This document shows, piece by piece, positions 1 to 53,530 of a stretch of DNA of 53,530 nt; within the stretch, counting starts at the first letter, position 1, and every line of letters starts with the position of its first letter. The notes under the pieces were generated by a model. The model was not told where the DNA came from, did no database searches, and saw only the letters and a list, made by a program, of their open reading frames with translations. Location of the stretch: contig JAJTGK010000008.1 in assembly GCA_021297815.1 (NCBI GenBank), positions 1 to 53,530 of the forward strand, written 5' to 3'. This stretch comes from Planctomycetaceae bacterium. Its GTDB lineage: Bacteria > Planctomycetota > Phycisphaerae > Phycisphaerales > SM1A02. A program made the position numbers and the translations under genes.

Positions 1-1
1 C

Positions 2-61
2 GGTGGCGGCGGTGGTGGCGGTGGTAGCGGCGGCGGCGGCGCCGGTGGCGGCGGCGGCGGC
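2..61 (+). repeat. Glycine-codon low-complexity tract in the secretin gene
   Basis: About twenty nearly uninterrupted GGC/GGT codons with single Ser and Ala codons encode a flexible glycine linker between secretin domains. Such tracts are prone to slippage and to assembly error, so its length here should be read with caution. It is cut by the window start. Confidence 0.8.
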
Positions 62-1426
62 ATCATCGGCGACCCCGGCGAGGACCCCGAGCGCAAGTCG
101 CGCGAGGAGCTCGTCGAGCAGATCACCGACATCATCCAGGAGCAGGTCGACCCCGAGGGTTGGCGCGATGCGGGTGGCGACACGGGCTCGATCCAGGAGC
201 TCAACGGCAACCTGATCATCACGAACACCGCGAAGAACCACCGCGACATCGAAGGCCTGCTCTCGCAGCTGCGTGCGATCCGCGCGCTGCAGATCAACTA
301 CGAGACGCGCGTCATCGGCGTCACCAGCGACTGGTTCGAGCAGATCGGCATCGATCTCGACCTCTACTTCAACACCAACGACGACATGTGGAACGCGGCC
401 CGCGCCGCCGACCCGAACTTCAACCTCAGCGACTTCTTCTTCCAGGATGGCCCGGGCCAGGGCCAGCTGAAGGACCCCGTCGTGTTCGGCCCGCTTGGCG
501 TGCCTGAGGACGAGGACGACATCCGCAACACGCCCGCGTCGGGCGCCGCGGTTGGCGTTCCGACGGCCGACGGCACCGACATCGAGTATGTCTACGGCCC
601 CGTTGGCTCGCCGATCCGCCGTCAGAGCGGCTGGACCCCGATCGGGTTCAACCAGGACTCGAATGGCATCACCAACCAGCTCGGCGCAGGCACGATCACG
701 GGCATCGGTGGTCAGATCCTGAGCTCGGGCGCGGCTGCCGCCACCACGGGCTTCAGCTACCTCGACGACATCCAGGTCGACCTCCTCATCCAGGCGACGC
801 AGGCCGATCAGCGCAATGTCGTGCTCACCGCGCCGCGCCTCACCCTGATGAACGGCCAGCGCTCGTTCATCACGATCGCGAAGCAGATCTCGTTCATCTC
901 GGGCCTCACGCCCGTGACGGGCGACGCCAGCGGCGCGTTCCAGCCGCAGGTCGGCGTCGTGCAGGACGGCTTCGTGCTCGACATCGAGGGCGTGATCTCG
1001 TCCGACCGCCGCTATGTGACCATGACCGTGCAGTTCGACACGAGCACCGTGCTCGGCTTCGACTCGGTGCCCATCCAGGGCGCGGTCGGTGGCACGGGTA
1101 CGGGCGGCGGCCGTGGCAGCGAGTTCGAGGCGTCGATCCAGCTGCCCGAGATCCAGGTGCAGTCGATCCGCACCACCGTGAGCGTGCCTGACAAGGGCAC
1201 GATCCTGATGGGCGGCCAGCGCCGCTTCGAAGAGGTCGAGATCGAGACGGGCGTGCCTGTCCTTTCGAAGATCCCGATCGTCAACCGCTTCTTCACGAAC
1301 CGCATCGACAGCGAGCAGGAGCTCACCGTCGTCATGCTGATCCGTCCCGAGATCGTCATCCAGAACGAGAACGAGGATGTGCTCTTCCCGGGTCTTGCTG
1401 ACCAGCTCGGCAACCTCGGCGGCTGA
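2..1426 (+). CDS. Secretin-family outer-membrane protein, 5' end missing
   Basis: The frame is open from base 2, so the N-terminus lies outside the window; 474 residues are visible. They begin in a Gly/Ser tract (about 1-20), then a segment resembling a periplasmic secretin N-domain (about 30-125), then the secretin core. The hallmark end of the core is seen: GVPVLSKIPIVNRFF at about residue 417, followed by the strand ELTVVMLIRPEIV. Secretins form multimeric gated pores in the outer membrane for type II/III secretion or type IV pili. Which system this one serves cannot be told, because no other secretion gene is in the window. A strong intrinsic terminator follows 20 bases after the stop, so the STAS gene downstream is a separate unit. 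The family call is secure; the sub-type is not. Confidence 0.85.
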   Translation, partial: GGGGGGGGSGGGGAGGGGGGIIGDPGEDPERKSREELVEQITDIIQEQVDPEGWRDAGGDTGSIQELNGNLIITNTAKNHRDIEGLLSQLRAIRALQINYETRVIGVTSDWFEQIGIDLDLYFNTNDDMWNAARAADPNFNLSDFFFQDGPGQGQLKDPVVFGPLGVPEDEDDIRNTPASGAAVGVPTADGTDIEYVYGPVGSPIRRQSGWTPIGFNQDSNGITNQLGAGTITGIGGQILSSGAAAATTGFSYLDDIQVDLLIQATQADQRNVVLTAPRLTLMNGQRSFITIAKQISFISGLTPVTGDASGAFQPQVGVVQDGFVLDIEGVISSDRRYVTMTVQFDTSTVLGFDSVPIQGAVGGTGTGGGRGSEFEASIQLPEIQVQSIRTTVSVPDKGTILMGGQRRFEEVEIETGVPVLSKIPIVNRFFTNRIDSEQELTVVMLIRPEIVIQNENEDVLFPGLADQLGNLGG

Positions 1427-1446
1427 TCGGCCGAACAGCAACGCAC

Positions 1447-1483
1447 CGCGCGGCGGCGAGCGATCGCCGCCGCGCGTCTTTTT
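1447..1483 (+). terminator. Intrinsic terminator after the secretin gene
   Basis: A perfect 13-bp stem (1447-1459 with 1464-1476) closes a GCGA tetraloop and is followed by TCTTTTT. It sits 20 bases after the secretin stop. This is a textbook Rho-independent terminator. Confidence 0.92.
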
Positions 1484-1507
1484 GGCCGCGGAAACGCCGT
1501 GGCCGTG

Positions 1508-1516
1508 TGCTAAGGT
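1508..1516 (+). promoter_or_regulatory. Possible extended -10 for the STAS/HATPase pair
   Basis: TGC-TAAGGT lies between the secretin terminator and the STAS start, giving a TG-n-TAnnnT extended -10. No clear -35 is seen. It would give a leader of about 40 bases that includes the AGGAG ribosome site at 1553-1557. Confidence 0.3.
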
Positions 1517-1563
1517 GACCGCGCCGCCGCGGAACACGCTTCCGCGCGCGGCAGGAGAACCCC

Positions 1564-1923
1564 ATGGCCGCATCGTCGTCGCATATCAGCGTCCGCAAGT
1601 CCGATGGCGTGATCCGCATCGACTTCGTCGACCGCAACATCCTCGACGAGCTGAACATCCACCAGATCGGCGAGGAGATGCTGAAGGCGGTGGAGTCGGA
1701 GTTCCGGCCGAAGGTGGTGATCGTGTTCAAGAATGTCGAGCACCTGTCGTCGGCCGCCTTCGGCACGCTGATGAAGGTGAACGAGCGTGTGAAGAGCCGC
1801 GACGGGCAGCTGCGGCTCTGCGAGATCCCGCCGCGCATCCTCGAGGCGTTCATGATCACCAAGCTCAACCGGATCTTCTCGATCCACGACTCGTACGAAC
1901 TCGCGTCGAAGAGCTTCACCTGA
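1564..1923 (+). CDS. STAS-domain anti-sigma factor antagonist
   Basis: A 119-residue single-domain protein of the SpoIIAA/RsbV type. The usual phosphorylation site region is present as LSSAAFG with Ser62-Ser63, after a hydrophobic strand VVIVF. In the family, the unphosphorylated protein binds the anti-sigma kinase and frees the sigma factor; phosphorylation of the serine blocks this. The ATG is preceded by AGGAG at 1553-1557, six bases away, which fixes the start. The kinase-like partner starts 25 bases downstream, the same order as rsbV-rsbW. No sigma factor or PP2C phosphatase is nearby, so the target is unknown; it could instead act on a chemosensory or secretion pathway. Confidence 0.85.
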   Translation: MAASSSHISVRKSDGVIRIDFVDRNILDELNIHQIGEEMLKAVESEFRPKVVIVFKNVEHLSSAAFGTLMKVNERVKSRDGQLRLCEIPPRILEAFMITKLNRIFSIHDSYELASKSFT

Positions 1924-1948
1924 CCCGCGCGGCCAAGCGCCCCGAACG

Positions 1949-2374
1949 ATGAGCGACTCCTCGACGGTCTTCCGCCGCGAGCACACCCTGCGCGACCTGC
2001 GCGAGGGCCTGGCACTTGTCCAGGACGAGGCGGCGCAGGCGCTCGAGGCGCGCGGCTACGACGACGGCGCGCGCTTCGCGATCAGGCTTGCGCTCGAGGA
2101 GGCGATCGTCAACGCGTTCCGCCACGGCAACAAGCTCGACCCCGCGAAGGTCGTGTTCTTCCGCACGCAGATCGACGGGCAGGAGGCGGTGTTCGAGGTC
2201 GAGGACCAGGGCCCCGGCTTCGACCCCGAGACGATTCCCGACCCGACGCACGACGACAACCTCGAGATTCCGTCGGGCCGCGGCGTGATGCTGATCAAGG
2301 CCTACATGACCGAGGTCGAGTACCGCCCGCCAGGCAATGTGCTTCGCATGGTGTGGCGCAAGCCGAAGGGCTGA
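1949..2374 (+). CDS. HATPase-domain anti-sigma factor / serine kinase (RsbW-like)
   Basis: A 141-residue GHKL ATPase. The N box is E50-EAIVNAFRHGN, the G1 box is DQGPGF (86-91), and the G2 region GRGVMLIKAYM spans 110-120. These are the ATP-binding elements of RsbW/SpoIIAB-like anti-sigma kinases, which bind a sigma factor and phosphorylate a STAS antagonist. The STAS gene lies 25 bases upstream, so the two are a natural partner-switch pair. There is no obvious Shine-Dalgarno before this ATG, so it may be translated by coupling. Its stop and that of the convergent gene are separated by a single base. Confidence 0.85.
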   Translation: MSDSSTVFRREHTLRDLREGLALVQDEAAQALEARGYDDGARFAIRLALEEAIVNAFRHGNKLDPAKVVFFRTQIDGQEAVFEVEDQGPGFDPETIPDPTHDDNLEIPSGRGVMLIKAYMTEVEYRPPGNVLRMVWRKPKG

Positions 2375-2375
2375 T

Positions 2376-3950
2376 TCAGCCGTCGACCTCGATCGTGCGT
2401 TCGTCGGTGAACTCGACGACCACCGCGCCGTTGGGCGCGACGAGGTTCCCCGCGTCGTCGAAGCTCGGCGTCCGCGGCACGGCGGTCGCGTTTGCAGGGA
2501 TGAGCACCACCCACGCGCGCATTCTCAGGGTGTGTTCGCCCTGGTCCTGCACCACGCCCGAAAGACGCGGCGGCGACGATGCGGCGCCCCTCGGGTTCAT
2601 CATGGCCGCCGTGTACCAGCGTTCGGGCGCGCGCACGACGGTGCCGCCCATGTCGACGCCGCGGAAGGCGACCAGCGTGACATGCGATGTCTCGAAGAGG
2701 TCGGTCCCGAAGCTCGGAACGAGGCGGATCTCGAAGGGTTCGCCTGCGCGCACGCGGCTGGGAGCCTCGACGCGGAGTTCGATCGAGGCGCGCAGGGCCC
2801 GCTCGGCCACCTCGGGGCCCACCGTGCCTGCGATGAGGGCGCGCCCGATGAAGTCGCTGTCGAGGATCGCTGCGCCCGGGCTCGTCGAGGCGTCTGCGAT
2901 GAGCGTGTCGCAGAATGCGGCGGTCGTCTCTGGGTCGAGGCTTCGCGAGGTGAGCTCGCGCGTGATGCCCCATCGGTGGACCGGCGAGGAGACCTTGTAC
3001 TGCACAATCAGGACCTGCGACGGCATCACCGAGGAGAGCATCGAGGTCTGAAGTACGGCCGGCACGAAGAACATGGCCGTGACACCGATGGCCGCGCCGA
3101 TGAGCGCGGTCCGCGCGTCTCGACGGCGCTCGCCCGAGACGACGGCGCCCGCCGCTCGCAGGTCGGCACCACACTCGGTGCATGCGAACTGCTCGCGGCC
3201 AGGCGCGATGATCTGGCTGCAGGCCTTGCAGCGGTTGCGCCCCGTGCCGATGCCCGACCAGGCGAGGCTCGCGATCATGATTCCGCCGAAGCCAAGGCCG
3301 TACTGGAGCACCGTCGTGGTCAGGCCGAATGGCGTCGGCACCTCGCCCATCGATGCCCATTGGACGGCGGCCATCACGGCGGCCATGGACAGGCCCATGG
3401 CGAGCATCGCGCCGAGCAGCCGCTTCCAGAGCGGCTTGGTGGGGTCCATGACCGCCATGAACGCGCGCTCGCGCAGGCGTCGCACGCGGGCGAAGCCGCG
3501 AGGCGTGCGGCTTGCGATCAGCGCGTTGAGCCGCACCACGCCCGTGACATCGCCGCGCAGGCCCGCTTCCCAGAACTCGCGCAGCGCAGCGGCATCGCGG
3601 TCGGTGAGCCCGTGCTTGCACGGCGTCGCACCCATCGGCACGAGGCAGTGCGGGCACACGGCGCCTTCGCGCCGCCAGATCTCCTCGGCCATCGCGTGGC
3701 TGTGGCGGGCGCGGCGCCACAGGGTGAGCAGCTGCCATCCGGTGAAGCCCGCGAGCACCACCGCGAGGACGCGCATCGACGCGCGTTCCGACAGCCACAT
3801 CATGGCGGTGCCGGCAACGAGCGCGACCATGACGAGCCCGAACCACAGCAGGCCATTCCGACGGCCGAGCCGCGCGGACCAGCCGTCGAACTCTGCCTTG
3901 GTGACCGTCCAGGCGGAAGGATTGGGCTGGTCGGGGGGTGGGGAGGTCAT
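2376..3950 (-). CDS. Membrane protein with two cysteine (zinc-ribbon-like) clusters, function unknown
   Basis: About 524 residues from ATG 3950; an in-frame ATG at 3983 would add 11 residues but has no better ribosome site. Two hydrophobic segments lie in the N-terminal quarter (LLWFGLVMVALVAGTAMMW and the next helix), with more helices in the middle. Between them is a CPHC...CKH cluster. Later a CKAC...CTEC ribbon of the DUF/zinc-ribbon type lies between predicted membrane segments, suggesting metal binding on the cytoplasmic face. The C-terminal part (from about 330) is soluble and ends in acidic residues. I recognise no family. It converges on the HATPase gene with one base between stops and is downstream of rny on the same strand, separated by about 160 bases. 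Confidence 0.7.
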   Translation of the reverse strand: MTSPPPDQPNPSAWTVTKAEFDGWSARLGRRNGLLWFGLVMVALVAGTAMMWLSERASMRVLAVVLAGFTGWQLLTLWRRARHSHAMAEEIWRREGAVCPHCLVPMGATPCKHGLTDRDAAALREFWEAGLRGDVTGVVRLNALIASRTPRGFARVRRLRERAFMAVMDPTKPLWKRLLGAMLAMGLSMAAVMAAVQWASMGEVPTPFGLTTTVLQYGLGFGGIMIASLAWSGIGTGRNRCKACSQIIAPGREQFACTECGADLRAAGAVVSGERRRDARTALIGAAIGVTAMFFVPAVLQTSMLSSVMPSQVLIVQYKVSSPVHRWGITRELTSRSLDPETTAAFCDTLIADASTSPGAAILDSDFIGRALIAGTVGPEVAERALRASIELRVEAPSRVRAGEPFEIRLVPSFGTDLFETSHVTLVAFRGVDMGGTVVRAPERWYTAAMMNPRGAASSPPRLSGVVQDQGEHTLRMRAWVVLIPANATAVPRTPSFDDAGNLVAPNGAVVVEFTDERTIEVDG

Positions 3951-4108
3951 GGGTTGCGTCTCGTTTCGTAGATCTCGGCTCATGGGGCCCGTCGTGCGCC
4001 CCGCAACGACCGCCTCTGGCGCACGATCTCCATGACCTCACGCGCGACGCGCGCCTCGATCGAAACCGAGCCGCGCACGCGCGTCGAAGCGAGCCAACCC
4101 ACGCGCCG

Positions 4109-5743
4109 CTACCGCGCGATCGCCTCGGCGCGCGTCTCGCGCAGCACCGTCACCTTGATCTCGCCAGGGAAGGTCATCTCCGCCTCGACGCGCTTCGCGA
4201 TCGCCTCGGCGATCTGGAACGCCGTGGCGTCGTCCGCCTTCTTCGCGTTCAGGATCACGCGGATCTCGCGCCCCGCCTGGATCGCGTGCGCCTCGTCGAC
4301 GAACGGCTGGTCGCGCGCGATGCCCTCGAGCTGCTCGAGCCGCTTGATGTACATCTCCATCGACTCGCGCCGCGCGCCAGGACGCGCGCCCGAGATGGCG
4401 TCGGCCGCCATCACGATCGGCGTGTAGGCGGTCGTGGCGGGAATGTCGCCATGGTGCCCGCCGCAGGCGTTGAGCACCGCCTCGCTCTTCTCGCCGTACT
4501 TCTTCAGGAACTCCATGCCGATGGCAGGGTGTCCGCCCTCCATCTCGTGGTCCATCGCCTTGCCGATGTCGTGGAGCAGGCCCGCGCGCCGCGCGATGCC
4601 GCCGTTCAGCCCGAGCTGGTCGGCGATCATCTGGCACAGGAACGCCACCTCGATCGAGTGGCGCAGCACATTCTGCCCGTAGCTCGTGCGGAAGTGCATC
4701 TTGCCGAGCGCCTCGATGACCTTCGGGTGCAGGCCGCGCACATCGGCCTCGACGACCGCCTCGTTGCCGACCTTGACGATCTTCTCCTCGATGTCGCGCT
4801 TGGTCTGCTCGACGAGCTCCTCGATGCGCGTCGGGTGGATGCGCCCGTCGGCCACGAGCCGCTGCAGCGCCTCGGCGGCGATCGCCTGGCGCACGCGGTC
4901 GAAGCACGAGACGCTGATCACGCCGGGCGTGTCGTCGACGAGGATGTCGGCGCCCGTCGCCTTCTCGATGGCGCGGATGTTGCGGCCCTCGCGGCCGATG
5001 ATGCGGCCCTTCATGTCCTCGCTCGTGATCTTGATCGAGCGCACCGTCGACTCGCCCACATTCTCGGCGGCGTAGCGCTGGATCGCCATCAGGGTGATCT
5101 CGCGCGCCTTGCCCTTCGCGTCGCGTTCGGCCTCGTCGAGGATCTTCTGACGCAGCGCCGAGCCGTCGTGCTCGCTCTCGACACGCACCTCGGCGAGGAA
5201 GAGCTCGCGGGCCTCGTCGCGCGACAGCCCCGAGACCTTCGACAGCGCGCCACGCAGTTCCTCGCGGGCGCGGCCGTTCTCCTCGGCGGCGCGGCGGTTG
5301 TCGTCCTCCTGGCGCTTCAGGTCGGCCTCGCGGGAGTCGATCTTCTGCTCGCGCTGGTTGATCGAGTCGAGCTTGCGGTCGAGCGTCTCCTCGCGCTTGG
5401 CGGCGCGGGCGAGGCTCTCGTCGAGCTTGGCCTGGGACGCCTTCGCCTCCTGGTCGATGGCGGCGCGCTTCTCGCCCGCGCGCTTCTCGGCGGCGAGCTC
5501 GATCTCGCGGGCCTTCTTCTCGGCCTCCGAACGGGCCGCCTCGGCGGCGAGCTCGGCCTGCCCCTTGGCGTCGGCCATGAGGCGGTCGGCCTCGGCGCGG
5601 GCCGCCTTCAGGCCGCGGCCCGAGGCGAGCGAGAAGATCATGATGCCGACGACGGCGCCGACGGTCAGGGCGATGCCTACCGCGGCGAGGATCGCTGCGA
5701 TGCCGAAGCCGCCCGTGGGGTCAGATTGGAGAAGAGTGTGCAC
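4109..5743 (-). CDS. rny: Ribonuclease Y
   Basis: A 544-residue match to the full RNase Y architecture. An N-terminal membrane anchor (about 14-38) is followed by a long charged coiled coil (about 45-190). A KH domain carries GRIIGREGRNIRAIE, and an HD domain carries HSIEVAFLC and LLHDIGKAMDHE. The enzyme is a membrane-tethered endoribonuclease that starts mRNA decay in bacteria lacking RNase E. The start is GTG at 5743, supported by a perfect AGGAGG five bases upstream (5749-5754). The upstream region is unusually long and structured (see the leader and promoter entries), which points to post-transcriptional control. Identification is secure. Confidence 0.97.
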   Translation of the reverse strand: MHTLLQSDPTGGFGIAAILAAVGIALTVGAVVGIMIFSLASGRGLKAARAEADRLMADAKGQAELAAEAARSEAEKKAREIELAAEKRAGEKRAAIDQEAKASQAKLDESLARAAKREETLDRKLDSINQREQKIDSREADLKRQEDDNRRAAEENGRAREELRGALSKVSGLSRDEARELFLAEVRVESEHDGSALRQKILDEAERDAKGKAREITLMAIQRYAAENVGESTVRSIKITSEDMKGRIIGREGRNIRAIEKATGADILVDDTPGVISVSCFDRVRQAIAAEALQRLVADGRIHPTRIEELVEQTKRDIEEKIVKVGNEAVVEADVRGLHPKVIEALGKMHFRTSYGQNVLRHSIEVAFLCQMIADQLGLNGGIARRAGLLHDIGKAMDHEMEGGHPAIGMEFLKKYGEKSEAVLNACGGHHGDIPATTAYTPIVMAADAISGARPGARRESMEMYIKRLEQLEGIARDQPFVDEAHAIQAGREIRVILNAKKADDATAFQIAEAIAKRVEAEMTFPGEIKVTVLRETRAEAIAR

Positions 5744-6197
5744 GCGAACCTCCTGGCCAAATGATGCCCGTCGGATGCCTCATGCATCCGCCTTGGTCGC
5801 GGCGTCCATCGATCGTCCAGAAGCGTTCGTGCGGAGTTCAGCTCGTGAATGTCCACCGATGGTGGCGCATCGGCCCGTGACGGTGCTGCCTCGGCAGGCA
5901 CGCGGCATGCACGCGCCCAAGGCGCGGCTGAATCGGGGGATGCGGTTCGAGAGACCTCATGCTGGTACGGACACGCTCACACAGTTGCCGGAAGGCGTTG
6001 TGCTGGATCGATCTATCCCGCCAGCGGGCAGCCCGCGTGCGGGGGAGGGGCTCGGTCGGAACAGCGTGCGCGTCGGAGCGCACCTCCTCACGGGGCCCCA
6101 CCTATGAACGGTCGCGAACGGCAAGGCCTGTTCGACGAGCCGAAGGGGGGCGGATGGGCTTGAAGCGCCCGTCCGGTCCGCATCCGCGGACAGGTGA
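5744..6197 (-). promoter_or_regulatory. Long structured 5' leader of rny (no gene seen)
   Basis: This gap of about 500 bases holds no ORF I believe on either strand. If the promoter at 6198-6225 is used, the rny mRNA begins near 6190 and has a leader of about 450 bases. Perfect hairpins in it include GTCCGC/GCGGAC (6176-6191, at the very 5' end), GTGCGC/GCGCAC (about 6068-6085), CCACC/GGTGG (about 5857-5869) and CGGATGC/GCATCCG (5772-5790, next to the ribosome site). It may be an autoregulatory leader, or a separate small RNA may lie here. I could not match it to 6S, RNase P, SRP or tmRNA. Confidence 0.45.
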
Positions 6198-6225
6198 AGT
6201 ATCGGCCTCCCGCGCGAACTGTCAA
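6198..6225 (-). promoter_or_regulatory. Sigma-70-type promoter facing rny
   Basis: On the minus strand TTGACA (6225-6220) is followed after 16 bases by GATACT (6203-6198). A perfect -35 is rare in sequence this GC-rich. It overlaps the region just upstream of the divergent ABC-2 permease gene. Confidence 0.6.
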
Positions 6226-6227
6226 GG

Positions 6228-6233
6228 TAGGAT
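6228..6233 (+). promoter_or_regulatory. Possible -10 box of the ABC-2 permease gene
   Basis: TAGGAT lies 12 bases before the ATG at 6246, with no recognisable -35 and no Shine-Dalgarno in between. It would give a very short leader. Confidence 0.3.
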
Positions 6234-6245
6234 TTCGGGTTCCCG

Positions 6246-8078
6246 ATGCCCGCGCTCCTGCACTGGCTCTCCGACCTCCTCCCGACCAACCCGGTCGCCG
6301 TCCGCATCGTGGCGGGCGGCTCGAAGCGGGCGCGGCACCTGCTCATCCGGGCGGGGTATCTCGGGCTGATGATCGCGATCCTGCTCCTCGGGCTCCTCGG
6401 GGGCGACGGCAGCATGAAGGAACTGGCCACCCGCGGCGCGGGGGCGTTCTCGGTCGTCTCGTTCGGGCAGATCGGGCTGATCTGCATCCTGACCCCGATC
6501 TTCATGGCGGGGGCCATCGTGCAGGAGGCGAGCCCGCGGACCTGGGACATCCTGCTCACGACGCCGCTCTCGAACCTGCAGATCGTGCTCGGCAACCTGT
6601 TCGGGCGCCTGTTCTTCGTCCTGGCGCTGCTCCTGTCGACGCTGCCCCTCTTCGTGCTCACCCAGTTCTTCGGCGGCGTGCCGGGCGAGGCGATCCTGAC
6701 GAGCTACGGCATCGCCGCCTCGAGCGCGCTCGTGGTGGCGACGACGGCGGTCATGCTGTCGGTCACGCGCAGCGCGGGCAAGCGCGCGGTGTTCGTCTTC
6801 TACGCCGCGGTGGTGATGTACCTCTTCGTCACCTACGCGGGCGATGTGTACCTGCGGCAGAAGGCCGCGATCGGCGTCGGTACGGGTGCGACCAACACCA
6901 CGCTGTTCACGGCGTTCAACCCGTTCCTCGCCCTCGAGGCGGCGCTGCAGTCGACGACCTATGTGCCGTACAGCGAGAGCACGGTGCCGTTCACGCCGCT
7001 CTGGTTCCTCTACATGTCGCCGGTCGCGAGCTTCTGCACGATGTGCGTGCTGGCGAGCCTGGGCATGGTGCTGTGGTCGACGCTGCGGCTCCGTGTGATC
7101 GGAACGCGCGGGCCGCGCGTCTCGTGGTGGCGGGCGATCTTGGGCAGCGGGCCGAACGCGGGCGGGCAGCGGCAGTCGCGGCGTGTCGGCGCGAACCCGA
7201 TCGCATGGCGCGAGCGCATGCTGCGCACCCAGTCGGTCGGCGGCATGTTCGGGCGCTGGTTCTTCCTCGCGGCGGGTGCGTGCCTCGGCATCATCCTGGT
7301 CGGGCTGCACAAGTCGGGGTCGATCAACGCGAACGAGCTGCGCCTGGCGCTGCTTGCGGTCGTGGGTGCCGAGATCGCGGTGGTGCTGCTGACCGCGGTC
7401 AGCCTGAGCGCGACCGCGGTCAGCCGCGAGCGCGAGGACGGCACGCTCGACATCCTGCTCACGACGCCGATCCAGCCTGGGCCGTATCTCGCGGGCAAGC
7501 TCACGGGCATCGTGCAGTTCCTGCTGCCGATGCTGGTCGTGCCGTTCGTCACGCTCGGCACCGTGTCGGTGTATGTGCTCGCGGGCGGCTTCGGCGCCGC
7601 GCAGGGCGTGACCACGACCGCCATGGCAGGCACGGTGCCCGTCACGGTGCCGCTCATCCTGCCCGAGGGCGCGCTGCTCGTCGCGATCGACCTCTTCGCC
7701 GCCACGAGCCTGGCCATCATGGTCGGCCTGCAGTGGTCGCTGCGCACGAAGGGCACGATCGGCTCGGTGATGGCCGCCGTCGGCGTGATCGGCGCGGTGG
7801 GCCTCGTCTTCGGCGTGTGCGCGACGGGCATGGGGCGCAGCATTCCGTATGTCGGCGCCGCGGCGGCCGCGCTCAGCCCCATCAACATGCTGTACGCGAC
7901 CGTCGACCCCGCGGGCGCGATCGAGGAGAGCCTGGGCGACCTCGGTGCCGCGCGGGTGAGCCTCCTGATCGGCACGGTGGCGGCGGCGATGGCCTACGGC
8001 GTCGCGGGCTGGGCCATGCACGGCGCCATGAAGAAGGGCTTCATGATGACGGTGCGGAGGCTCGCGGGCACGAACTGA
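6246..8078 (+). CDS. ABC-2 type transporter permease with internal duplication
   Basis: A 610-residue polytopic membrane protein. The same signature occurs twice, once in each half: WDILLTTPLSNLQIVLGN (about residue 100) and LDILLTTPIQPGPYLAGK (about 400). Each is preceded by ATP-ABC2-style EAS or ERE-DGT residues and followed by several hydrophobic helices. This shows an internal duplication or fusion of two ABC-2 half permeases in one chain. Such proteins move a substrate across the inner membrane with a separate ATPase. No ATPase gene is adjacent: the next gene is a DUF4139-type secreted protein after 129 bases. The substrate is unknown. Confidence 0.8.
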   Translation: MPALLHWLSDLLPTNPVAVRIVAGGSKRARHLLIRAGYLGLMIAILLLGLLGGDGSMKELATRGAGAFSVVSFGQIGLICILTPIFMAGAIVQEASPRTWDILLTTPLSNLQIVLGNLFGRLFFVLALLLSTLPLFVLTQFFGGVPGEAILTSYGIAASSALVVATTAVMLSVTRSAGKRAVFVFYAAVVMYLFVTYAGDVYLRQKAAIGVGTGATNTTLFTAFNPFLALEAALQSTTYVPYSESTVPFTPLWFLYMSPVASFCTMCVLASLGMVLWSTLRLRVIGTRGPRVSWWRAILGSGPNAGGQRQSRRVGANPIAWRERMLRTQSVGGMFGRWFFLAAGACLGIILVGLHKSGSINANELRLALLAVVGAEIAVVLLTAVSLSATAVSREREDGTLDILLTTPIQPGPYLAGKLTGIVQFLLPMLVVPFVTLGTVSVYVLAGGFGAAQGVTTTAMAGTVPVTVPLILPEGALLVAIDLFAATSLAIMVGLQWSLRTKGTIGSVMAAVGVIGAVGLVFGVCATGMGRSIPYVGAAAAALSPINMLYATVDPAGAIEESLGDLGAARVSLLIGTVAAAMAYGVAGWAMHGAMKKGFMMTVRRLAGTN

Positions 8079-8207
8079 CCGAAGCGGGGACAGCGCCCCG
8101 TGCCGCGCGCGGACATTTCTGTGAAACTGCGGGGAAGCCGGAGACGCCACGCGCGGTCGCTGCATCGGCGGCGCCCTGCGGCGATTCGCCGCTTTCGGAG
8201 ACTCCCC

Positions 8208-9725
8208 ATGCCGCTTCCTCTCTTCGCCACGACGCTCGTCACCGCACTGCTTCCGCTTGCCTCCGCGCCCGCCGAGAAGCCCACCGAGGGTGTCTCGCTC
8301 ACGGTCTACTCGTCGGCCGACCCCGCGGGCTTCGACCCGCAGCAGTTCATCCAGCAGCAGCGGATGAGCGGCATGGACAATGTGTGGGGCGTGCCTGGCT
8401 ACGGCGTCGTGAAGGTCGTGCGCAAGGTCGCGGTGCCGAAGGGCGTCGGAACGGTCGCCTTCACCGATGTCGCCGCGTGGATCGACCCGACCACCGTGTC
8501 GTTCAACGACCTCGACGACGCGAAGACCACGGTGCTCGAGCAGAACTTCCAGTTCGACCTCGTCAGCCCGTCGAAGCTCATGGAGAAGTACCTCGGCCGC
8601 GAGATCACGCTCAGCGTGCCGATGGGCGAGGATGTGTCGACCGTCACAGGGCGCCTCCTGAGCGCGGTGCAGGGCTCGCTCGTCCTCGAGACGAAGGACG
8701 GCGTGCGCGTCGTGCCGTCGTCGGGCGCGCAGGTGATGCTCGGCGAGCTGCCTGGCGGCCTGCTCACGAAGCCCACGCTCGTGTGGAAGCTCTCGAGCGA
8801 GAAGGGCGGCGACCACATGGTGCGCACGACCTACCAGACCTCGGGCATGACCTGGCGCGCCGACTACAACATCGTGCTCGATGGCGACGACGCCAAGGGC
8901 GCGATGACCGCGTGGGTGACGCTCATGAACCTGTCGGGCGCGACCTATGCGAACGCCGACCTCAAGCTCGTCGCGGGCAATGTGCAGAAGGTGCAGCCCC
9001 GCCGCCCCGAGATGGAGTACATGGTGCAGGCGCGGGCCATGGCCGACGCGGCGGGCTCTGCGGGCTTTACCGAGAAGTCGTTCTTCGAGTACCACCTGTA
9101 CACGCTGCCGCGCAAGACCGATGTGCTGCAGAACTCGACGCAGCAGATCGCGCTGTTCCCGCCTGCGAGCGGATTCAAGGTGACGAAGGAGCTCGTGATC
9201 GACTTCACGGGCGGCATGGGCGTGCCGGGTGGCCCGATGACCGACCGCAACTTCCAGCTTGGCGCGAAGGGCAACCCGTCGGTGTTCGTCAGCTTCGAGA
9301 ACAAGAAGGAGAACGCGCTCGGCATGCCGCTGCCCGCGGGCAAGGTGCGCGTCTACAAGGAAGACCCCGCCGACGGCACGCTTGAGTTCGTCGGCGAGGA
9401 CCTGATCGGCCACACGCCGCGCAACGAGACGGTGAAGGTGCGCCTCGGCGAGTCGTTCGATGTGGTCGCCGAGCGCGTACGCACCGACTTCACCATCGAC
9501 GAGGCCGCGCGCCGTATGACCGAGACCTTCCGCATCGAGGTGCGCAACCAGAAGAGCGTGGCCCAGAAGGTCCGCGTCATGGAGCGGCTCTTCCGCTGGA
9601 CGAACTGGAAGGTCGAGACCTCGGACGCGTTCGAGAAGCTCGATTCCAACACGGTGGCGTTCGATGTCGAGGTGCCGCCCGAAGGAAAGCGCGTCGTGCA
9701 GTACCGCGTGACCTACACCTGGTGA
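8208..9725 (+). CDS. Secreted DUF4139-like protein
   Basis: A 505-residue protein starting at ATG 8208, with a signal peptide of about 21 residues (MPLPLFATTLVTALLPLASA, then PAEKP). The centre (about 200-270) has TWRADYNIVLDG and the following AWVTLMNLSGATYANADLKL. This is the typical pattern of the DUF4139 beta-rich domain seen in many secreted bacterial proteins of unknown role. The C-terminal half continues with beta-strand repeats (about 390-500) ending in KRVVQYRVTYTW. The start has GGAG a few bases upstream. A strong terminator follows. It may be co-transcribed with the permease upstream, but the 129-base gap leaves this open. Confidence 0.75.
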   Translation: MPLPLFATTLVTALLPLASAPAEKPTEGVSLTVYSSADPAGFDPQQFIQQQRMSGMDNVWGVPGYGVVKVVRKVAVPKGVGTVAFTDVAAWIDPTTVSFNDLDDAKTTVLEQNFQFDLVSPSKLMEKYLGREITLSVPMGEDVSTVTGRLLSAVQGSLVLETKDGVRVVPSSGAQVMLGELPGGLLTKPTLVWKLSSEKGGDHMVRTTYQTSGMTWRADYNIVLDGDDAKGAMTAWVTLMNLSGATYANADLKLVAGNVQKVQPRRPEMEYMVQARAMADAAGSAGFTEKSFFEYHLYTLPRKTDVLQNSTQQIALFPPASGFKVTKELVIDFTGGMGVPGGPMTDRNFQLGAKGNPSVFVSFENKKENALGMPLPAGKVRVYKEDPADGTLEFVGEDLIGHTPRNETVKVRLGESFDVVAERVRTDFTIDEAARRMTETFRIEVRNQKSVAQKVRVMERLFRWTNWKVETSDAFEKLDSNTVAFDVEVPPEGKRVVQYRVTYTW

Positions 9726-9763
9726 GCGCGTGGCCCGAGCGCCGAGCCGCATCATGCGTGCGC

Positions 9764-9798
9764 AGAGGCCCGTTTCCCGCGGGCCTCGCGCGTTTTTG
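9764..9798 (+). terminator. Intrinsic terminator after the DUF4139-like gene
   Basis: The stem GAGGCCCG (9765-9772) pairs with CGGGCCTC (9780-9787), followed by GCGCG and a run of five T (9793-9797). It lies 40 bases after the stop. Confidence 0.85.
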
Positions 9799-9913
9799 GG
9801 CGCCTTGCACTTCCTGAACATGCTGCTCACAGCGCATTCGCATCGGATGCACGGTGCGTTCACGCGCAGGCTGGAACCTCCCGCGGCTGGCCGAAGAGGC
9901 CAAGGAGGACCGA

Positions 9914-12859
9914 ATGATGATCCGTGCCGTCGCCGTCCTGGCGTGTGCGTCCGCCGCGTTCGCGGGTGGACCTTCGATCGTGCTGAACCATCTCGCAAGC
10001 ACGCCCCGCGTCGGCTACGACGTTGCAGGCGCCGAGATCGTGGCGTTCGACGCCGCGACCGACCGCGCCTTCGTGGTCAACGGCTTCGCGAACACCATCG
10101 ACATCTTCGATGTGTCGAACCCCGCGGCGCCCGTCGCGGCGGGCTCGATCGCGCTGCTGCCCTACGGCGGCGGCGTGCAGAGCGTGGCCGTGAAGAACGG
10201 CATGGTCGCGGCCGCGGTGCAGGCCGCGGTGAAGACCGACCCTGGCTCGGTCATCTTCTTCTCGACCTCGGGTGCGTTTATTGCGCAGGTGCTCGTCGGC
10301 GCGCTGCCCGACATGCTGACCTTCACGCCCGACGGCTCGAAGGTCGTGGTCGCGAACGAGGGCGAGCCCGACGCGAACTACGCGATCGACCCCGAGGGTT
10401 CGATCAGCATCATCGATGTGACCAGCACGATCTCGCAGTCGAGCGTGACCACCCTCGGCTTCAACGGGCTTCCCGCGGGCACGATCGACGCCGCGGTCAA
10501 GGCGTTCGGCCCGGGCAACCCGACCATCGGGCAGGATCTCGAGCCTGAGTATGTCGCGGTCACGAGCGACTCGTCGAGCGCGTGGGTGAGCCTGCAGGAG
10601 CACAGCGCCGTCGCCGTCGTGGACCTCGTCTCGATGGCGATCACCTCGGTGCGCCCGCTCGGCACCAAGAACCATGGCAGCGGCACGCCCGTGCTCACGA
10701 CCGCGGCGCTGACCGGCCTTCCCAGCCTCGGCTCGACCGCGGCGGGCCAGAACATCGACCTCGGCGGCTTCAGCGGGCTCTGGTTCGACTCGATCGACGC
10801 GACGACGGGCGTGATCACATTCCTCGCGAATCCCGATCGCGGCCCGAACTGCGAGCCCGTCAATGTCGACGGCGACGCGGCGCTCGAGCGCCCGTTCCCG
10901 CTGCCGTCGTACCAGCCGCGCATCTGCACGATCACCTACAACCCCGCGACCAACGCGGTGGCGCTCACGGGCCAGATCCTGCTCCGCAAGCCCGACGGTA
11001 CGCCGATGACGGGCCTTCCCAATGTGCTCGGCCAGGCGGCGGGCCTTGCGTACACCGATGAGCAGCCGTGCGACCTCTTCGGCGCGCCGCTCACCCTCGA
11101 CCCGCTCGGCGGCGACCTTGAGGGCGTCGTGCGCACCGCCGACGGCAACCTCTGGCTGTGCGACGAGTACCGCCCCGCGCTCTACGAGTTCGATGCCACG
11201 GGCCTCATGCTGAACCGCTATGTGCCCGCGGGTTCGAACGCGTTCGGCAGCGTGCTCGGCACCGAGGCCTTCCCTGCGGTCTACGCGCAGCGCCGCGAGA
11301 ACCGCGGCTTCGAGGCGATGGCGCTGTGGAACGGCTTCATCTACTGCTTCGTGCAGAGCCCGCTCGACAACCCCGATGTCACCAACGACGCGAACTCGAA
11401 GACCTCGCGCAATGTCCGCATCGCGAAGTTCGACACCGTGTCGCGCAGCGTCGTGGCCGAGTATGTCTATGTGCTCGAGGGTGGCGCCAGCGACAAGCTC
11501 GGCGACGCCTGCGCGTACGCGCCTGGCAAGTTCCTCGTCGTCGAGCGCGACAGCGCGGTCGGCGCGGCGTCGCTCAAGAAGATCTTCGAGATCGACCTCG
11601 CGGGTGCGACCGACATCTCGACGCTGCCTCCCGCGATCGCGGGCCCGGGCGGCACGCTCGACAAGATGACGCCTGCGCAGCTCGCGGCCGCGGGAATCGT
11701 GCCCGTGTCGAAGCGCGTGCATGTCGACCTCGCCGCCGTCGGCTACGCCGCGGTCGGCGACAAGGTCGAGGGCCTCGCGATGCGCGATCCCTCGACGCTC
11801 TTCGTCATCAACGACAACGACTTCAACATGCAGGGCACCTTCGACCCCGCGACGGGCCTGCTCACGCCGAATCCGAATCCGCGCAACTCGGTGCTCGGCA
11901 TGATCACCTTCACGGGCAACGGGCTTGACCCGAGCGACCAGGACGGCGTGAACCGCATCGCGGGCTGGGCCGTCGAGGGCAACTACCAGCCCGACGGCAT
12001 GGCGTCGTTCGAGGTCGGCGGCCAGTCGTACTTCGCGACCGCCAACGAAGGCGACTCGCGCGAGTGGGGTTCGTTCATCGACCTCATCCAGGTCTCGACC
12101 GCGACGGTCGTGCTCGATCCGCAGGTGTTCCCAGGCCGCACCTGGCTGAAGGGCACCGCGCGGCTCGGCCGCCTGCAGGCCCGCAAGGACCTCGGCGACC
12201 TCGACGGCGACGGCGACTGGGACCGCATCGTGGTCCTCGGCGGCCGCGGCATCACGATCTGGAACGCCGCGGGCGCGCGGGTGTGGGACTCGGGCGACTT
12301 CTTCGAGCAGCACACCGCGCAGCTCTACCCGCTCAACTTCAACGCGAGCAACACCAACAACCCCCGCGACAACCGCAGCCGCGCCAAGGGCCCCGAGCCC
12401 GAGGGCGTGGCGTTCGGCATGGTGGGCGGGCGGCCGTACCTCTTCGCGATCTGCGAGCGCGTGGGCGGCATCTTCGCGTACTCGGTCGACAACCCCGCGG
12501 CGCCCGTGTTCGAGGGCTACATCAACACGCGCAGCTTCTCGGCGGCCACCTCGACGGCGGCGGCGGGCGACCTCGGCCCCGAGGGCATCGCGTTCGTGTC
12601 GGCGGGCGATTCGCCCACGGGCAAGGCGCTCCTCATGGTCGCGCACGAGATCAGCGGCACGCTGGCGCTGTACGAGATCTCGCAGGTCTGCGACACGCTC
12701 GGCGATGTCAACGCCGATTGCCTCGTGAACGCCCAGGATGTCGCGGCGCTCCTCAACGCCTGGGGCCCCTGTGGCAAGGGCGGCTGCCCGACCGACCTCG
12801 ACGGCGACGGTGACACCGACGCCGCCGACCTCGCGACGCTTCTCTCCAACTGGGGCTGA
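9914..12859 (+). CDS. Secreted choice-of-anchor I / phytase-like esterase with dockerin-like tail
   Basis: 981 residues from ATG 9914, chosen because AAGGAGG lies just upstream and a signal peptide follows (cleavage after AFA, about residue 18). The N-terminal part (about 20-260) is a beta-propeller of the choice-of-anchor I type with repeated surface-protein motifs such as TFTPDGSKVVVANEG. The middle (about 260-620) resembles the esterase-like domain of phytase family, with GGDLEGVVRTADGNLWLCDE and NRGFEAMAL. The propeller resumes afterwards (about 640-900). The last 56 residues (926-981) are two dockerin-like repeats with GDVNADCLVNAQDV and DLDGDGDTDAADL, each ending in LLxxWG. The combination suggests a secreted, surface-attached phosphoesterase. 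Activity is inferred, not proven. Confidence 0.8.
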   Translation: MMIRAVAVLACASAAFAGGPSIVLNHLASTPRVGYDVAGAEIVAFDAATDRAFVVNGFANTIDIFDVSNPAAPVAAGSIALLPYGGGVQSVAVKNGMVAAAVQAAVKTDPGSVIFFSTSGAFIAQVLVGALPDMLTFTPDGSKVVVANEGEPDANYAIDPEGSISIIDVTSTISQSSVTTLGFNGLPAGTIDAAVKAFGPGNPTIGQDLEPEYVAVTSDSSSAWVSLQEHSAVAVVDLVSMAITSVRPLGTKNHGSGTPVLTTAALTGLPSLGSTAAGQNIDLGGFSGLWFDSIDATTGVITFLANPDRGPNCEPVNVDGDAALERPFPLPSYQPRICTITYNPATNAVALTGQILLRKPDGTPMTGLPNVLGQAAGLAYTDEQPCDLFGAPLTLDPLGGDLEGVVRTADGNLWLCDEYRPALYEFDATGLMLNRYVPAGSNAFGSVLGTEAFPAVYAQRRENRGFEAMALWNGFIYCFVQSPLDNPDVTNDANSKTSRNVRIAKFDTVSRSVVAEYVYVLEGGASDKLGDACAYAPGKFLVVERDSAVGAASLKKIFEIDLAGATDISTLPPAIAGPGGTLDKMTPAQLAAAGIVPVSKRVHVDLAAVGYAAVGDKVEGLAMRDPSTLFVINDNDFNMQGTFDPATGLLTPNPNPRNSVLGMITFTGNGLDPSDQDGVNRIAGWAVEGNYQPDGMASFEVGGQSYFATANEGDSREWGSFIDLIQVSTATVVLDPQVFPGRTWLKGTARLGRLQARKDLGDLDGDGDWDRIVVLGGRGITIWNAAGARVWDSGDFFEQHTAQLYPLNFNASNTNNPRDNRSRAKGPEPEGVAFGMVGGRPYLFAICERVGGIFAYSVDNPAAPVFEGYINTRSFSAATSTAAAGDLGPEGIAFVSAGDSPTGKALLMVAHEISGTLALYEISQVCDTLGDVNADCLVNAQDVAALLNAWGPCGKGGCPTDLDGDGDTDAADLATLLSNWG

Positions 12860-12912
12860 CCCCAGATCAGACCGTCGCCGTCGGTAGGGCCAAACGGTCG
12901 AAACCTAGTGCG

Positions 12913-12949
12913 CCGCGACCCGGATTTCCGCCCGGGTCGCGGTGTTTTT
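12913..12949 (+). terminator. Intrinsic terminator after the phytase-like gene
   Basis: A perfect 11-bp stem (12913-12923 with 12932-12942), then TGTTTTT. It isolates the phytase-like gene from the next unit. Confidence 0.9.
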
Positions 12950-12987
12950 CGGCCTTGGCATGCGGCGCGAGGGGAAGTCGGCAATCT

Positions 12988-13057
12988 GTGGGTCCCAGCT
13001 GAGAGACGGGGCCGCGGTGCGCGGAAGCAGGTTGCCTCAGGCAGACGCCCCACCCAC
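12988..13057 (+). promoter_or_regulatory. Structured leader before the NOS unit, with faint glycine-riboswitch-like blocks
   Basis: An outer stem GTGGGT (12988-12993) can pair with ACCCAC (13052-13057). An inner stem CTGAG (12999-13003) can pair with CTCAG (13036-13040). The single-stranded blocks GAGAGAC, GCGGAAGCAG (13021-13030) and CTCAGGCA occur in the order GAGAGAC, GCCGAAGGAG, CTCAGGCA of glycine aptamers, but with two changed core bases and a short helix. The resemblance may be chance. A terminator-like or SD-sequestering element downstream is not obvious. Confidence 0.2.
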
Positions 13058-13098
13058 CCCGCGTCCGGGGAGCGGGGCCGAGCGAGGCGGAGGAACCC

Positions 13099-14325
13099 AT
13101 GCACCAGATCGCCGACACCACCGTCACGACGCTGCCCCGAGCCGCGGCCGATTTCCGACAGACGAGGCTGCAGCGCGTCGCGGCCGCGCCGCGCGCGGGT
13201 GGCGCGTGGTTCGAGCCGCAGGCGACGCGTGCGGCGGGGGCGCGGGTGGTGCTTGTCGACCTCACCGAGCAGTACCCGCTGCCCGCACGCACGGTCGGTC
13301 TGGCCGCGGCGGCGCTGCGGCTCGCGGGCCATCAGGTCGATGTCGTGCTGCCCGACGCGGCGGTCGGGCGCATGCAGGCGTGGTCGCGCGTCGAATCGGC
13401 CCGCGAGCGGCTCGTGCGTCGCATCGCGATGTCGCGCGGGGTCCTGGCGCAGGTGCTGACGGCTGCGGACCGCTGTGGTGCCGCGGTCGCGTCGCGCGTC
13501 TCGGGATCGGCCGCGGCGGAGGGCCTTGCGAAGGCGCTCGCGACGCGCTGCGACGCGGTGCTCGTGGCGGTCGATGGGTCGTCGACGAATGCCGTGCGGT
13601 CGACGCGCGCACTGGCGACCGCGCGCGGCGTGCGCCATGACGAGCTCGGTTCGACATCGGCCGACGCGCTGCTGCGCGGCATGACGACCGACATCGCGCT
13701 TGTGGCCGACTACAGCGACTACCCGTGGGACCGCACGCGCGTCCTGCCCATCGAGGCGGGCGCGTCGAGCGCGCAGATGGTCGCGCACGAACTGCGTGAA
13801 CTCGCGCGGCGCCATGGCTGCGCGGACTTCGTCTTCACCGACCGCGCGCTTGATGCCAACGCTTCGCGCTTCGCCGCGATCATCGATGGGATGCAGCGCA
13901 ATGTGCCTGGCGCGCAGTGGATCGCGCGGTTCAGCCCCGCGGCTGCGACGGAGCCGATGACGCGCAAGACCGTGCGCGCGGCCGCGGCGGCAGGCCTGCG
14001 GCGCATCACGATCGCGATCGACCGCGAGGGCTTCGCGGCCGCAGCCGCGCTTGCCGAACTCGCAGGTGACGCGGGCGTCGCGGTCGAGGGGCGTTTCTCC
14101 TCCGATCTCGTGCAGCAGGGCGCCGCGACCATGCGCGAGCTCGCCGTGTTTCTCCGCGACAACGCCGCGCGGTTCGACAGGGTCCGTGTGTTCGCGCAAG
14201 GCGCCGGCGGCACCACCGCGTCGACGGGCACCAACGCCGCACGCCTCGAACTCACCGGCGCCATGCACGCCATCAACGCACGACCCGCACGCCGCGCCGC
14301 CCTCACCTTCGAAGGCATCGCCTGA
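13099..14325 (+). CDS. B12-binding/radical-SAM-like protein lacking the FeS cysteines
   Basis: 408 residues; GGAGG just before ATG 13099 supports the start. Residues 48-90 read like the Rossmann domain of B12-dependent radical-SAM proteins (RVVLVDLTEQYP then LAAAALRLAGHQVDVVL). Residues 228-310 read like the radical-SAM barrel: an HELRELARRHG helix, the FVFTDRALDANASRF strand-loop, and AAAGLRRITIAIDRE where the family has the AGC-RR-GIES strand. The expected CxxxCxxC cluster between them is absent. The whole protein has only three cysteines (126, 151, 241), none clustered. So it cannot bind the usual cluster and may be a structural or regulatory relic. It lies 34 bases upstream of the NOS gene, with an apparent shared leader. 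The fold assignment is inference from pattern alone. Confidence 0.55.
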   Translation: MHQIADTTVTTLPRAAADFRQTRLQRVAAAPRAGGAWFEPQATRAAGARVVLVDLTEQYPLPARTVGLAAAALRLAGHQVDVVLPDAAVGRMQAWSRVESARERLVRRIAMSRGVLAQVLTAADRCGAAVASRVSGSAAAEGLAKALATRCDAVLVAVDGSSTNAVRSTRALATARGVRHDELGSTSADALLRGMTTDIALVADYSDYPWDRTRVLPIEAGASSAQMVAHELRELARRHGCADFVFTDRALDANASRFAAIIDGMQRNVPGAQWIARFSPAAATEPMTRKTVRAAAAAGLRRITIAIDREGFAAAAALAELAGDAGVAVEGRFSSDLVQQGAATMRELAVFLRDNAARFDRVRVFAQGAGGTTASTGTNAARLELTGAMHAINARPARRAALTFEGIA

Positions 14326-14359
14326 ACCGCACGCGCCAAGGACCAGCAAGGACCACACC

Positions 14360-15628
14360 ATGATCCTCGAGACCTCCATCAGCTCGAATCCCCTGCGGCA
14401 GCGCCTGCGCCAGCTCGATCTCGGCACGCGCCTCGCCGAGGCCGAGTCGTTCATCCGCCAGTTCCACCGCGAGAACGAGCTCGGCGACGACGCCTGCCGC
14501 GCGCGCCTGCGCGAGGTGCGGCGCGACCTCGAGCGCGCGGGGCACTACGACCACACGCCCGAGGAGCTCGCGTTCGGTGCGCGCGTCGCGTGGCGCAACC
14601 ACGCGCGCTGCATCGGAAGGCTCTTCTGGAAGTCGCTCGATGTGCACGATTGCCGCACGATCTCCGACCCCGCGGGCATCGCCTCGCGCATGGTCGACCA
14701 CATGGTCGGCGCGCGCGGCGACGGGCGCATCCGCTCGACGATCAGCGTGTTCGCGCCCGTGAAGGGCGACGAGCTGCCCGCGCATGTCGAGAGCAGGCAG
14801 ATCGCGCAGTACGCGGGGCATCTGCGCGGCGACGGCAGCATCGTGGGCGACCCGATCGCCGTCGAGGCCACGCGCGCCGCCAAGGCGCTCGGCTGGCGCG
14901 GCCCGCGCTCGGAAGGCATGTTCGACCTCCTGCCCATCGTGATCTGTGACGCGCGCGGGCGGCGCCACCTCTTCGAAATCCCCGAGGGAACCGTGCAGGA
15001 AGTCGCGATCGAGCACCCTGGTTTCCCCGCGCTCGCCGACCTCGGCCTGCGCTGGTACACGGTGCCCTGCGTGAGCTCGATGATCATGACGATCGGCGGC
15101 ATCGAGTACCCGTGCGCGCCGTTCAACGGCTTCTACATGGCGAGCGAGATCGCCTCGCGCAACTTCGTCGACGAGACGCGCTACGACCTGCTGCGGCCGC
15201 TGGCGCGCGCGCTCGCGATCCGCGAGAGCGACCCGCTGTGGAAGGACCGCGTGGTCACCGAGCTCAACGCTGCGGTGCTGCACTCGTTCCGCGCGGCGGG
15301 CGCCACGATCCTCGACCACCACACCGCGAGCGCGCAGTTCATGGACTTCGCGCAGAAGGAGACCGCGTCAGGCCGCACGCCCAGCGCCGACTGGATGTGG
15401 ATCGTGCCGCCGCAAGCCCCGTCGGTGTGCCCCGTCTACCACCTGCCGATGCGCGACCGCAACCTCGTGCCGAACTACTACTCGTCGCGCGCGACCGACG
15501 GCGCCCACATCGGCGTGCGCCCCGACGAGGAATCGCGCTGCCCCGTGACCCGCGGCCTCGGCCGCCTCGGCCGCGTGCTCGGCGGCTTCGCCGGCCGCAA
15601 GGCCGCATCGGTCTGCCCGTTCGCGTGA
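14360..15628 (+). CDS. nos: Nitric oxide synthase oxygenase (bacterial NOS)
   Basis: 422 residues from ATG 14360 (AAGGA upstream). Family motifs are all in place. WRNHARCIGR gives the haem-ligand Cys84. PFNGFYMASEI carries the substrate glutamate Glu263. DHHTASAQF is at about 319-327, and DWMWIVPP (344-351) carries the pterin-side tryptophans. The enzyme oxidises arginine to citrulline and NO using electrons from a separate reductase, since no reductase domain is fused here. Oddities: the usual Trp in GWYM is Phe258, and a tail of about 45 residues after PNYYSS contains CPV and ends in SVCPFA. It is about 60 residues longer than Bacillus NOS. The upstream partner is the cysteine-less radical-SAM-like protein. 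It converges on rsmA with 10 bases between. Confidence 0.95.
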   Translation: MILETSISSNPLRQRLRQLDLGTRLAEAESFIRQFHRENELGDDACRARLREVRRDLERAGHYDHTPEELAFGARVAWRNHARCIGRLFWKSLDVHDCRTISDPAGIASRMVDHMVGARGDGRIRSTISVFAPVKGDELPAHVESRQIAQYAGHLRGDGSIVGDPIAVEATRAAKALGWRGPRSEGMFDLLPIVICDARGRRHLFEIPEGTVQEVAIEHPGFPALADLGLRWYTVPCVSSMIMTIGGIEYPCAPFNGFYMASEIASRNFVDETRYDLLRPLARALAIRESDPLWKDRVVTELNAAVLHSFRAAGATILDHHTASAQFMDFAQKETASGRTPSADWMWIVPPQAPSVCPVYHLPMRDRNLVPNYYSSRATDGAHIGVRPDEESRCPVTRGLGRLGRVLGGFAGRKAASVCPFA

Positions 15629-15638
15629 GCGGCGCGGG

Positions 15639-16454
15639 TCAGGCGCCCGCCCGCCACAGCCGCACGAGATCCGCGACGGCGAGCGTCTCGGGGCGTTGCG
15701 TGGGGTCGATGCCTTCGGGCCATGAACGGGTGCGGCCGAGGATGGCGCCGAGCTGCTTGCGGCGCTTCGAGAAGAGCGTGTGCACGAAGGCGCCGAACGC
15801 GTCGGCTTCGGCGTGCGGCAGCGCGGGTGCTGCGCGCGGGCGCAGCGCGAGCATCGCGCTCGTCACCTCGGGCGGGGGCCAGAAGCAGCCGGGCGGAAGC
15901 ACGGCGACCTGCTCGACCTCGCAGAACGCCTGCACGAGGATCGTGAGCGGGCCATATTCGCCTGTTCCCGGCTGCGCGCGCAGGCGGTCGCCGACCTCGC
16001 GCTGGATGGTCACGAACTGGCCGAGGCACTGCGGCATCGCCGCGCACAGCGCCATCACGGGGCTCGCCGCCTGATACGGCAGGTTCGCGACGAGCGTGAA
16101 CGGTCGGCCCGCGAGCGCGGCGAGCGCCTCGGCGTTCAGCGCGCGCTTGCCGTCGAGGCAGTCGCCTTCGACGAGCGTGAAGCGCGGCTCACGCGCGAAA
16201 TGCTCGCGCAGGTGCGCGGCAAGATCGCGGTCGAGCTCGATGGCGACGAGCTCCGCGCCGCGCGCGAGGATCTCCTCGCTCATCGTGCCCGTACCCGGCC
16301 CGATCTCGAGGACGAGCGAGCCCGCGCCGATGCCGCTCGCGTCGACGAGCCGCCGCAGCAGGTTGTGGTCGACGAGGAAGTTCTGTCCGAAGCGGTGCTT
16401 CGGCGAGAGCCCGTGCGCCGCGAGGATCGCCTTGATGTCGGTCTGGGTCTGCAC
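15639..16454 (-). CDS. rsmA: 16S rRNA dimethyladenosine transferase
   Basis: A 271-residue KsgA/RsmA methyltransferase. The N-terminus has the typical KHRFGQNFLVD. Motif I is VLEIGPGTGTMSEEIL, motif II ends in VAIELD, and motif IV is the characteristic NLPYQAASPV. The enzyme dimethylates two adjacent adenines near the 3' end of 16S rRNA during small-subunit maturation. The start is GTG at 16454. No Shine-Dalgarno precedes it, but TACGAT lies eight bases upstream, which fits a leaderless transcript. Length is usual for the family. Confidence 0.95.
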   Translation of the reverse strand: MQTQTDIKAILAAHGLSPKHRFGQNFLVDHNLLRRLVDASGIGAGSLVLEIGPGTGTMSEEILARGAELVAIELDRDLAAHLREHFAREPRFTLVEGDCLDGKRALNAEALAALAGRPFTLVANLPYQAASPVMALCAAMPQCLGQFVTIQREVGDRLRAQPGTGEYGPLTILVQAFCEVEQVAVLPPGCFWPPPEVTSAMLALRPRAAPALPHAEADAFGAFVHTLFSKRRKQLGAILGRTRSWPEGIDPTQRPETLAVADLVRLWRAGA

Positions 16455-16462
16455 GCGCGCGC

Positions 16463-16468
16463 ATCGTA
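16463..16468 (-). promoter_or_regulatory. Leaderless-type -10 box of rsmA
   Basis: TACGAT on the minus strand, eight bases before the GTG start; no -35 and no ribosome site. Confidence 0.4.
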
Positions 16469-16469
16469 C

Positions 16470-16508
16470 GGCGAAAGCAACGCGGGCCCGGCGTGTGCCG
16501 GGCCCGCG
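16470..16508 (-). terminator. Intrinsic terminator after the cytochrome gene
   Basis: A perfect 12-bp stem (16481-16492 with 16497-16508) around GTGT, followed on the minus strand by TTGCTTTC. It lies just downstream of the multihaem cytochrome stop and just upstream of the rsmA promoter box. Confidence 0.75.
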
Positions 16509-16529
16509 GAGAATCGCGTGTCGTTCGGC

Positions 16530-18374
16530 TCAACCCCAGTTCGAGAGCAGGATCGCGAGATCCTGGCCGTTCACCGAGCCGTCGCCGTTGATGTCTGCGG
16601 GGCCCGTGCCGCCCCACGCCGAGAGCAGGATCGCGAGGTCCTGCCCATTCACCGAGCCGTCGCCGTTCAGGTCGCCCGGGGTGGCGGTCGAGATGTTCAG
16701 CACCACGCTATCCATCGCCACGGGCGCGCTCTTGCCGGTCGACGCCCACAGGTCGTACGCGGTCTGGCCGTTCGAGTCGGTCACATTCGCGTTGCGGAGG
16801 AACTCGATGTACTCCTTCGAGGTCGTTTGGTAGTAGAGCGTCACCGACACCTGGGTCGCGCCCGCGGGAACCGCGTAGAGCGTGTCGTCCCAGTGCTGGC
16901 CGTCGGCGTAGGAGTAGCCCACGGGCGCCGCGCCGATCGCCTGGTACGCCGCGTTGGTGAAGCCGCGCGGCGGGATGCGGTTGTCGAGGAACTTCTTGTT
17001 CGCAAGCGCGAGGTGGAAGTTGATGCCCGCGGGCAGGCCCGTGAGCTTCGAGATCGCGTTCGTGATGCCGTGCTTCGCCTCGTACACCTTGGTGTCGGCC
17101 GACGAGAGCGCCGCGGTCTTGCTGTTGTACGAGCCGCGCTCGGCCACGACCTGGCCCTTCGCGTTCAGGAACTTCACATTGAGCCACATGCGGCGGCCCT
17201 CGGGGTAGCCCGACGGAACCTTGTGGCCCGACTCGTTGGTCACGCGCACCTTGACCTGGCCGCCGACCTGCTCGACGGTCATGTCGGTCGCGTTCTGCAG
17301 CATCTGCACGGTGCGGGCCGACGCCTCGTCGACGCGGTCCTGCGTGAGGCCGATCGCATCGGCTTCGTCGGCACCGAGCTGGTTGCGCACGGCCTGGATG
17401 ACCCAGGTGTTCGACCCCGCGAAGCCGTGCTGCGGCATGTCGGGGCGCTCGAACCACGGCTCGCCGAACTCATAGAAGCGGCAGCCACCCGCGATCACCT
17501 TCGGCATGTGGCAGTCCTGGCAGCTCGACACGACGCCGTCGGCATCGTTGCCGCCGTAGCGGTGGTCGGCGTACAGGACACCGTTCGGATACGAGCTGTG
17601 CAGCCACTCGCTGTAGGTGCGCTGCTCGGGGAACATGTCGTGCGGCTCTTGCGTCGGGTGCGCGGCGCCAAGCGGGTTGAGCACATACTCGCCCTTCGCG
17701 TTCTTCGAGTAGAGCGGGTTGCTCACATCGTGGCAGGTGCCGCAGAACTCGCTCGAGCGGTGGTAGGGCGAGGTGATCAGCCGCGTGTCCTGGCCGTGCA
17801 GGTTCTCGGGGACATCGCTGAACGGGCCGCGGCGCACATCGGCGGGGTCGATCACGAAGCGCGCATTGCCGTGGCCCTGCGGAATCAGCCCCTGCGCGGC
17901 GAGCGCCGAGATGATCGGGACATCGGGCTGCGCGGGGTCGCCTGGATAGCCGACCGCGCTTCCCGCGCCGAGCGTCGGGTTGACGGCGCGATGGCAGAAG
18001 TGGCAGTTGATGCCGTCGAAGTCCTCGACGATGAATTCGGCGGTGGTACCCGTCGACGATCGGCCGCCAAGCCATGCGCCAGGCGCGTGGCAGCGGATGC
18101 AGGTCTCGCCGTGGCAGTAGGTGCAGTTGATGCTGCCGACGATGGGCGTGAAGGCCTCCGCATCGGGGTTCGGCTGCGTGCCTGGCATGAAGAAGTCGGC
18201 CGCGGTCGAGGGGACCTGCACCTGGCTTCCGCTGCCGCCGCGCGCAGCGACGCTGGCCACGGTCACGCCGACCGCAACGAACCCCACCAGCGCGAGCGCG
18301 GCGCGGGTGGTCCTGCCGTGCCGCGGCTTCGGCGACGGCGACGAGAACGAGCGGGCGTGATCGATCTTCTTCAT
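16530..18374 (-). CDS. Five-haem cytochrome c protein with dockerin-like tail
   Basis: 614 residues. A hydrophobic segment (about 24-42) is a signal peptide or anchor. Five CxxCH haem sites follow: CTYCH 84-88, CIRCH 92-96, CHFCH 124-128, CGTCH 211-215 and CQDCH 285-289. Further histidines such as those in HGNARF and SPYHRSSEF are possible axial ligands. Residues about 300-560 form a beta-rich domain without further haems. The last 48 residues (567-614) are two dockerin-like calcium-loop repeats, GDLNGDGSVNGQDLAILL and the near-identical second copy, each ending in WG. This puts an electron carrier on a surface-attachment tail. No partner oxidoreductase gene is adjacent. A TTGACC promoter lies upstream. 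Confidence 0.88.
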   Translation of the reverse strand: MKKIDHARSFSSPSPKPRHGRTTRAALALVGFVAVGVTVASVAARGGSGSQVQVPSTAADFFMPGTQPNPDAEAFTPIVGSINCTYCHGETCIRCHAPGAWLGGRSSTGTTAEFIVEDFDGINCHFCHRAVNPTLGAGSAVGYPGDPAQPDVPIISALAAQGLIPQGHGNARFVIDPADVRRGPFSDVPENLHGQDTRLITSPYHRSSEFCGTCHDVSNPLYSKNAKGEYVLNPLGAAHPTQEPHDMFPEQRTYSEWLHSSYPNGVLYADHRYGGNDADGVVSSCQDCHMPKVIAGGCRFYEFGEPWFERPDMPQHGFAGSNTWVIQAVRNQLGADEADAIGLTQDRVDEASARTVQMLQNATDMTVEQVGGQVKVRVTNESGHKVPSGYPEGRRMWLNVKFLNAKGQVVAERGSYNSKTAALSSADTKVYEAKHGITNAISKLTGLPAGINFHLALANKKFLDNRIPPRGFTNAAYQAIGAAPVGYSYADGQHWDDTLYAVPAGATQVSVTLYYQTTSKEYIEFLRNANVTDSNGQTAYDLWASTGKSAPVAMDSVVLNISTATPGDLNGDGSVNGQDLAILLSAWGGTGPADINGDGSVNGQDLAILLSNWG

Positions 18375-18476
18375 GTGGGAACTCTCGTCGCGGCCTTCGA
18401 CGACCGCCGCGAGGTCGATGTTCGTACGGCCGAGGGCCGCGACCGAGCGACGGTTCGAAATTCTCTGACTTTCCGC

Positions 18477-18504
18477 AAGGTAGGATCGGCCCGCGCGCGG
18501 TCAA
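18477..18504 (-). promoter_or_regulatory. Promoter of the cytochrome gene
   Basis: On the minus strand TTGACC (18504-18499) and TACCTT (18482-18477) are separated by 16 bases. The start would be near 18470, with a leader of about 95 bases. The divergent 18375-18617 gap also holds the box of the lipoprotein gene. Confidence 0.55.
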
Positions 18505-18605
18505 GGATTGGTCTGATCAGAGGAAGAACCTTGCTTCTTTCGCGGCTGCGGAGTCGTGGCGGCCGGGCGGGGCTGCGTCGAAACGGTGGTATCGGACGCT
18601 TGCGC

Positions 18606-18611
18606 TACACT
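18606..18611 (+). promoter_or_regulatory. Leaderless-type -10 box of the lipoprotein gene
   Basis: TACACT, six bases before ATG 18618; no ribosome site in between. Confidence 0.45.
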
Positions 18612-18617
18612 CGCGCC

Positions 18618-19283
18618 ATGGACCGTCGAAAGGCTCTGATTCCTGCCTTCCTAGGCGCGATCGCCGCCATTGCCGCGGGCGCAGGGTGCGCCTCGCAGCG
18701 CCCCGTGCAGGTGGCGCCGTACATCGTCGTGGCACGGGGGGCGTACGCGCCCGCGGTCGAGGCCGCGTGCGCCGCGGCGCGCGAGGCGGGGTTCGTGCCT
18801 GCGCTCGTCGACCGAGGCGCGGGCACCATCGAGACCGAGCCGAAGGCGGGAGGCTCGATCGCCGAGCCGTGGACCTGGGGCGACCACACGGCAGGCGAGA
18901 TCGTCGAGGGCACGCTCGCCTTCGAGCGGCGCCGCGTGCGCTTCGAGTTCGTCCCCGTGGGCTTCGCGCCCGCCGTCAGCAACGCCGATGCGCCGCTCGC
19001 AGGCCCCGTGCTGCCCGGCTCGGGCCGCGGGTCGGGCGCGGCGATCGACCGCTTCGACGGCGAGCTCGAGCTTCGCGTCGCGGTGTCGGTCGAACGCCAG
19101 TTCGAGCCCGGCCTGCAGCGCAACAGCTGGACACGCTCGGTGGGCGGCGTCGCGCGCGATGTGACCGTTCCCGACGATGGCCGCGCCCCGCGCGACCGCT
19201 CCACCTGGACCCCGATCGCGCGCGACGAGCGGCTCGAGCAGCTGCTCCTCGCACGCGTGCGCGAGCAGATCGTCGCGCCGTGA
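18618..19283 (+). CDS. Small secreted lipoprotein, function unknown
   Basis: 221 residues. The N-terminus MDRRKALIPAFLGAI...AGAGCAS is a lipoprotein signal peptide with the lipobox GAGC, acylated Cys about 24. The mature protein has a mixed alpha/beta domain with charged strands and no family I recognise. A segment near 110-125 is Gly/Pro rich (PVLPGSGRGSG). The C-terminus ends in an acidic/basic helix (RDERLEQLLLARVREQIV). It converges on the peptide permease with four bases between stops. It shares a divergent region with the cytochrome gene. Start ATG 18618 fits both the lipobox position and the upstream TACACT. Confidence 0.75.
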   Translation: MDRRKALIPAFLGAIAAIAAGAGCASQRPVQVAPYIVVARGAYAPAVEAACAAAREAGFVPALVDRGAGTIETEPKAGGSIAEPWTWGDHTAGEIVEGTLAFERRRVRFEFVPVGFAPAVSNADAPLAGPVLPGSGRGSGAAIDRFDGELELRVAVSVERQFEPGLQRNSWTRSVGGVARDVTVPDDGRAPRDRSTWTPIARDERLEQLLLARVREQIVAP

Positions 19284-19287
19284 GCGC

Positions 19288-20259
19288 CTATGCGATGCGC
19301 GGGTCGACGAAGCGGTAGAGCACATCGACCGCGAGGTTGAACACCACCATCAGCGTCGCGTAGACGAGCACCACGCCCATCACGAGCGTGATGTCCTTGC
19401 CCAGCACGCCGTCGACGAAGTGCTGCCCGACGCCGGGCACCGCGAACACCTTCTCGACGACGAACGAGCCCGTGAGCGCGACCGCGGTCGCGGGCCCGAG
19501 GTACGAAAGCACGGGCAGGAACGCGTTCTTGAGCGCATGCTTGAGCGCGACCTTCCAGCGCGGCAGCCCCTTGGCGCGCGCGGTGCGGATGTGGTCGGCG
19601 CCCATCTCCTCGATCATGCCGAAGCGCACGAGCCGCGAGATGTACGCCGCGAACGGCAGCGACAGCGTGAACGCGGGCAGCACGACATACGAGATCCCGC
19701 CCCAGCCGCCCACGGGGAAGAGGCCGAGCTTGACGGCGAGCAGCATGAGGAGCGCGCTGCCGATCACGAAGCTCGGCAGGCTGATGCCCGCGATCGCAAG
19801 GACCTGCGTGAGCGCGTCGACGGGCGAGCCCGGCCGCAGGCCGCCGATCGTGCCCGCCGCGATGCCGATCGCGAGCGCGATGAGGATCGCGGAAAGCCCG
19901 AGCGTCATCGACACGGGCAGGCCCGTGCTCAGGATCTCGTTCACGCTCCAGTCGGGCTGCTTCAGGCTCGGACCGAGGTCGAACGGCGTGTCGTGCGCGC
20001 CGACGAGCCACGACACGCCCGAGGCCTTGCCGAGGTAGTCGAAGTAGAACGCGACGGGGTCGTCGAGCTTGTACTGCTTCTGCATCGCCTCGACGATCTC
20101 GGGCGGCGGGCGGCGGCCCTCGGGGTTCTCGAGCGGGTTGCCCGGCACGCTCCACGCCAGGATGAAGGTCAGCGTGTACACCGCAAGCACGATGAATGGC
20201 AGCTGCAGCAGGCGCCGCACCACGAGGCCTGTGAGCGACGACGGTTGCGCGCCGCTCAC
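19288..20259 (-). CDS. Oligopeptide/dipeptide-type ABC transporter permease (OppB/DppB family)
   Basis: 323 residues from GTG 20259, whose GTGA overlaps the TGA of the upstream binding-protein gene. About six hydrophobic helices are visible. The EAA loop is the classic GADHIRTARAKGLPRWKVAL, followed by HALKNAFLPV. The family's ending EKVFAVPGVGQHFVDGVLGKD is present. It forms one half of the membrane channel for peptides or similar solutes. The usual OppC, OppD and OppF genes are not in the window, so the partner permease and ATPases must be encoded elsewhere or the unit is a relic. Confidence 0.9.
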   Translation of the reverse strand: MSGAQPSSLTGLVVRRLLQLPFIVLAVYTLTFILAWSVPGNPLENPEGRRPPPEIVEAMQKQYKLDDPVAFYFDYLGKASGVSWLVGAHDTPFDLGPSLKQPDWSVNEILSTGLPVSMTLGLSAILIALAIGIAAGTIGGLRPGSPVDALTQVLAIAGISLPSFVIGSALLMLLAVKLGLFPVGGWGGISYVVLPAFTLSLPFAAYISRLVRFGMIEEMGADHIRTARAKGLPRWKVALKHALKNAFLPVLSYLGPATAVALTGSFVVEKVFAVPGVGQHFVDGVLGKDITLVMGVVLVYATLMVVFNLAVDVLYRFVDPRIA

Positions 20260-22175
20260 GGCACGACCTCCGACGGCTTGGCGGCCGCATCTTCGGCGGA
20301 CTTCGCGGCGGCGCGCTGCGCGGGCGTGCCGAGCAGCGAAAGATCCTGCTCGAGACGCGGATGCTCGCTCATGCCCTGCGTGCGCGCGGGGTCGTAGCCG
20401 TACACGGTCACATAGTTGCAGAGCGGCAGCAGGGGCACCTCGACCGTGAACAGCCAGCGCTCGCACTCGGCGAGCGCGCGCAGGCGCTCGGCGGGGTCGA
20501 CGATCGAGGTCGCCGCCTCGATCATGCGGTCATACTCGGGGTTCGAGTAGCCGCGGTCGTTGTTGCCGTTGCCCGTGCGCTGCAGGTCGAGCCAGGTGGT
20601 CGGGTCGCCGTAGTCGCCGTACCAGCCGCCGCGCGCGATCATGAAGTTCCCCTTCTTGAGGTCCTCCTTGTAGAGCTTCGAGTCCTTGCCGCGGCATTCG
20701 GCCGCGACGCGCAGCTCGCGCTTCCACATGTCGCGCATGGCGAGCGCGAGGTTCTGGTACCGCGGGCTCGCGGTCGAGTACAGGATGTCGACGGTGGGGA
20801 AGCGCTCGCCGCGCGCGTTCTCGACGATGCCGTCGCCGTCGCGGTCTTCCCAGCCCGCCGACTTGAGCTCGGCGCGCGCGCGCTCGGGGTCGAAGCCCAG
20901 GCCCTCGACCTCGGGGTAGCCCGCGATCGAGCCGACGGGGACGAGCGTGCCCGTGACGCGCTCGTTCAGGCGCGTGACGCGCTTGATGAGCTCCGCCTTG
21001 TCGACCGACAGCGCGAACGCGCGCCGCACCGCGGCGTCGTGGAACGGGTTCGTCTTCCCGCCTGGCAGCGCGGGCCTGCAGTTGAAGCTGAAGAAGTCGG
21101 TGCCGAAGGCGTCGAAGCCGCGGATGTTGCGCCGTTCGCCTGCGACGGGCGGCGGCAGCGCGGCAACGGCCTCGTCGTGCAGCAGCCCCGACGACATCGC
21201 GGCCTCGAACTCGCTGCGGTAGCGCTCGAGATACGCGCGGCGTTCGCCGAGCATCTCGGTCTTGTACTCGGGGCCGACATCGGTGAGCCAGTCCGCGGCG
21301 CCCGACTCGAAGCTCAGCACGCCCGTGTTCGGGTTCTCGATCGTGCGGAAGTCGATCGACTTCGCGACGACCGCGGCCCTGTTCCAGTAGTGCGGGTTCG
21401 CCTCGAGCCGCATGTCGCGCTTGTAGCGCCAGGTGGTGGGCACATACGCGCCGTTCGTGACGAGGTGGCCCGGCTTCGTCCAGCCGTGGCGCTGGACGAG
21501 CCGCGCGCTCGCCGCGTCGAGCGAGGTGAACGCGTCGACCGTGCGCTCATGGACGGGCGCGAACGGCGGAAACGCGCAGTAGTCGAGGAAGTAGGGGAGC
21601 GGCCGCTCGAGCGCGACGACGAGCGTGCGCGCGTCGGGCGCGTCGATCGCGACCATCTCGTCGAAGGCGCGCATCGCGTCGTCCCACGCGGCCTGCGCGC
21701 GCTCGGGCGTTCCCGCGCCGCCTGCGTCGTACTCCTTCAGCTGGCGCGTGCGGAACTCGAAGAACGCGCGCGCGCCGCGGATATCGAGGAAGAGCCCCGA
21801 GTAGTCGGCCGCGGTGTCGGGCAGGATCGCGCGACGCCACGCGTAGAGGAAGTCGGCGCTCGTCACGGGGTCGCCGTTCGACCACTTCGCGTCGGCGCGC
21901 AGGTGGAAGGTCCAGGTCAGGCCGTCGGGCGAGCGCTCCCAGCGCTCGGCGACGCCAGGCACGACCTCGCAGTCGGAGGCGCGCAGGTTGACGAGCGTCT
22001 CGTAGATCACGCGCGCGCGGCGCAGCTCGTGCTGGTAGCTCATGCGCTGCGGGTCGAGCGTGTAGCAGTCGCTGCGCTCGACCACGACGAGATCGGCGGG
22101 CGGCAGCGGACGGTCGAGCGCGATCGCCGCGAGGAGCGCCAGCACGAGAAGGATGACGGGAGCCGCGATCCGCAC
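20256..22175 (-). CDS. ABC transporter substrate-binding protein, family 5 (OppA-like)
   Basis: 639 residues from GTG 22175. The N-terminal hydrophobic segment (about 5-19) is a signal or anchor without a lipobox cysteine. Family 5 features follow: YTLDPQRMSYQHELRRARVIYETL, ERSPDGLTWTFHLR and NGDPVTSADFLYAWRR near the start, and the NERGYSN region near the end. It delivers the solute to the permease encoded immediately downstream with a four-base overlap. A TATCCT box lies seven bases before the GTG and there is no Shine-Dalgarno. The substrate is likely an oligopeptide, but sequence alone does not decide. Confidence 0.9.
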   Translation of the reverse strand: MRIAAPVILLVLALLAAIALDRPLPPADLVVVERSDCYTLDPQRMSYQHELRRARVIYETLVNLRASDCEVVPGVAERWERSPDGLTWTFHLRADAKWSNGDPVTSADFLYAWRRAILPDTAADYSGLFLDIRGARAFFEFRTRQLKEYDAGGAGTPERAQAAWDDAMRAFDEMVAIDAPDARTLVVALERPLPYFLDYCAFPPFAPVHERTVDAFTSLDAASARLVQRHGWTKPGHLVTNGAYVPTTWRYKRDMRLEANPHYWNRAAVVAKSIDFRTIENPNTGVLSFESGAADWLTDVGPEYKTEMLGERRAYLERYRSEFEAAMSSGLLHDEAVAALPPPVAGERRNIRGFDAFGTDFFSFNCRPALPGGKTNPFHDAAVRRAFALSVDKAELIKRVTRLNERVTGTLVPVGSIAGYPEVEGLGFDPERARAELKSAGWEDRDGDGIVENARGERFPTVDILYSTASPRYQNLALAMRDMWKRELRVAAECRGKDSKLYKEDLKKGNFMIARGGWYGDYGDPTTWLDLQRTGNGNNDRGYSNPEYDRMIEAATSIVDPAERLRALAECERWLFTVEVPLLPLCNYVTVYGYDPARTQGMSEHPRLEQDLSLLGTPAQRAAAKSAEDAAAKPSEVVP

Positions 22176-22182
22176 GGTGCGG

Positions 22183-22188
22183 AGGATA
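22183..22188 (-). promoter_or_regulatory. Leaderless-type -10 box of the binding-protein gene
   Basis: TATCCT on the minus strand, seven bases before the GTG at 22175. Confidence 0.45.
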
Positions 22189-22218
22189 GCCGCGGCCCCG
22201 CGCCGCCCGTCATGGCCC

Positions 22219-22252
22219 GAAAGAGAACGAAGCCGGCAGGCGCCGGCTTCGT
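22219..22252 (-). terminator. Intrinsic terminator after the secreted helical protein gene
   Basis: A perfect 11-bp stem (22227-22237 with 22242-22252), loop AGGC, followed on the minus strand by TCTCTTTC. It is 30 bases after the stop at 22284. Confidence 0.75.
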
Positions 22253-22283
22253 CGGGGTTCCTTCGGGTCGGGCGATCTCGCGA

Positions 22284-23345
22284 TCACTTGTACGGCGGCG
22301 CGGCCACGATGCCCGCCCAGCGCTTCGCCTCGGCATCGAACTTGGCCTTGTCCTTCGCGTCCCACGCGGGGCTGACCACGCGCGAGTCGCTCTCGGGCTT
22401 CGAGCCCGAGTACGCCGCAGGGCGCGCGTTGCGGTCGATCAGGCGCAGGAGCACCTCGGCCGAGTTCATGCTGCTGCTGTAGGTGGCGCTCATCGTGGGG
22501 TCGGCGTGCGCCGCGTCCCAGTGCGCCGAGGCCGTGTTCAGGATGTCGACGAGCGCGGGCGCCAGCGTCTTGGCGATCGCCAGACGGTCGGCCTCCTTCA
22601 GCGAGAGGAGGTCGTTGCGGATGCCGACGAGCACGCGGGCGACCGCCTGCATGCGCGCGTCGGACTGCTTCGCGCCCACCATCGACTTCGCGATCGAGGC
22701 GATCGCCTCGGCCTGCATCAGGCGCACCTTGCGCACGCTCTCGGCGTTCAGGTCGGCGCGGCGGGCGGCGTTCGCGATCGCCGTCAGCTTCTGCTGCATG
22801 GCGACCCAGTCGGTCTCGGCGACCGAGGAGTCGCGCAGCTTGCGCGCGACGGCCTCGATGTAGGCGTTGTTCGCATCGAGGTCTTCGAACGCGTCGGCCA
22901 GCAGGCCGCTGGCCGAGACGCGCTTGCCCGCGTCGCGTTCGGCGGTCGGGTTGGCGCGGTCCACGAGCACATCGAGCGCCTCGGGCGTGCGCGTGAAGCG
23001 CAGCACCTGCATCGCGTTGATCGCGCGGCGCAGGTCGGCATCCTTGGTCACGGGGCCGAGCTCCGCGATCAGCAGCTGCGCCATGCCCTTGCGGAAGTTC
23101 GCCGTCGCTGCGGGGTCGCGCATCGGCGACACCAGCGCCATGCGCGCCTCGGTCAGCGAGGCACCCGCCTGCGCCTCCTTGATCGCGCGGACATGCGCCG
23201 TCGCGAACGACTGCAGGGACGACTTCTGGGCGTCGGTGAGCGGCGCGGTCGCCGCGATGACGGCCCGGTCGAGCTGCTGGGCCGCCGCGGACCCAACGAC
23301 GGTTGCGGCGAGGATGCAGGCGGCGATCAGGGGTCGCAGGGTCAT
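22284..23345 (-). CDS. Secreted helical protein, function unknown
   Basis: 353 residues from ATG 23345, chosen because GGAG precedes it and a clean signal peptide follows (about 1-23, cleavage after AAA-Q). The rest is almost entirely alpha-helical, alanine-rich and charged, with regular helix lengths suggesting a repeat or bundle fold (for example RRAINAMQVLRFTRTPEALDV). No cysteine, no metal or catalytic motif was seen. It has its own good promoter and its own terminator, so it is a single-gene unit. It is transcribed divergently from the secreted repeat protein at 23644. Confidence 0.72.
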   Translation of the reverse strand: MTLRPLIAACILAATVVGSAAAQQLDRAVIAATAPLTDAQKSSLQSFATAHVRAIKEAQAGASLTEARMALVSPMRDPAATANFRKGMAQLLIAELGPVTKDADLRRAINAMQVLRFTRTPEALDVLVDRANPTAERDAGKRVSASGLLADAFEDLDANNAYIEAVARKLRDSSVAETDWVAMQQKLTAIANAARRADLNAESVRKVRLMQAEAIASIAKSMVGAKQSDARMQAVARVLVGIRNDLLSLKEADRLAIAKTLAPALVDILNTASAHWDAAHADPTMSATYSSSMNSAEVLLRLIDRNARPAAYSGSKPESDSRVVSPAWDAKDKAKFDAEAKRWAGIVAAPPYK

Positions 23346-23511
23346 GGCGGTCGTTTCTCCAAGCCACACCAGGGTCCGGGCTCCACGGTCAGCCCGAGGC
23401 ATCTCGGAAGCCTGACTGGGACGCGGTCCTGGCTCCGATGACGGTGGTCTGACCGCGGATGGCGGTCGACCCCACCCCCCCGGGCGAAGCCAAGGGCAAG
23501 TCGGACGGGGG

Positions 23512-23540
23512 ACGCTAATCCAACGGGCCCCTACTGTCAA
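23512..23540 (-). promoter_or_regulatory. Sigma-70-type promoter of the secreted helical protein gene
   Basis: On the minus strand TTGACA (23540-23535), 17-base spacer, TAGCGT (23517-23512). The transcript would start near 23505, about 160 bases before the ATG. This is the best -35/-10 pair in the window. Confidence 0.7.
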
Positions 23541-23643
23541 CGAACTGGCGTCTGCGCAGGGGCGTCGGAATGCCGTGGAAGCCCGATCCGAGCGGGTCTG
23601 CCCTGTGGATCCCCAGCCCTTGCCGAGCCGATGAGACCTGCCC

Positions 23644-26250
23644 ATGCGTCCTGCATTTGTGCTTGCCCCGATCTCCCTCGCCCTGCTGCTGTCGTTTCCG
23701 GGGGTGGGGGCCTTGGCGTCTGGCCAGGACGCGCCCGCCGCGGTCCCGCCCGCCGCGCCTGCGGAAGCCGCGCCTGCGGCCGCACCGACCTTCGAGCAGG
23801 GGCCCACGGACGCCGCCATCGAGGCCAAGGTGCGCGAGCGCCTCTCCCGCGCCTTCGCCCAGCGCACGCGCAACCTGCTGCAGCGCGAACTCGTCTTCCT
23901 CGGACTGCTCGAATGCGCGGCCGAGCTGAGCCGCCTCTCGGTCTCGCTCGAGCCAGGCAACCCGCTCCTCTGGCGCTTTGCGCTCGACCTCGCCTCGACC
24001 ATGGCCGAGGGCGACAAGAAGGCTGCGGCGTTTGGCGCCGAGGCGTTGGCACGGATCAATGAGCTCGAGCCCGACGACGAGGTGATCCGCCTGCGCCGCC
24101 TGCTCGGCGTCGTGTCGTCGCGGCAGACGGCCGAGTCGCGGCTCGCCGCGTATCAGTCGCTGCTCGATCCGAAGGGCGTCGAGCGCATCGGCCCGCGCGT
24201 CGCGGCGCGTCTGGCGCTCGACCGCGCGCTGCTTCGCCAGCGGATCGGCGATGTCGACGGCTACCGCGAGGACCTGCTGCGCGCGCTCGACCTCGACCGG
24301 GTGTTCCCCGAGGCCTCCGAGATCGCCGCGGGCTACTTCGCCGTGTCCGCAACCACACCCGCCCAGCACGCCGACGCACTGCGGACCGCGGTGCTTGCCA
24401 ACCCGTCGCGCCCAGCCGCCGCGCTCGAACTCGCGTCGGTCTGCATGCAGCAGGGCGCCTACGCCGCCGCGGCGCAGATCCTCGCGCTCGAGGCGCGGCT
24501 GCTCGAGACGCGCCTGCCGAACGCCGAGTACGACGCGTTGCTTGCGGACCTCGTCCTTGCGCATTGGGGCGCGGGCGACGCCGAGGCCGCGTATCTGGTG
24601 GCGCGCAGGCGCCAGACCGCGCTCGACGCCGTGCTTCATGCGCAGCTCGAGCAGGACGGCGCGATCCTCGACATGAAGCGCCGCAAGGAGGCGCGGCTTC
24701 CCGCCACCGTCACGCTCGCGACGAACATCGCGGCGCTCGCGTCGGCGCAGGGACTTCCCGAGGCGAAGATCCTCGTGGAGAACGCCCTCGTCTCGTTCCA
24801 GACGCAGCTGCAGGCCCTCGACCGATTCGAGGCGGGCCGTCAGGAGATTCCGCGCACGCGCCTCGAGGGTGCGTTCATCCAGCTCTGGCTCGGCGGCGAT
24901 CTGCGGCAGGCGACCGAGTGGGTCGAGCAGTCGAGCGCGGCCGAGCCGCTTTCGGACGACGCGAAGGCGCGCTTCGACGGCCTCATCGCGCTGCGCGGCG
25001 GCGACGCAGCGGGCGCAAAGGGGCTGCTCGCGCCCGTCGCCGAGCGTGATCTCGGCGCGCGCCTCGGCCTCGCGCTCGCGCACGACGCGCTCGGCGAGCG
25101 CAAGGACGCCGCACGCAACCTGCTCGAGATCGCGCGCAAGGCGCCGACCACCGCGATCGGCCTCTGGAGCCGCGACCGTCTGCAGTCCATGCTCGGAACG
25201 ACGCTCGAACTCTCGCCTGGTTCGGCCGAGGTGGCGGCGGCGGCGGCGTTGCCCGCGAACTTCATGCAGTTCCTTCAGGGCGGCGGCGGAAACCTGCTCA
25301 TCAGGGTCGTGCCGCGCCGCACCGAGGTGCGCACCTGGGACCCGATCGTCTTCGACATCGTGGTGACCAACCGCGGCAACTGGCCGCTTGCGATCAGCAA
25401 GGACGGCCCGATCCGCGACACGGCCACGATCACGAGCGCGCTCAACATCGCGGGAACGAGGCCCGAGGCATCGCCGTTCACGATCGTGCAGATCGACCGG
25501 AAGCTGCGGCTCGACCCGGGCGAGTCCGTCACGATTCCGCTCGACATGTCGCTCACCGACGCAGCGACCAAGCTCCGCGACTATGCGCTCACGGGGGCGT
25601 TCGCATCGGTGCACACGATCGTGAACTGGCGCACCACGCAGCGCGGCCTCGAGCCTGGCCCGCTCGGCCTCGAGCTCGAGTCGCCGCTCGTCCATGTCGA
25701 AGGCGTGCGTATGACGAAGGAGTGGGTCGACGCGAGCCTGGCGCAGCTTGCCGACCGCACGAAGCCCGTCGATCCCGAGTCGATCGCCTATCTCGCCTAC
25801 GCCGTGCTGCGCGCCGAGTCCGACGATCCCAAGATGCCCGCCGAGGTGCTCGAGGCGCTCAAGGCCGCGCCCGCCGCGATCGCGGATGCCGCGCGGCGCG
25901 TGAGCCCCGAGGCGCGGGCATGGCTCGTGTTCGCCTGCCCCGGCAGCCAGGTGGCCGAGGATGCGAGCACGGGCCTCGAGGCGCTCGGCGGCGCCGACGG
26001 CCCCGCGGTACTCAGCAGCAAGAGCGCGTGCGCGGGCCTCGAGCCGATCGACGCGGTGCTGCGCGCCGATGAGAATGCAATGGCCCGCATCGCGTGGCTG
26101 TCGCTGCGCGTGCGCCGACCCGAGGACCCCGTGCTCGAGGCGTCGGTGAAGTCGTCCGATCCGCGCGTGGCCGACTATGCGACCCGCACGCTCGCGTGGA
26201 TGAACGACACGCAGGCCGAGCGTCGCCGCCGCCTCAACCTCGCTCCCTGA
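23644..26250 (+). CDS. Large secreted helical-repeat (TPR-like) protein
   Basis: 868 residues with a signal peptide (about 1-26, cleavage after ALA-S) and an Ala/Pro linker (30-48). From about 60 to 520 it is a long series of alternating amphipathic helices of about 35 residues, with pattern residues like A-LA-L and KAAAFGAEALARINELEP. This looks like TPR or a related solenoid. From about 550 a beta-rich domain follows (IRVVPRRTEVRTWDPIVFDIVV). The tail returns to helices. It probably works at the periplasm or cell surface as a scaffold. The flippase-like gene begins 36 bases downstream on the same strand, with its own promoter-like box. Confidence 0.72.
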   Translation: MRPAFVLAPISLALLLSFPGVGALASGQDAPAAVPPAAPAEAAPAAAPTFEQGPTDAAIEAKVRERLSRAFAQRTRNLLQRELVFLGLLECAAELSRLSVSLEPGNPLLWRFALDLASTMAEGDKKAAAFGAEALARINELEPDDEVIRLRRLLGVVSSRQTAESRLAAYQSLLDPKGVERIGPRVAARLALDRALLRQRIGDVDGYREDLLRALDLDRVFPEASEIAAGYFAVSATTPAQHADALRTAVLANPSRPAAALELASVCMQQGAYAAAAQILALEARLLETRLPNAEYDALLADLVLAHWGAGDAEAAYLVARRRQTALDAVLHAQLEQDGAILDMKRRKEARLPATVTLATNIAALASAQGLPEAKILVENALVSFQTQLQALDRFEAGRQEIPRTRLEGAFIQLWLGGDLRQATEWVEQSSAAEPLSDDAKARFDGLIALRGGDAAGAKGLLAPVAERDLGARLGLALAHDALGERKDAARNLLEIARKAPTTAIGLWSRDRLQSMLGTTLELSPGSAEVAAAAALPANFMQFLQGGGGNLLIRVVPRRTEVRTWDPIVFDIVVTNRGNWPLAISKDGPIRDTATITSALNIAGTRPEASPFTIVQIDRKLRLDPGESVTIPLDMSLTDAATKLRDYALTGAFASVHTIVNWRTTQRGLEPGPLGLELESPLVHVEGVRMTKEWVDASLAQLADRTKPVDPESIAYLAYAVLRAESDDPKMPAEVLEALKAAPAAIADAARRVSPEARAWLVFACPGSQVAEDASTGLEALGGADGPAVLSSKSACAGLEPIDAVLRADENAMARIAWLSLRVRRPEDPVLEASVKSSDPRVADYATRTLAWMNDTQAERRRRLNLAP

Positions 26251-26273
26251 ACCTGACCGAGGCGTCGCTCCTG

Positions 26274-26279
26274 TACGCT
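26274..26279 (+). promoter_or_regulatory. Leaderless-type -10 box of the flippase-like gene
   Basis: TACGCT, preceded by TG one base away in CTG-TACGCT, and seven bases before the TTG start at 26287. Confidence 0.4.
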
Positions 26280-26286
26280 GCGACCG

Positions 26287-27180
26287 TTGGAACCGAACTC
26301 GCGGCCAGCTCCCGAATGGCAGAAGCGTGCGCTGCGCGTGGCGGGCTTCGCATTCGGCCTCGCCTGCTTCGGCGGCGCGATCTGGGTCGCGGTGCGCGAG
26401 CGCGAGGAGTTCGCGCAGGCGCTCGAAGCGCTGCGCGATCCGCCCATGCCCGCGGTGGTCGCGGTGCTCGCGTCGGTCGCCGTCGGCGCCTTCCTGAGCG
26501 CGGTCCTCTTCCACATCCTGATGCGGCGGTTCGGCTCGGTGCCGTTCTGGGAGATGCAGGCGCTCATCCTTGCGTCGACGCTCGCGAACTACCTGCCGCT
26601 CAAGCCGGGCCTCGTGGGGCGCGTCGCGTACCACCGGCTGCGGCACGGCATCAAGGCCACGGACAGCGTGCGCACGGTGGTCGAGGCGGTCGGACTGAGC
26701 GGCTCGGTGAGCGCGATGTTCCTGCTCGGCCTCGCGGGCTGTCGCGCGCTCGGCATCAACGGCGACTGGTCGCTGCTTGCGCCGAGCGTGCTAGGGGCCG
26801 CGGCGTTCCATCCGCGACTCCGCACGCTCGCGCAGGCGCTCTTCGTGCGGCAGATCGAGCGTGCGCTGTGGACGCTGCGCTATTGGGCCGTGTTTCGCCT
26901 CGTGGGCGCGCCGATCGACCTCGAGGTCGCGGTCGTCCTCGGCAGCGCGAGCGTCATCGCCACGCTGGTGCCGTTCGTCTCGAACGGGCTCGGGATCCGC
27001 GAATGGGTCATCGGGCTGCTCGCGCCCTGGGTGTCGCACCAGGAACTCAACTTCTCGCAGGCGATCGTGGGCGAGCTCGTGCACCGCGTGATGGAGATCG
27101 CGGTGATGCTGCCGCTCGGGCTCGTGTCGCTCGCGGTGCTCGTGCGGCACAACCGCAGGCATCCGATGCCGCAGGCGTGA
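26287..27180 (+). CDS. Flippase-like membrane protein (LPG-synthase transmembrane family)
   Basis: 297 residues starting at TTG 26287. About seven or eight hydrophobic helices are visible. The signature NYLPLKPGLVGRVAYHRLRHG (about 99-119) sits where the family has its conserved proline/glycine-rich loop. A second family-like stretch, VPFVSNGLGIREWVIGLLAP, occurs near residue 232. Members move or modify lipid-linked head groups; without a catalytic domain this one is likely a lipid or glycolipid flippase-like protein. It converges on the GH57 gene of the polysaccharide locus, so a role there is possible. The TTG start is supported by the promoter-like box only. Confidence 0.7.
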   Translation: MEPNSRPAPEWQKRALRVAGFAFGLACFGGAIWVAVREREEFAQALEALRDPPMPAVVAVLASVAVGAFLSAVLFHILMRRFGSVPFWEMQALILASTLANYLPLKPGLVGRVAYHRLRHGIKATDSVRTVVEAVGLSGSVSAMFLLGLAGCRALGINGDWSLLAPSVLGAAAFHPRLRTLAQALFVRQIERALWTLRYWAVFRLVGAPIDLEVAVVLGSASVIATLVPFVSNGLGIREWVIGLLAPWVSHQELNFSQAIVGELVHRVMEIAVMLPLGLVSLAVLVRHNRRHPMPQA

Positions 27181-27196
27181 GCCGTCGATCGCGCGC

Positions 27197-28429
27197 TCAG
27201 GCCTTGGCGCGCAGCGGTTCCGCCACGCCCGCGCGCGTCTTCAGGTGGTCGAGCACATTCATGAAGTTGATGTACGCGTCGTACGGCGAGTCGTACGGCG
27301 AGAAGTACTTGTGCACATCGCCGTCCGACCAGTACTTCGTGCACATGTAGTAGAGGTGGTCGCTCGTGGTCAGCTTGCGCCAGTCCTCGAGGATGTACGG
27401 GTCGCCCGCCGCGTGCTTCGCCTTCACGGGCGCCTCGAGCGCATAGAGCTCGGCGGCCGCGTTGTCCTGGATCGGGTTGCCGAGCCACGCCGAGAGGTCG
27501 CGCTCGCTGTCGGCCCACGAGATGTACTGCGGCGCGTCGTACTCGCCGACGGGCTCGTGGCAGTCGACGAGCTGCGACGGCGTGAGGAAGTCGTTGTGCC
27601 CCTGGTTCGTGTCGTACACCGCGCCCGGCAGCGCGTCGAGGAACTCGAAGATCCCCGTGTCGGCCCACTGGTGCTCGCCGAAGGTCTCGTAGTCCATGAA
27701 CAGGTTGCAGCAGAAGCCGTCGCCGTTGATCTGGTTCACCCAGTCTGCGAACTTCTCGGCGGAGAGCGGCCATTCCTTCCAGCCGCGGTTCGAGAAGCGG
27801 AACGCGATGTCGTCGGACAGGCGGTAGTTCTTGAGCAGGAGCTTCACGGGGCGCTCGGCGAGGTCGCCCTCGCCAGGCGGCGCGTAGACATAGTTCGGCG
27901 AGCGGAAACCGAGGATGCGGTCGACGCCCTCGCAGATGATCGCGCGGTGCTGGCCGCGGCGCGCGATATGTGCGGCAAGGTCGTTCGAGTAGATCAGCTC
28001 GGTGTTGCGGAAGACCTTGGGCGTGACGCCGAAGACCTCGCGCATGCGGCGCTGGTGCAGGTCGACCTGCGCGTCGAACTCCGCGCGCGAGAAGAGGAAC
28101 GACAGCGAGTGGTGGCTCGTCTCGTTGACGAGCTCGCACGCGCCCGTGTCGACGAGCGCCTTCAGCGTGTCGACCACATCGGGCGCCCACAGCACGAGCT
28201 GGTCGAGCGCCGTGCCCGTGATCGAGAACGAGCAGCGGAAGCGGCGGTCGTGGCGGCGCACGAGGTCGAGGAGCTTCTGCGTCGCGGGGCGGTAGCACTT
28301 GTCGGCCACCTTGCGCAGGATGCGTTCGTTCGCCTCGTTGTCGAAGTAGAACGGATCGGCCGAGAAGACCGAGTACCGCCGGAGTCGCCAGGGCTGGTGC
28401 AGCTCGAAGTAGAAGCAGACGCTCGCCAT
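27197..28429 (-). CDS. Glycoside hydrolase family 57 (alpha-amylase type)
   Basis: 410 residues from ATG 28429. GH57 landmarks are in order: HQPW (11-14), NETSHH (102-107), the nucleophile Glu144 in RNTELIYSND, and the acid/base Asp246 in MDYETFGEH. The family acts on alpha-glucans (amylase, branching or 4-alpha-glucanotransferase). It is shorter than the two-domain members and appears to be the catalytic barrel alone plus a short helical end. It is the last gene of a minus block that begins with a GT4 gene. TACGCT lies six bases before the ATG and no Shine-Dalgarno is seen. Its job in a surface-glycan locus could be trimming or recycling of glucan. Confidence 0.9.
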   Translation of the reverse strand: MASVCFYFELHQPWRLRRYSVFSADPFYFDNEANERILRKVADKCYRPATQKLLDLVRRHDRRFRCSFSITGTALDQLVLWAPDVVDTLKALVDTGACELVNETSHHSLSFLFSRAEFDAQVDLHQRRMREVFGVTPKVFRNTELIYSNDLAAHIARRGQHRAIICEGVDRILGFRSPNYVYAPPGEGDLAERPVKLLLKNYRLSDDIAFRFSNRGWKEWPLSAEKFADWVNQINGDGFCCNLFMDYETFGEHQWADTGIFEFLDALPGAVYDTNQGHNDFLTPSQLVDCHEPVGEYDAPQYISWADSERDLSAWLGNPIQDNAAAELYALEAPVKAKHAAGDPYILEDWRKLTTSDHLYYMCTKYWSDGDVHKYFSPYDSPYDAYINFMNVLDHLKTRAGVAEPLRAKA

Positions 28430-28435
28430 GCGCGC

Positions 28436-28441
28436 AGCGTA
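28436..28441 (-). promoter_or_regulatory. Leaderless-type -10 box of the GH57 gene
   Basis: TACGCT on the minus strand, six bases before the ATG. Confidence 0.45.
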
Positions 28442-28454
28442 GCGCGGCCGCGCG

Positions 28455-29462
28455 TCACTCGCCGTAGTACGCGCGGTACCACGCGACGAAGCGCTCCACG
28501 CCCGTCTCGACGGGGGTCGATGGCCGATAGCCCGTGTCGCGCTCGAGCGCGGTGACATCGGCCATCGTGTCGGGCACATCGCCAGGCTGCAGCGGCAGCA
28601 GGTTCATCGTGGCCTTGCGGCCCGTGCAGCGCTCGATGGCCGCGATGTAGTCGAGCAGCTCGACCGGGCGGGAATTGCCGATGTTGTAGACGCGCCACGG
28701 CGCGCTCGAGCTGCCCGGGTCGGGCTGCGCGGGGTCGAACGCGGGGTTCGGCGCCGCGGGGCGGTCGAGCGTGCGCACGACGCCCTCGACGATGTCGTCG
28801 ATGTAGGTGAAGTCGCGGCGGTGCCGCCCGTGGTTGAAGACATCGATCGGCTTCCCCGCCAGGATGTTGCGCGTGAAGAGGAAGAGCGCCATGTCGGGTC
28901 GGCCCCACGGCCCGTACACGGTGAAGAAGCGCAGGCCCGTCGTCGGAAGGCCGAACAGGTTCGAGTAGGTGTGCGCGAAGAGCTCGTTCGCCTTTTTGCT
29001 CGCCGCGTAGAGCGACAGCGGATGGTCGACCGGGTCGCTCACCGAGAAGGGGAGCTTCGTGTTTCCGCCGTACACCGAGCTCGAGCTTGCGTACACGAGG
29101 TGCCGCGACTGCGCGTGGCGGCAGCCTTCGAGGATGTTCTGGAACCCGACGATGTTCGAGTGCACATACGCGTGCGGGTTCTTGATCGAGTAGCGCACGC
29201 CCGCCTGCGCCGCGAGGTGCACCACGCGGTCGAAGCGGTGCTGCGCGAAGAGCGCTTCCATGCCCGCGCGGTCGGCGATATCGAGCCTTGCGAACGCGAA
29301 TCCGCGCTTCGGGGCGAGACGCGCAAGCCGCGCCTCCTTCAGCGTGGGGTCGTAGTAGTCGTTGAGGTCGTCGAGGCCGACGACATCCTCGCCGCGGTCG
29401 AGCAGCGCATGCGCGACATGCGAACCGATGAATCCTGCGGCGCCTGTGACGAGGACGGGCAT
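28455..29462 (-). CDS. NAD-dependent epimerase, UDP-glucuronate 4-epimerase type
   Basis: A 335-residue short-chain dehydrogenase of the extended type. The NAD-binding motif is GAAGFIG (7-13). The catalytic triad region shows Ser127-129 and Tyr152-xxx-Lys156. The sequence [13 protein letters not shown] (30-42) is typical of the UDP-glucuronate/UDP-galacturonate epimerases (CapI/LspL-like), as are the [15 protein letters not shown] and [11 protein letters not shown] segments. It would make UDP-galacturonate for the polysaccharide. It lies 25 bases upstream of the GH57 gene and 17 bases downstream of the DegT gene, probably one transcript, but TAGACT six bases before its ATG suggests an internal start too. 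Confidence 0.9.
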
Positions 29463-29468
29463 GCGGCG

Positions 29469-29474
29469 AGTCTA
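29469..29474 (-). promoter_or_regulatory. Leaderless-type -10 box of the epimerase gene
   Basis: TAGACT on the minus strand, six bases before the ATG at 29462. Confidence 0.45.
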
Positions 29475-29479
29475 CCCGT

Positions 29480-30667
29480 TCAGGCCACCGCGACGGCGCG
29501 CGGCGAAAGCGCGCGTTCGGCGGCGGAGACGACGCGCGACTGGTCCGCGTCGCCGAGCGAGCTGCCCGACGGCAGGCACAGGCCGTGCGCGAACAGACGC
29601 TCGCACACGGGGGCGCGCGCGGGGTCGTGGGCGAACATGCGGCAGCCCGCGAAGAGCGGCTGCATGTGCATCGGCTTCCAGGTCGGGCGCGACTCGATGC
29701 GCTCGGCGGCGAGTGCGGCCATGAGCTCGTCGCGCGTGCAGCCTGCGCGCGCGGGGTCGAGCGTGAGGGCGGTCAGCCAGCGCGTCGAGCGGCTCCAGAC
29801 GGGCGACGGCATGAACGACACGCCCGGCCTGTGCGCCAGCGCCGCCTCGTAGCGCGCGGCGATGGCGCGGCGGCGCGCCACGCGGTCGGCGAGCGTGCGC
29901 AGCTGTCCGCGGCCGATGCCCGCGAGCACATTCGACATGCGGTAGTTGAAGCCCGCCACCTGATGCTCGTAGTGCGGCGCGGGCTCGCGCGCCTGCGTGG
30001 CCAGGAAGCGCGCGCGGTCGGCGAACGCGGGGTCCTGCGACACCAGCATGCCGCCGCCCGAGGTCGTGATGATCTTGTTGCCGTTGAAGCTGAGCGCCGC
30101 GATGCGTCCGAACGAGCCGCAGCGGCGTCCATGCACGCTCGCGCCCAGGCTCTCGGCGGCGTCCTCGAGGATCGGCAGGTCGAACTCGTCGCAGATCGCC
30201 TCGATCGCCGCGTAGTCGCAGCCCTGCCCGTAGAGGTCGACCGCGACCAGCGCGCGCGGCGCGCGGCCTTCGGCGGCCAGCGTCTCGAGCGCGCGGCGCA
30301 GCGCGGCGGGGGAGAGGTTCCAGCTCGCCTCGTCGCTGTCGACGAACACGGGCTCGGCGCCAAGCTGACGGATCGGGTTCGCGCTCGCGACGAAGGTGAA
30401 GCTCGAGCAGAGGACGAGGTCGCCCGGCTGCACGCCGAGCAGGCTCAGTCCGAGGTGGATGGCGGCGGTGCCCGACGAGGTCGCGCAGCAGTGCAGGGTG
30501 CAGCCAGGCGAAGAGAGCGTGTCGGACATTTCGCGCTCGAACGCGTCGACATTCGGGCCAAGCGGCGCGATCCAGTTGGTGCGGAACGCGTCCTCGACGA
30601 AGGCACGCTCCTCGCCCGTGAGGTGCGGCGGAGAGAGCAGGATCGGGGTGGGGCCGGCGGTCGTCAT
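29480..30667 (-). CDS. DegT/DnrJ/EryC1/StrS sugar aminotransferase
   Basis: 395 residues. The PLP site is NGNKIITTSGGG with Lys198, and the aspartate that binds the pyridine nitrogen is Asp169 in PILEDAAESLG. The phosphate-binding CATSSGTAAIHL (60-71) and the family's GQGCDYAAI segment are present. These enzymes put an amino group on a nucleotide-bound keto sugar. In this locus it would supply an amino sugar to the glycosyltransferases. A 91-base gap separates it from the asparagine synthase remnant upstream. The precise sugar is not predictable. Confidence 0.93.
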   Translation of the reverse strand: MTTAGPTPILLSPPHLTGEERAFVEDAFRTNWIAPLGPNVDAFEREMSDTLSSPGCTLHCCATSSGTAAIHLGLSLLGVQPGDLVLCSSFTFVASANPIRQLGAEPVFVDSDEASWNLSPAALRRALETLAAEGRAPRALVAVDLYGQGCDYAAIEAICDEFDLPILEDAAESLGASVHGRRCGSFGRIAALSFNGNKIITTSGGGMLVSQDPAFADRARFLATQAREPAPHYEHQVAGFNYRMSNVLAGIGRGQLRTLADRVARRRAIAARYEAALAHRPGVSFMPSPVWSRSTRWLTALTLDPARAGCTRDELMAALAAERIESRPTWKPMHMQPLFAGCRMFAHDPARAPVCERLFAHGLCLPSGSSLGDADQSRVVSAAERALSPRAVAVA

Positions 30668-30758
30668 GGGCTTGTGCGGAGAACTCGCCCCGCGGGCGGA
30701 TCTATCGGCAAAAACGGCCCGTTTGCGCGAGGGGCGGATGCCCCGAACGGCGGGGCGC

Positions 30759-32725
30759 TCACCGCGGCCGCTGGCCGTCGAGCCACGCCTCGAACATCAG
30801 GACGCACCAGATTTCGGCCGCGTCGCCGCCTCGGCGGCCTGCGAGGGTCTTGGACCAGAGGCGGCGGACGGCGACGGCGTCGAGGTGGCCTTCGCGCGAG
30901 AGCCTCGAGGGGTCGAGCATGTCCTCGGCCCACGGCCGCAGCGGCCCGCGGAGCCAGCGCAGGATGGGCACCGAGAAGCCCGTCTTCGGCCGCTCGAAGA
31001 GCGCCCGCGGCACGCGCCGCTCGAGCACGCGGCGCAGGATCCACTTGCGCTCGCCGCCGCGGATGCGCATGGCGGCCGGAAGCGTGAAGGCGAGCGCCGC
31101 GAGGTCCGCGTCGAGCAGCGGTTCGCGCGCCTCGAGGCCGCAGTGCATCGTCGCACGGTCGACCTTCGTCAGGATGTCGTCGGGCAGGTAGCGGCCGATG
31201 TCGGCAAGCATCATGCGCACGACGGGGTCGAGCGAAGGATCGGTCTCGGAAAGCGCGTCGGTGTTCGGGCCGAAGCCTGGGACAAGCCGGTGGCGTCATC
31301 CGAGACGCGGGCGAGCGCCGCGTGGATCGCGCCCAGCGTGTCGAGGCGCACGACGCGCGAGAGCTTGTGCGCACGGTCGCCCGCGCGGTCGAACGGGAGC
31401 GCAGGAATCGCACGCCCGATCGCATTCGCCGCGCTCCGCGGAACGGAACGCAGCAGCGCCGCGATCAAGGGGCGCAGCGCGCGCGGAATGCGCCGAAGCC
31501 GCGCCGCGAGCGCGGGCGCGTGGCCGTAGCGGTAGTAGCCGCCGAAGATCTCGTCGCCACCATCGCCTGAAAGCACGACCTTGACGCGCGACGCGGCCTC
31601 GCGCGCGACGAGCAGCGTCGGCAGCTGCGAGCTGTCGGCGAACGGCTCGTCCCACGCCGAAGCGAGCGAACTTCCTGCGAATCGCGCCGCGTCCGCGTCG
31701 GTCGCGCGCAGCACGACATGCTCGGCGCCGAGGTGCCGCGCGACCAGGGCGGCGTGCGGCGTCTCGTCGAAGTCCGCGTCGTCGGTGCCGACGGTGAAGG
31801 CGAGCACGGGCTGCGTCGCATGCTCTTGCATCGCGGCAAGCACCACCGACGAGTCGACGCCGCCCGAAAGAAACGCGCCGACGGGCACATCGGCCACCAT
31901 GCGCAGACGCACGCTCTCGGAGATCGCGCGATCGACGGCCTCGATCGCCTGCGCGTCGTCGCCCGTGAAGGGCTCGCGCGCGCCGCGTTCCGCAAGCGTC
32001 GCGGCGCTCCACCAGCGCTCGATGCGCGCCTCGCGCGTCGTCAGGTCGAGGCGCAGGAGGTGCCCAGGCGCCAGCGTGCGCGCCTCGCGATGGATCGACA
32101 TCGGCGCGGGCACGCAGCCGAGCGTCAGGTACGCGTGCAGCGCGCGGCGGTCGATCGTGGTCGAGACCTCGGGATGCGCGCGAATCGCGCCCAGTTCGCT
32201 CGCAAAGACAAGCGACGCGCCTGCAGGCACCGTGAATCCGCCGTCCGCGAGCGCATGCCCGCCGCTCAGCGCGTAGCGGCACGGCTTCACGCCGAAACGG
32301 TCGCGCGCGAGCCACAGCGTGCGCGTCGAATGGTCGAGGAGCGTGAAGGCGAACATGCCGCGAAACTCGGCGAGTGCCGCAGGCATGCCGACCGCGGCGA
32401 TCGCGGCGAGCATCGCCTCGGTGTCCGAATGCCCGCGGAACGCACCGACGCCGAAGCGCGCGCGCAGGTCGGCGTGGTTGTAGATCTCGCCGTTGAAGAC
32501 GATCTCGTAGCGGCCGTCGGCACTGCGCATCGGCTGCGCGCCCGCGCTCGAGAGGTCGAGGATCGAGAGCCTGCGGAACGCGAGGCCCGTGCGCGTGGCC
32601 GCGTCGAAAGTCGTGCGCTGGTCGTCGGGCCCGCGGTGCGCGAGTGCGCGCGCCATCGCCGAGAGCACCTCGTCGGGAGCCGCCGTGGTGCCAGCGAAGT
32701 CGACGAATCCCGCGAATCCGCACAT
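30759..32725 (-). pseudogene. asnB: Asparagine synthase (glutamine-hydrolysing) family gene, frameshifted
   Basis: The N-terminal frame (32725 down to about 31276) gives a full glutaminase domain with nucleophile Cys2 (MCGFAGFVD), the AHRGPDD motif, and the ATP-pyrophosphatase loop LSGGVDS (about residue 283). It then runs out of frame and stops at 31211. The missing C-terminal synthetase part continues in another frame, from about 31270 to the stop at 30759 ([37 protein letters not shown]). The two join if one base is restored near 31276, within AGGCTTCGGCC. So it is either a real single-base deletion or a sequencing error. In polysaccharide loci these proteins often amidate a uronic acid instead of making asparagine. 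TACCCT lies six bases before the ATG. Confidence 0.85.
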
Positions 32726-32731
32726 GCCGCG

Positions 32732-32737
32732 AGGGTA
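32732..32737 (-). promoter_or_regulatory. Leaderless-type -10 box of the asparagine synthase gene
   Basis: TACCCT on the minus strand, six bases before the ATG at 32725; it lies inside the 20-base gap after the GT4 gene. Confidence 0.4.
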
Positions 32738-32746
32738 GCAGACCGC

Positions 32747-33874
32747 CTAGGCGCCGAGCGCCGCGCAGATCGCGTCGTTCACGGCCCGCGCATCGAACTT
32801 TCGACGAGCGAGTCCCGCCGAGGCCGCTCCCATGCGGGCGACTTCGGCGGGCGAGCCGGCGAGCCCGAGGCACGCGTCGGCAAGCGCCTGCGCATCGCGT
32901 GGCGGCACGAGCAGGCCGTTCACGCCATGCTCGACCGTCGCGCGGCAGCCAGGCGCGTCGGTGGTGATCACCGCGCGGCCCGTGGCAAGCGCCTCGAGCG
33001 TGCTCTTCGGCGCGCCCTCGCGGTACGAGGGCAGCACGAACACGCTGCATGCCGCGAGTTCGCCGCGCACATCGTCGAGGCGACCCGCGAACTCGATGTC
33101 GCCCGCGCGCGTCCACGCGTCGAGCTCCGCGCGGGAGATCGCCGCGGGATTCGCATCGATCCATCCGACGAGCCGGAAGCGGCACTCGGGGCGCCTCGCG
33201 CGCACGATGCGCGCGGCCTCGGCGTACTCGCGCACGCCCTTGTCGCCGAGCAGGCGCGCCACCATCAGGAAGACGCACGGCCCCGAGGGAACGGGGCGTT
33301 GCTCGAACGCCGCGAGATCCACGCCCGAACCACCGACGATGCGCGCATCGGTGGGCGCCGTGAGCAGCTTCGTCTCGCGGAAGTACGCGAGATCGTCCGC
33401 GTTCTGGAAGAGGACGGTCGTCGCATCGCGCATCGCGCGGGCGTAGAGCCGCCGCGCGAGGAACTTGAGCACGCGCGCCTTCATCGTGCGGCCGATGAAC
33501 GCGTATCCAAGGCCCGTGATCATCGCCACACGGCAGGGCACGCCGCATGCGGCCGCCGCAGGAATCGCGTGGAACACGGGCTTCGGATTCGCCGCGAACA
33601 CGCCGTCGGGCCGCGTGCGGCGGAAGAGCTCCGCGTAGTGCCTGCGTGCCGCGAGTTCCGAGAGCGGGTTCATGCCCGTGCGGTCGAGCGGCGAATACAC
33701 GCATTCGGCGCCCAGCGCGCCGATGTCGGCGGCCACCTTCTCGGCGGAAACCTCGACGGGCATCGGCGTCGACACCACCACGCGGTGCCCACGCGCCACC
33801 AGCTCGCGCACGAGCGCGCCGCGGAACGCGACCACCGTGTCTCCGATGCCGTTGACGAGGACGAAGGTCGACAT
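32747..33874 (-). CDS. Family 4 glycosyltransferase (WbpX/PglA-like)
   Basis: 375 residues, retaining GT-B fold. The N-terminal domain has FAANPKPVFHA and GLGYAFIG, features of GT4 enzymes that act on undecaprenyl-linked or lipid-linked sugar, as in N-acetylhexosaminyl transferases. The C-terminal domain has VARLLGDKGVREYAEA (nucleotide-sugar binding) and the E-x7-E region SYREGAPKSTLEALATG. It is the first gene of the minus polysaccharide block and is transcribed divergently from the GT2 gene at 33993. It would add an early sugar to the repeat unit. The donor sugar is unknown. Confidence 0.9.
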   Translation of the reverse strand: MSTFVLVNGIGDTVVAFRGALVRELVARGHRVVVSTPMPVEVSAEKVAADIGALGAECVYSPLDRTGMNPLSELAARRHYAELFRRTRPDGVFAANPKPVFHAIPAAAACGVPCRVAMITGLGYAFIGRTMKARVLKFLARRLYARAMRDATTVLFQNADDLAYFRETKLLTAPTDARIVGGSGVDLAAFEQRPVPSGPCVFLMVARLLGDKGVREYAEAARIVRARRPECRFRLVGWIDANPAAISRAELDAWTRAGDIEFAGRLDDVRGELAACSVFVLPSYREGAPKSTLEALATGRAVITTDAPGCRATVEHGVNGLLVPPRDAQALADACLGLAGSPAEVARMGAASAGLARRKFDARAVNDAICAALGA

Positions 33875-33967
33875 GCGTGCGCGCCGATATGCGGAAAATT
33901 CCCTCGGAACCGTCCGAGAAGGCCTCCTTCTCCGCGGAAGTCGCGCGGATCGGAGCAGCGTGTTCAG

Positions 33968-33973
33968 TATACT
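33968..33973 (+). promoter_or_regulatory. -10 box of the plus-strand glycosyltransferase operon
   Basis: TATACT, five of six bases of the consensus, 19 bases before ATG 33993. GAGG just before the ATG is the ribosome site. No clear -35. The gap 33875-33992 is the divergent control region of the locus. Confidence 0.5.
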
Positions 33974-33992
33974 TGCGCCCCTCGAGGCCTCG

Positions 33993-34856
33993 ATGGGACC
34001 TGCCTACGGTGTCGTGACCGCAACGCTCAACGCGCGGGGAACAGTCCTCGCTGCGATTCGTTCAGTCATGTCGCAGTGCGTGCAGCCCGCCGAGTATGTC
34101 GTGATCGACGGCGGCTCGAACGACGGCACGCCCGAGGTCGTCGAGGCCGAGTTCGCCTCGCTGCGCGAGCAGGGCTGCCGCGCCGACCTTCGCCTGCTGC
34201 GCCAGTCGCGCGGGCCAGGCATCGCGCACGCGTGGAACGAGGCGATCGACGGCCTGTCGGCCGATGTCGTCGCGCTCGTCAACGGTGACGACTGGCTCGA
34301 GGAGGGTGCCATGCGCGCGACGCTCGAGGCGTTCCACGCCGACCCCGCCGCCGACATCGTGCACGGCAACGCGCGCTTCCACGCCGCCGATGGCCGCGAG
34401 CTCGGAGTCCTTGCGCCGAACTGGGTTGGCCGCCTCGGCGTGCAGTGCCGCACGATGCACTGCTCGACCTTCGTACGACGCCGCGTCTATGCCGAGGTCG
34501 GCGGCTTCGACCCCGCCTACCCCATCTCGCTCGACTACGACTTCATCGAGCGCTGCTGGCGCCGCGGCCGCCGCTTCACCCACCTCGACCGCGTGCTCGC
34601 GAACTTCCGTCTCGGCGGGCTTTCGAACTCACACCGCTCGCGCTCCGACGCGGAGTCGCTGCGCATCGGTCTCGCGCACTCGCGCACGAAGGTGCTGCCG
34701 CTTCTCGCGTACGCGACGCGCCGCGTGCTGCTGCGCCCCGCGGGAATCGCAGGGTTCGAGCTCTGGCTGCGCGATCGCCCGTCGGCCGCCACGGCAAGCA
34801 CCGAGGTCGAACTCAAGCCTTCCGTGGGAAATCCGCGCGAGCGCGTCGAGGCGTGA
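33993..34856 (+). CDS. Family 2 glycosyltransferase
   Basis: 287 residues from ATG 33993. GT-A landmarks: VIDGGSNDGT (nucleotide binding), NGDDW (DxD-type metal site), and the acceptor-side YDFIERCWRRG. It is the first gene of the plus operon and overlaps the next gene by GTGA. Hydrophobic anchoring is absent, so it works at the inner face of the membrane. The C-terminal tail ends in a charged linker. It transfers an unknown sugar. Confidence 0.9.
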   Translation: MGPAYGVVTATLNARGTVLAAIRSVMSQCVQPAEYVVIDGGSNDGTPEVVEAEFASLREQGCRADLRLLRQSRGPGIAHAWNEAIDGLSADVVALVNGDDWLEEGAMRATLEAFHADPAADIVHGNARFHAADGRELGVLAPNWVGRLGVQCRTMHCSTFVRRRVYAEVGGFDPAYPISLDYDFIERCWRRGRRFTHLDRVLANFRLGGLSNSHRSRSDAESLRIGLAHSRTKVLPLLAYATRRVLLRPAGIAGFELWLRDRPSAATASTEVELKPSVGNPRERVEA

Positions 34857-35740
34857 CGATTCCCGTCGCCCGCGATCCTCGCACGCCGCACGAGCTCATC
34901 AGCGTCGTCGTGCCGTCGTACAACCAGGGCCGTTGGCTCGGCGCGTGCCTCGAGAGCCTCTTCGCGCAAGGCGATCCCGCGCTCGAGGTGATCGTGGTCG
35001 ACGGCGGCTCGACGGACTCGACGCACGAGGTGCTCGACGCCTGGCGCCCGCGCCTCGCCGTCTGCATCAGCGAGCCTGATGCGGGCCACGCGCATGCGCT
35101 CGAGAAAGGCTTCGCGCACGCGCGGGGCTCGATCCTCTCGTGGCTCAACTCCGACGACCTGCACATGCCGTGGACGCTCGCGCGCTGGCGCGAGGCGTTC
35201 ACGCGCGATCCCGGCCTCGACATGGTCCATGGCGACCGCGTCGTCATCGACGCCGATGGCCGAGTGACGGGCTTCCGCCTGCTGCCCGGACACTCGCGCT
35301 TCTGGCTCAACCGCTTTCCCTGGACGCACCAGGAGACCGCCGCGTGGCGCAGGACGATCTACGACCGCGTCGGCGGCATCGACCGGTCGCTGCGGTTCGC
35401 GATGGACTACGACCTGTTCGTGCGGTTCTTCGACGAGGGTCGCTGCGCGCATCTGCGCACCTTCCTCGGCGCGTTCCGCTGGCACGACGCGTCGAAGAGC
35501 GCACGCATCCAGGCGACGGTCGGCGCGGCCGACATGCAGCTCGTGCGCAGGCGCTACGGAATCCCTGCACATGCGCGTTTCTCGCCGCCGCGCGTCGCGA
35601 TGGGGCTCGCCGTCCGAGGCCGCACGCGCCTGCACGCGCTGGCTCCGCACCGCCCGCCCGAGCACCCGAGCCGCACGGGCTTCCACATCTCCGAGCTGTG
35701 GCCGCGCGAGATGCGCGAGCCTTCCCCACGGTTGTGGTAG
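34853..35740 (+). CDS. Family 2 glycosyltransferase
   Basis: 295 residues from GTG 34853, which overlaps the TGA of the upstream gene (GTGA). GT-A landmarks: VVVPSYNQGRWL, VVDGGSTDST, NSDDLHMP, and the late MDYDLFVRFF. It is close in type to the previous enzyme but not a copy. The frame continues upstream through the previous gene without a better start, and the overlap supports coupled translation. Confidence 0.88.
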   Translation: MTIPVARDPRTPHELISVVVPSYNQGRWLGACLESLFAQGDPALEVIVVDGGSTDSTHEVLDAWRPRLAVCISEPDAGHAHALEKGFAHARGSILSWLNSDDLHMPWTLARWREAFTRDPGLDMVHGDRVVIDADGRVTGFRLLPGHSRFWLNRFPWTHQETAAWRRTIYDRVGGIDRSLRFAMDYDLFVRFFDEGRCAHLRTFLGAFRWHDASKSARIQATVGAADMQLVRRRYGIPAHARFSPPRVAMGLAVRGRTRLHALAPHRPPEHPSRTGFHISELWPREMREPSPRLW

Positions 35741-35749
35741 AAGATCCGC

Positions 35750-37015
35750 ATGCGCGTCGTGCACCTCAGCACCTACGAGTCCGCGGGCGGCGCCGCACGG
35801 GCCGCGCATGGGCTGCATCAGGGGCTCGTCGCGGCGGGCGTCGACAGCCACATGCTCGTCATGGAGCGGCAGTCGGGTGACGCGCGCGTGCATCTCGCGC
35901 CGCGCGACCTTGTCGATGCGCGCCTCGAGTCGCTGTGCGCGCAGCACTGGTGCGCCTCGAACCGCACCGACCTCGGCAACACGGCGTTCTCGCTCGGCTT
36001 CGCTTCGTGCGATGTGGCGAGGCACGAAGCGGTGCAGGCCGCCGATGTGATCAACCTGCACTGGGTGCCGCGTCTTCTCGATGCGCGCGCGCTCGCCACG
36101 CTGCGCACGCTCGGCAAGCCCGTGGTCTGGACGCTGCACGACGAGTGGGCCTACACGGGCGGCTGCCACTATGCCGCGGGCTGCGGCAAGTGGCGCGATG
36201 CCTGCCGAGATTGCCCGCAGCTTGCGCGGGATCCGCACGGCCTCGTCGAGCTCCGCTTCGCGCAGAAGGCGACGGCGTGCGCGGACGGTGCGATGACCGT
36301 CGTCGCGCCAAGCCACTGGCTCGCGCGGAACGCCGAAGAAAGCGCGGTGTTCCGCGGCTCGCGCGTCGAGGTCGTGCCGTACGGCGTCGATATTTCCGTG
36401 TTCTTGCCCGAGCGCCGCGAGGCGGGTCGCGTGCGACTCGGCATGTCGCAGGACGACTTCGTGCTGCTCTTCAGCGCGGAGGCGGCGTTCGAGCGGCGCA
36501 AGGGTTTCGCCGAGCTCTCGGCGGCGCTGGCAATGCTCCGCACGCGCGCTCACGAACTCGGCATCGCGGCTTCTCGCATCAAGCTCGCGGTGCTCGGACA
36601 TGGCTACGGCGTCGCGTTGCCCGAGGGTGCGGTGCCGCTCGGGCATGTCGCCTCGCGCGAAGAACTCGCCGACATCGTCGCGGCAAGCGACCTCTATGTG
36701 ATGCCGAGCCTCGAGGACAACCTTCCGAACGGCGTGCTCGAGGCACTTGCGTCGGGAACGCCCTGCGTGGGCTTCGATATCGGCGGTGTGCCCGACATGC
36801 TGGCCGACGCCCCGGGGTGCGCGCTCGCGCCTGCGGCCGACAGTGCCGCGCTCGCCGCGCACATCGCGGCCGTCGTCCGCGGCGGTCTCCCTTCTGCAAG
36901 TGTTCGAGCCTCGATTCGCGCCTTCGCCGAGAACCGCTACGCGCCCGCGCGGCAAGCCGAGGCGTATCTCGCGATCTACCGAAGCCTTGCTGCGGGAAAG
37001 GTGCGCGCGGCATGA
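35750..37015 (+). CDS. Family 4 glycosyltransferase with four-cysteine loop
   Basis: 421 residues. The GT4 core is clear: VVHLSTYESAGGAARAA at the N-terminus, FSAEAAFERRKGFAEL for nucleotide binding, and SLEDNLPNGVLEALASG near residue 327. After WTLHDEWAYTGGCHY comes a cysteine-rich loop (CGKW, DACRDC) also seen in colanic-acid-type GT4 enzymes. It may bind a metal or stay reduced for structure. The stop overlaps the ATG of the coiled-coil gene (ATGA). Confidence 0.9.
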   Translation: MRVVHLSTYESAGGAARAAHGLHQGLVAAGVDSHMLVMERQSGDARVHLAPRDLVDARLESLCAQHWCASNRTDLGNTAFSLGFASCDVARHEAVQAADVINLHWVPRLLDARALATLRTLGKPVVWTLHDEWAYTGGCHYAAGCGKWRDACRDCPQLARDPHGLVELRFAQKATACADGAMTVVAPSHWLARNAEESAVFRGSRVEVVPYGVDISVFLPERREAGRVRLGMSQDDFVLLFSAEAAFERRKGFAELSAALAMLRTRAHELGIAASRIKLAVLGHGYGVALPEGAVPLGHVASREELADIVAASDLYVMPSLEDNLPNGVLEALASGTPCVGFDIGGVPDMLADAPGCALAPAADSAALAAHIAAVVRGGLPSASVRASIRAFAENRYAPARQAEAYLAIYRSLAAGKVRAA

Positions 37016-37347
37016 TCGACGAGACCGACGCGATGCGCCGCGAACTGCGCGCACAAGGCGAGGCGCTGATGGCGCGGATGGCAGAGCTCGAGGCGCGGGC
37101 CGCCGATGCCGAGATCCGCGCGCGCGAGGCGAAGATCCGCGGCGATGCGGCGGTCGCCGCAGCGGCCGAGCGCGTTCGCAGCGCCGAGGCGCGCGCAGCG
37201 CAGGCCGTGCATGACGCGGATCTCGCGCGACGCGAGCTCGAGGCCCTGCACGGAAGCCTGCGTTCTGTGCGGGAACTTCTGCGAAGGCTCACGCGGCGGA
37301 CGCTCGCGGTGCTGCGCATCGCGCGGGACGAGGAGCGCGCGCTGTGA
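37012..37347 (+). CDS. Small coiled-coil protein inside the glycosyltransferase operon
   Basis: 111 residues from ATG 37012, which overlaps the previous stop (ATGA); its own stop overlaps the next GTG (GTGA). So it is translated as part of the operon. Nearly the whole protein is one charged, alanine-rich heptad helix (ELRAQGEALMARMAELEARA, then further repeats) ending in a basic amphipathic segment RELLRRLTRRTLAVLRI. No catalytic motif. It could be a scaffold or a length ruler for the glycosyltransferases (inference only). Its reading frame is correct and its codon usage matches the neighbours. Confidence 0.7.
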   Translation: MIDETDAMRRELRAQGEALMARMAELEARAADAEIRAREAKIRGDAAVAAAAERVRSAEARAAQAVHDADLARRELEALHGSLRSVRELLRRLTRRTLAVLRIARDEERAL

Positions 37348-38621
37348 ACGGTGGCGGAGTCGCTCCACAGCCGCGCCGCATCGTGATGCTGAACGACATC
37401 GGCTTCAGCTTCGGCGCAGGAGGCGCGCTTCGTCGGCAGGTGCAGAGCCTCATGCTCGAGGGGCACGATGTGTCGGTCGTGTGCGGCGGCGCCTACGACA
37501 ATGGCCGCGTCGTCGAGCCGCCGCCCTTCGACCCCGCCACGCTCGCGCCGCGCGGTCGCACGCTGCGTGGGCGATTCCTCGGCGTTCAGGCGTTTCCTCG
37601 CGAGGCGACCTACGACGCCGCATCGCCGCGACTCGCCAGCGAGCCTGTGATCGACGCCGTCGCCGAGCAGCGCCCCGACCTCGTCATCGCGGGCAATATC
37701 CATGCGGTCGGGTGGTCGGTCTCGACCTTCGAGCGGCTCGCCGACCGCGGCGTACGCGTGGCCGCGTATCTCCACGACATGCACCTGCTCACGGGCCGCT
37801 GTGCCGCGGCGTACTCGTGCACGAAGTACCTCGACGGCTGCGACGCGTCGTGCCCGAGCCCCGACAGCTATCCGCGGCTTGCGCCAGCGCTCATTTCATC
37901 CGAATGGCTGCTGCGCAGACGCGTGTTCGCCGAACGGGGCGTGCCGCTTGTCGCGAACAGCTCGTGGACCCACGACACCGCCGTCGCCGCATTCTCGGGC
38001 CGCGCGCGCGTCGACACCGTGCGTCTCGGACTCGATGAGCGGCGCTTCGCCCCGATCGACCGCACGCTCTGCCGATCGCTCCTCAAGCTCGACGACGCGC
38101 CGACGGTCGGTTTCGGCGCGGTCGATCCCGCGGCACCCGAGAAGGGCGCCGCAGTGATCCAGGCCGTCATCGACCTGCTCGCGCCGAAGGGCGTGCGTTT
38201 CGTCGCCTTCGGATTCCGCTCGGCGATGTTCCGTGGCGCGCGCGCGCTCGGATTCATCGACGACGAACGCGTGCTTCCTACCGTCTACTCAGCACTCGAC
38301 TGCTACCTCACCGCATCGGCCGCCGAGAGCTTCGGGCAGACTGCGCTCGAGGCGAGCGCGTGCGGAGTACCAGTCGTCGCGCTCCGCCGTGGCGGGCTCG
38401 TCGACATCGCACGCGACGGCGTGAACGGAAGGACATTCGACGCGGCGAACCCTGCGCAGCTCGCCGATGCCGTGCACGAGATCGTGCGTAACGCTGCGCT
38501 GCGCGACCAGTTCGGCGCCGCTGGCCGCGCCATCGCCGAACGCGAGTATTCGCTGTCGGCGCAGGCCGCGGCATGGCGCCGCTACATCGACGGCGACGCG
38601 CGAGGTGCGCGCGCATGCTGA
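37344..38621 (+). CDS. Family 4 glycosyltransferase
   Basis: 425 residues from GTG 37344. The N-terminal GT-B domain carries SFGAGGALRRQVQSL, and the same four-cysteine loop as the earlier enzyme (HDMHLLTGRC, YSCTKYLDGCDASCP). The C-terminal domain carries VDPAAPEKGAAVIQAV and the E-x7-E site SAAESFGQTALEASACG. The stop overlaps the next gene by 7 bases (38615-38621). It probably transfers a sugar in the same pathway. Confidence 0.88.
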   Translation: MNGGGVAPQPRRIVMLNDIGFSFGAGGALRRQVQSLMLEGHDVSVVCGGAYDNGRVVEPPPFDPATLAPRGRTLRGRFLGVQAFPREATYDAASPRLASEPVIDAVAEQRPDLVIAGNIHAVGWSVSTFERLADRGVRVAAYLHDMHLLTGRCAAAYSCTKYLDGCDASCPSPDSYPRLAPALISSEWLLRRRVFAERGVPLVANSSWTHDTAVAAFSGRARVDTVRLGLDERRFAPIDRTLCRSLLKLDDAPTVGFGAVDPAAPEKGAAVIQAVIDLLAPKGVRFVAFGFRSAMFRGARALGFIDDERVLPTVYSALDCYLTASAAESFGQTALEASACGVPVVALRRGGLVDIARDGVNGRTFDAANPAQLADAVHEIVRNAALRDQFGAAGRAIAEREYSLSAQAAAWRRYIDGDARGARAC

Positions 38622-39931
38622 AGGACCTCCGCCGTCTCCTGCGTGCATACCGCGCGCCGCAGCAGCCCGCGCGCTGCGAGCCGCTCGCCGCGCCGCCGCC
38701 GCGCGACGCGCACGGGCGTCCGCTCGTCTCGATCGTGACGATCGTGCTCAACAGGCGCGGGTCGCTCCCGCGCACCATCGACTCGGTGCGCGCCCAGACC
38801 TATCCGAACATCGAGTACATCGTGCTCGACGGCGGCTCGACCGACGGCACCGTCGATGTGATCAAGTCGAACCTCGACCGCATCGACCGCTGGCGCAGCG
38901 CGCGCGACGGCGGGCTCTACGAAGCGCTCAACGAAGGCGTGCGGCAGGCGCGCGGAGAGTTCGTGCAGTTCGTTCACTCCGACGACTGGCTCGAGCCGCG
39001 GCAGATCGAGCATGCGGTCGAGATGGCGACGGTCTCGCACGCCGATTTCGTGCACGGCGACCTCATGCTGCACCTGGAGACGGGTGAAAGCGTGCGCGTT
39101 CCTGGCGCGCAGGACTGGGCCGCGCTGCGCCCGCGCGAATTCCCCGCGATCAGGCATCCGACTGTGCTCGCGCGGCGCAGCCTGTACGAGCGCATCGGGC
39201 TGTTCCGCACCGACACGCGCATCGCGAGCGACTTCGACTGGCTTTGGCGCGCCGCGCGCGCGGGGGCGGTCGCGGTGTACGACCCGCGGGTCATGTCGCA
39301 CATGGCCGAGGGCGGCGTCAGCACGAAGCGGCAGAAGCTCTGCCTGTCGGAGTATGTCGTGCTGACCGCGACGTTTCCCGACATTCCGCGCGGAATCTGC
39401 CGGGGCTACGCATATCTCCTCGTGACGAACGGCATGCCGTTCGCACTCGTGCGGAGACCAGTGGCCATCGCGCGCGCCGCTGCGCGCCGAGCCGTGTCGC
39501 TCGTCCGTCGTGCGCTTTCGCTCGCATGGCGCATGCCGCGTCGCGCGCTGTCGCTCGCCAAGCGATTGCTGCGCGCGTGTGTGGTCGGTACGCCGCTCGA
39601 AGCGCCTGCGCGGCGCGCATGGCAGAGGCTGCGCGGGGTCCCGCCCGAGCCCGCTCCCGCAGTCGTCGAGTTTCCCATGCTCGCGGCCTTCGCGCGCGCG
39701 CGGGACGCGGGAACCGCGCTTGGCGACGCAGATGTGCTGCGCATCATCGAACTCTCGCGCGGAAAGCGCAGCGCGCGCGTGCACGGCTCCGACGAGGCCG
39801 TGGCCCACGCGCGTGCCGCGCTTGCCGAGGCGGGATGCGCCCTCGCAGCAACGGATGACCCGCATGCCGACCTCGAGCTGATGCTCGAGCCCGATGCCGC
39901 AGGTTCCGTGCGAGTTCGCGCCGTCCGCTGA
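38615..39931 (+). CDS. Family 2 glycosyltransferase with basic amphipathic tail
   Basis: 438 residues from ATG 38615. GT-A core: VSIVTIVLNRRGSLPRTIDS, VLDGGSTDGT, HSDDW, and DFDWLWRAARAG. After about residue 285 the sequence becomes repetitive and basic: RRAVSLVRRALSLAWRM and RRALSLAKRLLR occur in tandem (about 290-323), a helix with one face basic and the other hydrophobic. It probably tethers the enzyme to the membrane. A short soluble domain of about 100 residues follows. Its TGA abuts the stop of the convergent sulfotransferase gene, together forming TGATCA. Confidence 0.85.
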   Translation: MLKDLRRLLRAYRAPQQPARCEPLAAPPPRDAHGRPLVSIVTIVLNRRGSLPRTIDSVRAQTYPNIEYIVLDGGSTDGTVDVIKSNLDRIDRWRSARDGGLYEALNEGVRQARGEFVQFVHSDDWLEPRQIEHAVEMATVSHADFVHGDLMLHLETGESVRVPGAQDWAALRPREFPAIRHPTVLARRSLYERIGLFRTDTRIASDFDWLWRAARAGAVAVYDPRVMSHMAEGGVSTKRQKLCLSEYVVLTATFPDIPRGICRGYAYLLVTNGMPFALVRRPVAIARAAARRAVSLVRRALSLAWRMPRRALSLAKRLLRACVVGTPLEAPARRAWQRLRGVPPEPAPAVVEFPMLAAFARARDAGTALGDADVLRIIELSRGKRSARVHGSDEAVAHARAALAEAGCALAATDDPHADLELMLEPDAAGSVRVRAVR

Positions 39932-40747
39932 TCAACCGCAGCGCATCAGCAGCCTGTGCCACGCCTTGTCGAGCGGTCCGCTCGTCGGCGGGCCACCCGT
40001 CCGCGCCGCATCGAACATCGTGTCACGCACGGCGCGCACCATCGGATCTTCAGGCAGCCGTGCATCGCGTTGCCGCCGCAGGCCAGCCTGCAGGAACGCA
40101 TCGACATCGGCTTCCGCGCGCGTTGCCTCAAGCCCCTGTGGCGCCACGGTGGCGATGTGCGCGACGACGGCCCGCCAGTTCTCGAGCAACGCGTCGTAGC
40201 TGACCACCGCGCGCCGCAAGCCCCGCGTGCACCGCTCCGCCGCCACGACATGCGACAGCCACGCGCGCTCGGCGCGTGCTTCGTCGATGCCGCCTCGACG
40301 CACAAGACTCGCGACGACCTGCGACGGCTCGCGAATCGGCAGCACCCACGCCGCGTCCGCGTCCAGCTCCGCCACCACATCGCGCCACAGCGGCATGAAT
40401 CGGCAGATGCGCGGCTCCTTCACGATCCACAGCCCGTCCGCGGGCCACTCCCGCCGCACGATCTCCATCAAGTGGTGCCGAGCCTCGTGCGCCTGGCCCG
40501 AGTCGAACCATCGCGAGTCGATCGGATCGGGGTCGAGCATGTCGGTGCCGAGCTGCCGAAGGAGATGCTCGTGATGCGCGATGAGCGGCGCCGACTCCCA
40601 GTAGCCGAGGTCGTTGTCGCCCTCGACGGCCTCGAAGAGCGTGCGCGGCAGCGCTCCCCCGCACAGCGAGAGGACGCGCGCAAGCGCCGAGGTGCCGCTG
40701 CGGTGCATGCCCGCGATGATCAGCATGCTCGGACCCGCGGCGCTCAT
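39932..40747 (-). CDS. Sulfotransferase family protein
   Basis: 271 residues from ATG 40747, which overlaps the TGA of the upstream methyltransferase (ATGA). The PAPS-binding P-loop is GMHRSGTSAL (13-22), and the second PAPS site RREWPADGLW...IVKEPRICRFMP (about 95-112) is in place. The 3'-phosphate side region IREPSQVVAS is near residue 137. These enzymes put a sulfate on sugar hydroxyls. It is the last gene of the Wzm-Wzt export operon, so it probably sulfates the exported polysaccharide. The start is set by the overlap. Confidence 0.88.
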   Translation of the reverse strand: MSAAGPSMLIIAGMHRSGTSALARVLSLCGGALPRTLFEAVEGDNDLGYWESAPLIAHHEHLLRQLGTDMLDPDPIDSRWFDSGQAHEARHHLMEIVRREWPADGLWIVKEPRICRFMPLWRDVVAELDADAAWVLPIREPSQVVASLVRRGGIDEARAERAWLSHVVAAERCTRGLRRAVVSYDALLENWRAVVAHIATVAPQGLEATRAEADVDAFLQAGLRRQRDARLPEDPMVRAVRDTMFDAARTGGPPTSGPLDKAWHRLLMRCG

Positions 40748-41379
40748 CCGAGGTGGTACCTCGCCATGAGCTGTCCGCGCGGGTGGTTCCACGCGCCGAC
40801 ATCGTCGAAGCGCCAGCCGCTCGCACGGCCGAACGACTCCATCTCGGCCGCGGTGTAGTGGAAGTTCACGCGCGAGTGCGACTGCGACGGATTGCCGACG
40901 GGCGCGTCTGCATGGAAATAGGTTGCGAAGACCTGCGTCGTGGGCTTCGCGATCGCCCGCATCGCCGCCAGCGCGCGCGTGATGTCCGCCGCGTTCAGGT
41001 GCGTGAAGATCGACTGCGCGATCACGAAGTCGGGCTGCAGCGTGAACTCCGAGAGATCGAAGCGCCCGTTCAGCACGAACTGCGGCCGCCGTGCGACGAA
41101 GGCCTCGTGTCCAAGCTCGTTGACCACGCCCATCACGACGAGGTCGACCGACTTGTCGAAGCCGAGGTAGTTGCCAGGCTCGAGATACGGCACGAAGTGC
41201 ACGCCGCCACGCAGCGACCCGCACGCAAAGTCGAGCAGCACATGCTCGGGCCGCAGCCCCCGCGACTTCATGAACTCGAACTGCAGCAGCCCGATGCGCT
41301 GCCAGTAGTCGCCGTCGCCGCCCACGAACGAGCGGTGGCCGAGCGCGCGCACGCCAAGGGCATCGTCACTGACTTCCAT
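40744..41379 (-). CDS. Class I SAM-dependent methyltransferase
   Basis: 211 residues. Motif I is VLLDFACGSLRGG (46-58). The acidic strand end is followed by GNYLGFDKSVD, and motif IV FVIAQSIFTH (about 118-127). It is a compact Rossmann methyltransferase without an extra domain. It lies between Wzt and the sulfotransferase with 9-base and overlapping junctions. In this setting it most likely methylates the sugar chain, perhaps its end. TAGACT lies six bases before its ATG but overlaps the Wzt stop, so an internal promoter is only possible. Confidence 0.83.
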   Translation of the reverse strand: MEVSDDALGVRALGHRSFVGGDGDYWQRIGLLQFEFMKSRGLRPEHVLLDFACGSLRGGVHFVPYLEPGNYLGFDKSVDLVVMGVVNELGHEAFVARRPQFVLNGRFDLSEFTLQPDFVIAQSIFTHLNAADITRALAAMRAIAKPTTQVFATYFHADAPVGNPSQSHSRVNFHYTAAEMESFGRASGWRFDDVGAWNHPRGQLMARYHLG

Positions 41380-41385
41380 GCCGCG

Positions 41386-41391
41386 AGTCTA
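41386..41391 (-). promoter_or_regulatory. Possible internal leaderless -10 box of the methyltransferase gene
   Basis: TAGACT on the minus strand, six bases before the ATG; its TAG is also the stop of wzt. Confidence 0.3.
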
Positions 41392-42672
41392 CCCGCGCGC
41401 CGCATGGCGGCGCAGGTCGACCACGGGCGGGCCCGCGTCGATCGCCGAATAGCCCTGATGGACCCGCGGCCCGTCCGCATGCACCGAAATCCGCTGGAAA
41501 TCGACCAGGCGGTGCATGTGCCGTTCCTCGAGGCGGCTGCGCACGCCGAAAGTCGCGAAGTACTCGCCCGCAAGCAGCGTCATGCGGAAGGGGATGCGCA
41601 CGGTCGCCTCGTCGAGCGCATCGACCGACAGCGCGTCGCCCTGCGGCGGATGGAAGAGGCCCGCCAGCGTCACGCCCGTCTCGTTTCGGAAGTGGAATCC
41701 GATCGTCACGCCTTCGGCCGCACGGTCGAAGCGCACGCGCAACTCCGCGACATACTCGCCGCCAAGGCGCATCGCGCGCACCGTTCGGCCTTGCGCGTCC
41801 GCGAAGCGCACCGACAGGATCGTGGCTCCGTCCGCGGGGTATTCCTGAGGGTCAGGCGCGTCGCCGACCTCCTCGCCCGCCTCGACGGGCGACACGCGCC
41901 CCTCGACTTCCGCTGGTTCCGCGGCGCCTGTACCCGCGAACAGCAGCGCGTGGTACCGCCGCATCACCTCGCGCGGCGCGCCCTCGCAATCGATGCGCCC
42001 GCCCTCGAGCAGCACCGCGCGGTTGCACAGTTCGATCACCGTGTTCTGCTGGTGCGACACGAACAGCACCGTGCTTCCCGAGCGCTGGATCTCCTCGATG
42101 CGCGCGTGGCACTTGCGTGCGAACGCCGCGTCGCCCACCGCGAGGATCTCGTCGACGACGAGGATCTCGGGGTCGCCCGACACCGCCACCGCGAAGGCGA
42201 GGCGTGCGAACATGCCGCTCGAATAGGTCGACACGGGGTCGTCGATCGCGTCGCCGATCTCGGCGAAATCGACGATCGCAGGCATGCGCCGCCGCATCTC
42301 GCGCTCGTCGAGCCCGAGCAGCGTCGCGTTCAGCTCCACATTCTCACGCCCCGTGAACTCGGGGTGGAAACCCGCGCCGAGCGCGAGCAGCGGCGCCACG
42401 CGCCCACGCACCGCGACCGTTCCCTCGCTCGGCTGCATGATGCCGCTCAGGATGCGCAGCAGCGTCGACTTGCCGCTGCCGTTGCGCCCCACGATGCCGA
42501 GCGTCTCGCCGCGCATCACATCGAGGTCGATGCCCGCAAGCACCGCGTGCTGACGGCAGTGCCCCGCGCGTCCGCCGCTCAGCCAGCGACGCACGCGGTC
42601 GCTCGGCCGCGCGAAGGTGCGGAAGGTCTTGCCGACGCCGCGCAGCGAGATGACAGGCTGCTCAGGCGACAT
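41389..42672 (-). CDS. wzt: Polysaccharide export ABC transporter ATPase (Wzt) with C-terminal carbohydrate-binding domain
   Basis: 427 residues. The ATPase half has Walker A GRNGSGKST (62-70), the signature YSSGM (150-154) typical of Wzt, and Walker B ILVVDE (170-175). The second half (about 265-427) is a beta-rich Wzt-C-like domain, including LRVRFDRAAEGVTIGFHF and LLAGEYFATFGVRSR. In E. coli O9a this domain recognises the capped end of the chain before export. It overlaps the permease gene by 11 bases. The methyltransferase and sulfotransferase genes follow directly, which fits a cap-recognition model. Confidence 0.9.
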   Translation of the reverse strand: MSPEQPVISLRGVGKTFRTFARPSDRVRRWLSGGRAGHCRQHAVLAGIDLDVMRGETLGIVGRNGSGKSTLLRILSGIMQPSEGTVAVRGRVAPLLALGAGFHPEFTGRENVELNATLLGLDEREMRRRMPAIVDFAEIGDAIDDPVSTYSSGMFARLAFAVAVSGDPEILVVDEILAVGDAAFARKCHARIEEIQRSGSTVLFVSHQQNTVIELCNRAVLLEGGRIDCEGAPREVMRRYHALLFAGTGAAEPAEVEGRVSPVEAGEEVGDAPDPQEYPADGATILSVRFADAQGRTVRAMRLGGEYVAELRVRFDRAAEGVTIGFHFRNETGVTLAGLFHPPQGDALSVDALDEATVRIPFRMTLLAGEYFATFGVRSRLEERHMHRLVDFQRISVHADGPRVHQGYSAIDAGPPVVDLRRHAARG

Positions 42673-43471
42673 CGGCGAACCCCGGCCGTACGCGGCTGAA
42701 GAAGAGGTACCCCGCGAGCATCGCGACGAGCGCCGCCGCCACGCAGAGGAGCAGGGGCCCCCACGCGGGCGCCGTGCCCGCGAACAGCGCGCTGCGCGCC
42801 GCGTCGACGAGCGTCGTGGTCGGATTCAGCGCCACGAGCGGCTTCATGCGGTCGGGCACGGCGTCGAGCGCGAAGAAGGTCGTGCTCGTGAAGAGCAGCG
42901 CCGTGCACACGATGCCCACCGTCTGCGCGAGATCCCGCACGAACACGCCCGCGCCCGCGAGAAACCACGCCGCCCCGAGCGCGAACATCGCCGCGGGCAC
43001 GAAGACGAGCGGCAGCCACAGCGCGCCAAGCGGGGGCAGCCCCACGAACACCATCGAGAACGCCAGCAGCACCACCGTGCCCACCGCCGCGTTGAAGAGC
43101 GCCGCCACCAGCGAGACGACAGGCAGGATCTCGAGCGGGAACACGATCTGCTTCACATAGGTCGCGTTGTTCCGCACAAGCGACGGCGCCGCGCTCACCG
43201 TCTCCGCGAACACCTGGAACAGCACGAGCCCCACGAAGAGGACGAGCGCGAACGGCGCGCCGTCGCCTGCGCCCTCGCCCGACGGAATGCGCGAGCGCAT
43301 CACCGTGCCGAACGCGAAGCTGTAGATCGCGAGCGTCGCGAGCGGCGCCGCCAGCGCCCAGAGCGGGCCGAGCATCGATCCGCGGTATCGCGCGGCGATC
43401 TCGCGCCGTGCCAGGCGCGCGATCAACCGACGGTGCCTCCAAGGCACGAGGAATGCGTCGAGCGGCCGCAT
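42662..43471 (-). CDS. wzm: Polysaccharide export ABC transporter permease (Wzm)
   Basis: 269 residues, six hydrophobic helices. ABC-2 type: the N-terminus LARREIAARYRGSMLGPLW is the classic amphipathic gate helix of Wzm proteins, and KQIVFPLEILP (about 125-135) and ALNPTTTLVDAARSALF are family features. With Wzt it forms the channel for the finished polysaccharide. TATCCT lies six bases before the ATG. It is the first gene of the four-gene minus operon. Confidence 0.9.
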   Translation of the reverse strand: MRPLDAFLVPWRHRRLIARLARREIAARYRGSMLGPLWALAAPLATLAIYSFAFGTVMRSRIPSGEGAGDGAPFALVLFVGLVLFQVFAETVSAAPSLVRNNATYVKQIVFPLEILPVVSLVAALFNAAVGTVVLLAFSMVFVGLPPLGALWLPLVFVPAAMFALGAAWFLAGAGVFVRDLAQTVGIVCTALLFTSTTFFALDAVPDRMKPLVALNPTTTLVDAARSALFAGTAPAWGPLLLCVAAALVAMLAGYLFFSRVRPGFADVA

Positions 43472-43477
43472 GGCCGC

Positions 43478-43483
43478 AGGATA
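43478..43483 (-). promoter_or_regulatory. Leaderless-type -10 box of wzm
   Basis: TATCCT on the minus strand, six bases before the ATG at 43471, between the stop of the VCBS gene and the wzm start. Confidence 0.45.
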
Positions 43484-43508
43484 TCAGCGTCGCACGCGCC
43501 TGCCGCCG

Positions 43509-45056
43509 TCACGGCACCGCGACGATCCAGGCGGTCTGCGCGTTGCGCACGAAGCCACCCGACATGCGCTGCAGCCCGTCCATGCGCCACGCGTTCACAT
43601 CGCCCGTGGCCGAGTTGCGCCACACGATGTCGTACTTGCCGTCGCCGTCGAGGTCGCGCAGCGCATCGATGCGCCACGCCGCGCCGATGCCAGGGTGCAC
43701 CACGCTGCCTTCGGTGCGAGTCAGGCCGTCCATGCGCCATGCCGCGACCATGCCGGTGAAGACCTGCCGCCACACGATGTCGTCGCGCCCGTCCGCATCG
43801 AGGTCGGCGATGCCGCCGACCTGCCACGCAGGCGACACGGGGCCAGGCGTGTTCGCGATCACCGCATCCTGCGCGATGTCGAACCCGTTCAGGATCCAGC
43901 CGCGCATCGTGCCGCCCGCGCTGCGCCACACGATGTCGCTGCGTCCGTCGCCGTCGAGATCGCCGAGCCCCTCGGCGGTCAGGCCGCTCGAGTTTCCAAC
44001 CGAGCCTTCCGCGATCGTGAGCACGCCCTCCATGAGCAGCGCCTTGACATCGCCGTTCACCGAGTCGCGCAGCACGATGTCGCCGCGCCCGTCGCCCGAG
44101 ATGTCGCCGATGCCGACCACGCGCATGTTGGAACCCACGGTCCCCGCGATCGCGGCGGTCTGCACCACCTCGAGGCCCGAGGTCAGCCACGCGACCAGCC
44201 GGCTGTTCGCCGCGTCGCGCCACACGATGTCGGTGGAGCCGTTCGCGTCGAGATCGCCGATTCCCTCGCAGAGGTAGCCCGTGGGCACATCGTTCGGGAG
44301 CACCGTTCCCTGCTTGCGCGTCATGCCTTCCATCAGCCATGCCGCGACCTTGCGAGACTGCTCGTTGACGAACACGATGTCGCTCACGCCGTCGCCGTCG
44401 AGGCGGTCGGGGAAGTACGGCGTCATCGTGCCCGATGGATACGGAAACTGGCGCGTCGCCGCGCCGAAGTCCACCAGCCCGTCGTTCGAGTACCCGACCG
44501 TCATCGAGAAGCCGAGCATCAGCCCAGGGGTGTACTGTTCCGCGGTCACCGTGAACTGCCCGAGCTTCACGCGCAGGTCGGACCCCGCAAGTCCAAAGCC
44601 GTTCGTCGGCGGCATGTTGTACCAACCCGCCGTCCCCGAGATCTCGCTCGCGCCCGTGAAGTTCGAGTCGACGAAGTCAGGGTCGAGCATCGTGCCGTTC
44701 GTCAGATCGCCCTGCTCTGCGCCGATCGTCACATAGGTGTCGTAGAGCCACTCGGGTCCTGGGGGAAGGAACGGCAGCGGCACGAAGCTCGGGGGAATCG
44801 CGCCATCAAGCGAGGCCTGGTGGAAGGTCGCCTTCCACTCCGACACGGGGCCCGTGCTCATCGACGCGTTCACATTGAACACATTGAGCAGCCGGTCCGT
44901 CGGGTCGTCGAACACCGCGTACACCTCGACCACATGGAAGGTGTTGTCGTCGGTCTCGACCACATAGCTGATCGATGCGAGCCCAGTGAAGTCCGCGGTC
45001 GCGCTCGTCGCGACGAGCGTGGCGGCGGCAGTGGCAATGAGCGGAATCCGAACCAT
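43509..45056 (-). CDS. Secreted six-blade VCBS protein with unique N-terminal domain
   Basis: 515 residues from ATG 45056, which gives a clean signal peptide (about 1-22); an ATG nine codons earlier is less likely. A domain of about 190 residues follows that I do not recognise (PEP-CTERM-like beta sandwich character: NTFHVVEVYAVF, FGLAGSDLRVKLGQF). Then come six VCBS/FG-GAP-like blades of about 50 residues, each with the calcium-binding pattern D-D-G-x-D-I-V-W and ending in a WxxxG-type strand. The sixth ends in GDVNAW and GGFVRNAQTAW. The blades match those of the three neighbours position by position. It is a surface or extracellular protein of unknown ligand. An inverted repeat lies upstream. 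Confidence 0.82.
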   Translation of the reverse strand: MVRIPLIATAAATLVATSATADFTGLASISYVVETDDNTFHVVEVYAVFDDPTDRLLNVFNVNASMSTGPVSEWKATFHQASLDGAIPPSFVPLPFLPPGPEWLYDTYVTIGAEQGDLTNGTMLDPDFVDSNFTGASEISGTAGWYNMPPTNGFGLAGSDLRVKLGQFTVTAEQYTPGLMLGFSMTVGYSNDGLVDFGAATRQFPYPSGTMTPYFPDRLDGDGVSDIVFVNEQSRKVAAWLMEGMTRKQGTVLPNDVPTGYLCEGIGDLDANGSTDIVWRDAANSRLVAWLTSGLEVVQTAAIAGTVGSNMRVVGIGDISGDGRGDIVLRDSVNGDVKALLMEGVLTIAEGSVGNSSGLTAEGLGDLDGDGRSDIVWRSAGGTMRGWILNGFDIAQDAVIANTPGPVSPAWQVGGIADLDADGRDDIVWRQVFTGMVAAWRMDGLTRTEGSVVHPGIGAAWRIDALRDLDGDGKYDIVWRNSATGDVNAWRMDGLQRMSGGFVRNAQTAWIVAVP

Positions 45057-45124
45057 GGTGTCGTGCCTCGTGGCGCGGGACATGCGCCGCGGGTCGGATC
45101 GACACCGTGGGGTGGTTGCTTTAT

Positions 45125-45157
45125 GCGATGCGCAGGAATTGCAGCGGTGCGCATCGC
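45125..45157. promoter_or_regulatory. 10-bp inverted repeat upstream of a VCBS gene (possible operator)
   Basis: GCGATGCGCA (45125-45134) and TGCGCATCGC (45148-45157) form a perfect inverted repeat with a 13-base spacer, centre-to-centre about two helix turns. It lies 68-101 bases before the ATG at 45056. Could be an operator or a hairpin. Confidence 0.35.
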
Positions 45158-45184
45158 TCTGTGCGGTTGGCTCTGGTTATCTCG

Positions 45185-45221
45185 CCAAAGAAACGGGCGC
45201 GCGCGGAACACCGCGCGCGCC
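45185..45221 (-). terminator. Intrinsic terminator after the FG-GAP protein gene
   Basis: A perfect 12-bp stem (45194-45205 with 45210-45221) closes AACA. On the minus strand it is followed by CGTTTCTTT. Confidence 0.75.
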
Positions 45222-45244
45222 CGAGTTCGCCGTGCTATTCGCGA

Positions 45245-47956
45245 TCAATTCGCCAGAATCGAGACCTCGGCCAGGGTTCCGTCGGCGCGCACGATCTCGA
45301 CCTTCCAGACAGGCCCGACATCCTCATCCTGGAGCTCGACCGAATGCGGGTTCGTCCCGAGGTTCGCGCTCAGCGCCTGGTTCACCGCGCTCGTCACGGT
45401 TCTGGTCACTTGGCCGAGCACGGAGATGGCGTCCGCGTAGTCATCGAACTGATCGGCCGTGGGCGTCCACGAGGTCGAGTACACGACCGAGAGGTTCGAG
45501 GTGCGCACCACGACCAGCTTGAACTGGCTCGTCGCGGAGTTCCACTGGAGCACCTGCACATAGGTGACGCCGCCCTCGAGTTCGACCTCCGCCTCGAGAA
45601 TCGGCAGGCTGCTCGCCGCCAAGGCGGCGTTCACCGAGTTGTTGAACACCGTGCCCGACACGGTCTCGTTGCCGCCGCCACCACCACCGCCTGACCCGCT
45701 GTTGTCATCGTCGGCATCGCTGCCGCCGTGGTCGTCATTCCAGTCGTCGCCGTTGCTGTCGTCGCCGTTGTCGTCGTCGCCGTTGCCGTCCCAGCCATGG
45801 TCGTCGTTGTAGTCGTCGTCATTGAGGCACGACCAGCTGAACGCCACATTGCGCACGAACCCGCCCTCGACCTTCGTGAAGTCGAGGATGCGCCATGCGT
45901 TCACATCGCCAGTTTGCATGTTGCGCCAGACGAGGTCGTCGGTGCCATCGGCGTCGAGATCGGTTGCCGCCTCGACGCGCCACGCCAGCGGGATGAAGGA
46001 GCTCATCACGATGCCCTGCTGTCGGACCGACGACTGCATGCGCCACCCCGACAGCGCGCCCGTCGTGATATTGCGCCAGAGGATGTCCTTGTCGCCATCG
46101 CCGTCGAAATCGCCGGTCGAAACGACGCGCCAGTCGGGAAGCACCGCGCCCACGCCCGAGATGGCGGCGTCGCTGGCAAGCGACACGCCGTTCAGGAACC
46201 ACGCGCGCACCGCGCCCGAAGCCTCGCGCCAGAGAAGATCCGAGCGGCCGTCGCCGTCGAGATCGCCTGTACCGAGGAACTCGAGGCCGACGGCAACGCC
46301 AATGGTGCCGCCGCTCGTCTTCGTGTGCCCGTCCATGATCCACGCGTTGACCTGGTTGGTCAGCGCATTACGCAGGATGACATCGGCCTTGCCGTCGCCC
46401 GACACATCGGTCAGCGCCACGAAGCGCCAGTCCCACACGATCGGTGCCGAGATCGAGCGGTCGTCGGTCACCGTGAGGCCGTTGAGCCGGCGGATGCGGA
46501 ACGCGCCCGACGACTTCTCGCGGTACAGCGCGCACGAACGCCCGTCGCCGTAGAAGTCGCCCATGTTCTGGAACTCAACCGTCGAGCCCAGGCTCGAGCC
46601 GCACAGTCCCGAACCACCCGCGTCACGCACGAGGCCATTCATCGACCACGCCGAGAGGCCGCCGGTCGCAGGGTTGAACCAGAAGATGTCGCCACGCCCG
46701 TTGTCGTCGAGCGACCCCACGACATAGTCGAGCTTGAAGTGATAGACCGCGCCGCGGAACTGCGCACCGTTCGCCGTATCGGGCGCGCCGACCATGACGC
46801 GTTCGCCCGCGAGCGACACCGCGCCGCCAAACGAGCCTGCCGCCGCTCCCGAACTCGCGGCGATCTTCGCGCCCTGCTGCCAGGCGCCGCTCGCCATTCT
46901 GCGATAGGCATACGCGCTGCCCGCACCCGCGACACCGCGCACGGTGTCCGACGGCGATGCAACGACCACACGGTCATCGTGCGCCGCCAGCGCCAGGCCA
47001 AAGCCATCGCCCGCGGCGCCGTCCGACGCGGCCAGGCGCGCCGCCTGCGGCCAACTCGTGTCCGTGGCGCGCTGGTAGACGAACGCCGCGCCGCTGATCG
47101 ACCCCGAGTTCAGGGCGTTCGGAGCACCGACAAAGGCCCAGTCACCCGCGATCGTGCCCGAAAGCGCGACAGATCGGCCGTAGCCAATCGTGCCCGCCTC
47201 GCCCGCGGTCAGCGCGACGGCTTCCGTCCAAACGCCCGAGGTGCTGCGGAAGAGATACGCCGCGCCCGCTCCCGAGCCCTTCTCCGACGCGCCGACAAGC
47301 GCCCGCGACGAGCGTGTCGCCACCGAGCCGCCGAACTGGTCGCCTGCCACGCCGTTCGACGCGATGAGCTTCGCCTCCTGCGACCACGAGCTGCCGCCCG
47401 TGTTGCGGAAGACATACGCGGCGCCACGGTCGACTCCGCCTGAGACATCGGCGCCAGGCGCGCCGACGACAATCGTGTCGCCCTTCAGCGCGACCGAAGT
47501 GCCGAAGAGGTCGCCAGTCGCGCCATCCGAGGCCGTCAGCTTCGCGATCTGCGGCCAGGCCGACCCGACCTTCAGGAAGACATACACCGCGCCCTGGCTC
47601 GCCACGCTGCCCGTTGCCTCGGGCGCACCGACTGCGATCACATCGCCGTCGAGCGCGACGGCTTCGCCGAACCGGTCGCCCGTCGCCGAATCGCCGCCGA
47701 ACAGCGTCGTGGTCAGCGACCACGAGTTGCTCGAGCCGCGTTCGAAGACCGTCGCAGCACCCGTGTCGCTGTTGAAGCCGTTCGCGCCGACGACGGCGCG
47801 CCCGCTGTCCGATGCCACGCTTCCGCCGAAGTACTGGTTCGGAGACACCGAGAGCGGGCTGAGGAACGCCCGTTCCGACCGCGTGACCGTCTCCTGAGCG
47901 ACGGCTACCGAGGCGATGGCGAGAAGGGCTGTGAGAGCTGCGAACACCTTGGGCAC
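45245..47956 (-). CDS. Secreted FG-GAP/VCBS protein with Asp-rich linker and PepSY-like tail
   Basis: 903 residues from GTG 47956, supported by AGGAG six bases upstream and a signal peptide of about 20 residues (PKVFAALTALLAIASVAVA). Residues about 35-370 are six or seven FG-GAP blades of the integrin type with FG...VAL and GAVYVF repeats. Residues about 375-690 are the shared six-blade module. Residues about 695-745 form an Asp/Asn/Gly-rich linker, probably calcium-binding and flexible. The last 145 residues contain two PepSY-like repeats (ILEAEVELEGGVTYVQVLQW and VELQDEDVGPVWKVEIVRAD). The PepSY reading is inference. Its own terminators lie on both sides. Confidence 0.82.
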   Translation of the reverse strand: MPKVFAALTALLAIASVAVAQETVTRSERAFLSPLSVSPNQYFGGSVASDSGRAVVGANGFNSDTGAATVFERGSSNSWSLTTTLFGGDSATGDRFGEAVALDGDVIAVGAPEATGSVASQGAVYVFLKVGSAWPQIAKLTASDGATGDLFGTSVALKGDTIVVGAPGADVSGGVDRGAAYVFRNTGGSSWSQEAKLIASNGVAGDQFGGSVATRSSRALVGASEKGSGAGAAYLFRSTSGVWTEAVALTAGEAGTIGYGRSVALSGTIAGDWAFVGAPNALNSGSISGAAFVYQRATDTSWPQAARLAASDGAAGDGFGLALAAHDDRVVVASPSDTVRGVAGAGSAYAYRRMASGAWQQGAKIAASSGAAAGSFGGAVSLAGERVMVGAPDTANGAQFRGAVYHFKLDYVVGSLDDNGRGDIFWFNPATGGLSAWSMNGLVRDAGGSGLCGSSLGSTVEFQNMGDFYGDGRSCALYREKSSGAFRIRRLNGLTVTDDRSISAPIVWDWRFVALTDVSGDGKADVILRNALTNQVNAWIMDGHTKTSGGTIGVAVGLEFLGTGDLDGDGRSDLLWREASGAVRAWFLNGVSLASDAAISGVGAVLPDWRVVSTGDFDGDGDKDILWRNITTGALSGWRMQSSVRQQGIVMSSFIPLAWRVEAATDLDADGTDDLVWRNMQTGDVNAWRILDFTKVEGGFVRNVAFSWSCLNDDDYNDDHGWDGNGDDDNGDDSNGDDWNDDHGGSDADDDNSGSGGGGGGGNETVSGTVFNNSVNAALAASSLPILEAEVELEGGVTYVQVLQWNSATSQFKLVVVRTSNLSVVYSTSWTPTADQFDDYADAISVLGQVTRTVTSAVNQALSANLGTNPHSVELQDEDVGPVWKVEIVRADGTLAEVSILAN
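45661..45831 (-). repeat. Asp/Asn/Gly-codon low-complexity tract
   Basis: GAC, GAT, AAC and GGC codons repeat in near-register and encode the acidic linker of the FG-GAP protein, followed by a run of about eight glycines. Such tracts often expand or contract. Confidence 0.8.
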
Positions 47957-48010
47957 GAACGACTCCTGGTCTGAGACCGGTGGGAAGGTGATGGAATCCG
48001 CGAACGCGGG

Positions 48011-48042
48011 AAAAAACAAGCCGTCCCCGAGGGGACGGCTTG
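48011..48042 (-). terminator. Intrinsic terminator after the RCC1/VCBS gene
   Basis: AAGCCGTCCCC pairs with GGGGACGGCTT around GA or GAG (about 48018-48042), and on the minus strand GTTTTTT follows. A textbook terminator between two tandem genes. Confidence 0.92.
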
Positions 48043-48072
48043 AGAAACGCGAGATTTGGCGCGATGCGTGGG

Positions 48073-50502
48073 TTACGGGTTCACCACGCGCCACGCCGTG
48101 CTCGACGCCCGCACGAACGCGCCCGAGCGCTTGGTCAGGCCGTTCATGAGCCAGGCGTAGATGTCGCCGTTGCTCGGGCGTCGCCACACGATGTCGCGCT
48201 TGCCGTCGCCGTCGAGGTCGATGATGGCCGAGATGCGGAACCCAAGGCCGATGGTGTCGGTGATCACCCCGCCCGACGACTTCGTCAGGCCGTCCATGAA
48301 CCACGCGTTCACATCGCCCGTGTCGCCGTTGCGCCACACGACATCGGCCTTGCCGTCGCCGTCGAGGTCGCCCACGCCCTCGCAGACGAACGCGTCCGCG
48401 ACGGCCGAAGCACCCGAGATCGCGCCCTGCGACTGGATCGCGAGGCCGTTCATCAGCCAGCCGCTCACCGTGTCGTCGGCGAGCTTCCACAAGAGGTCGG
48501 CGTCGCCGTCGGCATCGAGGTCGCCCGCGCCGAGGAAGGTCACATTCGACGCGGTGCCGATCTCGGCTCCTGTGCGGCGAACCTGTCCCTTCATCAGCCA
48601 CCCGAAGACCTTGCCCGTGCCGCTGCTGCGCCACACGAGGTCGGCGCAGCCGTCGCGATCGAGGTCGACTACAGCGAGCAGGTCGAGCGCGGCCGCGGCC
48701 GTCGTCGACAGCGTCGCGCTCTCGATGACCTCGGTGCCCGCGTTCAGCATCACGCGCACGGCGCCCGTGGCGGTGTTGCGCAGCACGAAGTCGTGGCGCC
48801 CGTCGCCGTCGAGGTCGCCCATGCCCGAGAAGGCGAAGCCGCTCGGCACGAACTCGGTGAAGATCCCGCCCGAAGTGCGGTTCAGGCCTTCCATGAACCA
48901 CACCGACAGGCCTCGCGTCGTCCCGTTGTACCACACGATGTCGCCGTTCCCGTCGCCATCGATGTCGCCCGAGGTCTTCAGCTCGCAGGTGTCGGGAATG
49001 CCGTTGTTGTTGATGTCGGGCACATTGCCCGTCACGATCTCGCACGAGTCGGGGATGTCGTTGTCGTTGCAGTCGGCGCCGTCGTAGCGGTATTCGAACC
49101 GCACCGTCGCCGACGAGGTCGCACACTCGGTCGACGACACGAGCGACGACGGCGTCAGCGTGAACTCCGCGTCACCCTCGACGAGCATCGCGTTGAACAT
49201 CGATGCCGCCATGCGGATCGTCTCCTTCTGGGGCGAAGCCGCGCAGTTCTGCCCGTTCGCCAGGAACAGGTAGTCGATGATCTGCCCGTTGAGCGCGAGC
49301 GTGAGGTACTCGCCAGGCGAGCCCATGTCGGCCTTCACCTCGACCTCGACGATGACCTCGCCGAACGCATCGGGCAGGTCGACATCGCCGACGGTCACGG
49401 TGGAGCCCGCACCGAAGGGGCTCACCGTGCTGCTCGCCACGAACACCTCGCCCGGCTCGCAGCTGTCGAGGCGGCGGTCGCCGTTGCAGTCGAGCGTGAT
49501 GTCGCCCGAGATCTCGACGAGGTCGCTCAGGCCGTCGTCGTCGCAGTCGAGCGCGTAGAGCGCGCCCGCGAAGCCGTTGCCGATCGAGAAGTCCTCGAAG
49601 CGGTAGCCCTCGGGGTCGGCGGGGGCGTCGTCGAGATCGTTCGAGGTGTTGCCCCAGATCACGATCGTGCCGTCCGAGCGGCGCGCGCCCACGGTGAACG
49701 CGTTCGCGCGCACGGAGGTGTAGGTCTGGTCGGTTCCGAGCGCAGGCACGGCCTGCTGGCCGAGCGAGTTGTCGCCCACGACCTCGACGGTGCCGTCCGA
49801 CTTCAGGAACGCCGTGATGTTGGTGCCCGCCGCGACCGCCGACACCACGGTCGAGCCCGACAGCGTCGGCTGCGTCTGCTCGCCCTGCGAGTTGTCGCCC
49901 CAGAACACGATCGTGCCGTCGCCGAGCAGCGCGACCGCGTGGTCAAGGCCGCCCGCGAAGTCCTCGGCGCGGCCCGAGAGGACGGGCGCGCTGCCAGGGC
50001 CCGTGCCGTTCGCACCCCACGCCACGATGTCCCCGTTCAGGTCGCGCGCGAGCGTGAAGTTCGACCCGCATCGGACCATGTCGTAGGGCAGCAGGCTCGA
50101 AGGAACATCGCACTGGCCGTCGTCGTTCGCGCCCACGCAGACGATCTGGCCGTCCGAACGAAGCAGCGCGGTGTGGTCGGCGCCCGCAGCGACCATCGTG
50201 TAGGTCGTCGCACCGCCGAGCGTCGGCGCCGTGGTCTGTCCCTCGGTCGAGCGGCCCCAGCCGCGAATCGAGTTGCCCGGGTAGACGATCACGACCCCGT
50301 GTCGACCACCCATGGCGATGCCGGAGAAGGCCTCCGTGTACGCGGGGTCGACAGGGGTCGCGGCGCCGTCGGCGCTCGCGCCCCAGACGAGAAGCGGAGT
50401 GATGTCGTTCGCGAGCGCGCCCGACGCCACGAAGGTCGCCGCGGCAAGCGCGCCCGAAAGGAGCAGTTCGAAACGGACAGGGCGGTTGGTCTGGTTCATC
50501 AT
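48073..50502 (-). CDS. Secreted protein with RCC1-like propeller and six-blade VCBS module
   Basis: 809 residues; GGAG precedes the ATG pair at 50502. A signal peptide (about 1-31) is followed by six RCC1-like blades (about 45-310), for example HTALLRSDGQIVCVGANDDG and HAVALLGDGTIVFWGDNSQG. Next come calcium-loop segments like thrombospondin type 3 repeats (DCDDDGLSDLVE, DCNGDRRLDSCEPGE and DCNDNDIPDSCE) flanking a beta domain. The C-terminal 330 residues are the shared six-blade module, ending in GAFVRASSTAW. It is a large surface protein with two propellers; the ligand is unknown. It has its own terminator. Confidence 0.85.
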   Translation of the reverse strand: MMNQTNRPVRFELLLSGALAAATFVASGALANDITPLLVWGASADGAATPVDPAYTEAFSGIAMGGRHGVVIVYPGNSIRGWGRSTEGQTTAPTLGGATTYTMVAAGADHTALLRSDGQIVCVGANDDGQCDVPSSLLPYDMVRCGSNFTLARDLNGDIVAWGANGTGPGSAPVLSGRAEDFAGGLDHAVALLGDGTIVFWGDNSQGEQTQPTLSGSTVVSAVAAGTNITAFLKSDGTVEVVGDNSLGQQAVPALGTDQTYTSVRANAFTVGARRSDGTIVIWGNTSNDLDDAPADPEGYRFEDFSIGNGFAGALYALDCDDDGLSDLVEISGDITLDCNGDRRLDSCEPGEVFVASSTVSPFGAGSTVTVGDVDLPDAFGEVIVEVEVKADMGSPGEYLTLALNGQIIDYLFLANGQNCAASPQKETIRMAASMFNAMLVEGDAEFTLTPSSLVSSTECATSSATVRFEYRYDGADCNDNDIPDSCEIVTGNVPDINNNGIPDTCELKTSGDIDGDGNGDIVWYNGTTRGLSVWFMEGLNRTSGGIFTEFVPSGFAFSGMGDLDGDGRHDFVLRNTATGAVRVMLNAGTEVIESATLSTTAAAALDLLAVVDLDRDGCADLVWRSSGTGKVFGWLMKGQVRRTGAEIGTASNVTFLGAGDLDADGDADLLWKLADDTVSGWLMNGLAIQSQGAISGASAVADAFVCEGVGDLDGDGKADVVWRNGDTGDVNAWFMDGLTKSSGGVITDTIGLGFRISAIIDLDGDGKRDIVWRRPSNGDIYAWLMNGLTKRSGAFVRASSTAWRVVNP

Positions 50503-50592
50503 CGAAAGGGTCTCCGGGGCAGTCGCAGGTCCACCGTGCCGCGAACCGCGGCGCAGGGCAGCCCCTTATCAACAAGGCTCGGAAGGGGTTCG

Positions 50593-50598
50593 AGTCTA
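50593..50598 (-). promoter_or_regulatory. Possible -10 box upstream of the RCC1/VCBS gene
   Basis: TAGACT on the minus strand about 90 bases before the ATG, in the gap 50503-50681; no good -35. Confidence 0.25.
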
Positions 50599-50681
50599 TC
50601 GGCGTGTTTCGCTTGATCCCCGCATTACCGACCTCTGCGCTCGAGCGGGCGACTTGCGCATGGCCGCGACGAACCGTGAAA

Positions 50682-50717
50682 GAAAGACCCCCGAGGCAAT
50701 CGCCGCGGGGGTCTTTC
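50682..50717 (-). terminator. Intrinsic terminator after the last VCBS gene
   Basis: A perfect 12-bp stem (GAAAGACCCCCG 50682-50693 with CGGGGGTCTTTC 50706-50717). On the minus strand the stem ends in TCTTTCTTTC. Confidence 0.85.
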
Positions 50718-50751
50718 GACATAAGTGCATTTATGGCAGTCGCTTACGCGA

Positions 50752-52287
50752 TCAGTTCACGATCTTCCAAGGAGTCGCCGAACCCGCGACGAAACCGCCG
50801 TCGGTGCGAGTGAAGCCGTTCATCAGCCAGCCGTGCACATCGCCTGTCGAGCTGTTGCGCCAAAGCAGGTCGGACTTGCCGTCGCCGTTGAGGTCGGGGG
50901 TCGCGGCAACCTTCCATGCCGAGCTCACGATGGGCTGGATGAGCGCGCCGTCGATGCGGCGGAGGCCGTTCATCTGCCAGATCGAGACGCGGCCCGTGTC
51001 GGCGTTCTGCCAGATCACATCCGCGCGCGAGTCGCCATCGGTGTCTCCGACGCCAACGGCCGACCACGAGGGCGCCACGGGCGACGAGTTGAGGATGGCC
51101 TCGCTCTGCACGATCACGCGGCCGTTCATGGTCCAGCCGTACACCTGACCCGCGGCATCCTGCCAGAGGATGTCGTCGCGGCGGTCGGCGTTGAGGTCGC
51201 CGACGCCGATGCAACGGAGCCCTGCGGCGTTTCCGATGAAGCCGCCGTCGGTCTTGTTCACGCCGTCCATGATCCACGCGCGCGCCTCGCCCGTGTCGCT
51301 GCGCTGGAACACGAGATCGGCCTTGCGGTCGCCGTTGAGGTCGCCGATGCCGACGCAATCCCAGATCGCGGCCACAGGCTCGCCGATCGCGCCCAGTTGC
51401 GAGACGCCGAGACCGTTCATGAACAGCGCGGTGAACTCGCCCGTCGCGGGATCGCGGAAAATCGCGTCCGCACGGCGGTCGCCGTCGAGGTCGCCGAGGC
51501 CGACGCCCACGCGTCCAACGCCAGGGTCGGTGTCGAGCAGGCCGCCCGAGAGCCGCGTGTAGCCGTCCATGATCCAGCCCGCGCCCTTGCCCTGAGACTC
51601 GAGCGACCAGACCACATCGGACTTGCCGTCCTGGTCGATGTCGTCGCGCACATAGTTGAGAAGCGCCGAGGCGCCCGTCTCGTACTGCAGGTGGTCGATC
51701 GCGGCCGAGGGCGACGACGGCGCGATCGACACGGCGTCGATGCCCTCGTTCAGCTCGATCCCGATGAAGATGTCGTCGTTGGCGTTGGCCGCCGCGCTGT
51801 CGGCGCCGAACACGCGCGTGTAGAAGGCGCCCGACGCGGCGAACACGCTCACCGTCACGGTTGCGCCCGAGGCGCCGCCGTCGGTCACGACAAAGCCGAA
51901 GCGTCGGGGAAGTCCGCCGAGCGCCTTCGCGTCGAAGCTGACGGCGACGCCGCCGTTCGCCACCAGGCTCTTGCCGTTTGCGCCGCTGCCGTCGAGCGCG
52001 GCGAAGCCGACCACCGCGTCGTCGACATCGACCGAGTTGCCCGTCGCGACGCTCGTCGCGCCACCGATCGAGACACCCGAGGCGATCGACCCGATCTCGA
52101 AGTCGGCGATGACCGTCGAATCGGCAAGGCCCGCGAGGATGAAGGGGCTGTCGGCAGCCGAACGGTACGGCGCGACCGTGATGAACGGGTCGGCGCTGCC
52201 GCCCGCGAGGACGGTGGCCGAGACGACGGCGCTGCCCGAGAGGGCGACGCAGAATCCAGCGATGCGGTTCTTCATGACGCTCTTCAT
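50752..52287 (-). CDS. Secreted six-blade VCBS protein with beta-sandwich N-terminal domain
   Basis: 511 residues from ATG 52287 (an ATG four codons later is possible; GGGA precedes the first). Signal peptide about 1-28. Residues about 35-205 are a beta-sandwich-like domain, possibly a choice-of-anchor type (FEIGSIASGVSIGG, RFGFVVTDGGASGATVTV). Residues about 210-511 are the six-blade module, ending in GGFVAGSATPW. Its blade order matches the three downstream genes. It is nearest to the sigma-54 activator gene on the same strand. Function is not known; surface location is likely. Confidence 0.82.
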   Translation of the reverse strand: MKSVMKNRIAGFCVALSGSAVVSATVLAGGSADPFITVAPYRSAADSPFILAGLADSTVIADFEIGSIASGVSIGGATSVATGNSVDVDDAVVGFAALDGSGANGKSLVANGGVAVSFDAKALGGLPRRFGFVVTDGGASGATVTVSVFAASGAFYTRVFGADSAAANANDDIFIGIELNEGIDAVSIAPSSPSAAIDHLQYETGASALLNYVRDDIDQDGKSDVVWSLESQGKGAGWIMDGYTRLSGGLLDTDPGVGRVGVGLGDLDGDRRADAIFRDPATGEFTALFMNGLGVSQLGAIGEPVAAIWDCVGIGDLNGDRKADLVFQRSDTGEARAWIMDGVNKTDGGFIGNAAGLRCIGVGDLNADRRDDILWQDAAGQVYGWTMNGRVIVQSEAILNSSPVAPSWSAVGVGDTDGDSRADVIWQNADTGRVSIWQMNGLRRIDGALIQPIVSSAWKVAATPDLNGDGKSDLLWRNSSTGDVHGWLMNGFTRTDGGFVAGSATPWKIVN

Positions 52288-52485
52288 GATGGAAGTTCCC
52301 TTTCTTCCTCTGCTGCTCGTGGCGCAACCGATGCACTCGCCCGGAAGACATCACCGCGGTGGCGCGTACCGATGCGCCTGCCACGCGAGATCCTCCCTGA
52401 TCTCAGTCGAGCCGTTCCTTCGCGGGAGAAGATACCCGCGGATCGCGGCAAGTGCCGTGATTTCCGCCACTTTCACGCGAGGTGA

Positions 52486-53530
52486 TCACGCATCGAGCGC
52501 CGAAGCGCCGATGCCGAGATCGCGCATCTTCCGATAAAGCGTGGCGCGGTTGATGCCGAGCGAGTCGGCGGTCCGCGAACGGTTCCAGCCGTTCGCACGC
52601 AGGGCCGCAAGCAGCGCGTCGCGCTCGGGAGCGCGCATCGACTCGGCCAGCGTTCCGCAGGGCGTCGGCTCGGTCTCGGCGACCGGCATGCGCGCGGCCG
52701 GCGGGGCATGGGTCGTGCGCTGCATCGCGGGAAGGTCGCGCAGCGTGATGCGCGGTCCTTCGCACAGCACCGCCGCGCGCTCCACCGCGTTCTCGAGCTC
52801 GCGGATGTTGCCTGGCCAGGCGTAGGCGCGCATGGCGTCGAGCGCGTCGGGCTCAAACCCCGTGATCACGCGCCCGAGCGCCGCAGCCTTCGCCTCGAGG
52901 AAGTGCATCGCCAGCGCCTCGATGTCGCGCGCACGCTCGCGCAGCGGCGGCAGCTCGATCGCCAGCACATTGAGCCGGTAGAAGAGGTCCTCGCGGAAGC
53001 GCCCCTCGGCGACGAGCCGCTCAAGCGGCTGGTTTCCCGCGGCGATCACGCGCACATCGACCTCGATGGTCTCGTCGCTGCCCACGGCCTCGAAGCGGCG
53101 CTCCTGCAGCACGCGCAGCAGCTTCAGCTGCAGCAGCGGCGAGGCCGAGTTGATCTCGTCGAGGAAGATCGTGCCGCCGTTCGCCGCGAGAAAGCGGCCC
53201 TTCTTGTCGGCGAGCGCGCCTGTGAACGCACCCTTCACATGGCCGAAGAGCTCGCTCTCGAGCAGCGTCTCGGGAATCGAGCCGCACGCGATCTCGATGA
53301 ACGGCCCGCTGCCACGCTCCGAGGCACGGTGAATCGCGCGGGCCAGCATGCTCTTTCCCGTGCCCGACTCGCCGTGGATGGCCACGGTCGAGCGCACGCG
53401 CGCGGCGGCGCGCGCAAGGCCGATCGCCCGCTCGAGACGCGGTTCGCTGCCGACGATGCCCGACGCGGCGGGGTCGAACGCATCCGCGCCCGGCACCCGC
53501 GCGGGGGCCGGCCGCGCCGCGAGCGTGGCG
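52486..53530 (-). CDS. Sigma-54-dependent transcriptional activator, 5' end missing
   Basis: At least 347 residues are visible and the frame is open to the window end, so the sensory N-terminus is probably missing; a GTG at 53496 is the first start inside the window but may not be the real one. The AAA+ domain is complete: Walker A GESGTGKS (42-49 from that GTG), the sigma-54 contact loop GAFTGA (89-94), and Walker B TIFLDE (109-114). The C-terminus is a Fis-type helix-turn-helix ([20 protein letters not shown]). It activates RpoN promoters. The four VCBS genes lie directly downstream on the same strand after a 198-base gap, but no TGGCAC-N5-TTGC site was seen there. Confidence 0.92.

Follow-up and report, generated by a model that had tools for sequence, protein, structure and literature searches.

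The question raised by this locus is what a radical-SAM-like protein that has lost its iron-sulphur cysteines does directly in front of a nitric oxide synthase (NOS). To our knowledge, bacterial NOS has few dedicated partners, and its purpose in most bacteria is open. The two genes lie on the forward strand of the window, the whole stretch of 53,530 nucleotides analysed here. The first open frame (P0001; 13099..14325, + strand) encodes a degenerate B12-binding/radical-SAM protein of 408 residues, a predicted pseudoenzyme according to profile alignment and model-based fold matching. The second (P0002; 14360..15628, + strand) encodes a NOS oxygenase of 422 residues that matches PF02898 at 420.6 bits (E 6.4e-126), above the cut-off. 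Its catalytic motifs are intact, and it carries the haem-Cys motif RCIGR and the substrate-Glu motif FNGFYMASEIASRN. The genes are separated by 34 nt (14326..14359) with AAGGA ahead of the NOS start, and a purine-rich stretch precedes the start of both. A sequence-only reading had described a 408-residue frame 34 bases before a complete NOS gene, and both the coordinates and the PF02898 match agree with that description.

The gene upstream of P0001 (9905-12856) encodes choice-of-anchor I and phytase-like esterase domains with a C-terminal dockerin-type domain. Between this gene and P0001, a GC-rich hairpin followed by a run of T (12915-12948) appears terminator-like by eye; the scan gave no report of it. 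The window contains no riboswitch or RNA family at gathering level, and only chance matches occur in 12860-13130, upstream of P0001.

The affiliation of P0001 becomes apparent at the level of profiles and folds. A Pfam scan returned nothing significant, a PDB sequence search with P0001 as the sole query gave zero matches, and a scan of genome contigs with the single sequence found nothing; an alignment of the intact forms was needed to detect loci. The only Pfam or NCBIfam model that matches P0001 at E < 0.001 is TIGR04072 (rSAM_ladder_B12, a B12/radical-SAM family of lipid biosynthesis), with 19.8 bits and E 2.5e-4, far below its curated cut-off of 360 bits. The intact homologue tested scores higher with TIGR03975 and other models than with TIGR04072, and lies below all NCBIfam cut-offs shown. 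When P0001 is compared with a profile built from 32 intact homologues, its residues 44-407 align at E 8e-32 (hhalign), and the homology extends across the radical-SAM core. The AlphaFold model (pLDDT 81, pTM 0.78) predicts a near-complete barrel, although the predictor's input alignment contained intact relatives and is thereby biased toward the radical-SAM fold. A partial TIM-barrel is present in the model, with Z scores of 14-19 to the best radical-SAM and B12-radical-SAM chains; the closest are AprD4 (Z 19.1), TsrM (16.7) and OxsB (16.6). The model of an intact homologue best matches TsrM, MgmA and OxsB. The likeness to B12-binding radical-SAM proteins first proposed from the letters is thus borne out by both the profile alignment and the fold.

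What P0001 has lost is the catalytic centre. The only cysteines left are Cys126, Cys151 and Cys241, as had been read from the sequence. A block of about 23 residues that holds all three FeS cysteines of the relatives (CQWxxCxFC) is missing, and the junction lies at residues 221/222 (13759..13764, + strand), where alignments place the absent segment GRGCQWxxCxFCSD...GRTxRT. The absence of the cluster was therefore read correctly, but its spacing in the close family is C-x4-C-x2-C and not CxxxCxxC. The SAM-binding regions of the relatives have also been replaced: GLESGSQR and GxPGE correspond to AIDRE plus a gap and to SSDLVQQ in P0001. Of the N-terminal B12-type Rossmann domain, a remnant is traced by alignment and by the secondary structure of two models to residues 49-185 (13243..13653, + strand). 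It keeps four strands where the intact homologue has five, and the GGPxFN...GGE loop is gone. The best-conserved part in the alignment is the first half of the radical-SAM barrel, residues 199-335 (13693..14103, + strand). This block is 39% identical to a degenerate homologue in a related genome (G008) and 38% identical to an intact one, against about 9% expected from composition. Besides this segment, the C-terminal end INxRxxRRxAxxF(D/E)G is kept.

P0001 has its predicted fold and, as far as the remnant of the B12-type domain shows, its two-domain architecture in common with the cobalamin-dependent radical-SAM enzymes TsrM, OxsB, CysS and MgmA and with AprD4. It differs from all of these in that the cysteines of the cluster are gone, together with the GLESGSQR and GxPGE regions and a portion of the B12 domain. 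Its intact homologues keep an FeS motif together with the radical-SAM and B12-binding domains. P0001 is most likely a pseudoenzyme, that is, a homologue of an enzyme that has lost its catalytic residues and is predicted to be retained by selection.

Within the order, every NOS gene found is paired with a P0001 homologue. Homologues of P0001 were found in eight other genomes in a search of 101 relatives. A PF02898 scan of the same 101 genomes found NOS in seven genomes, with eight genes in all, each directly behind a P0001 homologue. Together with the window, all nine NOS genes of the order (8 of 400 genomes carry NOS) have a radical-SAM homologue immediately 5' on the same strand, five of them intact and four degenerate. 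The intact homologues, of about 500-540 residues with GRGCxWxxCxFCSD, occur in G003, G015, G078, G010 (copy 2), G009 and G077; a contig end truncates the homologue of G009, and G077 has no NOS. The G078 protein matches radical-SAM PF04055 at E 9e-14 and B12-binding PF02310 at E 1.3e-5, the latter below the gathering cut-off. The degenerate homologues are those of the window, G008, G002 and G010 (copy 1), and in all four the segment with the three-cysteine [4Fe-4S] motif is absent from the alignment. In G010, both forms stand in tandem (L024:9353-14832), a dead radical-SAM gene with its NOS followed by an intact one with another.

Beyond the order, the intact form is widespread. A scan with the intact alignment over one genome per species led to 80 homologue loci, which were fetched and which span Pseudomonadota, Planctomycetota, Kiritimatiellota, Actinomycetota and others. 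In 35 of the 80 (most of L031-L071, with L074, L082 and L099), belonging to Pseudomonadota, Planctomycetota and Kiritimatiellota, NOS lies directly downstream at a distance of 0-108 nt measured between alignment ends, and the genes often overlap. The hosts in which an intact radical-SAM gene directly precedes NOS comprise sphingomonads, Rhodobacterales, Methylobacteria, Burkholderiales, planctomycetes and a Kiritimatiellota MAG. All full-length radical-SAM proteins of NOS pairs at the fetched loci keep C-x4-C-x2-C. Starting from NOS, all three NOS genes among 199 Sphingomonadaceae genomes are paired with a radical-SAM gene, as are those of two of the three NOS-bearing genomes among 374 of the family of a Paracoccus; the third NOS is distant (39% identity). 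Every closely related NOS in these surveys has its radical-SAM partner. The distant NOS of G266 (41%) has no radical-SAM match within 1.5 kb, and distant NOSs on Nostoc, Natribaculum and Deinococcus plasmids have no annotated radical-SAM neighbour. In one genome (G1247; L128, L129), a NOS beside a radical-SAM gene is split across two frames, possibly as a pseudogene or through a sequencing error. Since intact versions precede the same kind of NOS in dozens of other bacteria, the pair looks like a conserved two-protein system.

These results place the dead form in perspective. The sequence-only reading had linked a dead B12-radical-SAM scaffold to NOS, and had named a missing fold match, missing NOS pairing or homologues that keep the cluster as grounds against it. 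Profile homology, fold, conserved pairing and constraint uphold the link, but most homologues keep the cluster, so that the dead form is not the basic state and the idea that all homologues have lost it is wrong. Cluster-bearing homologues pair with NOS as well, which makes the dead form a later derivative of a catalytic radical-SAM-NOS module.

The dead form is carried by four species of the genus of the window. Their NOS partners group as a single clade (100/100), which lies inside the NOSs that have an intact partner. The radical-SAM tree places the dead forms, with very long branches, in a group of 11 rows (97/92) whose other members are mostly planctomycete NOS-linked proteins, and the grouping of the four themselves reaches a support of only 78/88. 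All four have the same absent segment and a two-residue gap ahead of it. The single clade of NOS partners, the shared absence of the segment and the shared gap make a single loss likely: the radical-SAM protein probably died once, and the dead form then persisted. Misassembly was considered as a source and is unlikely because the dead forms come from four separate assemblies. No intact NOS-linked radical-SAM gene was found elsewhere in G000, G002 and G008, whose assemblies are incomplete.

The substitution pattern of the dead protein bears on whether it is maintained or slowly eroding. Between the dead proteins of G010 (copy 1) and G002, dN/dS is 0.30 (pN 0.106, pS 0.298), and purifying selection is thus visible in this pair. 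Their NOS partners give 0.11, and intact pairs give 0.07 for the radical-SAM protein and 0.04 for NOS, the latter with saturated synonymous sites. The higher value of the dead pair, compared with its NOS partners and with intact radical-SAM proteins, shows that constraint is relaxed. The main rival to a functional protein is a decaying relic: the radical-SAM step would have become dispensable, the frame would be eroding slowly although still open, and NOS would work alone. Such decay agrees with the relaxed dN/dS, with the very long branches, and with the further shortening of the forms of G008, G002 and G010 (copy 1) to 308-356 residues. It is nevertheless unlikely, since the frames are open in four species whose NOSs are at most 67% identical to that of the window, selection still acts, and the dead forms have a conserved block in common. 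For example, the window and G008 differ at pS 0.63, with synonymous sites near saturation, yet the block remains 39% identical.

The short spacing of the genes suggests a further alternative, that the upstream frame is kept only for translational coupling to NOS and that the protein itself has no function. The gap is 34 nt in the window, as against only 10 nt in G010 (copy 1) and G002, and overlaps are frequent among the intact pairs. Coupling alone leaves the amino-acid constraint and the conserved block unexplained, and we regard it as very improbable. Another possibility is that a new function, in catalysis or in ligand binding, arose on the radical-SAM scaffold of P0001, such as handling of haem or pterin or sensing of NO, still within the NOS pathway. 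The largely kept predicted fold, with its near-complete barrel, and the dedicated NOS neighbour would suit such a role. However, no cysteine is conserved among the dead forms, they have only about half of the barrel in common, and no known ligand motif was recognised, which makes a new role rather improbable, if less so than coupling alone.

The reading that we consider most likely, with moderate confidence, is that P0001 is a non-catalytic partner subunit that would bind NOS. Its ancestor would have been the catalytic B12-binding radical-SAM enzyme that many bacteria encode directly before NOS. In the ancestor of the four genus members, this enzyme would have shed its SAM-binding motifs along with the segment for the FeS cluster, while the dead gene stayed ahead of NOS and its protein remained under constraint. 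P0001 would share a transcript with NOS and would bind NOS as the intact protein presumably does; such binding would serve to position, stabilise or regulate the enzyme.

The C-terminus of NOS may bear on this partnership. Most NOSs with an intact partner have a basic, aromatic C-terminal tail with a median of 41 residues past the PNYY/PNFY anchor and a median net charge of +8; L053 and L099 are exceptions among the intact pairs. The NOSs with a dead partner lack this tail and have SRCP[FV]xRG in its place, which is common to all four and in the window forms the start of SRCPVTRGLG (15533..15562, + strand). NOSs that have no radical-SAM partner have short tails, some of which end in or near CPF or CPV. 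The exchange of the tail appears to date from the stage at which the radical-SAM protein died. As each change is one event on one branch, the link amounts to a correlation of one. A bolder and distinctly tentative reading is that a B12-radical-SAM protein and NOS form a physical machine in many bacteria, and that in this genus the radical-SAM half became a pseudoenzyme regulator of NOS while the docking tail of NOS was exchanged in step.

As for the intact module, its gene neighbourhoods give some hints. All NOS-linked radical-SAM proteins fall among the closer relatives in the tree, and NOS is absent from the loci of another clade, which comprises 36 proteins (100/100). Within this sister clade of intact proteins (L072-L110), some directly adjoin an EpsE-like GT4 glycosyltransferase. 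A glycosyltransferase lies within 4 kb in 22 of the 35 NOS loci and in 8 of the 45 others, as judged by home-made gene calls on loci of differing length. The pair also occurs on plasmids. In Jannaschia sp. W003 it lies on one of 21 kb, beside genes for a glycosyltransferase, a nitroreductase and a Crp/Fnr regulator; a conjugative Novosphingobium plasmid carries radical-SAM, NOS and glycosyltransferase genes in this order with overlapping ends. The Jannaschia region (L121:6127-15684) also encodes two hypothetical proteins that have no Pfam match. Among the genomes searched with a close radical-SAM protein and no neighbouring NOS, seven of eight contain no NOS anywhere. The intact cluster of homologues in NOS-less genomes weakens the notion that the radical-SAM enzyme serves solely to modify NOS (its tail, for example). 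For this reason a pathway common to both proteins, perhaps with a glycan or glycosylated product, is weakly favoured over it.

The module is apparently undescribed, and its intact form is more general than the dead one. A literature search, whose coverage left out most subscription papers and preprints, found no paper that pairs NOS with radical SAM or cobalamin, except that both terms occur in PMC7674941 on 8-azaguanine. The text of a paper on NOS-guided mining (PMC10831120) makes no mention of radical-SAM or cobalamin. Bacterial NOS oxygenases of biosynthetic clusters, such as PtnF of 8-azaguanine, are likewise single-domain NOSs encoded beside partner enzymes; the present subfamily is marked by a radical-SAM partner and often a glycosyltransferase.

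P0001 is a predicted radical-SAM pseudoenzyme that stems from an apparently undescribed radical-SAM-NOS module. Across several phyla, and on plasmids too, one NOS subfamily stands nearly always behind a B12-radical-SAM gene, which hints at a pathway that joins NO or N-hydroxyarginine chemistry with that of radicals. In the dead form, catalysis and partnership with NOS, the two roles of the radical-SAM protein, come apart, so that it offers a way of asking whether these proteins bind each other.
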